Assembly (NCBI RefSeq): GCF_030269645.1
Contig: NZ_BSTR01000019.1
Location: 1-64,000 of the forward strand
DNA from: Actinokineospora sp. NBRC 105648
GTDB taxonomy: Bacteria > Actinomycetota > Actinomycetes > Mycobacteriales > Pseudonocardiaceae
Direction: 5' to 3'
Length of the DNA stretch: 64,000 bases
Shown here piece after piece: positions 1 to 64,000 of this stretch (position 1 is its first letter; the number at the start of each line of letters is the position of its first letter). The notes beneath the pieces are model-generated. The model saw nothing but the letters and a program-made list of their open reading frames with translations. It was not told where the DNA came from and searched no databases. Both the position numbers and the translations under genes were made by a program.

Positions 1-150
1 CCCCTAGAGCACCGCGGTGGTGAAAAAAGGGCGGGTGAAGGGCATCCCCACCACACGGCAAGTTTAGCGGTGCTCTCCCCCCACACGAAGGCAGTCCACC
101 CAATCGAGCACAAACGTAACGGGTCTTGCGTACCAGCGGGCTCGACATTT
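1..150 (+). repeat. Dispersed structured repeat, copy A (partial, X end)
   Basis: This is the right-hand end of a long palindromic repeat whose full copies lie at about 15.9-16.4 kb and 43.4-44.0 kb. The inner stem arms AGAGCACCGC (6-15) and GCGGTGCTCT (67-76) are perfectly complementary. They enclose the conserved segments GGGCATCCCC (40-49) and GGCAAGTTTAGC (57-68). The outer arm CGAAGGCAGTCC (86-97) continues to CCAATCGAGC and then CGTAACGGGTCTTGCG, as at 43.9 kb. The left half lies outside the window. It sits just past the 3' end of the minus-strand gene that stops at 196. The stretch 150-195 is an AT-richer tail without a gene. Confidence 0.85.
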
Positions 151-195
151 AGAGACTTCAAGATTTCAAGACTTAGAGATTGAGAAACGACGGAT

Positions 196-1437
196 TTAAG
201 GCCTTGCCGTGGGCTCTCGGACGGCCACCAATGCTGCCACTGCGGTAGTCACCGGTACAGCCGCGACCAGCCCGATGCTGCCCACCAACGTCCGCACGAT
301 CTCCTGCGCGATGGTCTGCGACTGCAAGATCGTTCCCAAGCCGACATCGGACAGCGACGAGTAGAGCAACACCGGCAGTGCCGCGCCCGCGTACGCCATG
401 ACCAGTGTGTTCACCGCTGAGGAGACGTGGTCGCGGCCGATGCGCAGGCCCGCTGCGTAGAGCTCCCGCCAACCCAGTGCCGGGTTGGCCGCGCGTAGTT
501 CCCAGACCGCGCTGGTCTGGGTCACGGTGACGTCGTCGAGGACGCCCAGTGCGCCGATCACGATCCCGGCCAGCAGGAGGCCTCGGGTGTCCAGGCCGTG
601 GCCGAGCGAGCCGAGCAATGTGGCTGTCTCGTCGTCCAGGCCGGTCAGGTTGGCGACGGCGCTGAACAGGGCACTGAGCAGGCCGATGAGGGTCAGGCTG
701 ACCATGGTGCCCAGCACGGCCGTGGACGTGCGCGCGGAGAGGCCGTGGGTCAGGTAGAGCACCACGAACATGATCACGCCGGCGCCCGCGACGGCTACCA
801 GCAGCGGGTTCTCCCCGGCGAGGATCGCGGGGAGCACGAACAGGAGCAGTACGGCGAAGCTCAGGCCGAGCGCGACGATTGCCTTGAGGCCCTGCCAGCG
901 GCCCAGGACCAGTACGGCCACGGCGAACAGCGCGGCCAGTACCGCCAAGGGGACGCCGCGTTGGAAGTCCACCAGTTGGTAGGAGCCGCCACTGAGCGGG
1001 TCGCCGCCGTTGTAGGCGAGTACTACGTCGTCCCCGACGGCGAAGCGCGGTGTGCTCGGCTCGATCGGTACGGCGGTGCGTACGTCGCTGCCGGAGGCGG
1101 CGCCGTCGGTCATCTGCACGGCGACGGTCAGGCACTGGTCCTTGGCCGCGTCGCCGGTACCGCAGGGGCCTACCTGGGCCATCGTGATCGTGCCGCGAAC
1201 CGCCTGCTGGCCGGCGCTCAGCCCGGTCGGGGCGTCACCTGTCGGGTAGAGCAAGACCATGCCCACGACTGCCGCCAGTGCGAATGGCGCCAAGAGGGCG
1301 GTGAGCAGCTTGCGCACGCGCGGGGAGGCGGGCGTGGCCGGACTGTGCCCGTGGCCATGCCCGTGACCGGTAGGTTCGACGGGCTTGCGCGTCTCCTCGG
1401 TTATCCGGGGGATCGGCTGCGTTTCCCAGTCTTGCAC
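196..1437 (-). CDS. YibE/F-like polytopic membrane protein
   Basis: This 413-residue integral membrane protein belongs by sequence to the YibE/F family, whose function is not established. A short cytoplasmic N-terminus carries a histidine-rich run (HGHGHGHS, about residues 25-32). One membrane segment follows (about 42-65), then an extracytoplasmic beta-type domain with a cysteine pair (PCGTGDAAKDQC). About seven hydrophobic helices follow from residue 160 to the end. The motifs LGVLDDVTVTQTSA and GRDHVSSAVNTLVMAYAGA are typical of the family. The GTG start at 1437 lies 26 bases after the nadR stop, so the gene may be the last of a pnuC-nadR operon. The histidine run could bind metal, but that is inference. 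Confidence 0.85.
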   Translation of the reverse strand: MQDWETQPIPRITEETRKPVEPTGHGHGHGHSPATPASPRVRKLLTALLAPFALAAVVGMVLLYPTGDAPTGLSAGQQAVRGTITMAQVGPCGTGDAAKDQCLTVAVQMTDGAASGSDVRTAVPIEPSTPRFAVGDDVVLAYNGGDPLSGGSYQLVDFQRGVPLAVLAALFAVAVLVLGRWQGLKAIVALGLSFAVLLLFVLPAILAGENPLLVAVAGAGVIMFVVLYLTHGLSARTSTAVLGTMVSLTLIGLLSALFSAVANLTGLDDETATLLGSLGHGLDTRGLLLAGIVIGALGVLDDVTVTQTSAVWELRAANPALGWRELYAAGLRIGRDHVSSAVNTLVMAYAGAALPVLLYSSLSDVGLGTILQSQTIAQEIVRTLVGSIGLVAAVPVTTAVAALVAVREPTARP

Positions 1438-1463
1438 CGGCCCATCTTGTCAAGGCTGTCTGG

Positions 1464-2549
1464 TCACAGTGGATCCGCGTAGTGGAAGTGCGCGCGCAGC
1501 ACATCGTCGACCGCGCGGACGGCGCGGCGTAGACGGTGTTCGTGGTTGCCGGCCAGCAGGACCCAGGGCACGCCGCGTTCGCGCAGCCCCCGCGCGAACC
1601 GGGCGGTCATCCATGGTCGCAGGTGTTCGCCGTCGCGCCAGCCGTCCTGGTGGAAGTCCACGCCGACGTGGTCGGTGAGCAGGTAGAGCGCGGGGGAGCG
1701 GGGGACGGGCACGTCCGAGCCCTCCCGCCCCAGGTAGCGCTCACACCAGACGGTGGCCGCCCACGGGTCGTTGTCGCACACCACCACCGGGGTCTCGCCT
1801 GCTGCCGCGTCCTCCAGCTCGGCCTGCCGGACGGCGACGTCGACAAAGTCACCGACTGTCCACACCAGACCTTCCGGGCGGGGTGGGGGGTGACCGGTAG
1901 CCTCCGCCAGCGCGTGCGCGGCGGTCAGTTTCGCCTCGGTGTGCAGCCTGCCGTACTCCGGGACCCAAGAGGCTCCGTAGTGGCGCGCGAGTGCCTCCGA
2001 CAGGGTGGTCGTACCGGTGGATTCCGCTCCCACCACTACGATTCGGGCGGCAAGGCCCCGTCTGGTGGCGCGTGCGAGGTAGTGCCAATTCGCGTAAGGG
2101 TCCGTCCTTACTGCCGTGCCAGAGACAGGAAACCGCTCGCGGTCTGGGTCTACCGCGACGTGTTTGGCACCGAGGCGAGCGGCTAGCTCAGCTCCGTAGT
2201 CCTCACTGGCGAAGACAGCGTCGACGACCGCTGCGCGTGGATCGCCGTCTTGGATCGCGCGGCGGGCTAGGACCGACCGTGCGACGCCCATGTGCAGTTC
2301 CCACACAGCGTCGTCGTGGTAGTCCATCGGGTGATCGTCGAGGTCGCCCAAGATGGCGACGCCGGGGTCGTCCCGATGCTCATCGTGCATCCAGGCGACC
2401 CGGTCGGTGATGGTCAAGGACTCCACGGAGGAGCCGAGAACCGCGACGGTGGTGCGCTCGGACGCCGCTGCGGCTGTGCGGATCAGGTGGTGGTGGCCCG
2501 CGTGCGGCGGGTAGAACTTGCCCAGCACCAAGGCGTGTCGGAACCTCAC
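1464..2549 (-). CDS. nadR: NadR-like bifunctional NMN adenylyltransferase / ribosylnicotinamide kinase
   Basis: A cytosolic NAD salvage enzyme of 361 residues. The N-terminal nucleotidyltransferase domain shows GKFYPPHAGHHH (residues 10-21), the HxGH signature used to adenylate NMN. The C-terminal P-loop kinase domain begins near residue 168 with GAESTGTTT (174-182) and would phosphorylate nicotinamide riboside. The P-loop has Thr where a Lys is usual; related actinobacterial proteins appear to share this. The GTG start was chosen because it overlaps the pnuC stop as GTGA and leads directly into the nucleotidyltransferase strand; the longer frame upstream only reads pnuC out of frame. Pairing with PnuC supports uptake and trapping of nicotinamide riboside/NMN. 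There is no HTH domain, so it is not a repressor like enterobacterial NadR. Confidence 0.9.
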   Translation of the reverse strand: MRFRHALVLGKFYPPHAGHHHLIRTAAAASERTTVAVLGSSVESLTITDRVAWMHDEHRDDPGVAILGDLDDHPMDYHDDAVWELHMGVARSVLARRAIQDGDPRAAVVDAVFASEDYGAELAARLGAKHVAVDPDRERFPVSGTAVRTDPYANWHYLARATRRGLAARIVVVGAESTGTTTLSEALARHYGASWVPEYGRLHTEAKLTAAHALAEATGHPPPRPEGLVWTVGDFVDVAVRQAELEDAAAGETPVVVCDNDPWAATVWCERYLGREGSDVPVPRSPALYLLTDHVGVDFHQDGWRDGEHLRPWMTARFARGLRERGVPWVLLAGNHEHRLRRAVRAVDDVLRAHFHYADPL

Positions 2550-3199
2550 GCGGGCACCGGGACCGGTCGCTCGACGTCGGCGAGCCAGCTCCGCAGGCCG
2601 ATCACGCACAGCACGAGGAAGACGACGTAGAGGATCGCGGTGAGCCAGAGGTCCTTGTACGCGTAGAGCGGCACGTAGACCACGTCGGCGGCGATCCAGA
2701 GCCACCAGCTCTCCACCTTCTTGCGCGCCTGGCCCCAGGTGGCGAGCAGCGACAGGACAGTGGTGGCCGCGTCGGGCAGGGGGACGCTGGAGTCGGTGAC
2801 GTGGGCTAAGACCGCGGTGAGCGCGGCGGTCGCGCCGATCCCGACCGCCAAGAGGGTCCACCACTGCGCCCGTGTCGTGCGGGTGACGGCGAGCCTGCCG
2901 TGGTGTTCGCCGCCGCGCAGCCAAGCCCACCAGCCGTAGAGGGCCAGCGCCAGGTAGACGACCTGCAGCCACGCGTCGGCGTAGATGCCCGCGGTGATGA
3001 AGAGGGCGAAGAACGCCATGTTGTTGAGGACGCCGATCAGCCAGTTCCAGGCGTTCTGCCGGGCGACCAGCCACACGCACAGCGCCCCGGTGACGAACCC
3101 GACGACCTCCATGCGCGAGGTCGGCGCGCCGAACGCCGTGAACGCCGTCGCCCGCAGCGCGGCTAAGAGTTGGTCCACCGGGTGCTCCGTCTCGCCCAA
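2546..3199 (-). CDS. pnuC: PnuC-type nicotinamide riboside/NMN transporter
   Basis: A 217-residue inner-membrane transporter with about seven hydrophobic segments. Family motifs include WNWLIGVLNN (about 51-60) and WGQARKKVESWWLW (about 159-172), which line the substrate path in PnuC proteins. PnuC carries nicotinamide riboside by facilitated diffusion, and the cytosolic kinase downstream traps it. The gene overlaps nadR by four bases (GTGA), so the two are probably translationally coupled. It diverges from the radical SAM gene starting at 3291. Confidence 0.92.
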   Translation of the reverse strand: MGETEHPVDQLLAALRATAFTAFGAPTSRMEVVGFVTGALCVWLVARQNAWNWLIGVLNNMAFFALFITAGIYADAWLQVVYLALALYGWWAWLRGGEHHGRLAVTRTTRAQWWTLLAVGIGATAALTAVLAHVTDSSVPLPDAATTVLSLLATWGQARKKVESWWLWIAADVVYVPLYAYKDLWLTAILYVVFLVLCVIGLRSWLADVERPVPVPA

Positions 3200-3290
3200 G
3201 CCGATACCCCGCGCAGCCTAAGAGACGCCCACATCGCTCGGTCGAGTGGAACCGGTTGCGCCACCATCGAACATGTGTTCGACTATCCCC

Positions 3291-5207
3291 GTGCGATGGG
3301 ACAGCCAGCGGGTGCGGAACGACCAGGCGGGCGAGCAGGCACTGCCTGGCTTGCCCGGCCTGGTGCGCAGTGTGCGGACGCCGGAGTTCGCCGGGGTGGT
3401 CTTCCACGAGGTCGTGGCCAAGTCGGTGCTCAACCGGGTGCCCGGTGGGTCACCCATGCCGTTCGGCTGGACGGTGAACCCCTACCGCGGCTGCACGCAC
3501 GCGTGCAGCTACTGCCTGCACGGCGACACCCCGGTCCTGATGGCCGACGGCACCACCAAACCGCTGGCCGAGCTCAAGGTCGGCGACCGGGTGTACGGCA
3601 CCGAGCGGCGCGGCAACTACCGGCACTACGTCCCCACCGAGGTGCTCGACCACTGGTCCACGGTCAAACCCGCCCACCGGGTCACCGTCGCCGACGGCAC
3701 CCAGCTGATCGCCAGCGGCGACCACCGCTTCCTCACCGAGCGCGGCTGGAAGCACGTCACCGGTGAGGTCTCCGGCCCGGACCGCCGCCCGCACCTGACC
3801 GCGGGCAACAAGCTGATGGGCACCGGCCGCTTCGCCGCCCCGCCCAAGGACACCGCCGACTACCGCCGCGGCTACCTGTGCGGTGTGGCCCGCGGCGACG
3901 GTGGCGGCGCCCCCGGCTCGCGCGCGTCGGCCAGGGTCGCCGAGTACGTCACCGGCGACCTGCCGCTCGCCCTCCCCGTCGAGTGGCCCCGCACCCCCAC
4001 CGACGAGTGGCGCAAGGGCCTGCTGGCGGGCGTCTTCGACGCCGACGGCACCTTCTCCCACCGCATCCTGCGCCTGCCCGGCCTCGGCCCGCGCGCGCTG
4101 GCCGCGGTCGTGGAGGCGTTGACGGCCTTCGGTTTCCAGCACGCCGTCGAGGCCCGCCGCGCCCCCGACGGCAAGGTCTGCGTCCGCGTCGACGGCGGCC
4201 TGCCCGAACACCTGCGCCTGTTCCACACCGTCGACCCGGCCGCCACCGACAAGCGCGCCATCGACGGCGCCGCCATCAAGTCCGGCGCCCGCCTCGGTGT
4301 GGTCGCGGTCGAGCCGCTCGGCCTGGACCTGCCCCTGTTCGACATCACCACCGGCACCGGCGACTTCATCGCCAACGGCGTGGTGAGCCACAACTGCTTC
4401 GCCCGCAACTCGCACACCTACCTCGACCTCGACGCAGGCCACGACTTCGACACCCAGATCGTGGTCAAGGTCAACGCGGCGCAGGTCCTCTCCCGGCAGC
4501 TGGCGGCACCGCGGTGGAACCGCGAGCACGTTGCCATGGGCACGAACACCGACCCGTACCAGCGCGCGGAGGGGCGCTACCGGCTGATGCCGGGGATCAT
4601 CCGCGCGCTGGCGTCCTCGGGCACGCCGTTCTCGATCCTGACCAAGGGCACGATCCTGTCCCGCGACCTCCCAGACCTCGTGTCGGCCGCGGCGGATGTC
4701 CCGGTGGGGTTGGGCGTGTCGATCGCGTTGCTGGATCGAGCGGTGCAGCAAAGCCTCGAACCGGGAACGCCCAGCCCGCAAGCGCGGTTGGAACTGGTCC
4801 GACGGATCACTGACGCCGGACTCCCATGTGGAGTGTTCATCGCACCCGTCTTACCCGGGATCTCCGACTCGGTGGAGCAACTCGATCAGTTGCTCGGCGA
4901 GGTCGCCGCCGCCGGGGCAACCGGGGTCACGGTGCTGCCACTGCACCTGCGGCCCGGCGCGCGTGAGTGGTTCGCCCAGTGGCTTGCCCGCGAACACCCG
5001 ACGCTGGTGCCGTTGTACCGGCGGATCTACGGCCGGTCGACCACGGCCGACGTGAACTACCGACGGGCGCTGGCCTCACGGATCGCGCCGCTGGTCCGGC
5101 GCCATGGGTTGGCCGCGGGTGGTTCCGAGCCGCGCTGGCCCGCGGGCAGCCTGCCGGCAGGGATACCGGAGGCCCGGGTATCCCAGGAACAGCTGACGTT
5201 GCTGTGA
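3291..5207 (+). CDS. Rv2578c-family radical SAM protein interrupted by an intein
   Basis: The precursor is 638 residues. The host protein is a radical SAM enzyme of the Rv2578c family (function unknown, about 340 residues), related to spore photoproduct lyase-like and Elp3-type folds. Its cluster motif is split: Cys68 and Cys72 lie in RGCTHACSY, then a 294-residue intein follows (residues 75-368), and the third cluster cysteine is Cys369 of CFARNSH. Splicing would restore CTHACSYC and leave a protein of 344 residues. Family motifs downstream include GTNTDPYQRAEGRYRLMPGI and FSILTKGT. The GTG start at 3291 gives VRWDSQRV, matching the usual N-terminus; an upstream GTG at 3246 is less likely. 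Family identity is firm; the substrate is unknown. Confidence 0.9.
   Translation: MRWDSQRVRNDQAGEQALPGLPGLVRSVRTPEFAGVVFHEVVAKSVLNRVPGGSPMPFGWTVNPYRGCTHACSYCLHGDTPVLMADGTTKPLAELKVGDRVYGTERRGNYRHYVPTEVLDHWSTVKPAHRVTVADGTQLIASGDHRFLTERGWKHVTGEVSGPDRRPHLTAGNKLMGTGRFAAPPKDTADYRRGYLCGVARGDGGGAPGSRASARVAEYVTGDLPLALPVEWPRTPTDEWRKGLLAGVFDADGTFSHRILRLPGLGPRALAAVVEALTAFGFQHAVEARRAPDGKVCVRVDGGLPEHLRLFHTVDPAATDKRAIDGAAIKSGARLGVVAVEPLGLDLPLFDITTGTGDFIANGVVSHNCFARNSHTYLDLDAGHDFDTQIVVKVNAAQVLSRQLAAPRWNREHVAMGTNTDPYQRAEGRYRLMPGIIRALASSGTPFSILTKGTILSRDLPDLVSAAADVPVGLGVSIALLDRAVQQSLEPGTPSPQARLELVRRITDAGLPCGVFIAPVLPGISDSVEQLDQLLGEVAAAGATGVTVLPLHLRPGAREWFAQWLAREHPTLVPLYRRIYGRSTTADVNYRRALASRIAPLVRRHGLAAGGSEPRWPAGSLPAGIPEARVSQEQLTLL
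3513..4394 (+). other. Intein (protein-splicing element) inside the radical SAM gene
   Basis: The in-frame insertion encodes 294 residues and starts with Cys (CLHGDTPVLMADG, splicing block A). It continues with block B-like SGDHRFLTERGW and ends GDFIANGVVSHN immediately before a Cys, the canonical His-Asn/Cys splice junction. The central part has two LAGLIDADG-like segments, GYLCGVARGDG (about precursor residue 195) and LLAGVFDADG (about 244), so it carries a reduced but possibly intact homing endonuclease. It is longer than a mini-intein and shorter than full LAGLIDADG inteins. Base composition matches the host gene, which suggests long residence or a donor of similar GC. It sits exactly before the third Fe-S cysteine, so the enzyme cannot bind its cluster until splicing is complete. 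Confidence 0.93.
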
Positions 5208-5212
5208 GCGTT

Positions 5213-5700
5213 TCACCCGACCTGCGCACTGCGGCCTACCGGTGATCTGAGCTTGTTCGGGGTGGCGGTGGTGGGTGCCGTTGCGGAGCATCGCGTAGGG
5301 ACATCGCAGCGGCGGCAGGCCAGGCAGATGAGCGCGGCGTGTGGTGTCGTGCTCTCGGCTCGTTTGCCGTGCTCGGCGACCTGTTTGTGTTGCTGCAGAA
5401 CAGTTTGCAGACTGTCGGCCAGCCTCGGGAGTACCACGTCGACGGCCGCTGAGTTTGGGACGATCACCGTCTGGCCGAGGAACGCCCCGAGATCGCTGTT
5501 CATCCACTGATCCGTTCGTTCGCAGTGACGTGGTCACCGGTTGGGCATCGATGGCCGGCATCCACGCCGCAATGGGACCTACCAAGCCCAGGGCGGCGCT
5601 GACGGCGGAGCCGATGGTGGTTGGGAACTGGTCCCGACCACCACCGCCACCTGGTTGATCAGGATGCCGCTCGTGGTTCGAGCCCGCCCGCGCGGAGGAC
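5213..5700 (-). pseudogene. IS110-family transposase remnant (internally deleted, frameshifted)
   Basis: The minus strand from 5503 reads SDLGAFLGQTVIVP and VVLPRLADSLQTVLQQHKQV, which match the segment of IS110-type transposases after the DEDD domain. It then jumps directly to KRAESTTPHAALICLACRRC, the family C-terminus, and continues after a frame change as YAMLRNGTHHRHP. About one hundred residues between these parts are missing. Upstream, in another frame, DQFPTTIGSAVSAALG resembles the DEDD-domain strand of the same family. No intact frame or terminal sequence is visible. The element cannot move. Calling the upstream part a piece of the same transposase is less certain. Confidence 0.6.
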
Positions 5701-5818
5701 ACCTCGCTGACCGGGAGCCCGCGAGCTCTCCAGTCGAGGTTGGTGCCCGCGCGGGTCGCTTGGATCGCGGCGGGAACTCCTCGGTTGCTCCGGCTGTAGC
5801 GCCTCAGCTGGATCGGGA

Positions 5819-5998
5819 GTGCGGAGTCCGGAGCGCAGCACCACGAGCATGCCATTCACGGTGACCATTCCGCCGAACGCCGTCTCCGGGCACCACGTCG
5901 GGGGGATGGTGGCGGCGCTGGTCATCGAGGCCACCACCCGGTGCTCGGCGGGTCGCCTGGGCCGATATCAGTGAAGCCGAGTGCTTGGTGGCGCCCAA
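5819..5998 (+). pseudogene. Possible DUF916-like surface-protein fragment
   Basis: A short plus-strand frame ending at a stop at 5996-5998 reads ERSTTSMPFTVTIPPNAVSG and then HHVGGMVAALVIEA. This pattern (PFTVTIP, NA-SG-H-GG) resembles a strand pair of the DUF916 domain found in WxL-interacting envelope proteins. There is no start region, signal peptide or membrane anchor, so at best it is a decayed fragment. The rest of 5208-6025 holds only the IS110 remnant, so the whole 800-bp gap looks like gene debris. Recognition rests on about 35 residues. Confidence 0.3.
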
Positions 5999-6025
5999 GA
6001 TCGCCGCTGGCGGCTTTGTCCCGGC

Positions 6026-6622
6026 TCAGTCCACCTTGGACTTGAGGGACCGCTGCACGGCAGAGGGCGTAGCACCCTTGCGGAGAAGTTCCACGCCTAG
6101 CCACAAGACCGCCACCGCGCCGATGGCGACCGCTAGCGGCAGCACCCAGGTCGGGAGGATCACCCGTAGGGCCACGCAAGTGAAGCCGACCACGTAGAGG
6201 ACAACTGGGAGCCGGGGGAGTCTGCCCGCGCTGAGCATGAGCGTCCCGAAGGCCAAGATTCCCACCAGGAACAGGATCGACGACACCTTCAGCGCCGCAC
6301 CGGTGAAGCCCGCTTGGAGAACCGCCACCTGGGCCGTCGGTAGCTCCGGGTAAACGAGATTCAGGATGTATTCCACGCCCAGGACCGCGGTCAGACCGGT
6401 CAAGCCGGCGACGAAGGCCGGGACCAGCAGTCTGGGTGGGTGGTCGGCGTGGCGGGCGTAGAGGCCGAGGATCAGGAGTAGGCCGAACACCTGGCCCAAC
6501 GGTGCCACCGCGTGGCCGAGGTGGGTGTCGGGGAGGATGCCCGCGCGCCTGCCCGCGTTGAGGAGCAGGACCAGGGCGCACAGCGGTCCAGCCCAGCCGC
6601 CGAGGCGGATCAGTGGGGTCAT
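6026..6622 (-). CDS. Hypothetical six-helix integral membrane protein
   Basis: A 198-residue membrane protein with about six hydrophobic helices (for example LCALVLLLNAG, VFGLLLILGLY, FLVGILAFGTLML, WVLPLAVAIGAVAVLWLGV) and a basic C-terminal tail. It resembles generic DUF4386/DoxX-sized membrane proteins, but I cannot assign a family. The ATG at 6622 is preceded by a strong AGGAGG ribosome-binding site seven bases upstream. The gene diverges from a TetR regulator, and the shared intergenic region carries an operator-like repeat, so it is probably the regulator's target. Confidence 0.75.
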   Translation of the reverse strand: MTPLIRLGGWAGPLCALVLLLNAGRRAGILPDTHLGHAVAPLGQVFGLLLILGLYARHADHPPRLLVPAFVAGLTGLTAVLGVEYILNLVYPELPTAQVAVLQAGFTGAALKVSSILFLVGILAFGTLMLSAGRLPRLPVVLYVVGFTCVALRVILPTWVLPLAVAIGAVAVLWLGVELLRKGATPSAVQRSLKSKVD

Positions 6623-6640
6623 GGGTAGCCTCCTAGCTGC

Positions 6641-6668
6641 GATAACGACTGTTATAGCGTCTGTTATC
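6641..6668. promoter_or_regulatory. Operator-like inverted repeats between the membrane gene and tetR
   Basis: GATAAC at 6641-6646 is mirrored by GTTATC at 6663-6668. Inside lies a second perfect repeat, ATAAC (6642-6646) and GTTAT (6651-6655) with a 4-base spacer. Read on the minus strand there are two direct copies of ATAACAG 12 bp apart. Such symmetry in a divergent TetR promoter region is the expected autoregulatory operator. The AT content here is far above the surroundings. Confidence 0.6.
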
Positions 6669-6745
6669 GGGCTGTCCGGGGGCAAGGGGGCGGGGATGGG
6701 GTAAGACTTCGGTAACCGCTGGGGGAGCCGCTGATCGGGGAGGGC

Positions 6746-7333
6746 ATGGGCGACGAGCGCCGGATCCAGTTCATCGAGGCCGCGGCGCGCGTGTTGCGCG
6801 ACCGGGGGCCCGCCGAGCTGACCGTCCGCCGGGTCGCCGAGGCGGCGGGGGAGTCCACGATGGGCGTCTACACCGGATTCGGGAGCCGGGCAGGCGTGCT
6901 GGACGCGTTGTACCTGCACGGGTTCGAGCTCCTGCACGCCCGGCTGGACGGGCTGCCCCGGGCGGCCACGCCGATCGACGCGGTCGTGGCGGTCGCGTTG
7001 GGCTACCGGGACTTCGCGCTGGCCGAGCCGCACCTGTACGGCTTCCTGTTCGAGCGGCCGCTGCCGGACTTCGAGCCCGCCGTCGCCAGTCGGGCGGCCG
7101 CCCTGGAGTCCACCTTCGGCTACCTGCTCCGCCCGATCGGCGAGCTCACGCCCAACCCCGAGCGACCCGCTTACCAGGCCTGGGCGGCCATGCACGGGCT
7201 GGTCAGCATCGAACTGACCCATCAGGCCCGCGATCCGCTGCCCGGCTGGTTCCTCGAGACCCCGGACCAGTGGCGGGAGATCTACCTCGACGGCGTCCGC
7301 GCGAGCCTCACCGGGCTGGGTCTGCTCCGCTGA
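6746..7333 (+). CDS. TetR/AcrR-family transcriptional regulator
   Basis: A 195-residue one-component repressor. The N-terminal HTH includes RVLRDRGPAELTVRRVAEAA and STMGVYTGFGSRAGVLDAL (about residues 15-56), typical of TetR proteins, including the variant with a WHG-type C-terminal ligand domain (LYLHGFELLHARL, AWAAMHGLVSIEL). The ligand is unknown. It likely controls the divergent membrane gene (ends 6026) and itself through the repeats at 6641-6668. The ATG at 6746 has a GGGGAGG sequence only two bases upstream, an unusually short spacing, so a weakly translated start is possible. Confidence 0.88.
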   Translation: MGDERRIQFIEAAARVLRDRGPAELTVRRVAEAAGESTMGVYTGFGSRAGVLDALYLHGFELLHARLDGLPRAATPIDAVVAVALGYRDFALAEPHLYGFLFERPLPDFEPAVASRAAALESTFGYLLRPIGELTPNPERPAYQAWAAMHGLVSIELTHQARDPLPGWFLETPDQWREIYLDGVRASLTGLGLLR

Positions 7334-7338
7334 ACGGA

Positions 7339-7371
7339 AAAGGCCACTCCCGCCAGGCGGGAGTGGCCTTT
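7339..7371. terminator. Bidirectional terminator between tetR and the DEAD-box gene
   Basis: A perfect 16-bp inverted repeat: AAAGGCCACTCCCGCC (7339-7354), one base, then GGCGGGAGTGGCCTTT (7356-7371). It lies between convergent genes and has A/T runs on both sides, so it can end transcripts from either direction. Confidence 0.9.
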
Positions 7372-7390
7372 CGCTTCCTAGGGCCGAGGA

Positions 7391-9250
7391 TCAGCCGTTG
7401 TTCTGCCTGCGGTCGCCGTCGCGCCAGCCGCGGGGGGCGTCCGCACGGCGGGCGGCGCGGTTGGCGCCACCGGTCGTCGGGCGGCCTGCGCGGTTGCCGC
7501 CGTCGAACGAGCGCTCGGCACGTGGTGCGGCGTCGCGGTCGTACGAGCGGGCGGGCTGGTCGCGCACCGGGCGGTCGCGGTCGTAGGACCGGGCCGGGCG
7601 CGCGGGCTGGTCGCCGTTGTAGGAGCGGGCGGGCCGCTCGAACGTGCGGGTGGACTCCCGGCTCTCGCCGGTGCGACCGCCCTCGCGGTTCTGGAAGTCA
7701 CGACCCTGCAGGTCGCGCCCACGCGGCGCGTCCTCGCGGCTGCGGCGCGGGTGGCCGCCGTCGCGGGCGGGCCTGCCCTCGGTGCGGCGGCGGAACTCGC
7801 CACCACCGCCGCGGCGGGCGGTGTGGCCACCGGCGCCGCGGGACGGGCGGACCGGCGGGGCCTTCTCGATGAACGGCTCACCACTGGGCACGCGGGCACC
7901 GGTGATCCGGATCAGGTCGGCGTCGCCGGGGCGCACCTTGGTGTGCTCGGGCTTGACGCCCGCCTTGTCGGTGAGCCGGACCACGGTGCGCCGCTGGTCG
8001 TGGGTGACCACGGTGACCACGGTGCCCGCCTCACCGGCGCGCGCCGTGCGGCCCGCGCGGTGCAGGTAGTCCTTGGGGTCGGCGGGCGGGTCGACGTGCA
8101 CGACCAGGCTGACACCGTCGACGTGGATGCCGCGGGCGGCGACGTCGGTGGCGACCAGCACGGGCATGTCGCCCTCGCGGAACTGGCTGAGCACCCGGTT
8201 GCGGGCGCCCTGGGTCTTGCCGCCGTGCAGTGCTCCGGCGCGCACCCCGACCGAGCGCAGCTTGTCGGCCAGGCGGTCGACGTGGTGCTTGGTTCGCACG
8301 AACATGATCGTGCGGCCGTCGCGGGCGGCCATCTCGGTGATGACGTCGGCCTTGTCCTGCTTGGACACCAGCAGCATGTGGTGGGCCATGGTCGACACGC
8401 TGGCGGTGGCGATGTCCACCGAGTGCGTGACCGGGTCGTGCAGGTAGCGCTTGACCAGCTGGTCGACGTCGCCGTCCAGGGTGGCCGAGAACAGCAGCAC
8501 CTGGCCCTCGCGGTCGGTCAGGTCGAGGATCTCGCGCACCTGCGGCAGGAAGCCCATGTCGGCCATCTGGTCGGCCTCGTCGATGGCGCTGAAGCGCACC
8601 TCGCTGAGGATGCAGGTGCCCTGCCGGACGTGGTCGGAGAGCCGACCCGGGGTGGCGATCAGCAGGTCGACACCGCGCTTGAGCGCCTCGGCCTGGCGGG
8701 GGAAGGACATGCCGCCGACGGCGGTGCGGCACCACAGGCCCAGTGACCGGGCCAGCGGGGTGAGCGCGTCGCTCACCTGCAGGGCCAGCTCGCGGGTGGG
8801 CACCAGGATCAGCGCGCGGGGGCGCAGCGGGCGGGCCTCGCCGCCGTCGAGGCGGGCGAGCAGCGCCAGGCCGAAGGCCAGCGTCTTGCCGGACCCGGTC
8901 TGCGCGCGGCCGAGCACGTCGCGGCCGGCGAGCGCGTCGGGCAGCGTGGCGGACTGGATCGGGAACGGCTCGTCGATGCCCGCCTCGGACAGCGCGCGCA
9001 GCAGCGGCTTGGGCAGGCCCAGGTCGGCGAAGCTGACGCCGGTGCCGTCGTTGTCGTAGCGGCCCTTGCCGCTCTGGCGGTGCCGGGGCTTGCGGTCGTC
9101 GTCGCCGGTGGCGTCGTCGGCGGCCACCTCGGTGACGGCGGTGCCGCCGAGGGTGGGGACATCGAGGGTGGAGACATCGGAAACCACGGCGACATCACCG
9201 GCGATCGCGGTGATGTCAAGATCGTTCGTGGGCAGGGCAGAGTTCTGCAC
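7391..9250 (-). CDS. DEAD-box RNA helicase with a long basic tail
   Basis: An ATP-dependent RNA helicase of the RhlE/DeaD type acting in RNA remodelling or ribosome assembly. After about 70 acidic/polar residues come the Q-motif region (PFPIQSATLP), motif I AQTGSGKT, Ia PTRELALQ, TPGR, motif II DEAD, motif III SAT, motif V ATDVAARGI and motif VI HRAGRTARAG. The C-terminal 190 residues are Arg/Gly/Asp-rich with repeats such as ARSYDRD, an RNA-binding tail. The GTG at 9250 was preferred because GGAGAGGA lies just upstream; a GTG at 9274 in the same frame is the alternative (627 residues). The preceding 250 bases are a long leader without a gene. Confidence 0.93.
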   Translation of the reverse strand: MQNSALPTNDLDITAIAGDVAVVSDVSTLDVPTLGGTAVTEVAADDATGDDDRKPRHRQSGKGRYDNDGTGVSFADLGLPKPLLRALSEAGIDEPFPIQSATLPDALAGRDVLGRAQTGSGKTLAFGLALLARLDGGEARPLRPRALILVPTRELALQVSDALTPLARSLGLWCRTAVGGMSFPRQAEALKRGVDLLIATPGRLSDHVRQGTCILSEVRFSAIDEADQMADMGFLPQVREILDLTDREGQVLLFSATLDGDVDQLVKRYLHDPVTHSVDIATASVSTMAHHMLLVSKQDKADVITEMAARDGRTIMFVRTKHHVDRLADKLRSVGVRAGALHGGKTQGARNRVLSQFREGDMPVLVATDVAARGIHVDGVSLVVHVDPPADPKDYLHRAGRTARAGEAGTVVTVVTHDQRRTVVRLTDKAGVKPEHTKVRPGDADLIRITGARVPSGEPFIEKAPPVRPSRGAGGHTARRGGGGEFRRRTEGRPARDGGHPRRSREDAPRGRDLQGRDFQNREGGRTGESRESTRTFERPARSYNGDQPARPARSYDRDRPVRDQPARSYDRDAAPRAERSFDGGNRAGRPTTGGANRAARRADAPRGWRDGDRRQNNG

Positions 9251-9499
9251 GGGGTCCTCTCCGGACGTTGGCACGTCTCGGGAGGCTCCGCCCTCTTCAC
9301 AGGAGGTCGGCAGGCTTTCGCACGGACGAGCCCGGCGCGTGTAGTACGCCGTCGGGTGTGTTTGGCACCGCAGGCCTATCCGGAGCCATAGGGCCGACGC
9401 CGGGCGGGGAGCGGACGCAGGCGCCGCTCACGATGCCCCCTAACCCTACCCGACGATCGGTCAAGACCTCGCATCGCGGGACGAGGATCACGTTCCGGC

Positions 9500-9530
9500 C
9501 CTGGTGGGGCGAGGTTTTCGCCCCACCAGG
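9500..9530 (-). terminator. Strong hairpin after the RIO kinase gene
   Basis: The arms CCTGGTGGGGCGA (9500-9512) and TCGCCCCACCAGG (9518-9530) are perfectly complementary over 13 bp with a 5-base loop. It is placed 11 bases beyond the RIO kinase stop on the minus strand. No T-run follows, as is common for actinobacterial terminators. Confidence 0.75.
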
Positions 9531-9540
9531 AACCGGCTTC

Positions 9541-10503
9541 TCAGTCCATGCCCGCGACGTCGACCAGGTGCGCGGTGAGCGCGTCCGGGTCGGCCAAGTC
9601 CGCGGGCAGCCCGCGCGAGCGGAACCACCCGGAGATGTTCGCCACATCCCGTGCCAGGAACTCCCGGCCGCCCGGGTTGGCGATCAGGTCGACCACCTGG
9701 GGCAGGTCGATCAGCACCAGGTGCCCCTCGTGCAGCAGGATGTTGTAGGCGGACAGGTCGCCGTGGGTGAGGCCCTGACCGGCGAACAGCTCCAGGGCCG
9801 CGACCAGCTGCTCCCACAGCTCACGCAGCTCCTCGGGCCCCGGACGGGCCTGGGCGAGCCGGGGCGCGCCCTGGCGGTCGCCGTCGCAGAGGAACTCCAG
9901 CAGCAGCTCCGTGCCGTCGCGCTGGACCGGGTAGGGCACCGGGGCGCCCACCGACCACAGCCGCGACAGCGCCGCGAACTCGGCGACCGCCCACTGCTCG
10001 GCGATCAGGTTGCGGCCGAAGGACGTGCGGTTCTGCATGGCCCGCATCTCCCGGGACCGGCGCATCCGCCTGCCCTCGAGGTAGCCCGCGTCGCGGTGGA
10101 ACAACCGGTGCTCACCGCTGCGGTAGCGCTTGGCGGCGAGCAGGCAGCTGTCGCCACCGGGAACGGCGCGCTCCAGGACGAACACGTCGGCTTCCTTGCC
10201 GGTCTTGAGCACGCCCAGCTCGTAGTCGGCGGCGGCCAGGTCGGTCACCAGCCAGTCGGGTCGGGGGTGCGGGCCCTGCTCGCAGTCGCCCCAGGTGGAC
10301 CAGCGCTCGGCACCGTCGGGCAGTTCCTGCGCGGCGGTGTAGGCGTCGTCGCGGACGCGGGCCAGCCGCATCCGCTCGGCCTCGGTGAGCCTGCCGGAGC
10401 GCTGCGGCTGCGGGTCGTCGTCAAAGGAACGACGGCGCATCCGACCGGCGCTGGGCTGGTCGTCGGAGAGTTCGGTGAAACGGGAAAGATCGTGCTCGCG
10501 CAC
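9541..10503 (-). CDS. RIO1-family serine kinase/ATPase
   Basis: A 320-residue cytosolic RIO-fold protein. It has a nucleotide-binding loop and lysine (LKTGKEADVFVLE ... LAAKRYR), the catalytic loop HGDLSAYNILLHEG, and the metal-binding motif LIDLPQVVDL, all characteristic of RIO kinases. Bacterial members are poorly characterised; archaeal and eukaryotic ones act in ribosome maturation. A polar N-terminal extension of about 90 residues precedes the domain. The GTG at 10503 has GAGGAG about nine bases upstream. It lies upstream of a DEAD-box helicase on the same strand, which fits an RNA-related role, but the two are separated by a terminator. Confidence 0.9.
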   Translation of the reverse strand: MREHDLSRFTELSDDQPSAGRMRRRSFDDDPQPQRSGRLTEAERMRLARVRDDAYTAAQELPDGAERWSTWGDCEQGPHPRPDWLVTDLAAADYELGVLKTGKEADVFVLERAVPGGDSCLLAAKRYRSGEHRLFHRDAGYLEGRRMRRSREMRAMQNRTSFGRNLIAEQWAVAEFAALSRLWSVGAPVPYPVQRDGTELLLEFLCDGDRQGAPRLAQARPGPEELRELWEQLVAALELFAGQGLTHGDLSAYNILLHEGHLVLIDLPQVVDLIANPGGREFLARDVANISGWFRSRGLPADLADPDALTAHLVDVAGMD

Positions 10504-10693
10504 TGGGTGGGTCTCCTCGTGTGGAAGGGTGCCCCACCGCGAACGTCAGCCGAGTGGGGCGGGCGGACGGGTCGGTGCCACGTCCACAGCGACAGTCGTC
10601 ACCACCACGGCACCTCCCTCGGGTCCACCGGCTCTTCCACCGGTACTCGCGCAGAGCTTGCACCACGGCCGCGACCGCGGGCAAGCGAATTAA

Positions 10694-11437
10694 TCAGGGC
10701 TCGACGACCAGGTCCAACGAGCGCTTGCCGGTGGGCTCCAGCCGCATCCCGTTGGTCCGGGCGACCGACACCAGCGTGCGCACGGAACCGGGCTCGCGCG
10801 GGGCGGTGGCCAGCGCGGCGGCGAGCCTTCCCTTGTACGCCTTGTTGAAGTGGCTCACCGTCTTGCGCCGACCGCCACCGTCCTCGGTGACCACCCGCAC
10901 GGTGACCGCGTCGGGTACCGCGGCCAGGTTCGCGTAGGCGCCCGAGCGCAGGTCGACCACCAAGTCGTCCACAGTGGACAGAGTCTTCTCCAGCGCGCCC
11001 CGCCACACCCCGCGCAGGCCGCCGAGCGCGGGCAGCACCGAGTCGCCGGAGAGCCGGTAGGCCGGGATCGGGTCGCCCGCGCGGACCACGCCGAACAGCG
11101 CCGAGGCCACGGCCAGCCGTTGGTCGGCCCGCCTGCGCTGGGCCCTGGTGAAGCCGCGGACGTCGAGGGCGTCGTAGAGCACCCCCGTGTAGCGCTCGAT
11201 CGCGGGCCGGGTCGGGGCGGTGAACAGCTCGGCGTTGCGCTCGACCTCGTCGACCTGCCGGTCGGACAGGTCCAACGCGGTCAGGCTGGCGGCCAGGTCG
11301 CCGGCCAACTCGACCAAGGCCCCGGTGACGCGCTCGCGCACCGGGTTCAGCTCCGGGAAGGACAGGGCGGCGAGGTCGAGCGGGGCGCCGCCGCCGCCCT
11401 CGCTCTTGGTCTCCGACGGCGGAAGCAGCACGAGCAC
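10694..11437 (-). CDS. yaaA: YaaA-family peroxide-stress protein (DUF328)
   Basis: A 247-residue protein with the family N-terminus LLPPSETK and the conserved later segments RVVTEDGGGRRKTVSHFNKA and YKGRLAAAL. In Escherichia coli YaaA lowers free iron under peroxide stress and has DNA-binding fold features. The GTG at 11437 gives the usual VLVLLPPSETK start; a second in-frame GTG at 11431 is possible. It is divergent from the acetyltransferase gene at 11499, with about 60 bases between. The gap 10504-10693 upstream of RIO has no convincing gene. Confidence 0.9.
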   Translation of the reverse strand: MLVLLPPSETKSEGGGGAPLDLAALSFPELNPVRERVTGALVELAGDLAASLTALDLSDRQVDEVERNAELFTAPTRPAIERYTGVLYDALDVRGFTRAQRRRADQRLAVASALFGVVRAGDPIPAYRLSGDSVLPALGGLRGVWRGALEKTLSTVDDLVVDLRSGAYANLAAVPDAVTVRVVTEDGGGRRKTVSHFNKAYKGRLAAALATAPREPGSVRTLVSVARTNGMRLEPTGKRSLDLVVEP

Positions 11438-11498
11438 CAGCGCAGCGTAGAGAAAACCGGTCGAACCCGCCGCCGCGGGTGACCTACCTTCTGCGGGC

Positions 11499-12461
11499 AT
11501 GACCCTCACCTGGCGCCCCCTGGACCTGGCCGACGCCGACGCCTGGGTGCGGCTCAAGGCCGCCGCCGAGGCGGTCGACCAGGCCAACGAGCACTTCGGC
11601 CCGGCCGACTACGTCGACCTGGTCGGGCCGATGGACCGCCCCGCGCAGACCCTCGGCGTCTTCGACGGCGCCGACCTGGCGGCTTACGGCGTGATCTACG
11701 CGCGCCGCGCCATCACCGACCTCGACCTGCTGCGCCTGCTCGGCGGCGTGGCCCCGACCCACCGCCGCCGGGGTCTTGGCCGCGAGCTGCTCACCCGGCT
11801 CGCCGCGCTGGCGCTGGACCTGCACGCGACCCGGGCGCCCGGGTCGCCGGTGCAGCTGCTGGTCCCGGTGCACGAGAACAACGCGGGCCACGCCGCCCTG
11901 GCGACCAGCGAGGGCTACACCCCGATCCGGTGGTTCTTCGACATGCGCGCCGACCTCGCCGTGCTGCCCGCCCAGGCCGCCGTGCCCGAGGGCTATCTCT
12001 TGGAGCACTACACCCCGGACTTCGACGACCTCTGGCGCGACCTGCGCAACGACACCTTCGCCGAGCACTGGGGCTCGGGCCCGGTGGACGCGGAGTTCTG
12101 GCGCGCGCACTACGTCGGCAGCGAGCCGTTCGTCGCCGAGCACAGCGCCCACCTGCGCGACCTGGCCACCGGTGAGCTCGCCTCGTTCGTGCTGTCGCAG
12201 CACTACGCCGCCGACGCCGTCGCGCGCGGGCACCGCGAGCTGTGGATCGCCGATGTCGGCACCCGCGCGGCCCACCGCGGCCGGGGCCTGGCGGGCGCGC
12301 TGCTCTCGCACGTGATGCACGCCGCCCGCGCCGAGGGCTACGCCACGGCGGGGCTCAGCGTCGACGCCGACAACGAGACCGGCGCGCTGGGCGTGTACGA
12401 GCGCGCAGGCTTCCGGGTGACCGACAAGTGGGCCCAGCACAGCCGGGTGATCGGCGCCTGA
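11499..12461 (+). CDS. Tandem-domain GNAT acetyltransferase
   Basis: A 320-residue protein with two GNAT folds. The N-terminal copy shows the acetyl-CoA loop motif APTHRRRGLGRELL (about 86-99) and the C-terminal copy shows TRAAHRGRGLAGALL (about 254-268), followed by the usual NETGALGVYERAGFRV segment. It has the size and domain layout of mycothiol synthase MshD but lacks enough specific similarity for me to call it that. The substrate is unknown. The gene converges with the VOC gene and ends 21 bases from its stop. Confidence 0.85.
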   Translation: MTLTWRPLDLADADAWVRLKAAAEAVDQANEHFGPADYVDLVGPMDRPAQTLGVFDGADLAAYGVIYARRAITDLDLLRLLGGVAPTHRRRGLGRELLTRLAALALDLHATRAPGSPVQLLVPVHENNAGHAALATSEGYTPIRWFFDMRADLAVLPAQAAVPEGYLLEHYTPDFDDLWRDLRNDTFAEHWGSGPVDAEFWRAHYVGSEPFVAEHSAHLRDLATGELASFVLSQHYAADAVARGHRELWIADVGTRAAHRGRGLAGALLSHVMHAARAEGYATAGLSVDADNETGALGVYERAGFRVTDKWAQHSRVIGA

Positions 12462-12462
12462 G

Positions 12463-12492
12463 CCACCTCAGCCGTTGCCACCTCAGCCGTTG
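12463..12492. repeat. 15-bp tandem duplication
   Basis: CCACCTCAGCCGTTG occurs twice in immediate tandem (12463-12477 and 12478-12492). The second copy contains the last codons and stop of the minus-strand VOC gene, and the first copy fills the gap to the GNAT stop. A recent slippage or duplication of five codons at the gene end explains it. Confidence 0.9.
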
Positions 12493-12848
12493 GGCGACCC
12501 GACGCAGAACTCGTTGCCCTCGGGGTCGGCGAGGACAGTCCAGGTGAGACCCGGCACGACGTGCTCGCCGAGCACCGAGGCGCCCAGCTCCACCAACCGG
12601 GCGACCTCGGCGGGCCGGTCCTCGGTGTTGAAGTCCAGGTGCGCCCGGTTCTTGCCCTGCCGCGGCTCCGCGACCCGTTGCAGGCCGATGTACGGCGCCG
12701 CGCCCTGGGGCTTGTCGGGCGGGGCCAGGAAGAGGAACTCGCCCTCGAAGTCGGTGACGACCGCGTAGCCCAGGGCCGCGGTCCAGAACTCCGCGAGGGT
12801 GCGCGGGTCGGCGCAGTCGATGGTCACGCCGCCAATGCCAAGTGTCAT
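12483..12848 (-). CDS. VOC (glyoxalase/bleomycin-resistance fold) protein
   Basis: A 121-residue single-domain vicinal-oxygen-chelate protein. It shows the conserved start GVTIDCADPRTLAEFWTAAL, the central RAHLDFNTEDR and the terminal VLADPEGNEFCVGSP with a metal-type glutamate (EGNEF). It probably dimerises to form its active site. The reaction is unknown; this short group is common in actinobacteria and usually unassigned. The ATG at 12848 is the first that gives a standard VOC N-terminus. Its 3' end contains a duplicated 15-bp segment. Confidence 0.87.
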   Translation of the reverse strand: MTLGIGGVTIDCADPRTLAEFWTAALGYAVVTDFEGEFLFLAPPDKPQGAAPYIGLQRVAEPRQGKNRAHLDFNTEDRPAEVARLVELGASVLGEHVVPGLTWTVLADPEGNEFCVGSPNG

Positions 12849-13003
12849 GGCGCGCAAGCTAGACCAGACCACCGACAACCGCCGTCCGGGTGATCCCCGG
12901 CTCCGACATTCCCGGGCCGCTGACGATCCTGGGCGCGGACGACCCCGGGCCGGTACATCCCCGGACACCCCCGGCCCGGGGCGATCCGGGCCACCATGGA
13001 CCG

Positions 13004-13972
13004 GTGCGCACAATCGACTGGCGGGGCGACCACGTCGTCATCGTCGACCAGACCCGGCTGCCCCACGACCTCGTCCACCGCGCGCTGCACACGGTCGACG
13101 ACCTGGTGCACGCGATCAAGACCCTGGCCGTGCGCGGCGCCCCCGCGCTCGGTGTGGCGGGCGCGCTGGGCGTGGCCCTCGCCGCACTGTCCACAGGCGA
13201 CACCCGCGAGCAGGCGGCCAGGGTGCGCGCGGCCCGGCCCACCGCGGTCAACCTCGCCTGGGGTGTCGACCGCGTGCTGGCCAAGCTGGCCGACGGCACG
13301 GAAGCCGTCGTCGCCGAGGCCGTCACGGTCTTGGAGGATGACATCCGGCTCAACCGGGCCCTGGCCCACCGCGGCGCCGACTGGCTGCAAGCGCGCATCG
13401 GCAAGCCGATCACCGCGCACACGCACTGCAACGCGGGCGCCCTCGCTTGTGTCGAATGGGGGACCGCGCTCGGGGTACTGCGCGCGCTGAACGAACGCGG
13501 CGCGCTGGCCCACGTCTACGCCGACGAGACCCGCCCGCTGCTGCAGGGCGCCCGGATCACCGCCTGGGAACTGGCCGGGATGGGCGTGCCGCACACCCTG
13601 GTCGTCGACTCCGCCGGACCGTCGGTGATCGCGAACGGCCTGGTCGACGTGGTGGTGGTCGGCGCGGACCGGATCGCGGCCAACGGCGACGTGGTCAACA
13701 AGGTCGGCACCTACCCGCTCGCCCTGGCCGCCGCCCGGCACGGCATACCGTTCCTGGTGGCCGCCCCGGAGTCCACCGTGGACCTTTCCACCCCATCGGG
13801 GGACGCGATCCCGATCGAGTTGCGCGCCGCGGACGAGATCACCTCGTTCAACGGCACCCGCACCGCCCCACCCGGGACGGCGGCGCTGAACTACGCCTTC
13901 GACGTCACCCCCGCCGACCTCGTCACCGCCGTCGTCACCGAGGCCAGGGTGGTCGAGCGCGGCGCGCCATAA
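13004..13972 (+). CDS. mtnA: S-methyl-5-thioribose-1-phosphate isomerase
   Basis: A methionine salvage enzyme (322 residues) converting 5-methylthioribose-1-phosphate to the ribulose form. It shows the eIF2B-like fold signatures AVRGAPALGVAGALG, the catalytic Cys142 in THCNAG, the segment YADETRPLLQGARITAWEL, and catalytic Asp222 in GADRIAANGDVVNKVGTY. The GTG at 13004 gives VRTIDW, the family's usual start. The in-frame ATG at 12890 would add a low-complexity leader. No other methionine-salvage gene is adjacent. The GC-rich leader 12849-13003 has no visible riboswitch. Confidence 0.92.
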   Translation: MRTIDWRGDHVVIVDQTRLPHDLVHRALHTVDDLVHAIKTLAVRGAPALGVAGALGVALAALSTGDTREQAARVRAARPTAVNLAWGVDRVLAKLADGTEAVVAEAVTVLEDDIRLNRALAHRGADWLQARIGKPITAHTHCNAGALACVEWGTALGVLRALNERGALAHVYADETRPLLQGARITAWELAGMGVPHTLVVDSAGPSVIANGLVDVVVVGADRIAANGDVVNKVGTYPLALAAARHGIPFLVAAPESTVDLSTPSGDAIPIELRAADEITSFNGTRTAPPGTAALNYAFDVTPADLVTAVVTEARVVERGAP

Positions 13973-14047
13973 CCCGAATGCGCTGGCCAGCGGCAGGTCA
14001 CTACCCTCTACCGGGCACCACTCGTGCAGACCCGAGGAGCCATTGCC

Positions 14048-15793
14048 GTGATCACCAGGATGTCGTCGCTGTTCCTGCGCACCCTGCGCGAGGACCCGGC
14101 GGACGCCGAGGTGCCCAGCCACAAGCTGCTGGTGCGCGCCGGGTACGTCCGCCGCGTAGCCCCGGGCGGCTACTCCTGGCTGCCGCTGGGGCTGCGGGTG
14201 CTGCGCAAGGTCGAGCGCGTCGTCCGCGAGGAGATGGACGCGATGGGCGCGCAGGAGATCCAGTTCCCCGCGCTGCTGCCCCGCGAGCCCTACGAGGCGA
14301 CCAACCGCTGGACCGAGTACGGCCCGAACCTGTTCCGCCTCAAGGACCGCAAGGGCGCCGACTACCTGCTCGGCCCCACCCACGAGGAGCTCTTCGCGCT
14401 CACCGTCAAGGGTGAGTACAACTCGTACAAGGACTACCCGGTCACGCTCTACCAGATCCAGACCAAGTACCGCGACGAGGCGCGCCCCCGCGCGGGCATC
14501 CTGCGCGGCCGCGAGTTCCTGATGAAGGACTCGTACTCGTTCGACCTCACCGACGAGGGCCTCTCGGCCAGCTACCAAGCCCACCGCGACACCTACATCC
14601 GGATCTTCGACCGGCTGGGCCTGGACTACGTGATCGTCGCCGCCACCTCCGGCGCGATGGGCGGCTCGGCCTCCGAGGAGTTCCTCGCCGAGGCCGTGAC
14701 CGGCGAGGACACCTTCGTGCGCAGCACCGGCTCGGACTACGCGGCCAACGTCGAGGCCGTGGTCACCCCCGCGCCCCCCGCCCGTCCCCTGGACGGCCTG
14801 CCCGAGGCGCGGAAGCACCACACGCCCGACACCCCGACCATCGACTCGCTCGTGACGCTGCTCAACAAGCTCGACCTGGGCCGCGAGTTCACCGCCGCCG
14901 ACACGCTCAAGAACGTGCTGCTCAAGACCCGCCAGCCCGCCGCCAAGGAGTGGGAGCTGCTCGCCATCGGCCTCCCCGGCGACCGCGAGGTCGACCTCAA
15001 GCGCCTCGAGGCGTCCCTCGAACCCGCGGAGGTCGCCATCCTCGAGGAAGCCGACTTCGCCAAGAACCCGTTCCTGGTCAAGGGCTACATCGGCCCGCGC
15101 GCGCTGCTCGACAACGGCGTCCGCTACCTGGTCGACCCCCGCGTGGTCACCGGCACGTCGTGGGTGACCGGCGCCGACGAGCGCGACCACCACGTGGTCG
15201 ACCTGGTCGCGGGCCGCGACTTCACCCCCGACGGCACCATCGAGGCCGCCGAGGTCCGCGAGGGCGACCCCGCGCCGGACGGCAAGGGCACCCTGGTGGC
15301 CGCCCGCGGCATCGAGATCGGCCACATCTTCCAACTCGGCCGCAAGTACGCCGACGCCTTCGCCCTGGACGCCCTGGGCCCGGACTCCAAGCCGATCCGC
15401 ATCACCATGGGCTCCTACGGCGTCGGCGTCTCGCGACTGGTCGCGGTGATCGCCGAGCAGAGCCACGACGAGCTCGGCCTGATCTGGCCCCGCCAGGTCG
15501 CCCCGGCTGACGTGCACGTGGTGATCGCGGGCAAGGAGGACACCCTCCGGGCAGCGGGCGAGAAGCTGGCCGAAGACCTCTCCGCGGCCGGGCTCGACAT
15601 CATCCTCGACGACCGCACGGCTTCGCCGGGCGTGAAGTTCAAGGACGCAGAGCTCGTCGGCGTCCCGACGATCGTGGTGGTCGGCCGGGGCCTGGCCAAT
15701 GGAGTGGTCGAGGTCAAGGACCGCAGGACTGGTGAGCGCGAAGAGGTCAAGGTCGACGAGGTCGTCGAGCACTTGCGCGCACTGACAAGCTAG
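14048..15793 (+). CDS. proS: Prolyl-tRNA synthetase (bacterial type with editing domain)
   Basis: A class II aminoacyl-tRNA synthetase of 581 residues that charges tRNA-Pro. Motif 1 region is [18 protein letters not shown], motif 2 is [20 protein letters not shown], and motif 3 includes [11 protein letters not shown]. The insertion between motifs 2 and 3 (about 220-400) is the INS editing domain, with KNVLLKT. The C-terminal anticodon-binding domain follows ([10 protein letters not shown] to the end). The GTG at 14048 has AGGAG about ten bases upstream; an in-frame ATG at 14024 is less likely. A terminator and then repeat copy B follow. In mycobacteria proS also lies near rimP; here about 12 kb of accessory genes separate them. 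Confidence 0.96.
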
Positions 15794-15819
15794 CCAGGGA
15801 ATTCCCCAAAGCCATAGAA

Positions 15820-15868
15820 GGAAAAGGAAGGCTCCCTCCGAAGAAGGAGGTGGCCTTCCTTTTTCCCT
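15820..15868 (+). terminator. Terminator after proS
   Basis: The purine run GGAAAAGGAAGGC with CCTCC is answered by GGAGG and GGCCTTCCTTTTT across a short GAAG loop. The stem ends in a T-run on the plus strand, a classical intrinsic terminator. Confidence 0.85.
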
Positions 15869-16433
15869 TTCCTTACCCTCCCCTTATTTCTCCCTTCTCC
15901 CTTCCTCTCCTCTCTCAATCCTTAAATGCCGATCCCGCTGGTACGCAAGACCCGTTACGTTTGTGCTCGATTGGGTGGACTGCCTTCGTGTGGGGGAGGA
16001 GTACCGCTAAACTTGCCGTGTGGTGGGGATGCCCTTCACCCGCCCTTTTTTCACCACCGCGGTGCTCTAGGGGCCCCGCGCGAAGGCAGTCCAGCCAATC
16101 GAGCCTCCGCTTTACTTGGGCAGGTCATGAGGTGTGCCGCCCTGGGGCCACGGGCTGCTCATCGCTTGGGTTGCCCGAGGAAAAGATGGGGGCTCGATCT
16201 AGTGAACTCGCTTCGTGCGGGGCCCCTAGAGCACCGCGGTGGAGAGAAAAGGGCAGGTAAGGGCATCCCCACCCACGGCAAGTTTAGCGGCGCTCTCCCC
16301 CCACACGAAGCGAGTCCACTAGATCGAGCATCCGTAACGGGACCTTCGTTCCAGCGGGGTCGGCCTCACCGCTGCGGTTAGCTGGGGGACGGGATTCATT
16401 TGCGTGCCAGCGAGGTGGGGAATCCTGCTGCGC
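15869..16433 (-). repeat. Dispersed structured repeat, copy B (complete; inverted relative to A and C)
   Basis: A pyrimidine-rich tract (about 15869-15925) leads into unit X. Its outer arms 15965-15988 and 16081-16104 pair in 23 of 24 positions, and its inner arms GGAGTACCGC and GCGGTGCTCT (about 15998-16068) pair with two G-T wobbles. A spacer follows (16105-16191). Unit Y has outer arms 16192-16217 and 16304-16329 (25 of 26) and inner arms 16228-16237 and 16287-16296. The ends 15936-15959 and 16333-16356 are also inverted repeats. Beyond the Y side are two degenerate 56-bp tandem units whose CCGCTGCGG core begins at 16369 and recurs about 56 bp on. Conserved loop segments are GCTAAACTTGCC and GGGGATGCCCTT. 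It lies between convergent genes. No credible protein-coding gene is present. Confidence 0.88.
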
Positions 16434-16489
16434 TTGGAAATCGGGGCCGTTCGGAAGGTTCGAACGGCCCCGAGTCGTGTCCGCAGTGG

Positions 16490-17452
16490 TCAGCCGGTGT
16501 AGGGCCGGACGCTGGCGATCACCTTGTCCGAGATCTCGGCGGGCAGTGCGTCCGAGACCCCTTGATCCATGTACATCATGAACAGAGCCGTGCTGGACCC
16601 GTTCTTGAAGGCCACCGCGGTGAACAGGATGGTGGGTGATCCGCAGTCTCCGGGCTCGGTGACGGTCATGGTCGCGGTAGCGATGACGGCCGCGAGTTTC
16701 CCGCCCGCGACCTTTGTCGGTGCGGCGGGGCTGAGGGCCACCGGTGCCTTCGACCCGTCCTTGTTCAGCGCTGCGGCGTCGGCGAAGATCTTCACCCCGT
16801 TTGCCGCGGCCTGCTCCGGCGTCGCGCCCCCGGCCGTGACGAAGCCGGCGTGTCCTCGGTAGGAGCCGCGTGAGTTGGGGCAGGCCTCTGGCTTGTACGT
16901 GGTCACCCCGTGCATCACCGCCGACGGCTTACCGGCGTTGTCCTCGAAGCCGACGATCGTCCCGGGCGTCTCGATCTCCCAGTCCTTCGGGACGTCGTAG
17001 GCGACCTGCTCCTTGTACGACAGCACGCCCTGCCAGCCTGCCGTCACCGGCGGCACCGTGATGTCCTCGACGTCGGTCGGGGTGCTGGAGGTGGACGGCG
17101 GTCGACTCGACGTGGTCGGCCTGCGCGCGGTCGTGCGGGTGCTGGTCGTCGTGGTCGGCGCTTCCTCGGTGCTGCTCGGGCCTGCGATCGGGGTCGAGTC
17201 GTCGCGGTTGACCAGGAGGACCGTCGCGGTCACGCCGATCGCGACGACCACGAGTGCGACCAGCGCGACGATCAGCGGCGTCCGGTTGCGCGGCGGCGGC
17301 TGGGGCGGGCCGTACATGCCGAAGCCCTGGTACCCGCCCGGGGGCGGCTGCTGCTGTCCCGGCGGCTGGTAGGCGACCGGTTGCCCGGTCAGCGGGTCCA
17401 CTTGGTACTGCGGCGAGGGCTCCTGCCAGTACGGACCTCCTGGGTTGCTCAT
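16490..17452 (-). CDS. Single-pass membrane protein with Pro-rich cytoplasmic N-terminus
   Basis: A 320-residue protein. Residues 1-55 are Pro/Gln/Gly/Tyr-rich and probably cytoplasmic. A hydrophobic helix (PLIVALVALVVVAIGVTATVL, about 59-79, in two halves) is followed by a Thr/Ser-rich linker to about 130 and a C-terminal globular domain with YKEQVAYDVPKDWEIETP and the ending KVIASVRPYTG. The layout and the Y-x-V-P-x-x-W element recur in the proteins at 18255-19016 and 19036-19755, so these are distant paralogs on the cell surface. Function is unknown. Its ATG overlaps the stop of the HAD gene as ATGA, so the pair is translationally coupled. The 3' end faces repeat copy B. Confidence 0.8.
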   Translation of the reverse strand: MSNPGGPYWQEPSPQYQVDPLTGQPVAYQPPGQQQPPPGGYQGFGMYGPPQPPPRNRTPLIVALVALVVVAIGVTATVLLVNRDDSTPIAGPSSTEEAPTTTTSTRTTARRPTTSSRPPSTSSTPTDVEDITVPPVTAGWQGVLSYKEQVAYDVPKDWEIETPGTIVGFEDNAGKPSAVMHGVTTYKPEACPNSRGSYRGHAGFVTAGGATPEQAAANGVKIFADAAALNKDGSKAPVALSPAAPTKVAGGKLAAVIATATMTVTEPGDCGSPTILFTAVAFKNGSSTALFMMYMDQGVSDALPAEISDKVIASVRPYTG

Positions 17453-18213
17453 GCGCGAGACGGTAGTTGGTCCCCTCCGCCGCGCACGTCGGAACCCGTG
17501 CATCCGAGCAGCGCGGCCAGTACGGCGGCGGTGTCGGACAGGTCGGTGAGGACCAGGTGCGCGCCGGAGTCGGCCAGCTCGGCGGCGCTGTGCCGCCCGG
17601 TCGCCACGCCGACGGCGACCGCGCCGTGGTGCAGGGCCGCGGTGACGTCGTGCGGGGTGTCGCCGATGACCACGACCGAACCCGGGGCGAACCGCGCGCC
17701 GTACTTCGCCTCGGCCGCGCGGATGGCGGCCGACACCAGCTCGTGCCGGTCGGTGGAGAGCGAGCCGTAGCCGCCGACCGAGAGGTCGAGGTAGTGCTCG
17801 AGGCCGAACGGCGCCAGCTTGTAGTCGGCCAGCTGCGGCAGGTTCCCGGTGACCAGGGACTGCACCACGTCGGCCCGCTCGTCGAGCGCCCGCAGGATCG
17901 CCGCGGCCCCCGGCAGCGCGCGGCCCAGCTCGGGCAGCTCCGGGCGGGCGGCGGCGGCGATCGCGACCAGCTCGGCGAACATCCGCTCGACGTGGTCCTC
18001 GGTCCACTCGACCCCGTGCGCCTCGAGCACCTCGACCGCGATCGACCGCTCGGTGCGCCCCGGGAAGGCGGGCACGTGCGCCAGCTCGACACCGAGCACC
18101 GCGAGCGCCACCTGGTCGTACCACAGCTTGCCCAGGCCGCTGTAGTCGACGAGGGTCAGGTCGATGTCCCAGAGCACGAGCGTGGACGGCGGGGGCGGGG
18201 TTCGTTCGGTCAC
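17449..18213 (-). CDS. HAD-family phosphatase
   Basis: A 254-residue haloacid-dehalogenase hydrolase. Motif I is DIDLTLVD with the nucleophile Asp and acid/base Asp, motif II SLVTGN, a motif III Lys in AEAKYG, and motif IV VVIGDTPHDV. The cap inserted after motif I (about 25-100) is of the phosphoglycolate-phosphatase/beta-phosphoglucomutase kind. The substrate is unknown. The GTG at 18213 is the first in frame. Overlap with the downstream surface-protein gene links the two in one operon, an odd pairing of cytosolic phosphatase and envelope protein. Confidence 0.88.
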   Translation of the reverse strand: MTERTPPPPSTLVLWDIDLTLVDYSGLGKLWYDQVALAVLGVELAHVPAFPGRTERSIAVEVLEAHGVEWTEDHVERMFAELVAIAAAARPELPELGRALPGAAAILRALDERADVVQSLVTGNLPQLADYKLAPFGLEHYLDLSVGGYGSLSTDRHELVSAAIRAAEAKYGARFAPGSVVVIGDTPHDVTAALHHGAVAVGVATGRHSAAELADSGAHLVLTDLSDTAAVLAALLGCTGSDVRGGGDQLPSRA

Positions 18214-18254
18214 CCGGCCATGGTGGCACGGCGCGCCGACGTTCCCGGTCGGTC

Positions 18255-19016
18255 TCAGCCCGCGGGCCGGGCGCTGGCCGCGATCGCGGCCAGGTCGTCC
18301 TGGTCGGGCGGCGGCGGGGTGTCCGGGCCGCCGGCCATGTCGCCGTTGACCAGCAGCAGGCGCAGCTCGCCGTCGATGTCGAGCAGCACCACGATGATCT
18401 TGCCCTGGGCCGCCAGGCAGGTGTCGCCGGTGGTGGTGACGGTGGCCTCCACCTGGGTGCCGACCGCGCGCTTGCCGCCGGTCTCGCGGCTGATCCGCTT
18501 GGGTGTGCCGACGACCACGTCGACGCCGCTGCCGCTGCCGTAGAACTCGGTGCCGAACGCCCTGGCCAGATCGGTGGCCCGCTGGTTGATCTCGCCGCGC
18601 GGCACGGTGCCGCTGCCCACCACGCCGCGGCTGTAGACCTTGTCGCCGCAGCGGTACTCGGTCAGGCCCGCGAGGTGGTCGATGCTGACGTCGGGGACGC
18701 TCTTGAGCTTGACCGGGTCGGTGCCGTCGACCCAGGCGTCGGGCACCTCGTACTGGATCTTGGCCGGGTCGTTGGCGATCGTCCGCCCGGCGGGGGCGCG
18801 CGAGGTGGTCGTAGTCGTAGTCGTGGTTGTCAGCCCGGTCGTGGTCGTGGGCTGCCCCTCGGGCGTGCCGCCCCGGTTGAGCAGCAAGATCGTGACCACG
18901 GCGGCGACGATGAGCACCAGCGCCACCACCGCGATGACGACAACCCGGCCCCCGCCGCGCTTGGGCGGCGGCTGGTACACGCCGAAACCCTGGTACTCCC
19001 CGCCCGGGTAGGTCAC
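18255..19016 (-). CDS. Single-pass surface protein, Thr-rich linker (paralog group)
   Basis: A 253-residue protein. The cytoplasmic tail MTYPGGEYQGFGVYQPPP resembles that of the gene at 16490-17452. A membrane helix (VVVIAVVALVLIVAAVVTIL, about 25-44) and a run of threonines (TTTTGLTTTTTTTTT) follow. The C-terminal domain has IQYEVPDAWVDG and the terminal SARPAG. Two cysteines (YRCGDK and GDTCLA) may form a disulfide outside the cell. Function is not recognised. It precedes the HAD gene by about 40 bases on the same strand. Confidence 0.78.
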   Translation of the reverse strand: MTYPGGEYQGFGVYQPPPKRGGGRVVVIAVVALVLIVAAVVTILLLNRGGTPEGQPTTTTGLTTTTTTTTTSRAPAGRTIANDPAKIQYEVPDAWVDGTDPVKLKSVPDVSIDHLAGLTEYRCGDKVYSRGVVGSGTVPRGEINQRATDLARAFGTEFYGSGSGVDVVVGTPKRISRETGGKRAVGTQVEATVTTTGDTCLAAQGKIIVVLLDIDGELRLLLVNGDMAGGPDTPPPPDQDDLAAIAASARPAG

Positions 19017-19035
19017 CGGCCGGACAGTACCGGTC

Positions 19036-19755
19036 TCAGCCCAGCGGCCGGACGCTGTCGGTCATGGTGCGCAGGTCCTCGCCGGAGGCCAGCGGCGCCC
19101 GGTCGGTGCCGCGCGGCTCGGTGTCGGCGCCCAGCACGACCACCGCGGTGCCGGTCGGGGTGGCCAGCGCGACGACGGTGACCGTGCCCCGGGTGCTGGC
19201 GCAGCGGTCGGCCACGTCGTCGGCGGTGGCCTCGGCGTCGGCCCGGACCACCGCGCCGCGCAGCCCGTCGCGCACCACCGGCGTGGGCCGGGACAGGGTT
19301 ACCCGCGCGGTCTGGCTGCCGTCGCTGTACTGGTCGGCGGCGATCGCCGCGGCCAGTTCGGCGGCCGCGGTGGCGGGCTCGCCCTCGGCCGTGCCGCTGC
19401 CGCTGAAGGCCCGGCCGTACTCCGCGCCCTGGCACAGGTAGGTGCCGAAGTCGGCGAGGTGGCCCAGTTCGACGCCGTTGGAGGACTCCAGCGTCTCCTC
19501 CTCCGGGGCCAGCGCCCAGCCCGGCGGCACCTCGTAGCGCAGGCCCGCCGCGGTGTCGTCGACCACCTGCCAGCCGGGGGTGCGGGGCGTGCCGGGGGAG
19601 GCCGAGCGGGTCTTGGTGGGCGCCACCGCGGTCGCGGGCGGGGTCCCGGCGTCGTCCGAGCCGGTGACCAGCAGCGCGACGGCGGTCAGCAGCCCGGTCA
19701 CGGCCACGAGCGAGATCGCGGTGACGGCGGCTCGCGGGGTGCGCACCCGGGGCAC
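19036..19755 (-). CDS. Single-pass surface protein (paralog group)
   Basis: A 239-residue paralog of the two preceding envelope proteins. The short basic N-terminus VPRVRTPRAA leads into a membrane helix (VTAISLVAVTGLLTAVALLV). A Thr/Pro linker and a domain with LRYEVPPGWALAPEEE, cysteines in YLCQG and DRCAS, and the ending MTDSVRPLG follow. The GTG at 19755 was chosen because it puts a short basic tail before the helix, as in its neighbours; a GTG at 19809 would add 18 residues. It ends 19 bases before the next gene, so the four genes 19755 to 16490 may be one transcript. Confidence 0.72.
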   Translation of the reverse strand: MPRVRTPRAAVTAISLVAVTGLLTAVALLVTGSDDAGTPPATAVAPTKTRSASPGTPRTPGWQVVDDTAAGLRYEVPPGWALAPEEETLESSNGVELGHLADFGTYLCQGAEYGRAFSGSGTAEGEPATAAAELAAAIAADQYSDGSQTARVTLSRPTPVVRDGLRGAVVRADAEATADDVADRCASTRGTVTVVALATPTGTAVVVLGADTEPRGTDRAPLASGEDLRTMTDSVRPLG

Positions 19756-19799
19756 GGTAGACCAACGCCGGTGCCGGGGCGCCGACCCCCGGCGAGGGC

Positions 19800-19850
19800 A
19801 ATTCAACACCTGTTGACTTCGCCGGGGCAGCGGTCTAGCTTAATTCAACA
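19800..19850 (+). promoter_or_regulatory. Promoter with overlapping operator repeats
   Basis: TTGACT (19813-19818) and TAGCTT (19836-19841) are separated by 17 bases and form a plausible sigma-70-type promoter for the membrane gene at 19883. The perfect palindrome TCAACA-CC-TGTTGA (19803-19816) overlaps the -35. AATTCAACA occurs at 19800-19808 and again at 19842-19850, exactly 42 bp apart (four helical turns), bracketing the promoter. A repressor binding both sites is the natural reading. Confidence 0.6.
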
Positions 19851-19882
19851 GTCGATGAATCCTGCTGAACGGAAGTGCCCCG

Positions 19883-20869
19883 ATGCCCGGTCCCCAGCGG
19901 CCCGCCGCCCTCGTCCTGGCCCTCTCGGTCCTCGGCGCGGTGGTCGCCGCCGTCCTCGGCCTGCTGACCTTCGGCACGCAGGCCAGCGCCCGTCCCGACG
20001 GCGTCCCGCTCGCCGTCTCCGCCCCCGACGCGATGCGCCCGGTCGTCGACCGGATCGCCGCGCACGGGGAGGGTGCCGTCGCCTGGCGCGTCGAGACCCC
20101 GGCCGCCGCCCGCCAGGCGCTCGCCGACAAGGACGTCTACGGCGTCCTCGAACTCACCCCCGCGGGTGCGACGGTCGTGCTGTCCGGCGCGATCAACCCG
20201 CAGGGAACCCAAGTGGCGCAACAAGTCCTGACCGCGGCGGCCGCGGCTGGGGGCGGCCGGGTCGACACCGTCACGCTCAACCCGGTCTCGACCGCGGGCC
20301 GCACCGCACCGCTGGCGGCGAGCGCGCTGCTGTGGATCGCGGGCCTCGTCGGCGGGGCGGGCCTGGTGGTGCTCGGCGCCCGCCTCGGGCTCCGGGCCGA
20401 CCGCCGCCACCGCCTGGCCGCGGTCGCCGGGGTCAGCGTGACCGGTGTCGCCGTGGTGGCCGGGCTGTTCGCGCTGTGGGACTCGACCCTGCCGCTGACC
20501 GCCTCGGTGCTCGGGTACCTGCTGTTGATCGCGGTGGCCTTCAGTTCCCTGCAGGCCGCCCTCCTGCGGCTGCTCGGCGTGCGCGCGATGGCCCTGCTCG
20601 GCCCGCTCTACCTGATGGCACCCGCGGTGGCGGGCCAGGTGCCGGAGATGCTGGACCCGGTCTACCGCGCGGTGCTGTGGTCGTGGACGCCGTTCCGGTT
20701 CGCCACCGAGGGATTGCGCAGCCTGCTCCAGGGCACGTCCTCGGCCCCGGACGTCACCACGGGGGTGATCGTCCTCGGCTCGATCGCGCTGGCAGGCGTG
20801 GCCGTGCTGGTCGTACCGGCCCGCACCGCGGCCCCGACCGAGGCGGCCGAACCAATACTCGTCGGATGA
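19883..20869 (+). CDS. ABC-2/YhgE-Pip-like membrane protein
   Basis: A 328-residue membrane protein. A first helix (ALVLALSVLGAVVAAVLGLL) precedes an extracytoplasmic domain of about 120 residues containing ETPAAARQALADKDVYGVLE, the substrate-free domain seen in YhgE/Pip and ABC-2 permease-like proteins. Five further helices follow (about 137-310). No ATPase gene is adjacent, so it may work alone or with a distant partner; exporting role is inference. The ATG at 19883 has GGAAG upstream. The promoter region carries repeated operator-like sites. Confidence 0.72.
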   Translation: MPGPQRPAALVLALSVLGAVVAAVLGLLTFGTQASARPDGVPLAVSAPDAMRPVVDRIAAHGEGAVAWRVETPAAARQALADKDVYGVLELTPAGATVVLSGAINPQGTQVAQQVLTAAAAAGGGRVDTVTLNPVSTAGRTAPLAASALLWIAGLVGGAGLVVLGARLGLRADRRHRLAAVAGVSVTGVAVVAGLFALWDSTLPLTASVLGYLLLIAVAFSSLQAALLRLLGVRAMALLGPLYLMAPAVAGQVPEMLDPVYRAVLWSWTPFRFATEGLRSLLQGTSSAPDVTTGVIVLGSIALAGVAVLVVPARTAAPTEAAEPILVG

Positions 20870-20973
20870 TCCACTGCCTAGACCCTGGACAGACGCGGCC
20901 GCGCTGCTGATAGTTGTATCCCTCGCGACCGCTGCGCACCGGCGGTCCGCCGATACGCAACGGGAGCACGCCC

Positions 20974-21888
20974 ATGCCCGCGCCGACCGACAAGGGCACC
21001 ACCCGCGACCTGGCGCGGATCTTGCGCACCGGGTCGTTCGCGGAGGCGCTCGACGCGGCGATCACGGTCCGCGGTCTGACCCTGGACCGGTTGCGCTACC
21101 ACCTCGCCGGTCGGGGGATCGACGTCAGCGTGGCGACGCTGAGCTACTGGCGGCGGGACCGGCGGCGCCCGGAGCGGGCCGAGTCGCTGCGCGCGGTCGA
21201 GGCCCTGGAGGTGCTGCTCGGGCTGCCGCGCTCGTCGCTGATCACCCTGCTGGGCCCGCCCCGCCCGCGCGGGCGCTGGATGAACCGGACGGACGCCATC
21301 GACCCCCTCGCCGGTGCGGGCGCGGACCTGCTCACCCGCTTCGAGGACCCCGACGAGGGGCGCTACGGGCTGATCTCGGCGCACGACGTCTTCACGGTGC
21401 GCGCGGACCGCGCCGAGCGCGGGGTCCGCTCCCGGGTGGTGCTGCGCGCCGAGCAGGGGCGGGTCACCCGCTTCCTGGCCAAGTACCGCTCCGACGACCC
21501 GGAGTTCCCGCCGGAGCTGATCGACGTCCGGTTCTGCCGGACCGGCCGGGTGCTCTCCGACGACCGGACCGGGCTGATCGTCGCCGAGCTGCTGCTCGAC
21601 CGGCCGCTGCGGACCGGGGAGCACGCGGTGGTCGAGTACGAGATCTCGGGCAGGCCCGGCCCGCCGGTCGAGTTCTACTACCGGCAGTTCACCGAGCCGA
21701 TCGCCGAGTACAGCCAGCAGGTCCAGTTCGAGGGGACGCCGCCGGTGGAGTGCCACGGCTTCCGGCGCGACGACCTCGAGCAGCCCGAGCAGGCCACCGA
21801 CCCGCTGCCGGTCGGGCCGTCGCGGGCGAGCTGCCTGGTCGGGGTGAACCTCAGCCCGGGCGTGGTGGGCACCCGTTGGCGCTGGTGA
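20974..21888 (+). CDS. HTH protein with uncharacterised C-terminal domain
   Basis: A 304-residue protein. Residues about 10-90 look like an XRE-type helix-turn-helix (AITVRGLTLDRLRYHLAGRG, VSVATLSYWRRDRRRPER, VEALEVLLGLP). The remaining 200 residues are a beta-rich domain I do not recognise (HDVFTVRADRAERG, GLIVAELLLDRPLRTGEHAV, FYYRQFTEPIAEY). ATG at 20974 has GGGAG about seven bases upstream; the in-frame GTG/TTG region from 20914 is less likely. It could be a regulator that senses something through the C-terminal domain. Confidence 0.75.
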   Translation: MPAPTDKGTTRDLARILRTGSFAEALDAAITVRGLTLDRLRYHLAGRGIDVSVATLSYWRRDRRRPERAESLRAVEALEVLLGLPRSSLITLLGPPRPRGRWMNRTDAIDPLAGAGADLLTRFEDPDEGRYGLISAHDVFTVRADRAERGVRSRVVLRAEQGRVTRFLAKYRSDDPEFPPELIDVRFCRTGRVLSDDRTGLIVAELLLDRPLRTGEHAVVEYEISGRPGPPVEFYYRQFTEPIAEYSQQVQFEGTPPVECHGFRRDDLEQPEQATDPLPVGPSRASCLVGVNLSPGVVGTRWRW

Positions 21889-22120
21889 GGCACCCGGCGG
21901 GCGCCGCCAGTTCTTAACAGAGTCCACATCGTGGAACATTCTGTTCACCGTCTTACCGGCTTGCATTAGCCCCTTCTGGGTTTTACGACGAATTATTCTT
22001 GACAGACTTTAGCTGTCCGTAATCGGGCCTTCGCTGTTTCATTGCCTCCCCGCCTATTGGGGGTCATTCTTTCGGGCGTCACCCTGTCGTGACTTCGGTT
22101 ATGTCCGAAAGGCGCCCTGC

Positions 22121-24253
22121 ATGAGAGCCCTGATCCCTCTGTCCGTCTCCGCCGCGGTCGTCGCGGCGGCGGCGGTCGTCCTCGTCCAAGGTCCGGCCAC
22201 CGCGGCGAACAGCTCCACCTGTTCGCTGCGGCAGCCGGTGTCCGAGAAGTCCGAGACGCCCACGAGCTGCGTGGCCGCGGACGTGTCCCTCGACCGGCTG
22301 CCCGCGGTGGGCGAGTCGGCCACCGTCACCGTCACCATCCGGTCCCAGGTCGACCTCGACCAGGCGAACCTGGCCGTCCGGCTGCCCGACACGCTCAAGC
22401 TCGCCACCGGCGACAGCGGCCTGTCCCAGCCGCGCGTCGTCGGCCTGTCCCAGCTCGCCGAGCAGCGGTTCGCCCTCTCGACCAAGGGCCGCACGCTGAA
22501 GTTCGGCGTCACGGCGCTCGCCGCCGGTCCCGCGCACATCGAGGCCGACGTGACCAGCGCCGACCAGCCCGCCACCGACCGGTCCGCGCACGGCTTCGCC
22601 ACGCTCACCGTCGGCGGCAAGGCGGGGACTTCCCGCGCGGGCGTCACCGGCACTGACTCGGCCGTCGTGACCCGTTCGGCGCCCCCCGCAGCGCTGGCCA
22701 CCACCGCCGCGGCGGGCCAGATCTGCGCCAAGGGCGCGTTCCAGTACGCCGATGCCAAGGGTGCCTGGAAGCCGGGCCGCACAGTCACCGCCAAGGTCGT
22801 GGGCAAGACCACGTCCGCGGCGACCGCGCAGTACTACGCCACCGGCCTGACCGGCTCCGACGGCGCCTACTCGGTCTGCTTCACCTCGCCGGTCACCACG
22901 ATGTACCAGGTGTGGGTGGAGTTCTCCACCGACTCCGCGCTCTGGCGGGTCACCAACAACGCGGGCACCTCGGTCTACACCGCGACCACCGCGGCCAAGA
23001 CCAACGTCGCGGGCGGCACTGACGCCGCGTTCGGCACCACCGCGCCGACCAGCGCGAACATGCGCGGCTGGCACGCCTACGACACGGTGAACAAGCTGTG
23101 GGGCATCCACGGCACCAGCCCGTGCTGGACCACCCGCGAGACCTCGAACTGCCAGCGCAAGCTCACCATCCACTGGCAGCCGGGCAGCACCGACGGCACC
23201 TACTTCCAGAACGGTGTGCCGGTCGCCCAGCGCTACGTCGCGCTCGCCGACGCCGACCCGGACTCCGAGCACCTGGTGCTGCACGAGTCCGGCCACGCCC
23301 TGATGGACATGCTCTACGCGGGCTGGTGGCCGACCAGCGACTGCCCGAGCCCGCACTACCTGCACGCCCGCACCGGCAGCAGCTGCGCCTGGACCGAGGG
23401 CTTCGCCAACGCCATCGCCGGCTACACCATGGGCGACGGGATGTTCTACTGGGCCGACGGCTCCGGCATGGACCTGATGACCACCAAGTGGTTCAACTCG
23501 GCCCAGCCCGCCGGGCGCACCAACGTGGAGAACGGCGACCAGGTCGAGTGCCGGGTCGCGGGCGCCACGATCGACCTGTGGCGCAAGGTCGACGGCGGGC
23601 CGACCCGCACGTTCGCCAGCATGATCGCCAACTCGTCCAGCTCGTACAAGGAGTGGTTCACCGTCGACCGCGCCTCGGCCGGGCTCGACGTCTCCTCGGC
23701 CACCCGTGACCTGGTGTACACCCACACGATCGACTACCGCACCAGCACGACCACCCCGCCCACCACGACCGTGCCGCCCACGACCACCCCGCCCGGGTCC
23801 TCGATCGTGGCCAACGGCGGGTTCGAGAGCGGCACGACCGGCTGGACGGTCACCGGCGGCTCGGTGGGCCAGTTCACCTACTACCCGGCCCAGGCGGGCA
23901 GCTGGTACGCCTGGCTCGGCGGCAATGGGCAGGCCAACACCGACACGGTCAGCCAGTCGGTGACCATCCCGGCGACGGCGGGCACCGCGACCCTGTCGTA
24001 CTACCTGCGGGTGGGCACGGCCGAGACCGAGAGCACCGCCTACGACACGCTCAAGGTCCAGGTCGTCAGTGGCAGCACGGCCACGACGCTCAAGACCTAC
24101 AGCAACGTCGACGCCAACACCGGCTACGTCAAGCGCACGCTCGACGTGAGCGGCTACCGCGGCAAGACGGTGACGCTGAAGTTCCTCAGCGTGGAGGACG
24201 CCAGCCTGCAGACCGACTTCCTGGTCGACACGGTGGCGATCACCACCTCGTGA
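22121..24253 (+). CDS. Secreted HExxH metallopeptidase with C-terminal jelly-roll domain
   Basis: A 710-residue exported protein. The signal peptide covers residues 1-29 (helix PLSVSAAVVAAAAVVLV, cleavage near ATAA-NS). A beta-rich region with paired cysteines follows, then a zinc-peptidase core with HESGH (His388, Glu389, His392) and a third-ligand candidate Glu426 in WTEGFAN, a gluzincin-like arrangement. A Thr/Pro linker (about 545-562) leads to a C-terminal beta-sandwich typical of carbohydrate- or surface-binding modules (NGGFESGTTGWTVTGG ... DFLVDTVAI). It probably degrades extracellular protein. The 230-bp upstream region is AT-rich with TTGACA at about 22000, a likely promoter, and otherwise empty. 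Confidence 0.88.
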   Translation: MRALIPLSVSAAVVAAAAVVLVQGPATAANSSTCSLRQPVSEKSETPTSCVAADVSLDRLPAVGESATVTVTIRSQVDLDQANLAVRLPDTLKLATGDSGLSQPRVVGLSQLAEQRFALSTKGRTLKFGVTALAAGPAHIEADVTSADQPATDRSAHGFATLTVGGKAGTSRAGVTGTDSAVVTRSAPPAALATTAAAGQICAKGAFQYADAKGAWKPGRTVTAKVVGKTTSAATAQYYATGLTGSDGAYSVCFTSPVTTMYQVWVEFSTDSALWRVTNNAGTSVYTATTAAKTNVAGGTDAAFGTTAPTSANMRGWHAYDTVNKLWGIHGTSPCWTTRETSNCQRKLTIHWQPGSTDGTYFQNGVPVAQRYVALADADPDSEHLVLHESGHALMDMLYAGWWPTSDCPSPHYLHARTGSSCAWTEGFANAIAGYTMGDGMFYWADGSGMDLMTTKWFNSAQPAGRTNVENGDQVECRVAGATIDLWRKVDGGPTRTFASMIANSSSSYKEWFTVDRASAGLDVSSATRDLVYTHTIDYRTSTTTPPTTTVPPTTTPPGSSIVANGGFESGTTGWTVTGGSVGQFTYYPAQAGSWYAWLGGNGQANTDTVSQSVTIPATAGTATLSYYLRVGTAETESTAYDTLKVQVVSGSTATTLKTYSNVDANTGYVKRTLDVSGYRGKTVTLKFLSVEDASLQTDFLVDTVAITTS

Positions 24254-24256
24254 TCC

Positions 24257-24300
24257 CCGAGGGCGGCCGAGCACCGTGCCCGGTGCTCGGCCGCCCTCGG
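24257..24300. terminator. Bidirectional terminator, 20-bp perfect stem
   Basis: The arms CCGAGGGCGGCCGAGCACCG (24257-24276) and its exact complement (24281-24300) enclose a TGCC tetraloop. It starts four bases after the peptidase stop and ends two bases before the stop of the convergent YjbQ gene. Confidence 0.92.
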
Positions 24301-24301
24301 T

Positions 24302-24712
24302 TCAGCCGCTCAGGTAGCTCAACCGGACGCGCCGCACCGGGTTGTCGACGTTGGTGTCCACCAGGCACACCGACTGCCAGGTGCCCAGCGCCATCCGGCC
24401 GTCGAGCACCGGCACGCTCGCGTGCGGCGGCAGCAGCGCGGGCAGCACGTGGTCGCGGCCGTGGCCGGGTGAACCGTGCCGGTGCCGCCACCGCGCGTCC
24501 GCCGGGAGCAGCTCCCGCAGGGCGGTGAGCAGGTCGTCGTCGCTGCCCGCCCCGGTCTCGATCACCGCGATCCCGGCCGTGGCGTGCGGCACCCACAGGT
24601 GCAGCAGCCCGTCGGTGGCGTCGGCCTCGGTCAGGAACCGCTCGCACCGACCGGTCAGGTCGACCACGACCTCCCGGTCGCCCGTCTCGATCTCGATCTC
24701 CTCGCTGTGCAC
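24302..24712 (-). CDS. YjbQ family (UPF0047) protein
   Basis: A 136-residue small protein of the YjbQ family. Family hallmarks are HATAGIAVIETGAGSDDDLL, the GSPGHGRDHVLPALL histidines that form the presumed active site, and DGRMALGTWQSVCLVD. Members trimerise and show weak thiamine-phosphate synthase activity; their real role is unsettled. The GTG at 24712 gives VHSEEIEIETGDREVVVD, the standard start. It diverges from the PLP enzyme gene at 24737, leaving only 24 bases, so the promoters must overlap the coding ends. Confidence 0.9.
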   Translation of the reverse strand: MHSEEIEIETGDREVVVDLTGRCERFLTEADATDGLLHLWVPHATAGIAVIETGAGSDDDLLTALRELLPADARWRHRHGSPGHGRDHVLPALLPPHASVPVLDGRMALGTWQSVCLVDTNVDNPVRRVRLSYLSG

Positions 24713-24736
24713 GTCCACCACCGTAGGGTCGGGGGT

Positions 24737-25753
24737 GTGCGCACCGCCTTCGGAAAGCAGTTCGAGGTTCCCGCCGGGTACTTGAACACCGCGAGCATCG
24801 GCATCCCGCCCGACTCCGCCGCCGACGCCCTCGCGGCCGCGGTCGAGCGCTGGCGCGGCGGGCTGGACAGCCCGCCCGACTTCGACGAACCCGTCGCCAC
24901 CAGCCGTGCGGCGTGGGCCCGGCTGGTCGGCGTCGAGCCGTCCCGGGTGGCCATCGGCGCCTCGGTGTCCCAGCTGGTCGCCCAGGTCGCGGTCGGGATC
25001 CCGGACGGCACCCGGGTGCTCACCGTGCGCGGCGAGTTCACCAGCGCGACCTTCCCGTTCGCCGCGCAGGCCGACCGGGGGGTGACCGTCACCGAGGTCG
25101 AGCCCGCCGAGCTGGCCGACCGCGCCGCCGGGTACGACCTGGTCGTGGTCAGCGCCGTGCAGTCCGCCGACGGTGCCGTCGCCGACCTCGACGCGCTGCG
25201 CCGGTCCGGCACCCGCACCCTGCTCGACACCACCCAGGCCGCGGGCTGGCTCCCGCTCGACGTGGGCTGGGCCGACTGGGTGGTCGGCGCGGGGTACAAG
25301 TGGCTGCTCAGCCCACGCGGCGCCGCCTGGCTCGCGATCCGCCCGGAGGCCGAGGAATGGACCCGCCCGGTCGCGGCCAACTGGTACGCGGGCGACGAAC
25401 CGTGGGACACCGTGTACGGCCTCCCACTGCGCCTGGCCCCCGACGCCCGCCGCTACGACCTGTCCCCGGTGTGGTTCGCCCACGTCGGGACGGCGGCCGT
25501 GCTGCCGTGGCTCGCGGACCTAGACCTGTCGCTCGTCCACAAGCACACGACCGGCCTCGCCGACGACCTCCTGACCCGTCTCGGACAGGAGCCGCGCGGC
25601 ACGGCCATCATCTCCCTCGACGTCCCAGACGCCGCGGAACGCCTCCGCGCCGCGGGCGTCCGCTGCGCCATCCGAGCGGGCAGGCCCAGGCTGGCGTTCC
25701 ACCTGTACAACACCGCCGAGGACGTCGACCGGGTGATCGCGGCATTCGGGTGA
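24737..25753 (+). CDS. Class-V PLP-dependent aminotransferase-fold enzyme
   Basis: A 338-residue fold-type I PLP enzyme of the cysteine desulfurase/isopenicillin epimerase group. The cofactor lysine is probably Lys188 in VVGAGYKWLLSP. The aspartate/glutamine pair LLDTTQAAGWLPLDV precedes it, as usual. No catalytic cysteine is evident in the loop used by desulfurases, so desulfurase activity is not supported. The GTG at 24737 begins VRTAFGKQFEVPAGYLN, a standard start. Substrate unknown. Confidence 0.87.
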   Translation: MRTAFGKQFEVPAGYLNTASIGIPPDSAADALAAAVERWRGGLDSPPDFDEPVATSRAAWARLVGVEPSRVAIGASVSQLVAQVAVGIPDGTRVLTVRGEFTSATFPFAAQADRGVTVTEVEPAELADRAAGYDLVVVSAVQSADGAVADLDALRRSGTRTLLDTTQAAGWLPLDVGWADWVVGAGYKWLLSPRGAAWLAIRPEAEEWTRPVAANWYAGDEPWDTVYGLPLRLAPDARRYDLSPVWFAHVGTAAVLPWLADLDLSLVHKHTTGLADDLLTRLGQEPRGTAIISLDVPDAAERLRAAGVRCAIRAGRPRLAFHLYNTAEDVDRVIAAFG

Positions 25754-25792
25754 TTCCCCGGTCCGTGGTCGGGCCGACTACCGTTGTGCACC

Positions 25793-26572
25793 ATGTCGGC
25801 GCCACGTCATCCGGGACAGCAGCCCCACCCCGACCACTCCGGCCGCCCGGTGGGCCGGTCCGGGGAGACCGAGTGGATCCCGCGCGTCCAGGCCGGGCAC
25901 CGTCCGGATGAGCCGTTCCGGTTCCAGGAGGAACCGCCCGAGCCGCCCAAGAACACCGCGCTGGCCTGGGCGCTGCGCGGGGCCGGGCTGGTCGCCGTGG
26001 CCGTGGTCTCCGGCCTGATCTTCTGGTACGTCACCGACGAGGACCCGGTCACCCCGACCCAGGCGGCGGGCAGCAGCTCGGCCCGGCCGATCCCCGACGG
26101 CCGGTTCCAGTTCACCGCGTACTCGGGCATGCCCCAGCCCAAGCGGGACGTCGACTGCGCCAAGAACTCGCACGGCAAGGTGAAGCAGTTCTTCGCCGAC
26201 AAGCCGTGCGCCAGCCTCACCCGCGCGCTCTACACCTCGCAGATCGACGGCAAGACCGTCTACACGGCCGTCTCGGTGGTCCGGATGCCCACCGCCGAGG
26301 ACGCGACCGCGCTGATGAAGATCACCGACGACGACAACACCGGCAACGTGGACGAACCGGTGTACGCGGGCCTGGTCAAGATCGACGGCTTGGTCCCCAA
26401 CAAGGGCCTCGGCGGCGGTGGTTACCAGTCCGCGCTGCTCGACCGCGACCTGATCGTGGTCGAGTCCGACTGGGCGCCCGCCGCCAAGCGCACCGAGGCC
26501 GAGGTGCGCCAGCTCAAGGACATCAGCGACGACGCGCTCCGGCTCGCCGCGCAGATCAGTCCCGGCGCCTAA
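25793..26572 (+). CDS. Hypothetical single-pass membrane protein
   Basis: A 259-residue protein. Residues 1-60 are polar and Pro-rich (EEPPEPPKN), followed by a helix (LRGAGLVAVAVVSGLIFWYV, about 63-82) and an extracytoplasmic domain with two cysteines (VDCAKNS and KPCASL) that may pair. Features include SLTRALYTSQIDGKTVYTAV and a Gly-rich turn. I do not recognise the family; similar proteins are widespread in actinobacteria without function. The IS5-like remnant begins 22 bases after the stop. Confidence 0.75.
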   Translation: MSAPRHPGQQPHPDHSGRPVGRSGETEWIPRVQAGHRPDEPFRFQEEPPEPPKNTALAWALRGAGLVAVAVVSGLIFWYVTDEDPVTPTQAAGSSSARPIPDGRFQFTAYSGMPQPKRDVDCAKNSHGKVKQFFADKPCASLTRALYTSQIDGKTVYTAVSVVRMPTAEDATALMKITDDDNTGNVDEPVYAGLVKIDGLVPNKGLGGGGYQSALLDRDLIVVESDWAPAAKRTEAEVRQLKDISDDALRLAAQISPGA

Positions 26573-26594
26573 GCGCGCACCAGGCAGCGCCTAG

Positions 26595-26929
26595 GGCCTG
26601 TCCTCAAAGTGGGGCCGAGCCGGGTGATCATGCCATCGGCCGGGGCTACTCCAGTCGCGCCATCCGCTCTCACCTGCACCGACGGCACATCCCGGCAACC
26701 ATTCCCCGAACGCCGCGACCAACGAGCCAATCGGCTGCGCCGAGGCCGGACCGGTGGTCACCCACCGGCCCCCGACCACACCGCCTGCACACGCCGCACC
26801 ATCGTCGACGCCGCTACAACCGCCTCACGCAATCCCGCGCCATCGCCACACGACTCGACAAGACCACTGTCTCCCACCAAGGCCTGATCGACCTGGCCAC
26901 ACCGCTCGCCCGGCTTTGAGGACAAGGCC
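26595..26929 (+). mobile_element. IS5-like element remnant with terminal inverted repeats
   Basis: GGCCTGTCCTCAAAG (26595-26609) and CTTTGAGGACAAGGCC (26914-26929) are terminal inverted repeats with one base gap. GCCTAG flanks both ends (26589-26594, 26930-26935), a likely target duplication. The interior encodes, in shifting frames, SSRAIRSHLHRRHIPATIP, DQRANRLRRGRTGG and RRRYNRLTQSRAIATRLDKT, the C-terminal part of an IS5-group DDE transposase. At 335 bp it has lost the N-terminal two thirds and is frameshifted at least twice. It cannot encode its own transposase, but its ends look intact enough to be moved in trans. Confidence 0.8.
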
Positions 26930-26931
26930 GC

Positions 26932-27432
26932 CTAGGGCTGCCCGGGCATGGACGGCGTGAGCGGCGCCAAGCCCGCGAGTTTGCGCCAGCGGACCGCGCG
27001 CACCGCCGTCTCGGTCAGGGCCTCCGCCGCGATCTTGCGCACATCCGCGTCGTCGGTCCGCTCCAGCACCGCCCGCCACGCGACCGTGCCGTCCTGCTCG
27101 GCGCCCACCAGCAGTTCCAGCGCCGACGCCTGGTTCGTCACCGGTTTGGGTGGCAGGTAGGCGGGTTCCGCGGCCTGCGGGACCGCGCCCGCCGAGCCCA
27201 GCAGTCGCTCGGTGGCGTCGCGGCGGGCCCGGTGGGCGGTCGTGCCGGCCAGGATCGGGGCGTCGAACGACGCCGGCAAGAAGGCGCTGACCAGGCCGTA
27301 CACCCACACCGCGGCGTGCTCGGCGCCCAGCGCGGCCTGCACCGCGGCGAGCGTGTCCTGGGGCAGCGGCGCGCGCGAGGGCGCGATGCTGGAGGGCTGG
27401 GCCTGCTCCGTGGCCGAGACGGGCTGGGTCAC
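26932..27432 (-). CDS. DUF4439 ferritin-like protein (Rv2844-like)
   Basis: A 166-residue helical protein with AAVQAALGAEHAAVWVYGLV and ELLVGAEQDGTVAWRAVLE, the two helix pairs of the DUF4439 ferritin-like domain. Glutamates and histidine (GAEHAAV, HRARRD) suggest a metal site, not proven. The GTG start overlaps the stop of the preceding lipoprotein gene as GTGA. In mycobacteria the equivalents (Rv2844, Rv2843) also sit divergently upstream of rimP, so this is conserved synteny. Its 3' end abuts the IS5-like remnant. Confidence 0.85.
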   Translation of the reverse strand: MTQPVSATEQAQPSSIAPSRAPLPQDTLAAVQAALGAEHAAVWVYGLVSAFLPASFDAPILAGTTAHRARRDATERLLGSAGAVPQAAEPAYLPPKPVTNQASALELLVGAEQDGTVAWRAVLERTDDADVRKIAAEALTETAVRAVRWRKLAGLAPLTPSMPGQP

Positions 27433-27908
27433 GCCAGCACCTCCCGCAGGCTCGCGCACCCGGCCGCCACCGAGCCGACCATGCCCGCCCGGTACCGGGG
27501 AACCGTCGCCACCACGCCGGACGCCTCCTTCTCGGCCGCGGTCAAGCCGTCGACCAGTGCCTTCTTCGCCGCCGCGGGGTCCGCGGGGGCGGTGGGCGGC
27601 GCGGTCGCCGAGGTCGTCGGCGCCGCCGATCCCGACGAGCTGACCGGTGGTCGCTCGCGGTCGACCTCCTTCTGCAGCACCACCGCGTGCTCGGTCCGGG
27701 CCTTGGCCACCTCGGTGGCGGGCGCGGCCAGCGCGGGCACCGCCGTGCCGACGGCCGTGGCCAGCGCCGCGTCCGCGCGGGCCCGCGCGGCCAGTGCCGC
27801 CAGCGGGTCGGGCGGGGGAGGGGCCTTCGGTGCCGGTGTGCACGCGGCGGCGGTGACCACGGCGGCGGACACCAGCAGCGCGCGGCGGGTCAGCGGGGGA
27901 GTGCTCAC
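27429..27908 (-). CDS. Small lipoprotein with Tat-like signal (Rv2843-like position)
   Basis: A 159-residue protein. The N-terminus LTRRALLVSAAVVTAAAC has twin arginines, a hydrophobic stretch and a lipobox ending at Cys23, so it is probably exported and lipid-anchored. The remainder is Ala-rich and helical (AARARADAALATAVGT, AKARTEHAVVLQKEV) with a Pro/Ala/Thr linker. Function is unknown. It is translationally coupled to the DUF4439 gene and divergent from rimP. Confidence 0.82.
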   Translation of the reverse strand: MSTPPLTRRALLVSAAVVTAAACTPAPKAPPPPDPLAALAARARADAALATAVGTAVPALAAPATEVAKARTEHAVVLQKEVDRERPPVSSSGSAAPTTSATAPPTAPADPAAAKKALVDGLTAAEKEASGVVATVPRYRAGMVGSVAAGCASLREVLA

Positions 27909-28075
27909 GGCCGGTCATCCTGCCAGGCGGCGCGTTCGGCCATCCGGTGCCGCCGGATGATCGCCTGCGGCGGCTGGGCCCGCGGCGGCGAGATACGCTA
28001 GGTGACCCCGGTCGCCGGCGAGTACCGCCGACCGGCAGACAACCGCACCATCGACCAGAACAGGGAGCGGCCAAG

Positions 28076-28609
28076 GTGGCCAACCAGGGACAACGCGACA
28101 CCGTCACGGCGGCATTGGAGCCGCTCGTGGCCGAGGCGATCGCGGAGACCGGGTTCGAGCTGGAGCAGCTCGACGTCGCCCAAGCGGGGCGCAAGCGGTT
28201 GGTGCGGGTGGTGGTGGACGGTGACGACGGCGTGAGCCTCGACCAGGTCGCGCTGGTCAGCCGGGCGGTGGCGGGGGTGCTCGACGAGCACGACGCCGTC
28301 CTCGGCGGGCCCTACACCCTCGAGGTGACCTCCCCGGGCGTCGACCGCCCGCTCACCCGCCCCCGCCAGTGGCACCGGGCCCGGCTGCGGCTGGTCAAGG
28401 TTCGCCCGATCGAGGGACCCGAGTTCCTCGGCCGGGTCGGCGACGTCGACGACGGCGGGGTGGAGATGCTCGTCGCGGGCGCGCTGCGGCGCGTCTCCTA
28501 CGCCGAGGTCTCGCACGCCGTGGTCGAGGTCGAGTTCAAGCAACCGCCGGAGGCGGAGTTGGCGATGCTCGAAGGTCGGGCGTCTGGTACTGAGGAGGAC
28601 GCGCGATGA
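28076..28609 (+). CDS. rimP: Ribosome maturation factor RimP
   Basis: A 177-residue cytosolic factor for 30S maturation. The N-terminal domain has [20 protein letters not shown] and [14 protein letters not shown], and the conserved [14 protein letters not shown] precedes the C-terminal SH3-like domain. The GTG at 28076 follows GGGAGCGGCCAAG; in-frame codons upstream are poorly conserved. It is the first gene of the rimP-nusA-ylxR-infB operon, and its stop overlaps the nusA ATG (ATGA). Confidence 0.95.
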
Positions 28610-29619
28610 ACGTGGACATCGCGGCGCTGCGCGCCATCGAGCGCGACAAGGACATCCCGTTCGAGACGGTCATCGACGCGATCGAGACCGCGCTGCTGAC
28701 GGCGTACAAGCACACCGAGGGCCACCAGCCGCACGCCCGGATCGACATCGACAAGCGCACCGGCCTGGTGCGCGTGCTCGCCTTCACCACCGGGGCCGAC
28801 GGCCAGGTCGAGGACGAGTGGGACGACACCCCGGAGGGATTCGGCCGGATCGCGGCGACCACCGCCCGGCAGGTCATCCTGCAGCGGCTGCGCGACGCCG
28901 AGCACGAGCGCACCTTCGGCGAGTTCGCCGCCAAGGAGGGCGAGATCATCGCCGGGGTGGTGCAGCGCGACACCCGCGCCAACTCCCGCGGCATGGTGGT
29001 CGTGCAGGTCGGCGACACCGAGGGCGTGCTCCCGGCGGTCGAGCAGGTGCCCGGGGAGAACTACGAGCACGGCACCCGGATCAAGTGCTACGTGGTCGGG
29101 GTGGCCCGGGGAACACGCGGGCCGCAGATCACGTTGTCCCGCACGCACCCCAACCTCGTGCGCAGGCTGTTCGCGCTGGAGGTCCCGGAGATCAACGACG
29201 GCACCGTCGAGATCCCGGCGGTGGCGCGCGAGGCCGGGCACCGCTCCAAGATCGCGGTCCGGTCCACCGTCGCCGGGGTCAACGCCAAGGGCGCCTGCAT
29301 CGGCCCGATGGGCGCCCGGGTGCGCAACGTGATGAGCGAGCTGGCCGGTGAGAAGATCGACATCATCGACTACGCCGACGACCCGGCGACGTTCGTGGGC
29401 AACGCGCTCTCGCCGGCGAAGGTGGTCTCGGTCACCGTCGTGGACGAGCGGGCCAAGACCGCGCGCGTCGTGGTGCCGGACTTCCAGCTGTCGCTGGCCA
29501 TCGGCAAGGAGGGCCAGAACGCCCGGCTCGCCGCCCGGCTGACCGGCTGGAGGATCGACATCCGCAGCGACGCGGCGGCCCCCGCGCCGGCCGCACCGGT
29601 ATCCGGTTCGGCGCAGTGA
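28606..29619 (+). CDS. nusA: Transcription termination/antitermination factor NusA
   Basis: A 337-residue RNA-polymerase-associated factor. The N-terminal domain starts [19 protein letters not shown]1 follows ([20 protein letters not shown]), then two KH domains ([38 protein letters not shown]). It lacks the acidic C-terminal repeats of proteobacterial NusA, as usual in actinobacteria. Overlap with rimP gives translational coupling. Confidence 0.96.
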
Positions 29620-29641
29620 GCCGGACAAGATAGACTTTCCC

Positions 29642-30022
29642 ATGGTTCGTCATCAAGAACCGGTTTCCGCTCGTCCCGGTGGCCGACCCGATGGGCACGG
29701 CCCAGTCAGGACGTGCGTCGGTTGCCGGGTCCGGGCGGCGGACACCGAACTGCTGCGAGTTGTCTTCGCGGACGGGGACGCGATCCCCGACCCGCGACGT
29801 CGGATGCCGGGGCGGGGTGCTTGGTTGCACCCCAGCCCCGCGTGTCTGGCCAAGGCCGAGAAGCGGCGGGCGTTCCCCCGGGCCTTCCGGGTCCAGGGAG
29901 CGGTCGGCGTGGACCGCCTTCGATCGGTGGTCGAACTGGCCGCCGGCGATGTCGGAACGGAGTACCCCCGTTCCGTGGTGGAAGAGAAGGAAGCAGGTCG
30001 ACCCGTCATGAGTCAGCCGTGA
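29642..30022 (+). CDS. ylxR: YlxR family (DUF448) RNA-binding protein
   Basis: A 126-residue basic protein with the family signature [10 protein letters not shown] and the [20 protein letters not shown] segment. The cysteines may bind metal. YlxR proteins bind RNA and sit between nusA and infB in most Gram-positive genomes. The ATG at 29642 lies 22 bases after nusA. The last 35 residues, [17 protein letters not shown] onward, are not conserved in my recollection of the family. Confidence 0.92.
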
Positions 30023-30097
30023 AGCTGAAGACATGAACGCGCGACGATAGGACGAGGTCGACGGGACTGCCGCCGGCCTCATCAGACGAGGAGAGCA

Positions 30098-33000
30098 GTG
30101 GCAGGCAAGGCCCGTGTGCACGAGCTCGCGAAGGAGCTCGGAGTCACCAGCAAGGATGTACTCGCCAAGTTGAAGGACTTGGGTGAGTTCGTGAAGTCGG
30201 CGTCCTCCACCGTCGAGGCGCCCGTCGCTCGCAGGCTGCGCGACGCCTACCCCGGCAAGGGTGAGGCCAAGCCCGGTCCGCGACCCGGCCCCAAGCCGAC
30301 GCCGCGCCCGCCCGCGCCCCGGACGGAGCCCTCGGCTCCCGCCCCGGTCGCGAGCAGTGCCCCCGCCCCGCAGGCGGCGGCACCCGCGCAGCCCCCGGCC
30401 CAGACCCAGACCCCCAGCGCGCCCGCGGCCAAGCCCGGCTTCATCCCCGGACCCGGCCCGCGCCCCGCGCCCAAGCCCGCCCCGCGCCCCGAACCGGTGC
30501 GCGAGCAGCAGGCACCCGCGGCAGCGGCCGCGGCCGCCCCGACCCCGGCACCCGCCCCCGCGGCGGCGCCCAAGCCCGCCCAGAAGCCGGAGCGGCCCGC
30601 CGCCCAGCAGGGTGGTCAGGGTGGCGGCCAGGGCGGCTCGGTGGTCCCGCCGCGCACGCAGTCCCCCAAGCCCGGTCCGCGCGCGCCGCGGCCCGGCAAT
30701 AACCCCTTCGGTGTCGGCGGCGGTGCTCCGGCGCCGCGGCCCGGCGGCGGTGCCCGGCCCGGTGGCCAGGGTGGCCCGGCCGGTGACCGCGCGCCCGGTG
30801 GCGGCGACCGACCGTCCCGACCCGGCTCGGACCGCCCGCAGGGCGCTCCGCGCGGCGACCGCGCCCCCGGCGGACCCCGTCCGTCCGGTGGCCCGACGCC
30901 CGGCAACATGCCGCCCCGGCCCAACCCCGGCATGATGCCGCCCCGACCCGCCCGGCCCGCCAGTGGCGGTCGCGGTGGTCCCGGTGGCGGTCCCGGCGGT
31001 CCCCGTGGCGGCCCTGGCGGCGGCCCCGGCGGTCCCCGTGGCGGCCCCGGTGCTGGTGGCGGCGGCGGTGGCTTCCGCGGCGGCCCCGGTGGTGGCAGCG
31101 GTGGCGGTGGCGGCTTCCGCCCCGGCGGCGGTGGTGGCGGCGGCGGTGGCTTCCGCCCCGGTGGCGGCGGTGGCGGCGGTGGCGGTGCCCCGGCGGGTGG
31201 CGGCTTCCGGCCCGGTGGCGGCGGTGGTCGTCCCGGTGGCGGCGCCGGTCGCGGCGGTGCCGCGGGTGCCTTCGGCCGTCCCGGTGGTCCTTCGCGGCGT
31301 GGGCGCAAGTCCAAGCGGCAGAAGCGCCAGGAGTACATGGACAACATGCAGGCGCCCAGCGTCGGCGGCGTCCGCCTGCCCAAGGGCAACGGCGAGACGA
31401 TCCGGCTGGCCCGCGGTGCCTCGCTGACCGACTTCGCCGACAAGATCAACGCCAACCCGGCCTCGCTGGTGCAGGTGTTGTTCCACCTCGGTGAGATGGT
31501 CACGGCCACCCAGTCGGTCTCCGACGAGGTGCTCGAGCTGCTCGGCTCGGAGATGAACTACACCGTCCAGGTGGTCTCCCCCGAGGAGGAGGACCGCGAG
31601 CTGCTGGACTCCTTCAAGATCAGCTACGGCGAGGACTCCGGCGACGAGGAGGACCTGCAGGCGCGCCCGCCGGTCGTCACCGTCATGGGTCACGTCGACC
31701 ACGGCAAGACCCGCCTGCTCGACACCATCCGCAAGACGACGGTGCACGAGGGCGAGGCCGGTGGCATCACCCAGCACATCGGTGCCTACCAGGTCGCCAC
31801 GGCGCTCGAGGGCAACGAGCGGCTGATCACCTTCATCGACACCCCCGGTCACGAGGCGTTCACCGCCATGCGTGCCCGCGGCGCGCAGGCCACCGACATC
31901 GCGGTGATCGTGGTCGCCGCCGACGACGGTGTCATGCCGCAGACGGTGGAGGCGATCAACCACGCCCAGGCGGCGCAGGTGCCGATCGTGGTCGCGGTCA
32001 ACAAGATCGACAAGGAGGGTGCCAACCCTCAGAAGATCCGCCAGCAGCTCACCGAGTACGGGCTGGTCGCCGAGGAGTACGGCGGCGACACCATGTTCGT
32101 CGACATCTCGGCCAAGCAGGGCACCAACATCGAGAGCCTGCTCGAGGCGATCCTGCTGACCGCGGACGCCGCGCTCGACCTGCGGGCCAACCCGGACATG
32201 GAGGCCCAGGGCGTGGCCATCGAGGCGCACCTGGACCGCGGTCGCGGTCCGGTCGCCACGGTGCTCGTGCAGCGCGGCACCCTGCGGGTCGGCGACTCGA
32301 TCGTGGCGGGCGACGCCTACGGCCGCGTGCGCCGGATGGTGGACGAGTTCAACGAGGACATCACCGAGGCGACCCCGTCGCGTCCGGTGCAGGTCATCGG
32401 GTTCACCTCGGTGCCCGGCGCGGGCGACACCTTCCTCGTGGTCGAGGAGGACCGCACCGCGCGGCAGATCGCCGAGCGGCGCTCGGCCAGGAACCGGGCC
32501 GCGCAGAACGCGCAGAAGCGCAAGCGCATCAGCCTGGAGGACCTGGACGCCGCGCTGAAGGAGACCAGCCAGCTCAACCTGATCATCAAGGGCGACAACT
32601 CGGGTACCGTCGAGGCCCTCGAGGACGCGCTCACGAAGATCGACGTGGGCGACGAGGTCGAGCTGCGGGTGATCCACCGCGGCGTCGGTTCGATCACCGA
32701 GGGCGACATCAACCTGGCGATCGCGGACAACATCATCGTGATCGGCTTCAACGTCCGCGCGGAGGGCAAGGCCACCGAGCTGGCCAACCGCGAGGGCATC
32801 GATGTCCGCTACTACTCGGTGATCTACCAGGCGATCGACGAGATCGAGGCGGCCCTCAAGGGCATGCTCAAGCCGATCTACGAGGAGGTGGAGCTCGGCC
32901 GCGCCGAGATCCGCGACGTGTTCAAGTCCTCCAAGGTCGGTACGATCGCGGGCTGCATGGTGCTCTCCGGTGAGATCCGCCGCAACTCCAAGGCGCGGCT

Positions 33001-33181
33001 GATCCGCAACGGCGTGGTCGTGCAGGAGTCGCTGCCGGTCAGCTCGCTGCGCCGGTTCAAGGACGACGCGGTCGAGGTCCGGGAGGGCTTCGAGTGCGGT
33101 CTGACGCTCGGCTCGTACAGCGATCTCCAGGTCGACGACATCATCGAGACCTACGAGATGCGCGAGAAGCCGCGTAGCTAG
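30098..33181 (+). CDS. infB: Translation initiation factor IF-2
   Basis: A 1027-residue GTPase that delivers initiator tRNA to the ribosome. The IF2_N helix domain ([19 protein letters not shown]) starts at residue 5. Residues about 50-280 are Pro/Ala-rich and about 285-400 very Gly-rich. A second IF2_N-like domain and then the G domain follow: GHVDHGKT (531-538), [12 protein letters not shown]. The EF-Tu-like domains II-IV follow to the end. The GTG at 30098 has AGGAGA upstream. The disordered region is long compared with most IF-2 proteins. The gene ends the operon, followed by a strong hairpin. Confidence 0.97.
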
Positions 33182-33191
33182 TGGTTCGAAG

Positions 33192-33226
33192 ACCCCGGGG
33201 GGCGCGCTCGCCGCGCCCCCCGGGGT
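33192..33226 (+). terminator. Terminator after infB
   Basis: The arms ACCCCGGGGGGCGCG (33192-33206) and CGCGCCCCCCGGGGT (33212-33226) form a perfect 15-bp stem with a 5-base loop, 11 bases after the infB stop. It probably only partly blocks transcription into DUF503 and rbfA. Confidence 0.85.
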
Positions 33227-33254
33227 TCCCTACTCACCCCCACGGTGATGCCTG

Positions 33255-33551
33255 GTGTACGTCGGTGCCCTGGAACTGGACCTCCTGCTCGGGGACGTCC
33301 ACTCGCTCAAGCAGAAGCGCTCGGCGGTCCGGCCCGTGGTGGCCGAGCTGCGCAAGCGGTTCGAGGTGTCGGCCGCCGAGGCGGGCCACCTCGACCTGCA
33401 CCGCCGCGCCCTGATCGGCGTGGCCGCGGTCGCCGCCGACGCCGAGCACGTCCGCGACGTCCTGGCCGCCTGCGAGCGGTTGGTGGCCGGTCGCCCCGAG
33501 CTGGAGCTGCTCTCCGCCCGGCACCGGCTCCTCGGCCCCGACGACGACTGA
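33255..33551 (+). CDS. DUF503 family protein (YlxP-like)
   Basis: A 98-residue protein with the family start YVGALELDLLLGDVHSLKQK and a ferredoxin-like alpha/beta pattern. YlxP/DUF503 proteins lie between infB and rbfA in many Gram-positives and are linked to ribosome function without a defined activity. GTG start at 33255 with weak ribosome-binding sequence. Confidence 0.9.
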   Translation: MYVGALELDLLLGDVHSLKQKRSAVRPVVAELRKRFEVSAAEAGHLDLHRRALIGVAAVAADAEHVRDVLAACERLVAGRPELELLSARHRLLGPDDD

Positions 33552-33587
33552 GCCGCACCCCGACTCGACGAAGAAAGAAGGAGCGCC

Positions 33588-34040
33588 GTGGCTGACGCAC
33601 CCCGCGCGCGCAAGCTCGCGAAGCGCATCTCCCAGATCGTGGCGTCCGCGCTGGAGCACGAGGTCAAGGACCCGCGCCTGGCCCGGGTGACGATCACCGA
33701 CGCCAAGGTCACCGCCGACCTGCACGAGGCGACTGTCTACTACACCGTGCTGGGCGACAAGCTCGACAGCGAACCCGACCACGCGGGCGTCACCGCCGCC
33801 CTGGAGCGGGCCACCGGCGTGCTGCGGACCAAGGTCGGCCAGGGCACCGGGGTGCGGTTCACCCCCACCCTGACCTTCGTGGCCGACACCGTGCCGGACG
33901 ACGCCCGCCGGATCGACGACCTGCTCGCCCGGGCCCGCGCGGCCGACGCCGAGGTCGCCGCGCGCGCCTCGGGCGCGGTCTACGCGGGCGAGCCCGACCC
34001 GTACCGCGCCCCGCGCGAGGACGACGAGGACGACGACTGA
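33588..34040 (+). CDS. rbfA: Ribosome-binding factor A
   Basis: A 150-residue 30S assembly factor with the type II KH fold: [38 protein letters not shown], and [14 protein letters not shown] with the characteristic kink. The C-terminal 25 residues are acidic (REDDEDDD), a common actinobacterial extension. The GTG at 33588 has AAGGAG upstream. Confidence 0.95.
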
Positions 34041-34105
34041 CCGACCGGCCCTGACCCGCGCGGCGGACCGCCGCGTTCCCACCGTCGTGAAGGGACCGCG
34101 CCACC

Positions 34106-34822
34106 GTGGTGCCGGACGTCCTGGTGAACCTGCTGGCCTCGGTGCTGGCCGGGGCGGCGATCGTCTACGCCCGGTACCTGCGGCTGCGGTGGGACCCGGA
34201 CAACCGGGTCGACCAGGACGAGTGGCAGCGGGTGGCCACGCGGGCCGGTGTGTCCAGCCTGCTGGTCCTGGGCATGACCTACGTCGTCGCGCTGGCTCTC
34301 TCCGGGTTGTTCGGGGCCGTCGAGTCCTACCTGTCGCGGGTGGCCGAGTCCGCGCAGCGGAGCCCGAACGCCCCTGAGGCCCAGTGGGTCGCGCTGGGCG
34401 CGTTCCGCGACATCGCCCGAGGGTGGGACTGGGCCTGGAGCTGGCCCTACGTCGTCGGGCTGCTGGGCGCGTGCTACCTCGGCTACTTCGCGTTCTTGGT
34501 CGTCACCGAGTGGGACGACACGTACCCCGTTGACCGCCGCGCCTTCCTCGTGCGGGGTATAGCCGCGGGTTCGGCAGGCGTCGCTGTGGGCGCGACGGCG
34601 GGCTATTTCGCACACCGCGGTCTCGACGCCGTCTCCCGGGCGGCCTTCGCCGGTGCCGAGGCCGAGGTGCGGGCGGGGCGGACGAACTTCTACCCGGCCG
34701 ACTCGTTGATCCAGCTGCCGTGGCCGGTCCAGCAGTCGGCGGGCACGGTGGCGCTCGTCGTCGGGTTCGGGTTCTACCTGGTCGTGGCCTACCGCGCGTT
34801 CGGTGCCCAGCGGACCGGCTGA
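34106..34822 (+). CDS. Hypothetical four-helix membrane protein
   Basis: A 238-residue integral membrane protein with helices at about 4-22, 50-72, 115-135 and 205-230 and a basic segment before a short hydrophobic stretch (RRAFLVRGIAAGSAGVAVGA, about 147-166). Conserved-looking acidic/aromatic patches include EWDDTYPVDRR. I do not recognise a family. It sits between rbfA and two exported hydrolases on the same strand. Confidence 0.7.
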   Translation: MVPDVLVNLLASVLAGAAIVYARYLRLRWDPDNRVDQDEWQRVATRAGVSSLLVLGMTYVVALALSGLFGAVESYLSRVAESAQRSPNAPEAQWVALGAFRDIARGWDWAWSWPYVVGLLGACYLGYFAFLVVTEWDDTYPVDRRAFLVRGIAAGSAGVAVGATAGYFAHRGLDAVSRAAFAGAEAEVRAGRTNFYPADSLIQLPWPVQQSAGTVALVVGFGFYLVVAYRAFGAQRTG

Positions 34823-34913
34823 CCTGGCGGCCTCCTAGCATTGTCGGGGTTCTCGGGGGAGGATGCGCCTACCGGAGGACCGTCGGGGACCTTCGAGGGA
34901 GACCGGAGAGCGG

Positions 34914-35780
34914 ATGTCCGGCCGCATGTCGCGCCGCCAGGTGTTGGCCGCCGCCGCGGGTGGGGTGGCCACCGTCGCGGGGCTGGGGGCGTTCGGGGCG
35001 TGGGCGCTGCGCCACGACGAGACGCCGGACAGCGACCTGCGCACGCCCATCCCGGTGGCGCCGGACACGCCGGTGTCCTCGGCGCCCGCGCCCAAGCTGG
35101 TCGAGGTGCGCACGCTGCGGTCGAAGGCGCGCGGCAAGCAGGTCGAGGTGATCGCGTTCCGCCCGGACGGGCTGGCGCCGGGGACGTTGCCGGTGTGCCT
35201 GGCGCTGCACGGGCGCGGGGCGGGCGCGCGGATGTTCACCGAGCTGGGTGTCGGCGCGCAGCTTACCGCGGCCGCCGCGTTCGCCGTGGTCGCGGTCGAC
35301 GGCGGCGACTCGTACTGGCTGCCCACGACCCGCGGCGACGACCCGGCGGCGATGCTCGACGAGGACCTGCCCGGCTGGCTCACCGGGCTCGGGCTCAACC
35401 CGAGCCCGTTCGCGGTGCTCGGGATCTCGATGGGGGCCTACGGCGCGCTGAACTACGTGCGCGACCACCACCCGCAGGTGCGGGCGGCCGCGGTGGTCAG
35501 CCCGGCGCTGTTCACCAACTGGAACGAGGCCAGGACCCGCTCGGTGTTCACCGGGCGGCCGCAGTGGGAGCAGACCGAGCCGCTGCGGCACGTCGACGAG
35601 CTCGCGGGCACCAAGCTCGGTGTGTGGTGCGGCACGTCCGACCCGTTCCTGCTCTCGGCGAACCAGCTGATCGACACGGCCCGGCCCGAGGTGGCGCGCA
35701 CGGCCGAGGGCGGGCACGACGCGGGCTACTGGGCTCGGGTCATGCCCGAAGCGTTGTCATTCATAGGCTCGCACATCTGA
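34914..35780 (+). CDS. Exported esterase-fold hydrolase with Tat-type signal
   Basis: A 288-residue alpha/beta-hydrolase. The signal MSRRQVLAAAAGGVATVAGL has the twin-arginine motif. The catalytic domain has oxyanion-loop LALHGRGAG, nucleophile Ser172 in GISMGAYGAL, Asp in GTSDPFLL and His in GGHDAGYW. This is the antigen-85/esterase-D type of arrangement. Substrate unknown. ATG at 34914 has GGAGAG upstream and puts the twin arginine near the start; an in-frame ATG at 34863 would delay it. The next gene is a close paralog. Confidence 0.82.
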   Translation: MSGRMSRRQVLAAAAGGVATVAGLGAFGAWALRHDETPDSDLRTPIPVAPDTPVSSAPAPKLVEVRTLRSKARGKQVEVIAFRPDGLAPGTLPVCLALHGRGAGARMFTELGVGAQLTAAAAFAVVAVDGGDSYWLPTTRGDDPAAMLDEDLPGWLTGLGLNPSPFAVLGISMGAYGALNYVRDHHPQVRAAAVVSPALFTNWNEARTRSVFTGRPQWEQTEPLRHVDELAGTKLGVWCGTSDPFLLSANQLIDTARPEVARTAEGGHDAGYWARVMPEALSFIGSHI

Positions 35781-35933
35781 CCCGGTTGGTGTAGACCTAT
35801 TGTCCCGCACTGTCCGTGGGTGGGGTCGGTCGGAGAGCTCGAACGTCGAAGGTTTTCCGCGTCGGGGACCCTGTCTGTCGCTTTCGGACGGTGCCGGGCA
35901 CCACCCGATCATCCCACCCCCGGGAGTTCTACA

Positions 35934-36746
35934 GTGGACCACCAGTGGACCCGGCGCGGATTCCTGCTGGCGAGCGCGGCAGCGCTCGCGGGCTGCGGCA
36001 CCGACGATTCACCGCGCGCGGCGACCACCGCGGTCACGACGCCGCCGGTCGAGGCCACCTCCGTCAGCAACCTGGTCTGGCGATCGTCGATCGGCGACAT
36101 CAAGATGATCGTGATGCGCCCGCGCGACGTCACCGGCCCGCTGCCGGTGTGCCTGGCCCTGCACGGCGAGGGCGCCGACAGCAGCCAGTTCGTCGACATC
36201 GGCCTGCCGCCGCTGCTCACCGCGACGGTGCGGGCGGGCACCCGCCCGTTCGCCGTGGTCGCGGTCGACGGCGGCGGCACCAGCTGGCTCGGGCCGCCGC
36301 AGAAGATGCTGGCCGAGGAGCTGCCGGACTGGCTGGTGCGCACCGAGCTGGCGCCCACGCCGTTCGGCGCGCTCGGCATCTCCGCGGGCGCCGCGGGCGC
36401 CTTCGAGTACGCCAAGGTGCCCGGCCTGGCCACCCTGGCCGCGCTGAGCCCGGCGGTGTTCACCAGCTGGAAGGACGCCGAGAAGTTCGGCGGCTTCACC
36501 GACCAGCGGCAGTGGGAGAAGGCCGAGCCGCTGCGCAACCTGAGCGCGGTCGCCGGCCTGCCGGTGTCGATCTGGTGCGGCACCGACGACCCGCTGCTGC
36601 CCGCCGCCCGCACACTGGCCGAGCGGCTGCGCGCCGACCCGGCCACCTTCGGCAACGGCGACCACGGACCGCTGTACTGGCGGGGGATCCTGCCCGACGT
36701 GCTGCGGCACATCGGCGGCACCCTCGGCAAGGTCTCCCCGGGCTGA
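35934..36746 (+). CDS. Exported esterase-fold lipoprotein (paralog of the preceding gene)
   Basis: A 270-residue paralog. The N-terminus TRRGFLLASAAALAGC combines twin arginines with a lipobox, Cys21 being the acylated residue. The hydrolase core matches its neighbour: VCLALHGEGAD, Ser150 in GISAGAAGA, GTDDPLL and a histidine in GNGDHGPLYW. Duplication and divergence of anchoring (soluble versus lipid-anchored) is evident. The GTG at 35934 has GGGAG eight bases upstream. Substrate unknown. Confidence 0.82.
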   Translation: MDHQWTRRGFLLASAAALAGCGTDDSPRAATTAVTTPPVEATSVSNLVWRSSIGDIKMIVMRPRDVTGPLPVCLALHGEGADSSQFVDIGLPPLLTATVRAGTRPFAVVAVDGGGTSWLGPPQKMLAEELPDWLVRTELAPTPFGALGISAGAAGAFEYAKVPGLATLAALSPAVFTSWKDAEKFGGFTDQRQWEKAEPLRNLSAVAGLPVSIWCGTDDPLLPAARTLAERLRADPATFGNGDHGPLYWRGILPDVLRHIGGTLGKVSPG

Positions 36747-36825
36747 GCCGGGTCGGTCGACCCGGTGAGGTGCGCCGCACCGGGTCGACTGGACAGCCGC
36801 CGCCGGGTCCGTGGACGCTGGGCGG

Positions 36826-37800
36826 ATGGGCACCGATCTGGCCGTGGCGGCCGAACTCCTGCGTTCCGCGACCGATGTCACCCTGTTCGCGCACGTCAGC
36901 CCGGACGCGGACGCGCTGGGCAGCGCGCTCGCGCTGGGACTCGCGCTGCGCGAGCGGGGCGCCGAGGTCCGGGTGTCCTTCGGCTTCCCCGCCGAGGTCC
37001 CGCGCAACCTGCGCGGGCTCGACCCGGTCGGCCTCGTGGTGCCCGTCGACCAGGTGCCGCAGGCGCCGCCGCTGCTGGTGGTGCTCGACTGCGCGAGCGA
37101 GCAGCGGTTGGGCGTGCTGGCCGACCGGGTGCCCGCGACGATCGCCGCCGGCGGGCGGGTGCTGGTGGTCGACCACCACGTGCGCAACACCCGGTTCGGC
37201 ACCGACCACCTGCTCGACGAGTCCGCCGAGGCCACCGCGGTGCTGGTGCTCGAGCTGCTCGACGAGCTGGGCGCGCCGCTCGACGAGCCGATCGCCAGGT
37301 GCCTCTACGCGGGCCTGGTCAGCGACACCGGCTCGTTTCGCCGCGCCACCCCGCAGACCCACCAGGTGGCCGGGCGGTTGATCGCCGCGGGCGTCGACCC
37401 CAGCGCGCTGGCCCGCGAGCTGATGGACGCGCACCCGTTCGCCTGGCTCGGACTGGTCTCCGCCGCGCTGTCCCGCGCGCGGCTGGTGCCGCACGCCGCG
37501 GGTGGCCGCGGTCTGGTCCTGACCGCGGTCGCACTGTCCGATTTGGACGGTCTGGGTAGTGAGGACGCGGACAGCGTGGTCGACCTGGTGCGCACCGTCG
37601 CCGAGGCCGAGGTGGCCGCGGTGGCCAAGGAGCTGACCCCGGGCCACTGGTCGGTGTCGCTGCGCGCGGTCGGGGTGTTCGACGTGCGCGAGGTCGCAGC
37701 CCGGCTGGGCGGCGGCGGCCACCGGCTGGCCGCCGGGTTCCCCGCGACGGGCTCGGCCGAGGACGTGCTGGGGTTGATCGAGCGGGCCTTCGCCCAGTGA
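36826..37800 (+). CDS. nrnA: NrnA-type bifunctional oligoribonuclease / pAp phosphatase
   Basis: A 324-residue DHH/DHHA1 protein degrading nanoRNA and 3'-phosphoadenosine 5'-phosphate. Motifs are FAHVSPDADALGSALAL, VVLDCAS, VDHHVRNTRFG (the DHH motif), GLVSDTGSFR and the DHHA1 signature GGGGHRLAAGF. This matches Mycobacterium Rv2837c, which lies at the same position after rbfA. The ATG at 36826 gives the standard start; GTG at 36811 is the alternative. Confidence 0.94.
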   Translation: MGTDLAVAAELLRSATDVTLFAHVSPDADALGSALALGLALRERGAEVRVSFGFPAEVPRNLRGLDPVGLVVPVDQVPQAPPLLVVLDCASEQRLGVLADRVPATIAAGGRVLVVDHHVRNTRFGTDHLLDESAEATAVLVLELLDELGAPLDEPIARCLYAGLVSDTGSFRRATPQTHQVAGRLIAAGVDPSALARELMDAHPFAWLGLVSAALSRARLVPHAAGGRGLVLTAVALSDLDGLGSEDADSVVDLVRTVAEAEVAAVAKELTPGHWSVSLRAVGVFDVREVAARLGGGGHRLAAGFPATGSAEDVLGLIERAFAQ

Positions 37801-37908
37801 CACGCCACGCGCGCACAGCAGTAAGAACTTGCTCATTTGATCTGTCTGAGCCGCATAATCACGCAGTCGACTGCACGTTGTGTGCGTTGTCGAGGCGTGG
37901 AGGTGGGC

Positions 37909-38694
37909 ATGAACAGGTACGAACGGCTCAGCACCCTGCTGGAGCTGCTCGGCCGCCGGGGCCGGGTAGACGTCGACGACCTGGCCCGCGAGCTGGGGTT
38001 CTCCTCGGCCACGATCCGCCGCGACCTCGACCACCTCGCCGAGCAGCAGCTGCTCACCCGCACCAGGGGCGGCGCCGCGGCGAACTCGGTCAGCTACGAC
38101 CTGCCGCTGCGCTACAAGACCGCCAGGTACGCCCCGGAGAAGGAGCGGATCGCCAAGGCCGCGGCCGCGCTGGTCGAGCGCGGCGCGGTCGTCGGGCTCA
38201 ACGGCGGCACGACCACGACCGAGGTCGCCCGGGCGCTCGCGGGCCGCGCGGACCTGCACGCCCGGGGCGAGCAGGCGGCGCTCACCGTGGTCACCAACGC
38301 GCTCAACATAGCCGGTGAGCTGGCCGTCCGGCCGCGGGTCAAGATCGTGGTGACCGGGGGAGTGACCCGCCCGCAGTCCTTCGAGCTCACCGGGCCGCTG
38401 GCCACCCGGGTGCTGATGGAGATCACGCTGGACGTGCTCTTCCTGGGTGTGGACGCGTTCGACCCGGTGCGCGGCGCCTACGCCCACCACGAGGGGGAGG
38501 CGGGCACCAACCGGCTGATGGTGTCCAGGGCGCGCCGGGTCGTGGTGGTGGCCGACGCGTCCAAGCTCGGTCGCGGGGCCTTCGCCGAGATCTGTCGGCC
38601 CGGTGCGGTAGACCTGCTGCTGACCGACAAACGCGTATCGGATTCGCAGCTTCGCGACCTGGAGGGGCAGGGCGTGCGGGTTCTGGTGGTATAA
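37909..38694 (+). CDS. DeoR/GlpR-family transcriptional regulator
   Basis: A 261-residue repressor with N-terminal winged HTH (RYERLSTLLELLGRRGRVDV, ELGFSSATIRRDLDHLAEQ, RTRGGA) and C-terminal sugar-phosphate-sensing DeoR domain (GLNGGTTTTEVARAL, ADASKLGRGAF). ATG at 37909 has GGAGG upstream. It is followed directly by a CUT1 sugar ABC transporter, its likely target; the effector is probably a phosphorylated sugar derived from the transported substrate. Upstream sequence 37801-37908 is AT-richer and may hold its promoter. Confidence 0.92.
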   Translation: MNRYERLSTLLELLGRRGRVDVDDLARELGFSSATIRRDLDHLAEQQLLTRTRGGAAANSVSYDLPLRYKTARYAPEKERIAKAAAALVERGAVVGLNGGTTTTEVARALAGRADLHARGEQAALTVVTNALNIAGELAVRPRVKIVVTGGVTRPQSFELTGPLATRVLMEITLDVLFLGVDAFDPVRGAYAHHEGEAGTNRLMVSRARRVVVVADASKLGRGAFAEICRPGAVDLLLTDKRVSDSQLRDLEGQGVRVLVV

Positions 38695-38705
38695 ACCAAT
38701 CGTTA

Positions 38706-38744
38706 CACAGCTGTGGGTGAATCTTGCAGACCGAACTGTTGACA
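38706..38744 (+). promoter_or_regulatory. Candidate operator/promoter of the ABC-transporter operon
   Basis: The perfect 10-bp palindrome CACAGCTGTG (38706-38715) is followed 23 bp later by TTGACA (38739-38744). No convincing -10 is visible at 16-18 bp, so the promoter call is weak. The palindrome lies just after the DeoR gene, where its operator would be expected. Confidence 0.4.
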
Positions 38745-38830
38745 GATGCTCGAAGTAACGCCAAACTGCGCACAAATACGCAGCCGGTGTGGCCCAGGTC
38801 GCACCACGGCAACTCGATCAGGTGGTGACC

Positions 38831-40243
38831 ATGCGATCGACCAGACTGGCGGCTCTCGCGCTGACCGCGACCTCCGCGCTCGTGCTCGCGGGCTGTGGCA
38901 GCAGCGGCGGTTCCGGTTCCGGGGGTGGCGGCGGGGCGCTCGCGCTGCCCAAGGCCGACGACTTCCTCAGCGCGCCGTGTCCCGACGTGGGCACCAAGCC
39001 CCAGGGCGACAAGGAGTTCACCTACTGGTCGATGTGGACCGCCGACGAGCCGCAGGGCAAGGTCCTGAGCAAGGCGATCAGGTGCTTCACCGACAAGACC
39101 GGCGTCAAGGTCAACGTGCAGTGGCTGGGCCGCAAGCTGCTCACCCAGAACGTCGCGCCCGCGCTGAACACCGACACCGTGCCCGACCTGTTCGACCAGG
39201 ACATCAGCCAGGTCAAGGCGGCCGTGGTGGCGCCGGGCGGCACCCAGTCCGTCGAGGACGTGCTCGACTACAAGATCGGCGAGGGCGAGAAGAAGGTCCG
39301 CGACGTCATCCCCGCGACCTACTACGACATCCCGCAGAACAAGGGCGCCGACGGCAAGATCTTCGAGATCCCGTACGAGCTGCTGGGCAACGCGTGGTGG
39401 TACAACAAGGACCTGGTCAAGGACTTCAAGGCCCCGGCCACGATGAACGACCTGTTCGCCCTGTTCGACAAGGCGAAGGCGGGCGGCCTGGCCGCGGTCA
39501 GCCAGGACGGCGACATCAACTTCTACAACGCCTACTTCTACACCCAGATCGCCTCGCGCTACCTGGGCCCGGGCGGGCTGGAGAAGGTGGCCACGGACAA
39601 GTCCGGCGCGGCCTGGACCGCCGACCCCAACCTGGCCAAGGCCGCCGAGACGGTGGAGAAGCTGGCCAAGGGCAGCTACCTGGTCGACGGCTGGGACGCG
39701 GCGAAGTTCCCGCAGATCCAGCAGCGCTGGGCCGACGGTGAGGCCGCCTACCTGTTCGTCGGCAGCTGGGCGCCGAGCGAGACCCGCGAGTACCTGACCA
39801 AGCAGGGCGGGGACAAGGGCCTCAACTACGGCTCGTTCCAGTTCCCGCAGCCCGAGGGCGCCACGCACAAGGTCGTCGAGCAGCTGCCGATCGGCTTCGC
39901 GGTCACCGCGAAGGCCAAGCACCCCGAGGCCGCCAAGGCGTTCATCGCCTACGTGATCAACAAGGACATCCTGGCCGGGATCCCGGCGGTGGCCGACAAC
40001 CTGACTCCGCGCGCCGAGCTGGCCGTGCCCGACGACCTCAAAGACGTCAAGGCCGCGCTGGAGGACCCGCAGGCCGAGCACGCGATCTTCATGGACGGCC
40101 TGGACGCGCTGGCCGCGGGCAAGTGGGTGGACAACGTGTTCTACCCGCTGAACAACGACCTGCTCAAGGGCAAGATCAGCGCCCAGCAGTTCGTCGAGGG
40201 CCTGGCCGCCAAGCAGGCCGAGTTCTGGAAGACGACCAGCTGA
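38831..40243 (+). CDS. Sugar ABC transporter substrate-binding lipoprotein (CUT1)
   Basis: A 470-residue extracellular solute-binding lipoprotein. The signal MRSTRLAALALTATSALVLA leads to the lipobox Cys22, then a Gly/Ser linker. The family-1 binding fold includes FTYWSMWTADEPQGKVLSKA, YDIPQNKGADGKIFEIPYE, NAWWYNKDLVK and FVGSWAPSETREYL. It delivers a carbohydrate to the permeases. The aromatic residues support sugar binding but not its identity. The ATG at 38831 overlaps nothing; the stop overlaps the next start as TGATG. Confidence 0.92.
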   Translation: MRSTRLAALALTATSALVLAGCGSSGGSGSGGGGGALALPKADDFLSAPCPDVGTKPQGDKEFTYWSMWTADEPQGKVLSKAIRCFTDKTGVKVNVQWLGRKLLTQNVAPALNTDTVPDLFDQDISQVKAAVVAPGGTQSVEDVLDYKIGEGEKKVRDVIPATYYDIPQNKGADGKIFEIPYELLGNAWWYNKDLVKDFKAPATMNDLFALFDKAKAGGLAAVSQDGDINFYNAYFYTQIASRYLGPGGLEKVATDKSGAAWTADPNLAKAAETVEKLAKGSYLVDGWDAAKFPQIQQRWADGEAAYLFVGSWAPSETREYLTKQGGDKGLNYGSFQFPQPEGATHKVVEQLPIGFAVTAKAKHPEAAKAFIAYVINKDILAGIPAVADNLTPRAELAVPDDLKDVKAALEDPQAEHAIFMDGLDALAAGKWVDNVFYPLNNDLLKGKISAQQFVEGLAAKQAEFWKTTS

Positions 40244-41196
40244 TGACCTCGACGGTCACGGCGCCGGAGGCGGACGAGCAGCACTCGTCCGCCTCCGGCG
40301 CGCACCTGGTCCGCAAGAAGCGGTTGTTCTTCCCGTTCTTCTTGCCCGCCGTGACGCTCTACGTGCTCTTCCTCGTGGTGCCCACCATCGCGACGGTGGT
40401 GCTGGGCTTCACCTCGTGGGCGGGCGCGGGCGACACGCCGCGGTTCATCGGGATCGGCAACTACGCCGAGCTGATGGGCTCGGACTCCTTCCGGTACGCC
40501 TTCCTCAACACGCTGCTCTACATCGTCGTGGGCGGTGTCGGCACGTTCCTGCTGGCGTTCCTGTTCACCATGGTGCTGCGCGACATGCGCGGCGGGAAGA
40601 TCGTCCGGGCGGTGCTGTTCTTCCCGAACATCGTCGCCCCGGTCGCGCTGGGCATGTTCTTCGGCATCATCCTGATCTTCCGGCCGAACCGGCAGGGCCT
40701 GGTCAACCACCTGCTGGAGTCCGTCGGCGTCGACGCGGTGAAGTTCCTGGCCCCGGAGAACGTCACCTGGGTGGTGACGGCCTGCCTGATCTGGGCCAGC
40801 TCCGGGTTCTACATCACCATCCTGATGGCCGCGGTCGACCGGATCCCGCCCTACCTCTACGAGGACGCCGACATCGCCGGGGCCACGCCCTGGCAGAAGT
40901 TCCGCAACGTCACCCTCCCGCTGACCTGGGACGTCATCGGCGTGGCCGGGGTGCTGTGGACGATCAGCGCGATCAAGATCTTCGAGCTGGTGTTCGTGCT
41001 GGCGGGCCCGGGCACGTACTCGCCGCAGATCCGGGCGTGGACGCTGGGCATCTACGTCTTCGACCGGTCCTTCGGCACCGCGGGCTCGCCGCAGTACGGC
41101 ATGGCCTGCGCCGCGGCCGTGGTGATGATCCTGCTGGTGTCCGTCCTCGTCGTGCTGCTGCGCCGCCTGATGCGCCGCGACACCATCCAGTTCTAG
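40243..41196 (+). CDS. Sugar ABC transporter permease (UgpA/MalF type)
   Basis: A 317-residue membrane protein with six helices and a CUT1 permease coupling motif EDADIAGATPWQKFRNVTLP (EAA-type). The N-terminus is polar for about 25 residues. It pairs with the next permease. The start ATG overlaps the binding-protein stop by one base. Confidence 0.93.
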   Translation: MTSTVTAPEADEQHSSASGAHLVRKKRLFFPFFLPAVTLYVLFLVVPTIATVVLGFTSWAGAGDTPRFIGIGNYAELMGSDSFRYAFLNTLLYIVVGGVGTFLLAFLFTMVLRDMRGGKIVRAVLFFPNIVAPVALGMFFGIILIFRPNRQGLVNHLLESVGVDAVKFLAPENVTWVVTACLIWASSGFYITILMAAVDRIPPYLYEDADIAGATPWQKFRNVTLPLTWDVIGVAGVLWTISAIKIFELVFVLAGPGTYSPQIRAWTLGIYVFDRSFGTAGSPQYGMACAAAVVMILLVSVLVVLLRRLMRRDTIQF

Positions 41197-41204
41197 GAGT
41201 CGCA

Positions 41205-42134
41205 GTGTCCTCCACAGTGGAGTCCAAGCCCGCGGTCGCGGTGCGGCCCGTGCGCACCCCGCCGCGCAAGCCCAAGCCCGCGCCCGGGTCGCGCGGGTTC
41301 AGCCCGCTGCGACTGCTCGGCATGATCTTCGTCTGGCTGTTCACCGCGGTCAACGTGCTGGTGCTGTACTGGCTGGTGTCGGCGTCGTTCAAGACGCCGA
41401 TCGAGATCTTCAGCAAGCCGTTCGCGCTGCCGCTGCAGTGGTTCGAGCGCGGCGACCCGTTCCGCAACTTCGCCTACGCCTGGAACAACGCGGGCTTCGG
41501 CCACGCGTTCGTGGTGACCGTGGTTCTGGTCGCGGTGTCCTCTGTGGTCATCGTGCTGGTGTCGGCGCCCGCGGCCTACGCGCTCTCCCGGCTGGGGGTG
41601 CGCGGGTCCAACGGCCTGACCAACTTCGTCGCGATCGGCATGGGGATCCCGTTCCAGACCGTGGTGATCCCGCTGTTCATCGGGATGGGCAAGCTGGGCC
41701 TGACCAACAACCTGTTCGGCATGTTCCTGATCTACGTGGCGCTCTCGATCCCGTTCACGGTGTTCCTGCTGACCGGGTTCTTCAAGTCGCTGCCCGACGA
41801 GCTGGAGGAGGCCGCCGCGATCGACGGCGCCTCCCCGTTCCGCACCTTCTTCGCGATCATGCTGCCGCTCACCAGGGGCGGCCTGATCACCGCGCTGATC
41901 CTCAACGCGATCGGCCTGTGGAACGAGACCCTGCTGGCGATCGTGTTCCTCAACGAGAACGCCAACTTCACCCTGGCCCGCGCCCTGTTCTCCTTCTACG
42001 GCGCCGCGAGCTACCAGTCCGAGTACGGCGGCCTGATCGCGGGCGTGGCCATCGTGGTGCTGCCCATGCTCGTGCTCTATGTGTTGCTGGCCCGCCGGAT
42101 CATCACCGGCCTGACCCTCGGCGCGGGCAAGTAG
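41205..42134 (+). CDS. Sugar ABC transporter permease (UgpE/MalG type)
   Basis: A 309-residue permease with six helices and an EAA motif EEAAAIDGASPFRTFFAIML. The N-terminal 35 residues are Pro/Lys-rich and cytoplasmic. The GTG at 41205 has AGGAG upstream. Forms the translocation heterodimer with the preceding protein. Confidence 0.93.
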   Translation: MSSTVESKPAVAVRPVRTPPRKPKPAPGSRGFSPLRLLGMIFVWLFTAVNVLVLYWLVSASFKTPIEIFSKPFALPLQWFERGDPFRNFAYAWNNAGFGHAFVVTVVLVAVSSVVIVLVSAPAAYALSRLGVRGSNGLTNFVAIGMGIPFQTVVIPLFIGMGKLGLTNNLFGMFLIYVALSIPFTVFLLTGFFKSLPDELEEAAAIDGASPFRTFFAIMLPLTRGGLITALILNAIGLWNETLLAIVFLNENANFTLARALFSFYGAASYQSEYGGLIAGVAIVVLPMLVLYVLLARRIITGLTLGAGK

Positions 42135-42156
42135 CCTCCCGGAAAGGGATTCTGAC

Positions 42157-43248
<1,092 letters not shown>

Positions 43249-43260
43249 ACACAAAGGACC

Positions 43261-43298
43261 CGGTGCCCCGGAGTGCAGCCCACGCCTCCGGGGCACCG
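43261..43298 (+). terminator. Terminator after the ABC ATPase gene
   Basis: CGGTGCCCCGGAG (43261-43273) pairs with CTCCGGGGCACCG (43286-43298) over 13 bp with a 12-base loop, 12 bases after the stop. Confidence 0.8.
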
Positions 43299-43364
43299 CC
43301 ATGTCAGGAGGCTGGGGAGGGGTGGAGGCAATCGCCCATCCTCATCCCGATCTCCACCGCCAAA

Positions 43365-44040
43365 CCGCAGCGGAAAGACCGACCCTGCTGGCACCCAAGC
43401 GAATCCCGTCCCCCAGCAAACCGCAGCGGTTAGGCCGACTCCGCTGGTACCCAAGTGAATCCCGCCTCCGCTGGTACCGCAGCGGTGAGGCCGACCCCGC
43501 TGGTACGCAAGTCCCGTTACGGTTGCTCGATCTAGTGGACTTGCTTCGTGTGGGGGGAGAGTGCCGCTAAACTTGCCGTGGGTGGGGATGCCCTTACCTG
43601 CCCTTTTCTCTCCACCGCGGTGCTCTAGGGGCCCCACACGAAGTGAGTTCACTAGATCGAGCCCTGCTTGTAAATCGGGCAACCCCAACGATGAGCCGCC
43701 AACAAGGTCGACCGTAGGTCGGTGTGCGGCACACCCCACGAGCTGCCCAAGTAAAGCGGAGGCTCGATTGGCTGGACTGCCTTCGCGCGGGGCCCCTAGG
43801 CGACCGCGTGGGGAAAAAGCGTGGGGAGAAGGGCATCCCCACCACTGAGGCAAGTTTAGCGGTCGCCTCCCCCCACACGAAGGCAGTCCACCCAATCGAG
43901 CACAAACGTAACGGGTCTTGCGTACCAGCGGGCTCGGCTTTTGGAGAGTGAAAGCAAGAGCTGAAAGAAGCAGGGCAAGGAAAGAGGAGTGGGAGGTGAG
44001 GGGGAGGGGGAGAAGGGGGAGGGGGTGAGTGGAGGGGGTG
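43365..44040 (+). repeat. Dispersed structured repeat, copy C (complete)
   Basis: Three tandem units of exactly 56 bp start with CCGCAGCGG at 43365, 43421 and 43477. Unit Y follows: outer arms 43525-43550 and 43637-43662 pair throughout with three G-T wobbles, and inner arms 43558-43567 and 43617-43626 pair with two wobbles. The spacer is 43663-43761. Unit X has outer arms 43762-43785 and 43878-43901 (one C-C mismatch) and perfect inner arms GGCGACCGC (43799-43807) and GCGGTCGCC (43859-43867). The X inner stem is GAGCACCGC/GCGGTGCTC in copy A, so both arms changed together. The end CGTAACGGGTCTTGCGTACC matches copy A. A purine-rich tract (about 43945-44040) closes the element. The region between 43249 and 44056 holds no gene. 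Confidence 0.88.
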
Positions 44041-44056
44041 GAGATAGGAATAGAGA

Positions 44057-44569
44057 TTAGTCCTTGCTGCGTGATCGGAATGCTGCCACGTGTACCCGGT
44101 TCGCGCAGCGAGGTGAGCAGAAGCGCTTGGCCCGGTTCGTAGAGCCGTCCAGGAAGTAGTTCCCGCAGTCCTCAGCCGCGCACTGCCCAAACCGGTTGAG
44201 TCCATAATGGACCACCGCCTGGGCCAACCCCCACGCCGACGCGGCAGCAGCCTCAGTCGCCGGTGGAGCATCGGCGTCCGCCACGTGGATGTGCCAGGTC
44301 CCCGTGTGCCCCGAAAGTCGCGGGCGTGGCGAGTGCGCGCTGAGCAGTGCGTTCACCGCCGCCAACACCCGGTCCGCGTCCCCGGCCACCGCTGCCGCCA
44401 GTACCTCGCGCACTGACGATGCGACTTCCCGCAGGACGGTCAGGTCGGCCGAGGTCACCCGTCCTGCCCACCAGGGCTCGTCGTGCAAGGCGGCCGCCAG
44501 GTCGGGGACGTCTTCCAGGTCGGCGTTCGCCAAGCGGAGGGCGACGTCCAGGTAATCAGCGTTGTCCAA
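44057..44569 (-). CDS. CGNR zinc-finger transcriptional regulator
   Basis: A 170-residue protein with an N-terminal stress-sensing-like ABATE domain and a C-terminal CGNR finger (GQCAAEDCGNYFLDGSTNRA followed by KRFCSPRCANRVHVAAFR), in which cysteines bind zinc. Such proteins bind DNA; targets are unknown. The start is TTG at 44569, supported by AAGGA five bases upstream. It is divergent from the MATE exporter gene, a possible target; only 62 bases separate them. Confidence 0.88.
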   Translation of the reverse strand: MDNADYLDVALRLANADLEDVPDLAAALHDEPWWAGRVTSADLTVLREVASSVREVLAAAVAGDADRVLAAVNALLSAHSPRPRLSGHTGTWHIHVADADAPPATEAAAASAWGLAQAVVHYGLNRFGQCAAEDCGNYFLDGSTNRAKRFCSPRCANRVHVAAFRSRSKD

Positions 44570-44631
44570 GGCTGGTCCTTACCGCTACTGTCAGGGGCGC
44601 AAGCGTATCCAGCACCTTACCGGGAGGACGT

Positions 44632-45933
44632 GTGGACGGGGCACCGCTCAAGCAGATCTTGCGGCTGGCCGTGCCCGCGTTGCCCGTGTTGGCCGCTGAG
44701 CCGCTCTACCTGCTCGTTGACACCGCTGTCGTCGGGCACCTCGGGGCCACCGAGTTGGGCGCGCTGGGGATCGGCGCGATCGTGCTGGCTCAGGTGTCGA
44801 CCCAGTTGACCTTCCTCTCCTACGGCACCACGTCGCGCGCCGCGCGGTTGCACGGGTCGGGGCGGCGCGATCAAGCGGTGGCCGAGGGGGTGCAGGCCAC
44901 CTGGTTGGCGCTCACGGCCGGTGTCCTGCTCGTCGTCCTCGGGCAGCTCCTCGCCGGTCCCGTCGCCCGTGTTCTCGCTGGTCCGGGCCCCCTCGCCGAC
45001 GCGGCCACCAGTTGGCTGCGGACCGCGCTGTTCGGGGTTCCGCTCATCCTGGTCACCCTCGCGGGCAACGGCTGGATGCGTGGCGTGCAGGACACCCGTA
45101 GACCGTTGCGCTACGTGCTCGCCGGCAATGGTGTCTCGGCCGTCCTCTGTCCGCTGCTGGTCTACGGCGCGGGCTGGGGGCTAGAGGGTTCGGCGGTCGC
45201 GAACGTTGTCGGGCAGGTCGTCGGGGCTGTGCTGTTCCTCAATGCCCTGCGGGTCGAGCGGGTGTCGTTGGCGCTGGACCTCGCGGTCGTGCGCGCCCAG
45301 CTTGTCCTCGGTCGCGACCTCGTGCTGCGCAGCCTGGCGTTCCAAGCCTGCTTCGTCTCCGCCTCCACCGTCGCCGCTCGCACGTCGGTCGCCGCGGTCG
45401 GGGCGCACCAGGTGGTGCTGCAGCTGTGGATGTTCCTCGCCCTGCTGCTGGACTCGCTGGCCATCGCCGCCCAGTCGATGGTCGGGGCCGCGCTCGGGGC
45501 CGACGACGATCACCGCGCCCGGGCGCTGGCCGGGCGGTTCGCCCGCTACGGGCTGGTGTTCGGGGTGGTCCTCGGGGTGCTGTTCGCCGGTCTGGCCGGG
45601 GTCCTGCCGCGCGTGTTCACCACCGACGCCGCCGTCCTCGCCGAGATCCCGCACGCCTGGTGGTTCTTCGTCGTGATGCAGCCGGTCGCCGGTGTCGTGT
45701 TCGCGTTGGACGGTGTGTTCCTCGGCGCCGGTGACGCGGCCTACCTGCGGACCGCGACCCTGCTGAGCGCGCTCGTCGGGTTCCTGCCGCTGATCTGGCT
45801 CTCGCTCGCCCTGGGCTGGGGGCTGGCCGGGATCTGGACCGGGCTGGTGCTGTTCATGCTGCTGCGGCTGGCCACCCTGCTGGCCCGGCTGCGGTCGGGC
45901 CGGTGGGCCGTGGTCGGCGCGGTCCGCGGTTGA
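44632..45933 (+). CDS. dinF: MATE-family efflux protein (DinF-like)
   Basis: A 433-residue twelve-helix exporter. The first half begins PLKQILRLAVPALPVLAAEP with PLYLLVDTAVVGHLGATELG, the MATE signature. The second half repeats the fold (VLRSLAFQACFVSASTVAAR, DSLAIAAQSMVGAALG). Mycobacterial DinF (Rv2836c) also lies between nrnA and the downstream block. GTG at 44632 follows GGGAGGA. Substrates are probably cationic or oxidative-stress-related compounds. Confidence 0.93.
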   Translation: MDGAPLKQILRLAVPALPVLAAEPLYLLVDTAVVGHLGATELGALGIGAIVLAQVSTQLTFLSYGTTSRAARLHGSGRRDQAVAEGVQATWLALTAGVLLVVLGQLLAGPVARVLAGPGPLADAATSWLRTALFGVPLILVTLAGNGWMRGVQDTRRPLRYVLAGNGVSAVLCPLLVYGAGWGLEGSAVANVVGQVVGAVLFLNALRVERVSLALDLAVVRAQLVLGRDLVLRSLAFQACFVSASTVAARTSVAAVGAHQVVLQLWMFLALLLDSLAIAAQSMVGAALGADDDHRARALAGRFARYGLVFGVVLGVLFAGLAGVLPRVFTTDAAVLAEIPHAWWFFVVMQPVAGVVFALDGVFLGAGDAAYLRTATLLSALVGFLPLIWLSLALGWGLAGIWTGLVLFMLLRLATLLARLRSGRWAVVGAVRG

Positions 45934-46026
45934 TCGTCCACATCGGACTGTGATGGAACGCACGCTTAGCACCGCTAACGATCTCGCCCCGGCACGCGCT
46001 CTAATGAGCTGACGAAGGGAGCGGCC

Positions 46027-47355
46027 GTGCCAGCCACCAAGCGCGCCGCGCTGGTGATCTGGGCTACCGCCGTCGTGGTCTACCTGGTCGCGGTGTTCCA
46101 CCGGACCACCCTCGGCGTCGCGGGTCTGCAGGCCGCCGACCGGTTCCAGATCAACGCCGCCGCGCTCGGCACGTTCACCGTGCTGCAGATCGGCGTGTAC
46201 GCCTCGATGCAGATCCCCACCGGGCTCCTGGTCGACCGGTTCGGCCCGCGCCGGGTGCTCACCGTCGCCGCCGTCCTGATGGGACTCGGCCAGGTGCTCT
46301 TCGCCTTCGCCACCAGCTACCCGCTGGCCCTGGTTGCCCGCGGGGTGCTCGGTCTCGGCGACGCGATGACCTTCGTCAGCGTGTTGCGCCTGGTCGCCGC
46401 GCACTACCCGCCGCGCCGGTTCGCCGCGCTCGCTTCGGTCACCGCCTCCCTCGGCGCGGTCGGCAACCTGATCGCCACGCTGCCGCTCGGGCTGCTGCTC
46501 GCGCACGCGGGCTGGACCGCCACCTTCGCCGTCGCGGGCGCGGCCACCGCCGCCTACGCCCTCGTCGTGGCCCTGCGCGTGCGCGACACCCCCGACGGCG
46601 AGCCCGCGCACCGCTCGACCGCCACCGGACCCCGCGAGGTCGTCGACCAGGTCCGGCAGGCCTGGCGGGTGCCCGGCACCCGGCTCGGGTTCTGGGTGCA
46701 CTTCTCCACGATGTTCGCCCCGGCGGTGCTCGGCCTGCTCTGGGGCTACCCGTACCTCGTGCAGGCGCAGGGCATGTCGCCCGCGGCGGCGAGCTCGGTG
46801 CTCAGTCTCATCGTGCTCGTGGCGATGGTCACCGGACCGGTCATCGGCGAGGTCACCGGCCGCAGGCCGACCAGCAGGCTGCCGCTCGTCGCGGGCTACC
46901 TCGGCACCGCGACCGTCATCTGGGCCGTGCTGCTCGGCTGGCCGGGCGGCGTCGTGCCCACGCCGCTGGTGGTGATCGCGTTCGGGGTGCTCTCGGTGGG
47001 CGGCCCGCTCTCCGGGGTGGCCTTCGCGCTCGCCCGCGACTACAACCCGATCCGCCGGGTGGGCACGGCCACCGGCGTGGTCAACGTCGGCGGGTTCACC
47101 GCGATCACGATCACCGCGCTGAGCATCGGCCTGCTGATCGGCGGCGACGCCGCGGCCGCCGACGCGACCGCGTTCCGGGTCGCGTTCCTCGCCGTGGCCG
47201 CGGTGCTGCTCTTCGGCGCGTGGCGCACGCTGGTCTGGTGGCGTCGCGCGCGGGCGGCGGTGTTCGCCGCGGACGCGCGCGGGGACGCCGTACCAGTCCG
47301 CATCCGGCGGCGGCCATGGGACATCCCGGCGGAGCAGGAAGCGGCCGCCTCCTAA
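46027..47355 (+). CDS. MFS transporter
   Basis: A 442-residue twelve-helix major facilitator with RGVLGLGDAMTFVSVLRLV and the loop motif LLVDRFGPRRVLTVAA (the DRxGRR signature) between helices 2 and 3. The tail after helix 12 is basic. It could export a metabolite or take up small acids; no specific family is recognised. It ends 11 bases before truB. Confidence 0.9.
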   Translation: MPATKRAALVIWATAVVVYLVAVFHRTTLGVAGLQAADRFQINAAALGTFTVLQIGVYASMQIPTGLLVDRFGPRRVLTVAAVLMGLGQVLFAFATSYPLALVARGVLGLGDAMTFVSVLRLVAAHYPPRRFAALASVTASLGAVGNLIATLPLGLLLAHAGWTATFAVAGAATAAYALVVALRVRDTPDGEPAHRSTATGPREVVDQVRQAWRVPGTRLGFWVHFSTMFAPAVLGLLWGYPYLVQAQGMSPAAASSVLSLIVLVAMVTGPVIGEVTGRRPTSRLPLVAGYLGTATVIWAVLLGWPGGVVPTPLVVIAFGVLSVGGPLSGVAFALARDYNPIRRVGTATGVVNVGGFTAITITALSIGLLIGGDAAAADATAFRVAFLAVAAVLLFGAWRTLVWWRRARAAVFAADARGDAVPVRIRRRPWDIPAEQEAAAS

Positions 47356-47366
47356 GATTGCCGCTC

Positions 47367-48254
47367 GTGTCCCGCCCCACCGTCCCACCCGGCCTCATCG
47401 TCGTCGACAAGGCACCCGGCATGACCTCGCACGACGTGGTCGCCCGGGTCCGCAGGATCATCGGCACCCGCAAGGTCGGCCACGCCGGGACCCTCGACCC
47501 GATGGCCACCGGCGTGCTCGTGCTCGGCGTCGAGCGCGCCACCAAGCTGCTCGGCCACCTCGCCCTCGACCGCAAGGTCTACCTGGCCACGATCCGGCTC
47601 GGCGCCGCCACCACGACCGACGACGCCGAGGGCGAGGTCACCTCGAGCGCCGACCCGGCGGGCGTCACCGACGAGGCGATCGCCGCCGGGATCGCCGTGC
47701 TCACCGGGGCGATCGAGCAGGTCCCCAGCTCGGTCAGCGCGGTGAAGGTCGACGGCAAGCGCGCCTACGCGCGGGTCCGCGCGGGGGAGGAGGTCGTGCT
47801 CAAGCCCCGCCCGGTCACGGTGTTCCGCTTCGACCTGCTCGCCACCACCCGCACCGACGGCGCCATCGACCTCGACGTGATGGTCGACTGCTCCTCGGGC
47901 ACCTACGTCCGCGCCCTCGCCCGCGACCTGGGCGACTCCCTCGGCGTCGGCGGCCACCTCGCCGCACTGCGCCGCACCACGGTCGGCCCGTTCGACCTGC
48001 GCGTCGCGCGCACGCTGGAGCAGCTGGAAGCGGCCCCCGGGCTGTCGCTGGACATGGAGGCCGCGGTCGCCGCCGCCTTCCCGCGCCGCGATCTGGACCG
48101 GGTCGAGACCACCGCGCTCGTGCACGGCAAGCGGCTCCCGGCGGCCGGGATCACCGGCACCTACGGGATCTTCGACCCGGCGGGCAAGGCGGTCGCCCTC
48201 GGTGTGGACGAGGGCACCTCGGCCAAGGCCCTGGTCGTCCTGAACGTCCCCTGA
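47367..48254 (+). CDS. truB: tRNA pseudouridine(55) synthase
   Basis: A 295-residue enzyme making pseudouridine 55 in the T-arm of tRNAs. Catalytic Asp44 is in HAGTLDPMATGVL; other motifs are GMTSHDVV, YLATIRLGAATTTDD and VDCSSGTYVRALARDLG. The C-terminal PUA-like domain is present (ALVHGKRLPAAG). The GTG at 47367 gives the standard start. Confidence 0.96.
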   Translation: MSRPTVPPGLIVVDKAPGMTSHDVVARVRRIIGTRKVGHAGTLDPMATGVLVLGVERATKLLGHLALDRKVYLATIRLGAATTTDDAEGEVTSSADPAGVTDEAIAAGIAVLTGAIEQVPSSVSAVKVDGKRAYARVRAGEEVVLKPRPVTVFRFDLLATTRTDGAIDLDVMVDCSSGTYVRALARDLGDSLGVGGHLAALRRTTVGPFDLRVARTLEQLEAAPGLSLDMEAAVAAAFPRRDLDRVETTALVHGKRLPAAGITGTYGIFDPAGKAVALGVDEGTSAKALVVLNVP

Positions 48255-48331
48255 GCACCGCTCACCCGGCGGGTTCCCGACCCCGGCCCTAGTGTCGCGA
48301 GCACGGGTTGGGCATTCGCGTGGAGGATCCG

Positions 48332-50284
48332 GTGCCGGAGCACGACGATGAGACCGGCACCGCCGAGGCGGTGGTCGCCGCCTTCGAGGCGACGCCCGTC
48401 GCCCTGCTCGGACTCGTCGGCCCGACGCACACGGTGGTGGCCGTCAACGCGGCCATGCGCGCCATGCTCGGCCGTGACGGCTTGGTCGGCCACCCGCTGC
48501 GCGAGGTCGTGCCGGACGCCGACGGCCAGCAGCTCTTCGAGGTCATCGACGAGGTCTACGCGACCGGCCGCCCCTCGACCTCGGTGGAGTGGCGCGTCCA
48601 GCTCGACCGCGACGGCGAGCGGCACGAGCTCTACGTCGACGCCGTGGTCATCCCGCGGCACGACGCCGAGGGCCGGGTCACCGGGGTGCTCGGCTACGCC
48701 ATGGACGCCACCGAACGCGTGCACGCCCGCCAGGCCGCGCAGCGGCGCGCCGACGACGCCGAGCGCCGCTACGCCCAGGCCCGGGACGTGATCTCCTCGC
48801 TGCAACGCGAACTGCTGCCCACCGCGCTGCCGGTGCTGCCCGGGGTCCAGGTCGCCGCGAGCTACCTGCTCGCCGACACCGACACCGCCGCGGGCGGCGA
48901 CTGGTTCGACGCCATCGCGCTGCCCGGCGACCGGGTCGCCCTGGTCGTGGGCGACGTGGTCGGCCACGGCGTGGCGGCCTCGGCGGTGATGGGCCAGCTG
49001 CGCGCGGTGCTGCACGACCGGATCGCCGGCGGCGAGGCCCTCGGCTCGGCCTTCGCCGCGCTCGACCGGATGGCGGGCAGGCTGCCCGGGGCGCGCGCGG
49101 CCACGGTGTGCGCGGCGGTCCTGGACCCGGCCACCGGCCACCTCTCCTACTGCACCGCGGGCCACCCGCCGCCGCTGCTCGTCTCCGTCGACGGCGCCAC
49201 CCGCTACCTGCCGACCACCGGCTCCGGGCCACTCGGGTCCGGGACGGGCTTCACGCTGGCCGAGGACCGGCTCGCCGAGGGGGAGCTGGTCGTGCTCTAC
49301 AGCGACGGGATCATCGAGCGCCCCGGCCGCGACCACGCCCGCGGCGCCGCCGAGCTGGCCCGGGTCGTCGGCGACGTCAGCGCCGACCGGGCGATGCGCG
49401 TCCCGGGTGCCTCCCGGGTCGAACAGGTCTGCACCCAGACCCTCGAGCTGCTGGTCCGCGCGACCGGTCACACCGACGACATCACCCTGCTGGCCGCGCG
49501 CCGGGTCCGCCCGCCCGCCGCGCTGAGCCTGGACCTGCCCGCCGAGGCGACCTCGGTCGGCGTGGTCCGCGCGGCGGTGGCGGCCTGGCTGGCCGACCTC
49601 GACGTCGACCGGCAGGACGTGCTCGCCCTGCAGCACGGGCTGGCCGAGCTGGTCACCAACGTCGTCGACCACGCCTACCCCGCGGTCCCCGGCGCGGTGC
49701 GGGTCGCGGTCACCCTGGCGGGCGCGGGCCGGGTCGAGGCCGCCGTGTCCGACGACGGCCGCTGGCGCGCGCCGACCAGCACTCCCGGGCGCGGGCTGGG
49801 CCTGGTGATGGCCAGCTCGTTCGCCGACCACCTGCGCATCGAGCACGACGACCACGGCACCACCGCCACCGTCTCGCGGGGCTTCTCGCACCCGGCCCGC
49901 CTGCTGACCGCCGCGGAGATCACCCCGGGCCTGCCCACCGCGCGGCACCGCGACCCCAGCCTGCTGCTCGTGCTCGACCAGCCGTCCGCCCGCGGTCTGC
50001 GCGCGGGCCTGGACGGCCCGGTCGACGCGAGCACGGCCCGCCAGCTCGACGACGACCTGCGCCACCGCACCCGCGGCGGGGCGGTGTCGGTGACCCTCGA
50101 CCTGTCCGGCGTCACCCACCTGGCCAGCGCCGGGGTGGCCGCGTTGATCGAGGCCAGGGACCGCGCCGAGGAGAACGACACCGAGCTGGTGCTGTTCGCG
50201 CCCACCGGCGGCCCGGCCCAGCAGGTGCTGTCACTGGTCGCGCTCGGGCACGTCACCCGGGACCCGGACACCCCCGGCGGCTGA
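48332..50284 (+). CDS. PAS-SpoIIE phosphatase-HATPase-STAS signalling fusion
   Basis: A 650-residue protein joining four modules of the partner-switching pathway. The N-terminal PAS is at about 12-130 (FEATPVALLGLVGPTHTVVA). The SpoIIE/PP2C phosphatase spans about 160-385 with intact metal ligands GGDWFDA, GDVVGHG, YSDGIIE and TDDITLL. The RsbW-like HATPase lies at about 390-520 (GLAELVTNVVDHAYP, GRGLGLVM). The C-terminal STAS is at about 545-645 (LDLSGVTHLASAGVAAL with a phosphorylatable serine). GTG at 48332 was chosen for its GGAGG at five bases; in-frame starts at 48308 and 48320 exist. It probably reads a signal through PAS and controls a STAS protein's phosphorylation. Confidence 0.9.
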   Translation: MPEHDDETGTAEAVVAAFEATPVALLGLVGPTHTVVAVNAAMRAMLGRDGLVGHPLREVVPDADGQQLFEVIDEVYATGRPSTSVEWRVQLDRDGERHELYVDAVVIPRHDAEGRVTGVLGYAMDATERVHARQAAQRRADDAERRYAQARDVISSLQRELLPTALPVLPGVQVAASYLLADTDTAAGGDWFDAIALPGDRVALVVGDVVGHGVAASAVMGQLRAVLHDRIAGGEALGSAFAALDRMAGRLPGARAATVCAAVLDPATGHLSYCTAGHPPPLLVSVDGATRYLPTTGSGPLGSGTGFTLAEDRLAEGELVVLYSDGIIERPGRDHARGAAELARVVGDVSADRAMRVPGASRVEQVCTQTLELLVRATGHTDDITLLAARRVRPPAALSLDLPAEATSVGVVRAAVAAWLADLDVDRQDVLALQHGLAELVTNVVDHAYPAVPGAVRVAVTLAGAGRVEAAVSDDGRWRAPTSTPGRGLGLVMASSFADHLRIEHDDHGTTATVSRGFSHPARLLTAAEITPGLPTARHRDPSLLLVLDQPSARGLRAGLDGPVDASTARQLDDDLRHRTRGGAVSVTLDLSGVTHLASAGVAALIEARDRAEENDTELVLFAPTGGPAQQVLSLVALGHVTRDPDTPGG

Positions 50285-50390
50285 CGCGCGCGGACCGTGT
50301 CGGTGCGGCCGGCTATGCTCGGCGGACCCTTGGTGAGTTGGGTCCAGCAGCGCGGCACGCCTCGCCCCTCCGGTCACGAAGGGCGGTCTG

Positions 50391-51587
50391 ATGCCTACTG
50401 TCGCGCGCACAATTCACCTCAGAGTGGTGGACGACGGCGTCTTCGCGGTCACCGGCGACCTCCCGGCCGCCGTCGCCGCGCGCTTCCGCACCGAGCTGTT
50501 CGACTTGGTCGAGGCCTGGTCCGGGGACGTGATCGTCGACCTGGCCGCGGTGAGCGCGCTGGCCGCGGCCAACATCCGGGTCCTGCTCGACGTCGCCGAC
50601 CGGCTCGCGGGCACCGGCAGGCGGCTGCGCCTGGCCGGGGGCGTGGAGGCCCAGCGGGTGCTGCGGGCGGCACGGGTCACCGACACCCTGGAGACCTTCG
50701 CCACCGTCGCGGGCGCGCTCGGCGCCCAGGCCGCCGCGTCCCGCCGGGTGGCGGCCGCCGCGGAGGGCGATGAGCTGCGCAGGCTCCGCGAGGAGGTCCG
50801 CGACCTGCGCGCCAAGCTGCGCAGCCGACCGCTGATCGCCCGCGCGCTGGGCATGCTGCAGGAGCGCTACCGCCTCGCCGACGAGGACGTCGCGCTGCGG
50901 CTGCTGAAGGAGGCCGCCCAGCGGTACAACCTGAAACTGCACGTGTTCGCCGACGCGCTGCTCTCCGCGCGGCCACCGGTCCGCCCCGCGACCGAGCCCG
51001 CCAACCGCCCGCCGGCCGACTGGTTCCCCGGCCGCATCCGCCCGCCCGCGCCCGGCACGCCCGCGCTGGGGCCGCGGCACTACCAGCGGCACGGCGTCGC
51101 GGTGTTCCTCGACGCCGTGCTGGACGCGGCCCTGGCCTGCGTGGGCGCCACCGCCGGTGACATCCGGCTGGTGGACCCGGCCGCCGGTGGCCTGCGGCTG
51201 GAGCGCCACCGCGGCCTGGGGCCCGAGTTCGTGTCGTTCTTCGCCGACGCCGACGGCCTGATCACCCCGTGCGCCACGGCGATGAGCCGGGGCACCCGGG
51301 TGGTCGTCGCCGACGTCGCCCTGGACTCGATCTTCGCGGGCACCGAGGCGCGGCGGGTGTTCCTCGACGCGGGCGCCCTGGCGGTGCAGAGCACACCCGT
51401 GCTCACCCCGTCCGGGCGCTGCCTGGGGGTCGTCTCCACGCACCAGCCGGTGGCCGGTCGGGTGCCCACCCCGGCGCAGGAGGCCGAGCTCGACCTGATC
51501 GCCGCCGACGCCGGCGAGTGGCTGCGCTGGCACCAGCGCACCACCATCCTCGACGCCCTGGAGCACCTGCACCGCCGGGCCAGGTGA
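50391..51587 (+). CDS. STAS-ANTAR-GAF regulatory protein
   Basis: A 398-residue protein. STAS occupies residues about 10-100 (DVIVDLAAVSALAAANIRVL), in which the usual phosphorylated Ser and Gly are replaced by Ala and Asn. A short coiled coil (DELRRLREEVRDLRAKL) leads to an ANTAR-like domain (RPLIARALGMLQERYRL ... EAAQRYNLKLHVFADALL). A linker and a GAF domain (about 235-395; RHYQRHGVAVFLDAVLDA, VQSTPVLTPSGRCLGVVSTH) follow. ANTAR domains bind paired RNA hairpins to prevent termination. It directly follows the PAS-SpoIIE fusion and may be its partner. Confidence 0.85.
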   Translation: MPTVARTIHLRVVDDGVFAVTGDLPAAVAARFRTELFDLVEAWSGDVIVDLAAVSALAAANIRVLLDVADRLAGTGRRLRLAGGVEAQRVLRAARVTDTLETFATVAGALGAQAAASRRVAAAAEGDELRRLREEVRDLRAKLRSRPLIARALGMLQERYRLADEDVALRLLKEAAQRYNLKLHVFADALLSARPPVRPATEPANRPPADWFPGRIRPPAPGTPALGPRHYQRHGVAVFLDAVLDAALACVGATAGDIRLVDPAAGGLRLERHRGLGPEFVSFFADADGLITPCATAMSRGTRVVVADVALDSIFAGTEARRVFLDAGALAVQSTPVLTPSGRCLGVVSTHQPVAGRVPTPAQEAELDLIAADAGEWLRWHQRTTILDALEHLHRRAR

Positions 51588-51671
51588 GGCCCGCGGCCGG
51601 CGGTTCTGGATCACACGTGTCGGCCCCCACCCAGGCGGTCCGCCCGGCGCCCACCCACTAGGGTGGCGCTC

Positions 51672-52613
51672 GTGCAGCGTTGGCGCGGTCTCGCGGACCT
51701 ACCCGGTGGCTGGGGTCGCTGTGTGGCGACCATCGGCGTGTTCGACGGGGTCCACCGCGGACACCAGGAGCTCATCGCCCGGGCCGTCACGCTGGCCCGG
51801 CAGAAGGACCTGCCGAGCGTGGTGCTCACCTTCGACCCGCACCCCTCCGAGGTCGTGCGCCCGGGCAGCCACCCCGCGCAGCTGACCACGTTGCGCCGCA
51901 AGGCGGAGCTGGTCGAGCAGCTCGGTGTGGACGTGTTCTGCGTGCTGCCGTTCACCCCGGAGCTGTCCAAGGTGGCCCCGGACGAGTTCGTCCACGAGAT
52001 CCTGGTCGAGCGGTTGCACGTCGCGGCCGTGGTGGTGGGGGAGAACTTCACCTTCGGCGCCCGCGCGGCGGGCACCGTGGACCTGTTGACCACGCTGGGC
52101 CAGCGGTTCGGCTTCAGCACCGAGGGCGCCAAGCTGGTCACCGCGGAGCCCGGCGAGATCACCTTCTCCTCGACCTACATCCGCGCCTGCATCGACGCGG
52201 GCGACGTCCGCGCCGCGGCGACCGCGCTGGGGCGGCCGCACCGGCTGGAGGGCATCGTCGTGCGCGGCGACGGCCGCGGCCACGAGCTCGGCTTCCCCAC
52301 CGCGAACCTGTCCACCCCGCGCTTCGCGGCGGTGCCCGCCGACGGTGTCTACGCCTGCGAGTTCACCTTGCTCAACGGGCACAACCGGCCCGCGCTCACC
52401 GCCGCGACCTCGGTCGGCACCAACCCCACGTTCTCCGGCCGCGAGCGACGGGTCGAGGCGTTCGTGCTCGACGTGGACGAGGACTTCTACGGCCAGCGGG
52501 TCGCGGTGGACTTCGTCGAGCGGCTGCGCTCGATGGAGAAGTTCGCCTCCAGCGGCGCCCTGGTCGAGCAGATGCACCTCGACGTCGCCCGCACCCGGGA
52601 GCTGCTGGGCTGA
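51672..52613 (+). CDS. ribF: Bifunctional riboflavin kinase/FAD synthetase
   Basis: A 313-residue enzyme making FMN and FAD. The N-terminal FAD synthetase has TIGVFDGVHRGHQEL (HxGH-type) and ISSTYIR-like FSSTYIRACI. The C-terminal kinase has GDGRGHELGFPTANL and RVAVDFVERLRSMEKF. GTG at 51672 gives VQRWRGL, the usual actinobacterial start; the GTG at 51663 is less likely. Confidence 0.95.
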   Translation: MQRWRGLADLPGGWGRCVATIGVFDGVHRGHQELIARAVTLARQKDLPSVVLTFDPHPSEVVRPGSHPAQLTTLRRKAELVEQLGVDVFCVLPFTPELSKVAPDEFVHEILVERLHVAAVVVGENFTFGARAAGTVDLLTTLGQRFGFSTEGAKLVTAEPGEITFSSTYIRACIDAGDVRAAATALGRPHRLEGIVVRGDGRGHELGFPTANLSTPRFAAVPADGVYACEFTLLNGHNRPALTAATSVGTNPTFSGRERRVEAFVLDVDEDFYGQRVAVDFVERLRSMEKFASSGALVEQMHLDVARTRELLG

Positions 52614-52691
52614 GTGCGTGGTTCTCCCACGAACCGGACACCGGCCTGGCAAGATACCGACCGAGGTCGGGGAGCAGGGGAGAGGTATCCG

Positions 52692-53162
52692 GTGGAGGAC
52701 CACAAGATCGTCCAGCGCAACATCGCGCTGCAGCGCGAGTGGTACGGCGAGCCGCTGGGGGACCGGGTCCGCAGGCTCGTGGTCGCCTTCGACGTGTCCC
52801 AGGCCAACCTCGCCGACGTGCTGGGGATCAGCGCGCCGATGCTGAGCCAGGTGATGAGCGGCCGCCGCGCCAAGATCGGCAACCCGGCGGTGCTGGCCCG
52901 GCTGATCATGCTGGAGCGCAAGATCCTCACCCCGGAGGTCGCCTCCGGCAGGCGCGAGGCGCTGCAGCGCGCCCTCGACGACGTCCGCGAGTCCAGGCCC
53001 GCGGTGACCAGGGACAACCTGCCGGTGGACGTGGGTCGCAGCGCCATCCTCGCGCTGCGCAGGCTCGCCTCCGGCGAGGACCTCACCGAGGCCGCGGGCA
53101 TGCTCGACGACCGCTTCCCCGAGCTCGCCGACCTGCTCCGCCGGGCGGGCAAGCGCACGTGA
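52692..53162 (+). CDS. XRE-type DNA-binding protein
   Basis: A 156-residue protein with a Cro/C1 helix-turn-helix (VSQANLADVLGISAPMLSQV, MSGRRAKIGNPAVLARL) and a helical C-terminal half (ILALRRLASGEDLTEAAGML). Target unknown. GTG at 52692 has GGGAGAGG upstream. The stop overlaps the start of the next gene as GTGA. Confidence 0.85.
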   Translation: MEDHKIVQRNIALQREWYGEPLGDRVRRLVVAFDVSQANLADVLGISAPMLSQVMSGRRAKIGNPAVLARLIMLERKILTPEVASGRREALQRALDDVRESRPAVTRDNLPVDVGRSAILALRRLASGEDLTEAAGMLDDRFPELADLLRRAGKRT

Positions 53163-53659
53163 CCCGGCTGTTCGCCGCGTTCACCCTGCCGGGTGAGGTC
53201 GCCGACCACCTGGAGCGGCACCTCCCGCCGACGGACCTGCGGCCGACGCCTCGCACGCGGTGGCACATCACCCTCGCCTACTACGGCGAGGACGACCCCG
53301 ACCTGCGCCTGGAGCGGCTCTCCCGGCTCGCGGGCCACCCGGCGCCGCGGCTGCGGCTGCACGGGTCGGGCACCTTCGAGCGGGTCTGCCTGCTGGTCGT
53401 CACCACCCCTGACCGGGTGATCCTCGACGACCTCGCCGAGGCCGCCGAGTACCGGCTGGGCGGCTACCCGCAGTACCGCCCGCACGTCACCGTCGCCCGG
53501 GGTGACGACCCCGGGAAAATGGCCGCCGACTTGCGGGACTACCGGGGTCCGGAGTGGACACCGGAGGAGATCGCGCTGCTGCGCGGCGACCCCGGCCCGA
53601 CCGCGCCGGTGTACTCGCCGGTGGGCCGTGTCCGGCTGGCGGGACAGCCAGGGTGCTAG
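53159..53659 (+). CDS. thpR: RNA 2',3'-cyclic phosphodiesterase (2H family)
   Basis: A 166-residue 2H phosphoesterase with the two catalytic HxTx motifs HITLAYYG and HVTVARG. Family members ligate or open 2',3'-cyclic RNA ends. Tat-less and cytosolic. It is translationally coupled to the XRE gene, a pairing placed between ribF and rpsO. Confidence 0.9.
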   Translation: MTRLFAAFTLPGEVADHLERHLPPTDLRPTPRTRWHITLAYYGEDDPDLRLERLSRLAGHPAPRLRLHGSGTFERVCLLVVTTPDRVILDDLAEAAEYRLGGYPQYRPHVTVARGDDPGKMAADLRDYRGPEWTPEEIALLRGDPGPTAPVYSPVGRVRLAGQPGC

Positions 53660-53746
53660 CCTTGGTGTTTGGGTCCGGCTGCGGTCCGTGGCGGCTGGTA
53701 CCGACGACATCCCCACACGGCACAGGTACAACCGAGGAGTAGACGA

Positions 53747-54016
53747 GTGGCTCTGTCCACCGACCAGAAGAAGACGATCCTCACCGAGTACGGCGTGCAC
53801 GACTCGGACACCGGATCCCCCGAGGCCCAGATCGCGCTGCTCACCAAGCGCATCAAGGACCTCACCGAGCACCTGAAGCTGCACAAGCACGACCACCACT
53901 CGCGTCGTGGCCTGCTGCTGCTGGTCGGCCGCCGCAGGCGGCTGCTGAACTACCTGACCAAGGTGGACATCGAACGCTACCGGTCGCTGATCCAGCGGCT
54001 CGGCCTGCGCCGATAG
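53747..54016 (+). CDS. rpsO: 30S ribosomal protein S15
   Basis: An 89-residue protein of standard length with the S15 core [16 protein letters not shown] and [20 protein letters not shown]. Binds 16S rRNA helices 20-22. The GTG start follows GAGGAG. It precedes pnp, as in most bacteria, with a terminator and a structured leader between. Confidence 0.97.
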
Positions 54017-54022
54017 CTCGAC

Positions 54023-54056
54023 CCCGGGGGGAGTGGCCTTGGCCGCTCCCCCCGGG
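54023..54056 (+). terminator. Terminator/attenuator between rpsO and pnp
   Basis: CCCGGGGGGAGTGGCC (54023-54038) pairs with GGCCGCTCCCCCCGGG (54041-54056) over 16 bp with one T-G pair. It starts seven bases after the rpsO stop. Confidence 0.82.
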
Positions 54057-54143
54057 TCTGTAATCGAAAAACGACAGCAAGCAAAGACGACAGGGCCACA
54101 CCGCGCCGCGCCCACGGGACCAGTTCGCCGGTCCTCGGTAGTG

Positions 54144-54174
54144 GTCCCCGAAGAGCCATGAGGGCTCCGGGGAC
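54144..54174 (+). ncRNA. Structured hairpin in the pnp leader
   Basis: GTCCCCG-AA-GAGCC (54144-54157) pairs with GGCTC-CGGGGAC (54163-54174): twelve pairs with a two-base bulge. In other bacteria RNase III cleaves a pnp leader stem for autoregulation; the position fits such a role. Whether it is cut here is not shown. The rest of 54057-54256 has no gene. Confidence 0.5.
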
Positions 54175-54256
54175 TTCGATCGAAGACCGGCCTCGTCCGA
54201 ACCGCGACCCCGTGCCCGGGTAGCGCGCAGGCCCGAAGACGAGGAGTTTCACCTAC

Positions 54257-56508
54257 ATGACAGACATCGCTGTGCACGAGTCGACCGCCGTGATCGACAA
54301 CGGCAAGTACGGCACGCGCACCATCCGCTTCGAGACCGGGCGGCTCGCCCGGCAGGCCGCCGGAAGCGTCGTGGCCTACCTCGACGAGGACACCATGCTG
54401 CTCTCGGCGACCACCGCCTCCAAGCAGCCCAAGGAGCACTTCGACTTCTTCCCGCTGACGGTGGACGTCGAGGAGCGCATGTACGCCGTGGGTCGCATCC
54501 CCGGCGCGTTCTTCCGCCGCGAGGGTCGCCCCTCCACCGACGCGGTGCTCACCTGCCGGCTGATCGACCGCCCGCTGCGCCCGTCCTTCGTGGACGGTCT
54601 GCGCAACGAGATCCAGGTCGTCATCACCGTGCAGAGCCTGAACCCGCAGGACCTCTACGACGTGCTCGCGATCAACGCCGCGTCGGCCTCCACCCAGCTC
54701 TCCGGCCTGCCCTTCTCCGGCCCGATCGGCGGCGTCCGGGTCGCGCTGATCGAGGGCCAGTGGGTGGCCTTCCCGACCCACGAGCAGCTCGCGAAGGCCG
54801 TGTTCGACATGGTCGTCGCCGGTCGCGTGGTCGGCTCCGACGTCGCGATCATGATGGTCGAGGCCGAGGCCACCGAGAACGTGATCGACCTGATCGCCGA
54901 GGGCGCCCAGGCGCCCACCGAGGACGTCGTCGCGGCGGGCCTCGAGGCCGCCAAGCCGTTCATCAAGGTCCTCTGCGACGCGCAGGCCGAGCTGGCGGGC
55001 AACGCCGCCAAGCCGACCCGCGACTTCCCGACCTTCCCGGCCTACCAGCCGGACGCGTTCGAGGCCGTCGAGCGGGCCGTCACCGAGGAGTTGGCCAAGG
55101 CCCTGACCATCGGCGACAAGCAGGAGCGCGAGACCCGCCTGGACGAGATCAAGGCCGAGACCCTGGTCAAGGTCGGCGCGGTCGAGGGCGGTGCCTTCGA
55201 CGGTCGCGAGAAGGAGATCGGCGCGGCGTTCCGCTCGCTGAACAAGAAGCTGGTCCGCCAGCGCATCCTGCGCGACAAGGTGCGCATCGACGGCCGCGGC
55301 CTGACCGACATCCGGTCGCTCTCGGCCGAGGTCGCGCTCATCCCGCGGGCGCACGGCTCGGCGCTGTTCGAGCGCGGCGAGACCCAGATCCTGGGTGTCA
55401 CCACGCTGAACATGCTGCGCCTGGAGCAGCAGATCGACTCGCTCTCGCCCGAGACGCACAAGCGCTACATGCACCACTACAACTTCCCGCCGTTCTCCAC
55501 CGGCGAGACCGGCCGCGTCGGCTCGCCGAAGCGGCGCGAGATCGGCCACGGCGCGCTCGCCGAGCGCGCGCTGGTGCCGGTGCTGCCCAAGCGCGACGAG
55601 TTCCCCTACGCGATCCGCCAGGTCTCCGAGGCGCTGGGCTCCAACGGCTCCACCTCGATGGGCTCGGTCTGCGCGTCGACCATGTCGCTGCTCAACGCCG
55701 GTGTGCCGCTCAAGGCGCCGGTCTCGGGCATCGCCATGGGCCTGGTGTCCGATGAGGTCGACGGCAAGACCGAGTACGTCGCGCTGACCGACATCCTCGG
55801 TGCCGAGGACGCGTTCGGCGACATGGACTTCAAGGTCGCGGGCACCGCGGAGTTCGTCACCGCGCTGCAGCTGGACACCAAGCTCGACGGCATCCCCTCC
55901 GACGTGCTCGCCTCGGCCCTGGGCCAGGCGCGCGACGCGCGGCACACCATCCTCGAGGTGATGGCCGAGGCCATCGACGCCCCCGACGAGATGAGCCCGT
56001 ACTCGCCGCGCGTCACCAGCGTCAAGATCCCGGTGGACAAGATCGGCGAGGTCATCGGCCCGAAGGGCAAGATGATCAACTCGATCACCGAGCAGACCGG
56101 TGCCGACATCTCGATCGAGGACGACGGCACGATCTACGTCGGTGCCGCGGACGGCCCGTCCGCCGAGGCCGCCATCGGCCTGATCAACGCCATCGCGAAC
56201 CCGCAGCTGCCCAAGGTCGGCGAGCGCTTCCTGGGCACGGTCGTGAAGACCGCCGCCTTCGGCGCGTTCGTGTCCCTGCTGCCGGGCAAGGACGGCCTGG
56301 TGCACATCTCCAAGCTGGGCAACGGCAAGCGGATCAACAAGGTGGAGGACGTCGTCGCGGTGGGCGACAAGCTCCGCGTCGAGATCGCCGACATCGACCA
56401 GCGCGGCAAGATCAGCCTGGTCCTGGTCAACGAGGAGGACGCCGCCGCGCCCGCCGGGTCCGCGGACGCGCCGGTCGAGGCAGCCGAGGTCGAGGCGGCT
56501 CCCGCCCA

Positions 56509-56512
<4 letters not shown>
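54257..56512 (+). CDS. pnp: Polyribonucleotide nucleotidyltransferase (PNPase)
   Basis: A 751-residue 3'-5' exoribonuclease/polymerase (also GpsI in actinobacteria). Two RNase PH domains: first with [20 protein letters not shown], second with FNMPPF-like [21 protein letters not shown] and the catalytic aspartates near [16 protein letters not shown] follows ([15 protein letters not shown]) and then S1 ([21 protein letters not shown]). Acidic tail at the end. ATG at 54257 has GAGGAG upstream. Its stop overlaps the M16 gene. Confidence 0.97.
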
Positions 56513-58733
<2,221 letters not shown>

Positions 58734-58738
58734 TCTCC

Positions 58739-58769
58739 GCCGGTCCACCCGGCTTCCGGGTGGACCGGC
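58739..58769 (+). terminator. Terminator after dapB
   Basis: GCCGGTCCACCCGG (58739-58752) and CCGGGTGGACCGGC (58756-58769) form a perfect 14-bp stem with loop CTT, five bases after dapB. Confidence 0.9.
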
Positions 58770-58810
58770 CCCAAACCTGTAAGACCCTGCTCGACCGGTA
58801 AGAGGCTCTC

Positions 58811-59254
58811 GTGTCCGCTCGCTCAGTCTCGGTGCTGCTCGCCGCCGTGTTGGTGCTCTACTTCGTGCTGCTCGGCGGCCGGGCGGTCGCCCTCTTCCAG
58901 GAGGGCTCGCCGATCGCGGTGGCGCTCGGGGTGGGCGTGATTCTGCTGCCGCTGGTCGGGGCGTGGGTGCTGTGGGCGACGCTGCGGTTCGGCGTGCGCA
59001 CCCAGGAGCTCGGCCGCCGCCTCCAGGCGGAGGACGGCCTCCCGGACACCTCGCACCTGCCCCGCACCCCGTCCGGCCGCGTCGACCGCGCCGCCGCGGA
59101 CGCCTTCTTCGAGGACTTCCGCGCCGAGACCGAGGCGGCGCCGGACGACTGGCGCTCCTGGTACCGGCTGGCCGTCGCCTACGACGTCGCGGGGGATCGC
59201 TCCCGGGCCCGGGAGTCCATGCGCAAGGCGCTGGAGTTGGCCGGGGAGCGCTGA
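58811..59254 (+). CDS. Small membrane protein with TPR-like tail
   Basis: A 147-residue protein with two N-terminal helices (SVLLAAVLVLYFVLLGG; VALGVGVILLPLVGAWVLW) and a soluble tail resembling one TPR unit (DWRSWYRLAVAYDVAGDRSR). It sits immediately after dapB, as does mycobacterial Rv2772c. Function unknown. Confidence 0.82.
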   Translation: MSARSVSVLLAAVLVLYFVLLGGRAVALFQEGSPIAVALGVGVILLPLVGAWVLWATLRFGVRTQELGRRLQAEDGLPDTSHLPRTPSGRVDRAAADAFFEDFRAETEAAPDDWRSWYRLAVAYDVAGDRSRARESMRKALELAGER

Positions 59255-59260
59255 GGCGTT

Positions 59261-59719
59261 GTGCGGCGGGTTCTGATCACGGGGATGTCGGGGACGGGGA
59301 AGTCTTCCGTGGTGCGGGAACTGGTCGCCCGCGGGTACAAGGCGATCGACACCGATGACGGGTGGTGCGAGCCGGTGGCGGACGGGCGCCAACGCTGGCG
59401 CGTGGACGCGATCCGGGACCTGCTGAGCACCGAGGACGCGGCGGTGCTGTTCGTCGCGGGGTGTGAGGAGAACCAGGTGGAACTCCACCCGTGGTTCGAC
59501 CACATCGTCCTGCTCAGCGCGCCGGTCGAGGTGCTGGTCGAGCGGGTGGCTCGCCGGACCGACAACCCGTACGGCAAGGCGCCGGAGGAGTTCCGGCGCT
59601 TCCTCGATGACGTCGAGTTCGTCGAGCCGCGGCTGCGGGCGGTGGCCACTCACGAAGTGCGCACGACTGTGCCGCTCGACGAGGTCGTGACCACACTCCT
59701 GCGTCTGGTCGACGCTTGA
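59261..59719 (+). CDS. P-loop nucleotide kinase-like protein
   Basis: A 152-residue protein with Walker A GMSGTGKSS (about 8-16), a possible lid region (ERVARRTDNPYGKAPEEF) and a size like shikimate/gluconate kinases. Substrate unknown. GTG start six bases after the previous gene, so probably co-transcribed. Confidence 0.85.
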   Translation: MRRVLITGMSGTGKSSVVRELVARGYKAIDTDDGWCEPVADGRQRWRVDAIRDLLSTEDAAVLFVAGCEENQVELHPWFDHIVLLSAPVEVLVERVARRTDNPYGKAPEEFRRFLDDVEFVEPRLRAVATHEVRTTVPLDEVVTTLLRLVDA

Positions 59720-59742
59720 CGGTCGGCTGTGCGGGGTGTCGT

Positions 59743-60354
59743 TCAGTTGGTGGTGGGGCGGGGGAAGAGACCCGCGAACCGCTCGGCGAGCTGCCAGTGG
59801 CCGGTGACGTCGCGGAGTTCGCCGCCGGCGAAAAGGGCTTGGCGTAACGTTTCCACGTCGCCGGTGATCACCGCGTCCGGTTTGGCCGTCTGGCCGCGCG
59901 CGCACTCCAGCGCGCCGTCGGCCGACCTGATGGTGAACACGTCGTCGCCCATGCGGAGCTGGACCGCGCCGTCGAAGCGTTTGCCGTTGTAGGTCACCTC
60001 CAGCGCCAGGATGAACGCGTCGACGCTCAGTTCGCCCGCTGACGTCAGCTGGGCCCGGCTGCCCCAACGACCCAGGGCCGCGACGACCGGCTTCAGCTCG
60101 TGGCCGCGTTCGGTGAGCTCGTACACCGTGGTCCGCACGGGCACGCCGAGCTTTCGGCGCTCGACGACCCCGGCCGCCTCCAGCTCGCGGACGCGGTGGG
60201 ACAGCACGTTCTGGCTGGCGCCCGGCAGGCCCGCCCGCAGGTCGGTGAACCGCTTCGGCCCGTAAAGCAGCTCGCGCACGACGAGCAGCGCCCACCGTTC
60301 GCCGACCAAGTCCAAGGCCCTGGCCACCCCGCAGGGGTCCTCATAACTCCGCAT
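59743..60354 (-). CDS. HxlR-type regulator fused to an SCP2-like domain
   Basis: A 203-residue protein. The N-terminal HxlR winged HTH starts CGVARALDLVGERWALLVVR with FTDLRAGLPGASQNVLSHR (about 8-90). The C-terminal 90 residues (LALEVTYNGKRFDGAVQLRM, DAVITGDVETLRQALFAG) resemble an SCP2 lipid-binding domain, a probable ligand sensor. It is divergent from the hydrolase at 60485 and probably controls it through the repeats at 60356-60395. Confidence 0.88.
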   Translation of the reverse strand: MRSYEDPCGVARALDLVGERWALLVVRELLYGPKRFTDLRAGLPGASQNVLSHRVRELEAAGVVERRKLGVPVRTTVYELTERGHELKPVVAALGRWGSRAQLTSAGELSVDAFILALEVTYNGKRFDGAVQLRMGDDVFTIRSADGALECARGQTAKPDAVITGDVETLRQALFAGGELRDVTGHWQLAERFAGLFPRPTTN

Positions 60355-60355
60355 G

Positions 60356-60395
60356 TAGTCACTATACAGGACTAAGTAGTGCTATTTTAGGACTA
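60356..60395. promoter_or_regulatory. Operator-like direct repeats
   Basis: AGGACTA occurs at 60368-60374 and 60389-60395, exactly 21 bp apart (two helical turns), in an AT-rich stretch between divergent genes. TAGTCA (60356-60361) is an inverted half-site. Likely HxlR-type sites. Confidence 0.55.
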
Positions 60396-60484
60396 TCAGC
60401 CGTCGGGGTGACACCGAACTCCTGGCGCGGCTTTCCGGTTCCAGGCGGCCGCACCGCCGAGGACTTCGCGAAGAGGGTACTGTC

Positions 60485-61279
60485 ATGACCACATTCGTCC
60501 TGCTGCACGGCGCGGGTTCCGACGCGCGGTACTGGGACCTGGTGATCCCGCACCTGCGCGGCCACGAGGTGATCGCCCCGAACCTGCCGGTCGCGGACGA
60601 GGACGCCGGGCTGGCGGAGTACGCCCGAGCGGTCATCGACGCGGTCGGCGGCCGGGGCGGGGACGGCCTGCCTGATGCCGATGCCGACACGGGCCAGGGT
60701 GGTGGCGGCCGAGTCGGCGGCGGTGGCCAGGATGGTGCCGGGGTCGATGCTCCTGGCAGTGCCGGCCGCGACCGGACGGTGCTGGTGGCCCAGTCCATGG
60801 CTGGGTTCACCGCCCCGCTGGTGGCCCGGGAGTTGTCGGCGGACCTGATCATCCTGGTCAACGCCATGGTCCCGAAGCCGGGTGAGACGCCGGGGGACTG
60901 GTGGGCCGCCACTGGTCAGCCCGCGGCCGCGCGAGCGCTGGCCGTGGCCCAGGGCCGCGACCCGGATGCCCCGTTCGACCCGGTCGAGATCTTCCTGCAC
61001 GACCTCCCTGAGGACCTGGTCCGCGAGCTGATGTCCGAGGGACCCCCTGGTCAGGCCGACAAGCCGTTCGGTGAGCCGTGGCCGCTGGATGCCTGGCCGG
61101 ACGTCCGCACGGAGGCCGTCGTCAGCACCGGCGACCGCCTCTTCCCCGCGGACTTCCAGCACCGGGTGCTCGCCGACCGCCTGGGGATCACCGCCGTGGA
61201 GATCGACACCGGCCACCTGCCCGCGTTCGCCCGGCCCGCCGCGTTGGCGGCGTTGCTGGAGTCCTTCCTGGCAGACTGA
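60485..61279 (+). CDS. Alpha/beta hydrolase with a low-complexity insertion
   Basis: A 264-residue hydrolase (FVLLHGAGSDARYWDLVIP; nucleophile Ser104 in AQSMAG; catalytic His in DTGHLPAF). Between DAVGGR (residue 57) and DRTVLVAQSM (95) lies a 39-residue Gly/Asp-rich insertion (GLPDADADTGQGGGG and similar) that close relatives in memory do not have. It sits just before the nucleophile elbow. The gene is divergent from the HxlR regulator. Substrate unknown. Confidence 0.85.
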   Translation: MTTFVLLHGAGSDARYWDLVIPHLRGHEVIAPNLPVADEDAGLAEYARAVIDAVGGRGGDGLPDADADTGQGGGGRVGGGGQDGAGVDAPGSAGRDRTVLVAQSMAGFTAPLVARELSADLIILVNAMVPKPGETPGDWWAATGQPAAARALAVAQGRDPDAPFDPVEIFLHDLPEDLVRELMSEGPPGQADKPFGEPWPLDAWPDVRTEAVVSTGDRLFPADFQHRVLADRLGITAVEIDTGHLPAFARPAALAALLESFLAD

Positions 61280-61285
61280 GCAACT

Positions 61286-61927
61286 GTGACGAGCAGCGCG
61301 GAGGGTGCCCGACTGGGGTTCAACCACAACGACTTCTACCACCGCCACCTCCTCCGCCAGGTCCCGCCGGACTGCGGTCGGGCCCTCGACATCGGTTGCG
61401 GCACAGGCGGATTCGCTCGTCTGCTCGCGCGACGGGCGCGGTCGGTCGAGGCCATCGACCGCGACCCCGAGGTGGTCCGCGCGGCGGAAGCACTGTCCGG
61501 TGGTGTCGCCAACCTGAACTTCACCAGCGCCGATCTCGCTGAGTACCAAGTGGACGATGGTGCCTACGACTTCATCTCCTGCCTGGCGAGCCTGCACCAC
61601 ATGCCGTTCGTCGAGACCGTGACGAGACTGCGCGCGGCGCTGGCGCCGGGCGGCGTGCTCGCGGTCCTCGGCTGCCACCGCCCCGCGACCGCGGCCGACT
61701 ACCTGCCGGACGTGGTCGCCATCCCGACGAACCTGCTCGCCAACGCCGCCGTGCGGCTGCGGTCGCGGATCGGCGGCGACACCGGACTGGTCGATTCCGC
61801 CCCGGTGGCGGCACCCACGATGACAATCGCCGAGATCAGGGCCGCGGCCGCGCGGGTGCTGCCCGGGGCCGTGATCCGCAGGCGGCTCTACTGGCGGCAC
61901 ACCCTGCTCTACACCAAGAGGTCCTGA
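61286..61927 (+). CDS. Class I SAM-dependent methyltransferase
   Basis: A 213-residue Rossmann methyltransferase with motif I LDIGCGTGGFARLL, the post-I acidic residue in EAIDRDPEVV and the motif IV region YDFISCLASLHHMPF. Substrate unknown. It starts six bases after the hydrolase, so the two are co-transcribed. Confidence 0.87.
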   Translation: MTSSAEGARLGFNHNDFYHRHLLRQVPPDCGRALDIGCGTGGFARLLARRARSVEAIDRDPEVVRAAEALSGGVANLNFTSADLAEYQVDDGAYDFISCLASLHHMPFVETVTRLRAALAPGGVLAVLGCHRPATAADYLPDVVAIPTNLLANAAVRLRSRIGGDTGLVDSAPVAAPTMTIAEIRAAAARVLPGAVIRRRLYWRHTLLYTKRS

Positions 61928-61928
61928 A

Positions 61929-61948
61929 TCAGGACTTGTCGGTCCTGA
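61929..61948 (+). terminator. Short hairpin after the methyltransferase
   Basis: TCAGGAC (61929-61935) pairs with GTCCTGA (61942-61948), loop 6. Modest stem; possible terminator. The rest of 61949-62108 shows no gene. Confidence 0.45.
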
Positions 61949-62108
61949 GACACCTCCGGATGTGCTCAGCCGCGCACCCCGTGCCTGCTATCACCCGGTC
62001 ATCGAAGGATTTCAGTCCTTGGACAACCACTGTCCTCGGCGCCCGCTCCCGTTACGATCATGCTCTGCGACCCGTGGTCGGGTCGACGGATCCGGCGGAG
62101 CGGCGGAT

Positions 62109-62825
62109 ATGACCGAGCAGGTGATCGCCTTCATCGGCTACCGGGGGCCGAACGACCTGATCGCCGTGAGCTGCGAACCCACCGCCGATCTGGCTCAGCT
62201 CACTTACCTTGCGGGCGCCCGGGTCTTCCTCGGCCGCCACGGCGACGTCATGAAACCGAGGGGTGGCGAGTTCTCCGCGGCGCCCAGGCGCGGGGAGGTC
62301 GCGCCCGCGCCCGCGGCCCGGCTGGCTGTCGACGCGGGTGCCTTCCAGGTGAAACACCATGCCGCGCGGGATCTTCCGGAGCCCCGGCGCGAGTTCAGCT
62401 GGCATGGCGTGGGTGCGCCCTACCGCACGATCCTCCGTGCGCTCGACCCGGCGAACTTCGTCCTCGACTGGTCGGACGGCGGTCTGCGGCTCGACTCCAA
62501 GCCGCGGGAGGTGGTGTTCGCCGCCGGCAAGCGGACCGCCCCCGCCAAGGTTCTGTACGGCACCGCGGTGGGCACCAGCGCCGACTCGGTGGAGCTCTAC
62601 CTGGTCGGCGGGAGCGCTGGGCTCGCGACGCGGCAGCTGGTGCGCGAGGTGCGGGTGAAGTACGGCCGGATCAAGGTGAGTGCTCACGACATGTACGGGT
62701 TCGTGCACCTGGACGAGCGCGGAGGGCGACTGGTCGCGTCCAAAATGGATGGTTACGCGGTTCAGCCCGACGTGCGGCGGGACGTGGACGTGGACCAGCG
62801 CGCGGGGACGCTCCGGTTCGGTTGA
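62109..62825 (+). CDS. Hypothetical protein
   Basis: A 238-residue soluble-looking protein, beginning MTEQVIAFIGYRGPNDLIAV. Recognisable stretches include LAQLTYLAGARVFLGRHGDV and VLYGTAVGTSADSVELYLVG. I do not recognise a family. No signal or membrane helix. ATG at 62109 has GGCGGAG-like sequence upstream. Followed closely by the next gene. Confidence 0.7.
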   Translation: MTEQVIAFIGYRGPNDLIAVSCEPTADLAQLTYLAGARVFLGRHGDVMKPRGGEFSAAPRRGEVAPAPAARLAVDAGAFQVKHHAARDLPEPRREFSWHGVGAPYRTILRALDPANFVLDWSDGGLRLDSKPREVVFAAGKRTAPAKVLYGTAVGTSADSVELYLVGGSAGLATRQLVREVRVKYGRIKVSAHDMYGFVHLDERGGRLVASKMDGYAVQPDVRRDVDVDQRAGTLRFG

Positions 62826-62834
62826 GCACCGGGG

Positions 62835-63812
62835 GTGTGCGTGTCCGTCGTCGCTGATCACGTGCTGGTGCAGGGCAGTCTTCGGGATGCGCACACGGCC
62901 GCCGCGGCGGCCGTGTTCGAGCTGGCGGCCGCCGGTTACCTGACGATCGCCCCTGACGACGACCGCTACCTCAGCGTGGTGTTAGTCCGCACCGCCAAGC
63001 CCGCTCTTGGTCTCCAACCGGAGGAGCGGGTATTGCTCTCGGCGCTGTTCGGGGCAGGTGGTGAAGGCGCGCTCCGAGTACTCGGCGGTGAGTGCCGGGT
63101 GCCGGTGGCGCAGACCGTGATGGGGCTCGCCCGGCGCAGGTTGGCCGAGAGCGGCCTCATCAGGACGTGGAAGCCCAGGGTGGTCCGGCGGTGGATCGTC
63201 GCGGGTTGCGTCGCCCTGGCCTGCGCCGTGGCATTGGTCGTCTGGGTGGTTTCCGGGCACGTAGGAGTGTTCCTCCTCGTCTTGTTCAACCTTTCGGTGG
63301 CCGCCGGGGCCCTGATCACCACCGTCGGGATCATGGTCGACCGGCCTCGTCGGGTCTACCGGACCTCGCTGGGGGCGGTCCACGCCCGGCCGGTGATCGC
63401 GTTCTGCCGGCGCGCGCGCCGCAGGGACGTGGCCAGCTTCATGGTCTACGGCTTGTGGTTGCGCGAGAAGTCCTGGCCGGAGAGCCGGGTCGCGAACCCC
63501 GGTGACCAACCGGCGTGGTGGCGCGGCACCCGGTGGCCGGAGGAGGCGAAGCGCGTTCACGACGTGTTCGATGTGCTCGCGTCCGCCTTGGCCCAGTCGG
63601 TGACCCAGTCCGGCTACGAGGTCCAAGCGGTCGCCTCCGGCGAGCTGGGTGGGTCGAGCGCCGCCCCGGCCGATCCCGACCACGACGCGGCCGACCGCTA
63701 CGTGGGCGATTGGGACGGTGGCGCGTGGGGTGGGCACGGCGGGGGCGGGTCCGTCGACTTCGACGGGTTTGACGGGTTCGACGGTGGGGTGGATTTCGGG
63801 TACGAGCCTTGA
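62835..63812 (+). CDS. Membrane protein with Gly/Asp-rich tail (TIGR04222/DUF2207-like layout)
   Basis: A 325-residue protein. An N-terminal helical domain (VLVQGSLRDAHTAAAAAVFE, LQPEERVLLSALFGAG) precedes two membrane helices (WIVAGCVALACAVALVVWVV; VFLLVLFNLSVAAGALITTV). A cytoplasmic domain and a tail with repeats of DFDGFDGFDGG follow. This resembles TIGR04222/DUF2207 proteins, which are uncharacterised; it is not a firm match. The stop codon lies inside the first GACCC repeat. GTG at 62841 is an alternative start. Confidence 0.7.
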   Translation: MCVSVVADHVLVQGSLRDAHTAAAAAVFELAAAGYLTIAPDDDRYLSVVLVRTAKPALGLQPEERVLLSALFGAGGEGALRVLGGECRVPVAQTVMGLARRRLAESGLIRTWKPRVVRRWIVAGCVALACAVALVVWVVSGHVGVFLLVLFNLSVAAGALITTVGIMVDRPRRVYRTSLGAVHARPVIAFCRRARRRDVASFMVYGLWLREKSWPESRVANPGDQPAWWRGTRWPEEAKRVHDVFDVLASALAQSVTQSGYEVQAVASGELGGSSAAPADPDHDAADRYVGDWDGGAWGGHGGGGSVDFDGFDGFDGGVDFGYEP

Positions 63813-63880
63813 CCCGACCCGACCCGACCCGACCCGACCCGACCCGACCCGGACTGGACTGGACTGGACTGGACTGGACT
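63811..63880. repeat. Pentanucleotide microsatellites (GACCC)8 and (GGACT)6
   Basis: Eight perfect GACCC units (63811-63850) directly followed by six perfect GGACT units (63851-63880). The first GA belongs to the TGA stop of the preceding gene. Both are prone to slippage. The remaining 63881-64000 is GC-rich with no supported gene. Confidence 0.95.
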
Positions 63881-64000
63881 CGGCCGAGCTGGACCTGGCC
63901 GGGCCCGGCGGGGCCGAGCCGAGCTGCGCCGGGGCCAGGCAGGGCAGGGCTGAGGTGGGTGAGTTGCGCCGGCTGGGCTGACGGTGTTGGGAAAGGGCTG

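Follow-up and report, generated by a model that had tools for sequence, protein, structure and literature searches.

Structured hairpin repeats beyond gene 3' ends in Actinokineospora and their association with DUF222-HNH genes in Kutzneria

The window analysed here comprises bases 1-64000 of contig 19 in the 8.43-Mb draft genome of Actinokineospora sp. NBRC 105648 (G000), and it carries three copies, A, B and C, of a structured repeat (Table 1). Copies B and C each consist of two inverted hairpins of about 140 nt that have 5' leaders and are separated by a spacer; in copy A there is one hairpin, truncated by the start of the contig. On the left of B is a forward-strand gene ending at 15793, which we take from its sequence to be prolyl-tRNA synthetase (proS), and on its right a reverse-strand gene ending at 16490. 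Copy C is flanked by a forward-strand gene that ends at 43248 and looks like an ABC-type ATPase, and by a reverse-strand gene that ends at 44057; copy A is located 3' of the stop of a reverse-strand gene at 196. These gene ends confirm the first-pass annotation of this DNA, which had placed B and C between convergent genes and A beyond a gene 3' end. The genes preceding B and C have, as judged by folding, hairpins of their own ahead of the element. The single architecture that had been proposed for the three copies also stands, as a covariance model (R1) matches all of them, the four whole hairpins at 127-134 bits and A at 86, with the match of the two B hairpins arising by construction because both went into building R1. 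Some details of the earlier description have to be amended: the 56-bp tandem units are clear in C but TRF lists none in B, the purine-rich tract is present in C but B instead has a pyrimidine-rich tract in front, and the outer stem, put at 24-26 bp, actually has about 29-31 pairs when G-U is counted. The inner stem has 10 pairs in the folds, in agreement with the 9-10 bp given for it.

Table 1. Features of the repeat copies and adjoining hairpins in the window
Feature	Positions	Strand	Basis
Copy A hairpin, cut at 3' side	1..106	-	R1 85.6 bits
Copy A 5' leader, near-identical to that of C's - hairpin	107..148	-	sequence reading; leader common to copies
Terminator-like hairpin and T run, gene upstream of B	15826..15866	+	fold
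Copy B 5' leader of hairpin Y	15925..15967	+	start of repeated 456 bp
Copy B hairpin Y	15968..16101	+	R1 131.6 bits; fold -90.6 kcal/mol sense, -72.0 antisense
Copy B spacer, Y to X	16102..16194	.	sequence reading
Copy B hairpin X	16195..16326	-	R1 133.5 bits; fold -94.9 sense, -77.8 antisense
Copy B 5' leader of hairpin X	16327..16380	-	end of repeated 456 bp
Hairpin belonging to gene upstream of C	43260..43303	+	fold z -4.5 for 43255-43310
Copy C 56-bp tandem array, 2.7 copies, upstream of + hairpin	43361..43512	.	TRF
Copy C hairpin, X-type stem	43528..43659	+	R1 126.7 bits; fold -84.2 sense, -62.7 antisense
Copy C spacer	43660..43764	.	sequence reading
Copy C hairpin, Y-type stem	43765..43898	-	R1 127.4 bits; fold -99.7 sense, -89.1 antisense
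Copy C 5' leader of - hairpin	43899..43941	-	edge of 456-bp match
Copy C purine-rich flank	43945..44058	.	sequence reading; TRF 43986-44038

Across the family, the hairpin unit is about 115-160 nt long, those in the window being close to 140 nt. It consists of a short 5' leader, outer and inner stems of about 20-33 and 10-14 pairs, respectively, and a GC-rich apical hairpin. An asymmetric 3' loop has AGGGG ahead of CCCC, the internal loop holds TAAACTTGCC or a TAAGCT-like segment, and units stand alone or as inverted pairs. For the four whole hairpins in B and C, folding energies are -84 to -100 kcal/mol on the sense strand versus -63 to -89 on the antisense strand, with z-scores against dinucleotide shuffles of -8.2 to -10.7 and -4.6 to -8.5, respectively; none of 200 shuffles matched any of the four in the sense orientation. 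In an alignment (A1) of 32 hairpins from 12 Actinokineospora genomes, 10 of the hairpins being from G000, 26 of the 33 modelled pairs vary on both sides and 96.7% of cells pair, levels that 0 of 500 shuffles reach by any measure, while sliding the partner by 1-3 columns leaves 38-45% paired. Two pairs have changed on both arms and still pair at an orthologous site in two close species (L156 versus L176).

Counted by sequence and not by event, and with the strand assigned via the AGGGG-CCCC anchor and not via the stem, the non-canonical stem pairs comprise 268 G·U versus 28 A·C overall. Over stem pairs 5-27, the 86 hairpins of G000 have 164 G-U versus 2 A-C and 30 other mismatches, and 147 hairpins from elsewhere have 104 versus 26 and 81 others, the latter with extra chance mismatches because some of their stems are shorter than 27 pairs. 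Since equal use of both strands would favour neither G-U nor A-C, selection seems to act on one defined single strand, RNA or ssDNA. Our comparisons establish that both the structure and its polarity are conserved over genera. The earlier statement that the element matches no known RNA holds at Rfam gathering scores, where the sole match in the window is the Actino-pnp RNA (RF01688), a known cis-regulatory RNA at 54127-54191, upstream of a gene at 54272. Below the gathering score, only animal and plant miRNA precursor families appear on the element, and these we take to be long-stem artefacts.

The repeat is abundant in its own genome. A 456-bp query from copy B finds itself and 39 other places in G000 at 87-92% identity, one of them shorter (the best 40 of 341 candidates), and an exact core pattern has 163 matches (81 + 82) against 0 for the reversed control, and thus repeats beyond chance. 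A core match falls in the first 350 bases of contigs C9, C13, C18, C19, C25, C26, C29, C30, C31 and C39, and with several contigs of G000 starting in or beside a copy, the hairpins may partly explain the assembly breaks. Exact cores were absent from the 60 relatives searched. At a relaxed threshold (E <= 10), blastn within the genus led to loci where a diverged hairpin fold is readable, and R1 (E <= 0.001) has matches in 15 of 16 Actinokineospora genomes, from 12 to at least 150 each. The figures, which count matches and in which weak rows may be opposite-strand echoes because the hairpins are near-palindromes, are at least 150 each for G000, G005 and G015, 136 for G002, 135 each for G011 and G013, 119 for G008, 110 for G014, 103 for G004, 85 for G009, 74 for G006, 38 for G001, 16 for G007, 13 for G003 and 12 for G010. 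G012 alone among the 16 has no R1 match. Distinct hairpin places among the matches listed number 62 in G006 and 88 in G014.

Beyond the genus, R1 under strict filters finds the hairpin in 32 of 200 genomes and 10 of 46 genera of a family sample, 10 of the 32 genomes being from the window's genus. Loci fetched from 20 of the 22 genomes of other genera mostly have a common plan when read by eye: an outer stem ending GGGG or GGAG, an inner stem, a TAAGCT-like loop and a 3' AGGGG-CCCC or AGAGG-CTCC, to which L133, L136 and L137 conform less well. A second model (R2) matches 6 of 394 genomes in a class sample, two from the window's genus and four from another family (f33), which have a look-alike hairpin with a similar fold. 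The covariance-model search suggested by the first-pass annotation thus gives matches across G000, the genus and the family, and the repeats are not local to the window. Hairpin sequences form species-specific subfamilies in which pairing is kept despite the differences in sequence, and in G006 at least two subfamilies with different stems coexist. A blastn search with one hairpin against plasmid and phage collections gave no match.

The copies are placed in a distinctive manner relative to genes. We examined 111 hairpins (among the matches listed) in the complete genomes G006 and G014, 110 of them with both neighbours called, by a purpose-written codon-usage script instead of a standard gene finder, and found 108 of the 110 beyond at least one gene 3' end. 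The spacings are 61 convergent, 30 tandem sense, 17 tandem antisense and 2 divergent, and a background of 16 stretches of 20 kb has 29 convergent, 126 tandem and 36 divergent ones (convergent versus divergent, Fisher p 1e-11). In other genera, Kutzneria excluded, 36 of 40 loci were resolved, as 19 tandem sense, 11 convergent, 6 tandem antisense and 0 divergent. Sense thus prevails over antisense in tandem cases by 30:17 in the genus (p 0.08), 19:6 elsewhere (p 0.015) and 49:23 pooled (p 0.003). Of the 28 elements kept for G000, 16 are inward pairs between convergent genes, and 21 of the 22 pairs kept are oriented inward.

This placement is one ground for reading the hairpin as a host 3'-end RNA element, which would be transcribed at mRNA ends, would protect or terminate the message or be cut by RNase III, and whose copies would be retained and homogenised by gene conversion. 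The G-U polarity is compatible with RNA, the sense strand is favoured as just described, and in two of four orthologous pairs (L154/L177 and L157/L195) the hairpin is clearly better conserved than its flanks, the difference being small or mixed in the other two (L155/L175 and L156/L176). However, 23 of the 72 tandem copies lie in antisense, G012 has no match, and both B and C follow a gene that is already equipped with a hairpin ahead of the element. The proS site argues in the same direction: with 1.5 kb searched on each side, hairpins past its 3' end occur only in G000, leaving 15 of 16 genus genomes unfilled, and G002 has one hairpin on the 5' side of its proS homologue. Such an element would also leave the outward hairpin pairs around Kutzneria DUF222 genes, described below, unexplained. 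The 3'-end RNA proposed at first pass therefore keeps its support from position, polarity and sense bias but is weakened by the hairpins that the genes before B and C already have, and we regard it as unlikely. The chromosome-organising site that had also been suggested, or more generally a protein-binding DNA site, would fit the high copy number, the conserved loops and the dispersed location. Against this, hairpin strands relative to the replichore are split 31/31 in G006 and 40/48 in G014, with no bias when the origin is assumed at base 1; position is not conserved at proS, a species of the genus lacks a match, and selection appears to act on one strand, making this reading extremely improbable.

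Comparison of orthologous sites shows both persistence and change. Between G093 and G144, which are about 94% identical, four of four compared hairpin sites are common to both, so turnover is not fast. At one of the four sites filled in these two genomes, their congener G031 has no hairpin, its empty site measuring 89 bp versus 404 in the query (about 315 bp absent). The unit is delimited by the stem end and by the 5' leader, which is about 26 nt long in the main subfamily of G006 and G014. We looked for target duplications of 2-9 bp in 76 copies, whose boundaries are fuzzy, and found none clearly above expectation. Several copies, by eye, have repeats of the leader or tail alongside; at L227, L236, L242 and L251 of G006, the element's own leader or 3'-end repeats adjoin the copies, like repeated addition of partial ends, and the 56-bp array of copy C may be of the same kind. 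In a separate observation, L231 and L244, far apart in G006, have the same 5' flank, which is itself small-hairpin-like, and a longer unit may have been copied there.

One route by which such a repeat could spread is through RNA, with the hairpin transcript copied into DNA by an unlinked reverse transcriptase in the manner of a bacterial SINE. The RNA-like, strand-specific fold would suit this, as would the fact that no linked enzyme was seen in most genera and the partial sense bias relative to upstream genes. Nevertheless, no reverse transcriptase is prominent among the genes adjoining copies and the same 76 copies have no clear target duplication; we consider this route highly improbable.

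Clustering of the genes adjoining hairpins gave one unusual family, DUF222 (PF02720), in Kutzneria, a genus of Pseudonocardiaceae; no transposase family was prominent among these genes. Starting from the hairpins, a DUF222-HNH gene adjoins 30 of the 31 Kutzneria loci examined, made up of 19 of 20 from four genomes, five of five further places, which were picked for two hairpins 1.4-1.9 kb apart, and six of six remaining listed hairpins of G145 and G161; the exception (L324) is cut by a contig end. Starting from the genes, 26 of 29 DUF222 loci in three genomes carry one hairpin or more, 16 of them on both sides of the gene, a count that includes L391, a gene fragment with wider spacing. Three loci (L374, L376 and L393) have no hairpin, L393 being a 41-residue piece of DUF222. 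Kutzneria sp. CA-103260 accounts for 26 of the 29 loci, with 70-100% identity to the query protein. Once 10 weak opposite-strand echoes are left out, all hairpins point outward, 25 of 25 to the left of the gene being on the reverse strand and 17 of 17 to the right on the forward strand. The PF02720 protein of these units has the HNH residues, and its Cys, Asp and His residues are conserved in 32 aligned DUF222 proteins. An AlphaFold2 model of DUF222 (pLDDT 85, pTM 0.68) has weak likeness to the DNA-binding parts of Noc/ParB and to the HNH parts of IscB and McrA-type enzymes, similarities of a predicted model that we use as a lead only. In G145, also Kutzneria, a DDE_5 transposase gene (L127:1697-2890) directly adjoins a hairpin-DUF222 unit. 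The link between hairpin and DUF222-HNH gene in Kutzneria is solid as an association, and the mechanism behind it is only a proposal.

Outside Kutzneria, the link does not hold. PF02720 occurs in 2 of 16 Actinokineospora genomes (one gene in G000 and two in G006), R2 finds no hairpin around these three genes, and no gene-carrying hairpin unit was found in the window's genus. None of the 11 hairpin loci of G126, and likewise none of the 11 of G181, has DUF222 next to it, and the lone hairpin locus seen with it in other genera is L130 (G022). DUF222 as the general mover of the family is thus rejected, and it would be at most the mover of one branch. It is also conceivable that two independent things have met, namely old structured repeats and a homing-type DUF222-HNH gene that inserted in an outward hairpin pair and now carries the pair along. 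In keeping with this, L130 stands alone outside Kutzneria, outward pairs without the gene exist in other genera (L362 and L363), and, among the 120 matches listed, the named proteins of at least 52% identity are all from Kutzneria, the next named one being at 41%. However, the same type of hairpin accompanies the DUF222 of L320 in another Kutzneria genome (G034), a protein with just 38% identity to the reference; a single recent capture therefore does not account for the link, and we hold two independent origins of this sort to be quite unlikely.

Our own reading, to which we lean without great confidence, is that the hairpins form a MITE-like family of structured repeats that are, or once were, mobile. 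Among the three suggestions of the first-pass annotation, a mobile structured DNA is the one best supported, because the copies are dispersed, form species-specific subfamilies, have orthologous sites both filled and empty and, in Kutzneria, stand as outward pairs around a nuclease gene. Counting against mobility are the inward orientation of the G000 pairs as opposed to the outward one in Kutzneria, the lack of a clear target duplication, the null result of one hairpin against plasmids and phages, and the fact that strains of one species gave no sign of an insertion difference. The Kutzneria units are best read as the gene-carrying form of the MITE-like family. The functional form would be one strand when single-stranded, as RNA or ssDNA; DUF222-HNH may bind the folded or palindromic ends and cut DNA so that the unit spreads, with the hairpins lacking a gene as its non-autonomous relatives. 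The 3'-end location would then reflect tolerance, combined with a degree of preference for sense placement at transcribed genes. A bolder version, which we find possible but rather doubtful, is a new class of selfish element in which the outward, RNA-like hairpins are the ends recognised and cut by DUF222-HNH, a nuclease that would combine a ParB/Noc-like DNA-binding part with an HNH part, and the lone hairpins are its hyperabundant non-autonomous passenger in Pseudonocardiaceae and beyond.

Several known systems resemble the repeat in part. In IS200/IS605 elements and their palindrome-associated derivatives, the folded single strand is active and hairpins stand at both ends; the hairpins described here are far larger, and no replichore bias was seen in two genomes, on the assumption of an origin at base 1. 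The ERIC, NEMIS and YPAL repeats are imperfect palindromes of about 100-170 bp, MITE-like, intergenic and capable of forming hairpin RNA. Our hairpins differ from them in the covariation of their stems across genera, conserved internal loops, occurrence in another phylum and the existence of a gene-carrying form. REP/REPIN-RAYT (TnpA-REP) systems consist of high-copy intergenic palindromes, species-specific and found as singles and inverted pairs, with the enzyme gene flanked by repeats in some genomes. The present family is likewise high-copy, intergenic, single or paired in inverted orientation and species-specific, and brackets an enzyme gene in some genomes. However, REP/REPIN palindromes are 20-40 bp long (PMC3733652), whereas the hairpins here, at about 140 nt with structured internal loops, fall outside a short-palindrome definition, and the linked gene is DUF222-HNH. 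The Kutzneria unit gene belongs to the same Pfam family, PF02720, as the REP13E12/13E12 repeat family of actinobacteria; the portions of the REP13E12 literature found mention no hairpin ends, and our hairpins mostly lack a gene. REP13E12/HNH/DUF222 is named among repeats near insertion sequences in one paper (PMC10589994), and the words HNH and DUF222 are absent from the text of another on Kutzneria albida (PMC4210621). With IscB/HEARO, the family has in common an HNH nuclease adjoining a structured element, and the HNH parts are somewhat alike in the weak, model-based comparison. However, Pfam gives no RuvC part in the scanned DUF222 proteins, and the structure here lies on both sides and has no Rfam family at gathering score.

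The open-access literature, as far as its text was available, yielded nothing on these hairpins or on hairpins around DUF222, and the repeat is a real, large family that is undescribed in the literature searched. An element of this kind, with 150 or more matches in a single genome and clear covariation across genera, has neither an Rfam family nor a paper that we could find in open-access sources. If it is mobile, the MITE-like repeats of bacteria would gain a class with a far more elaborate fold, and its link to DUF222-HNH would suggest, in a form open to direct experiment, what that widespread family of unknown function acts on. Should it prove to be no more than a 3'-end RNA element, a large RNA family would nonetheless have been overlooked. 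Were the new-class reading true, the large and functionally blank DUF222/REP13E12 family would obtain its substrate. G012, a member of the genus with no hairpin match, offers a natural control for comparisons of gene content. Elsewhere in the window, two perfect 5-bp tandem arrays, GACCC (8.2 copies) and GGACT (6 copies), abut at 63811-63880 (TRF).
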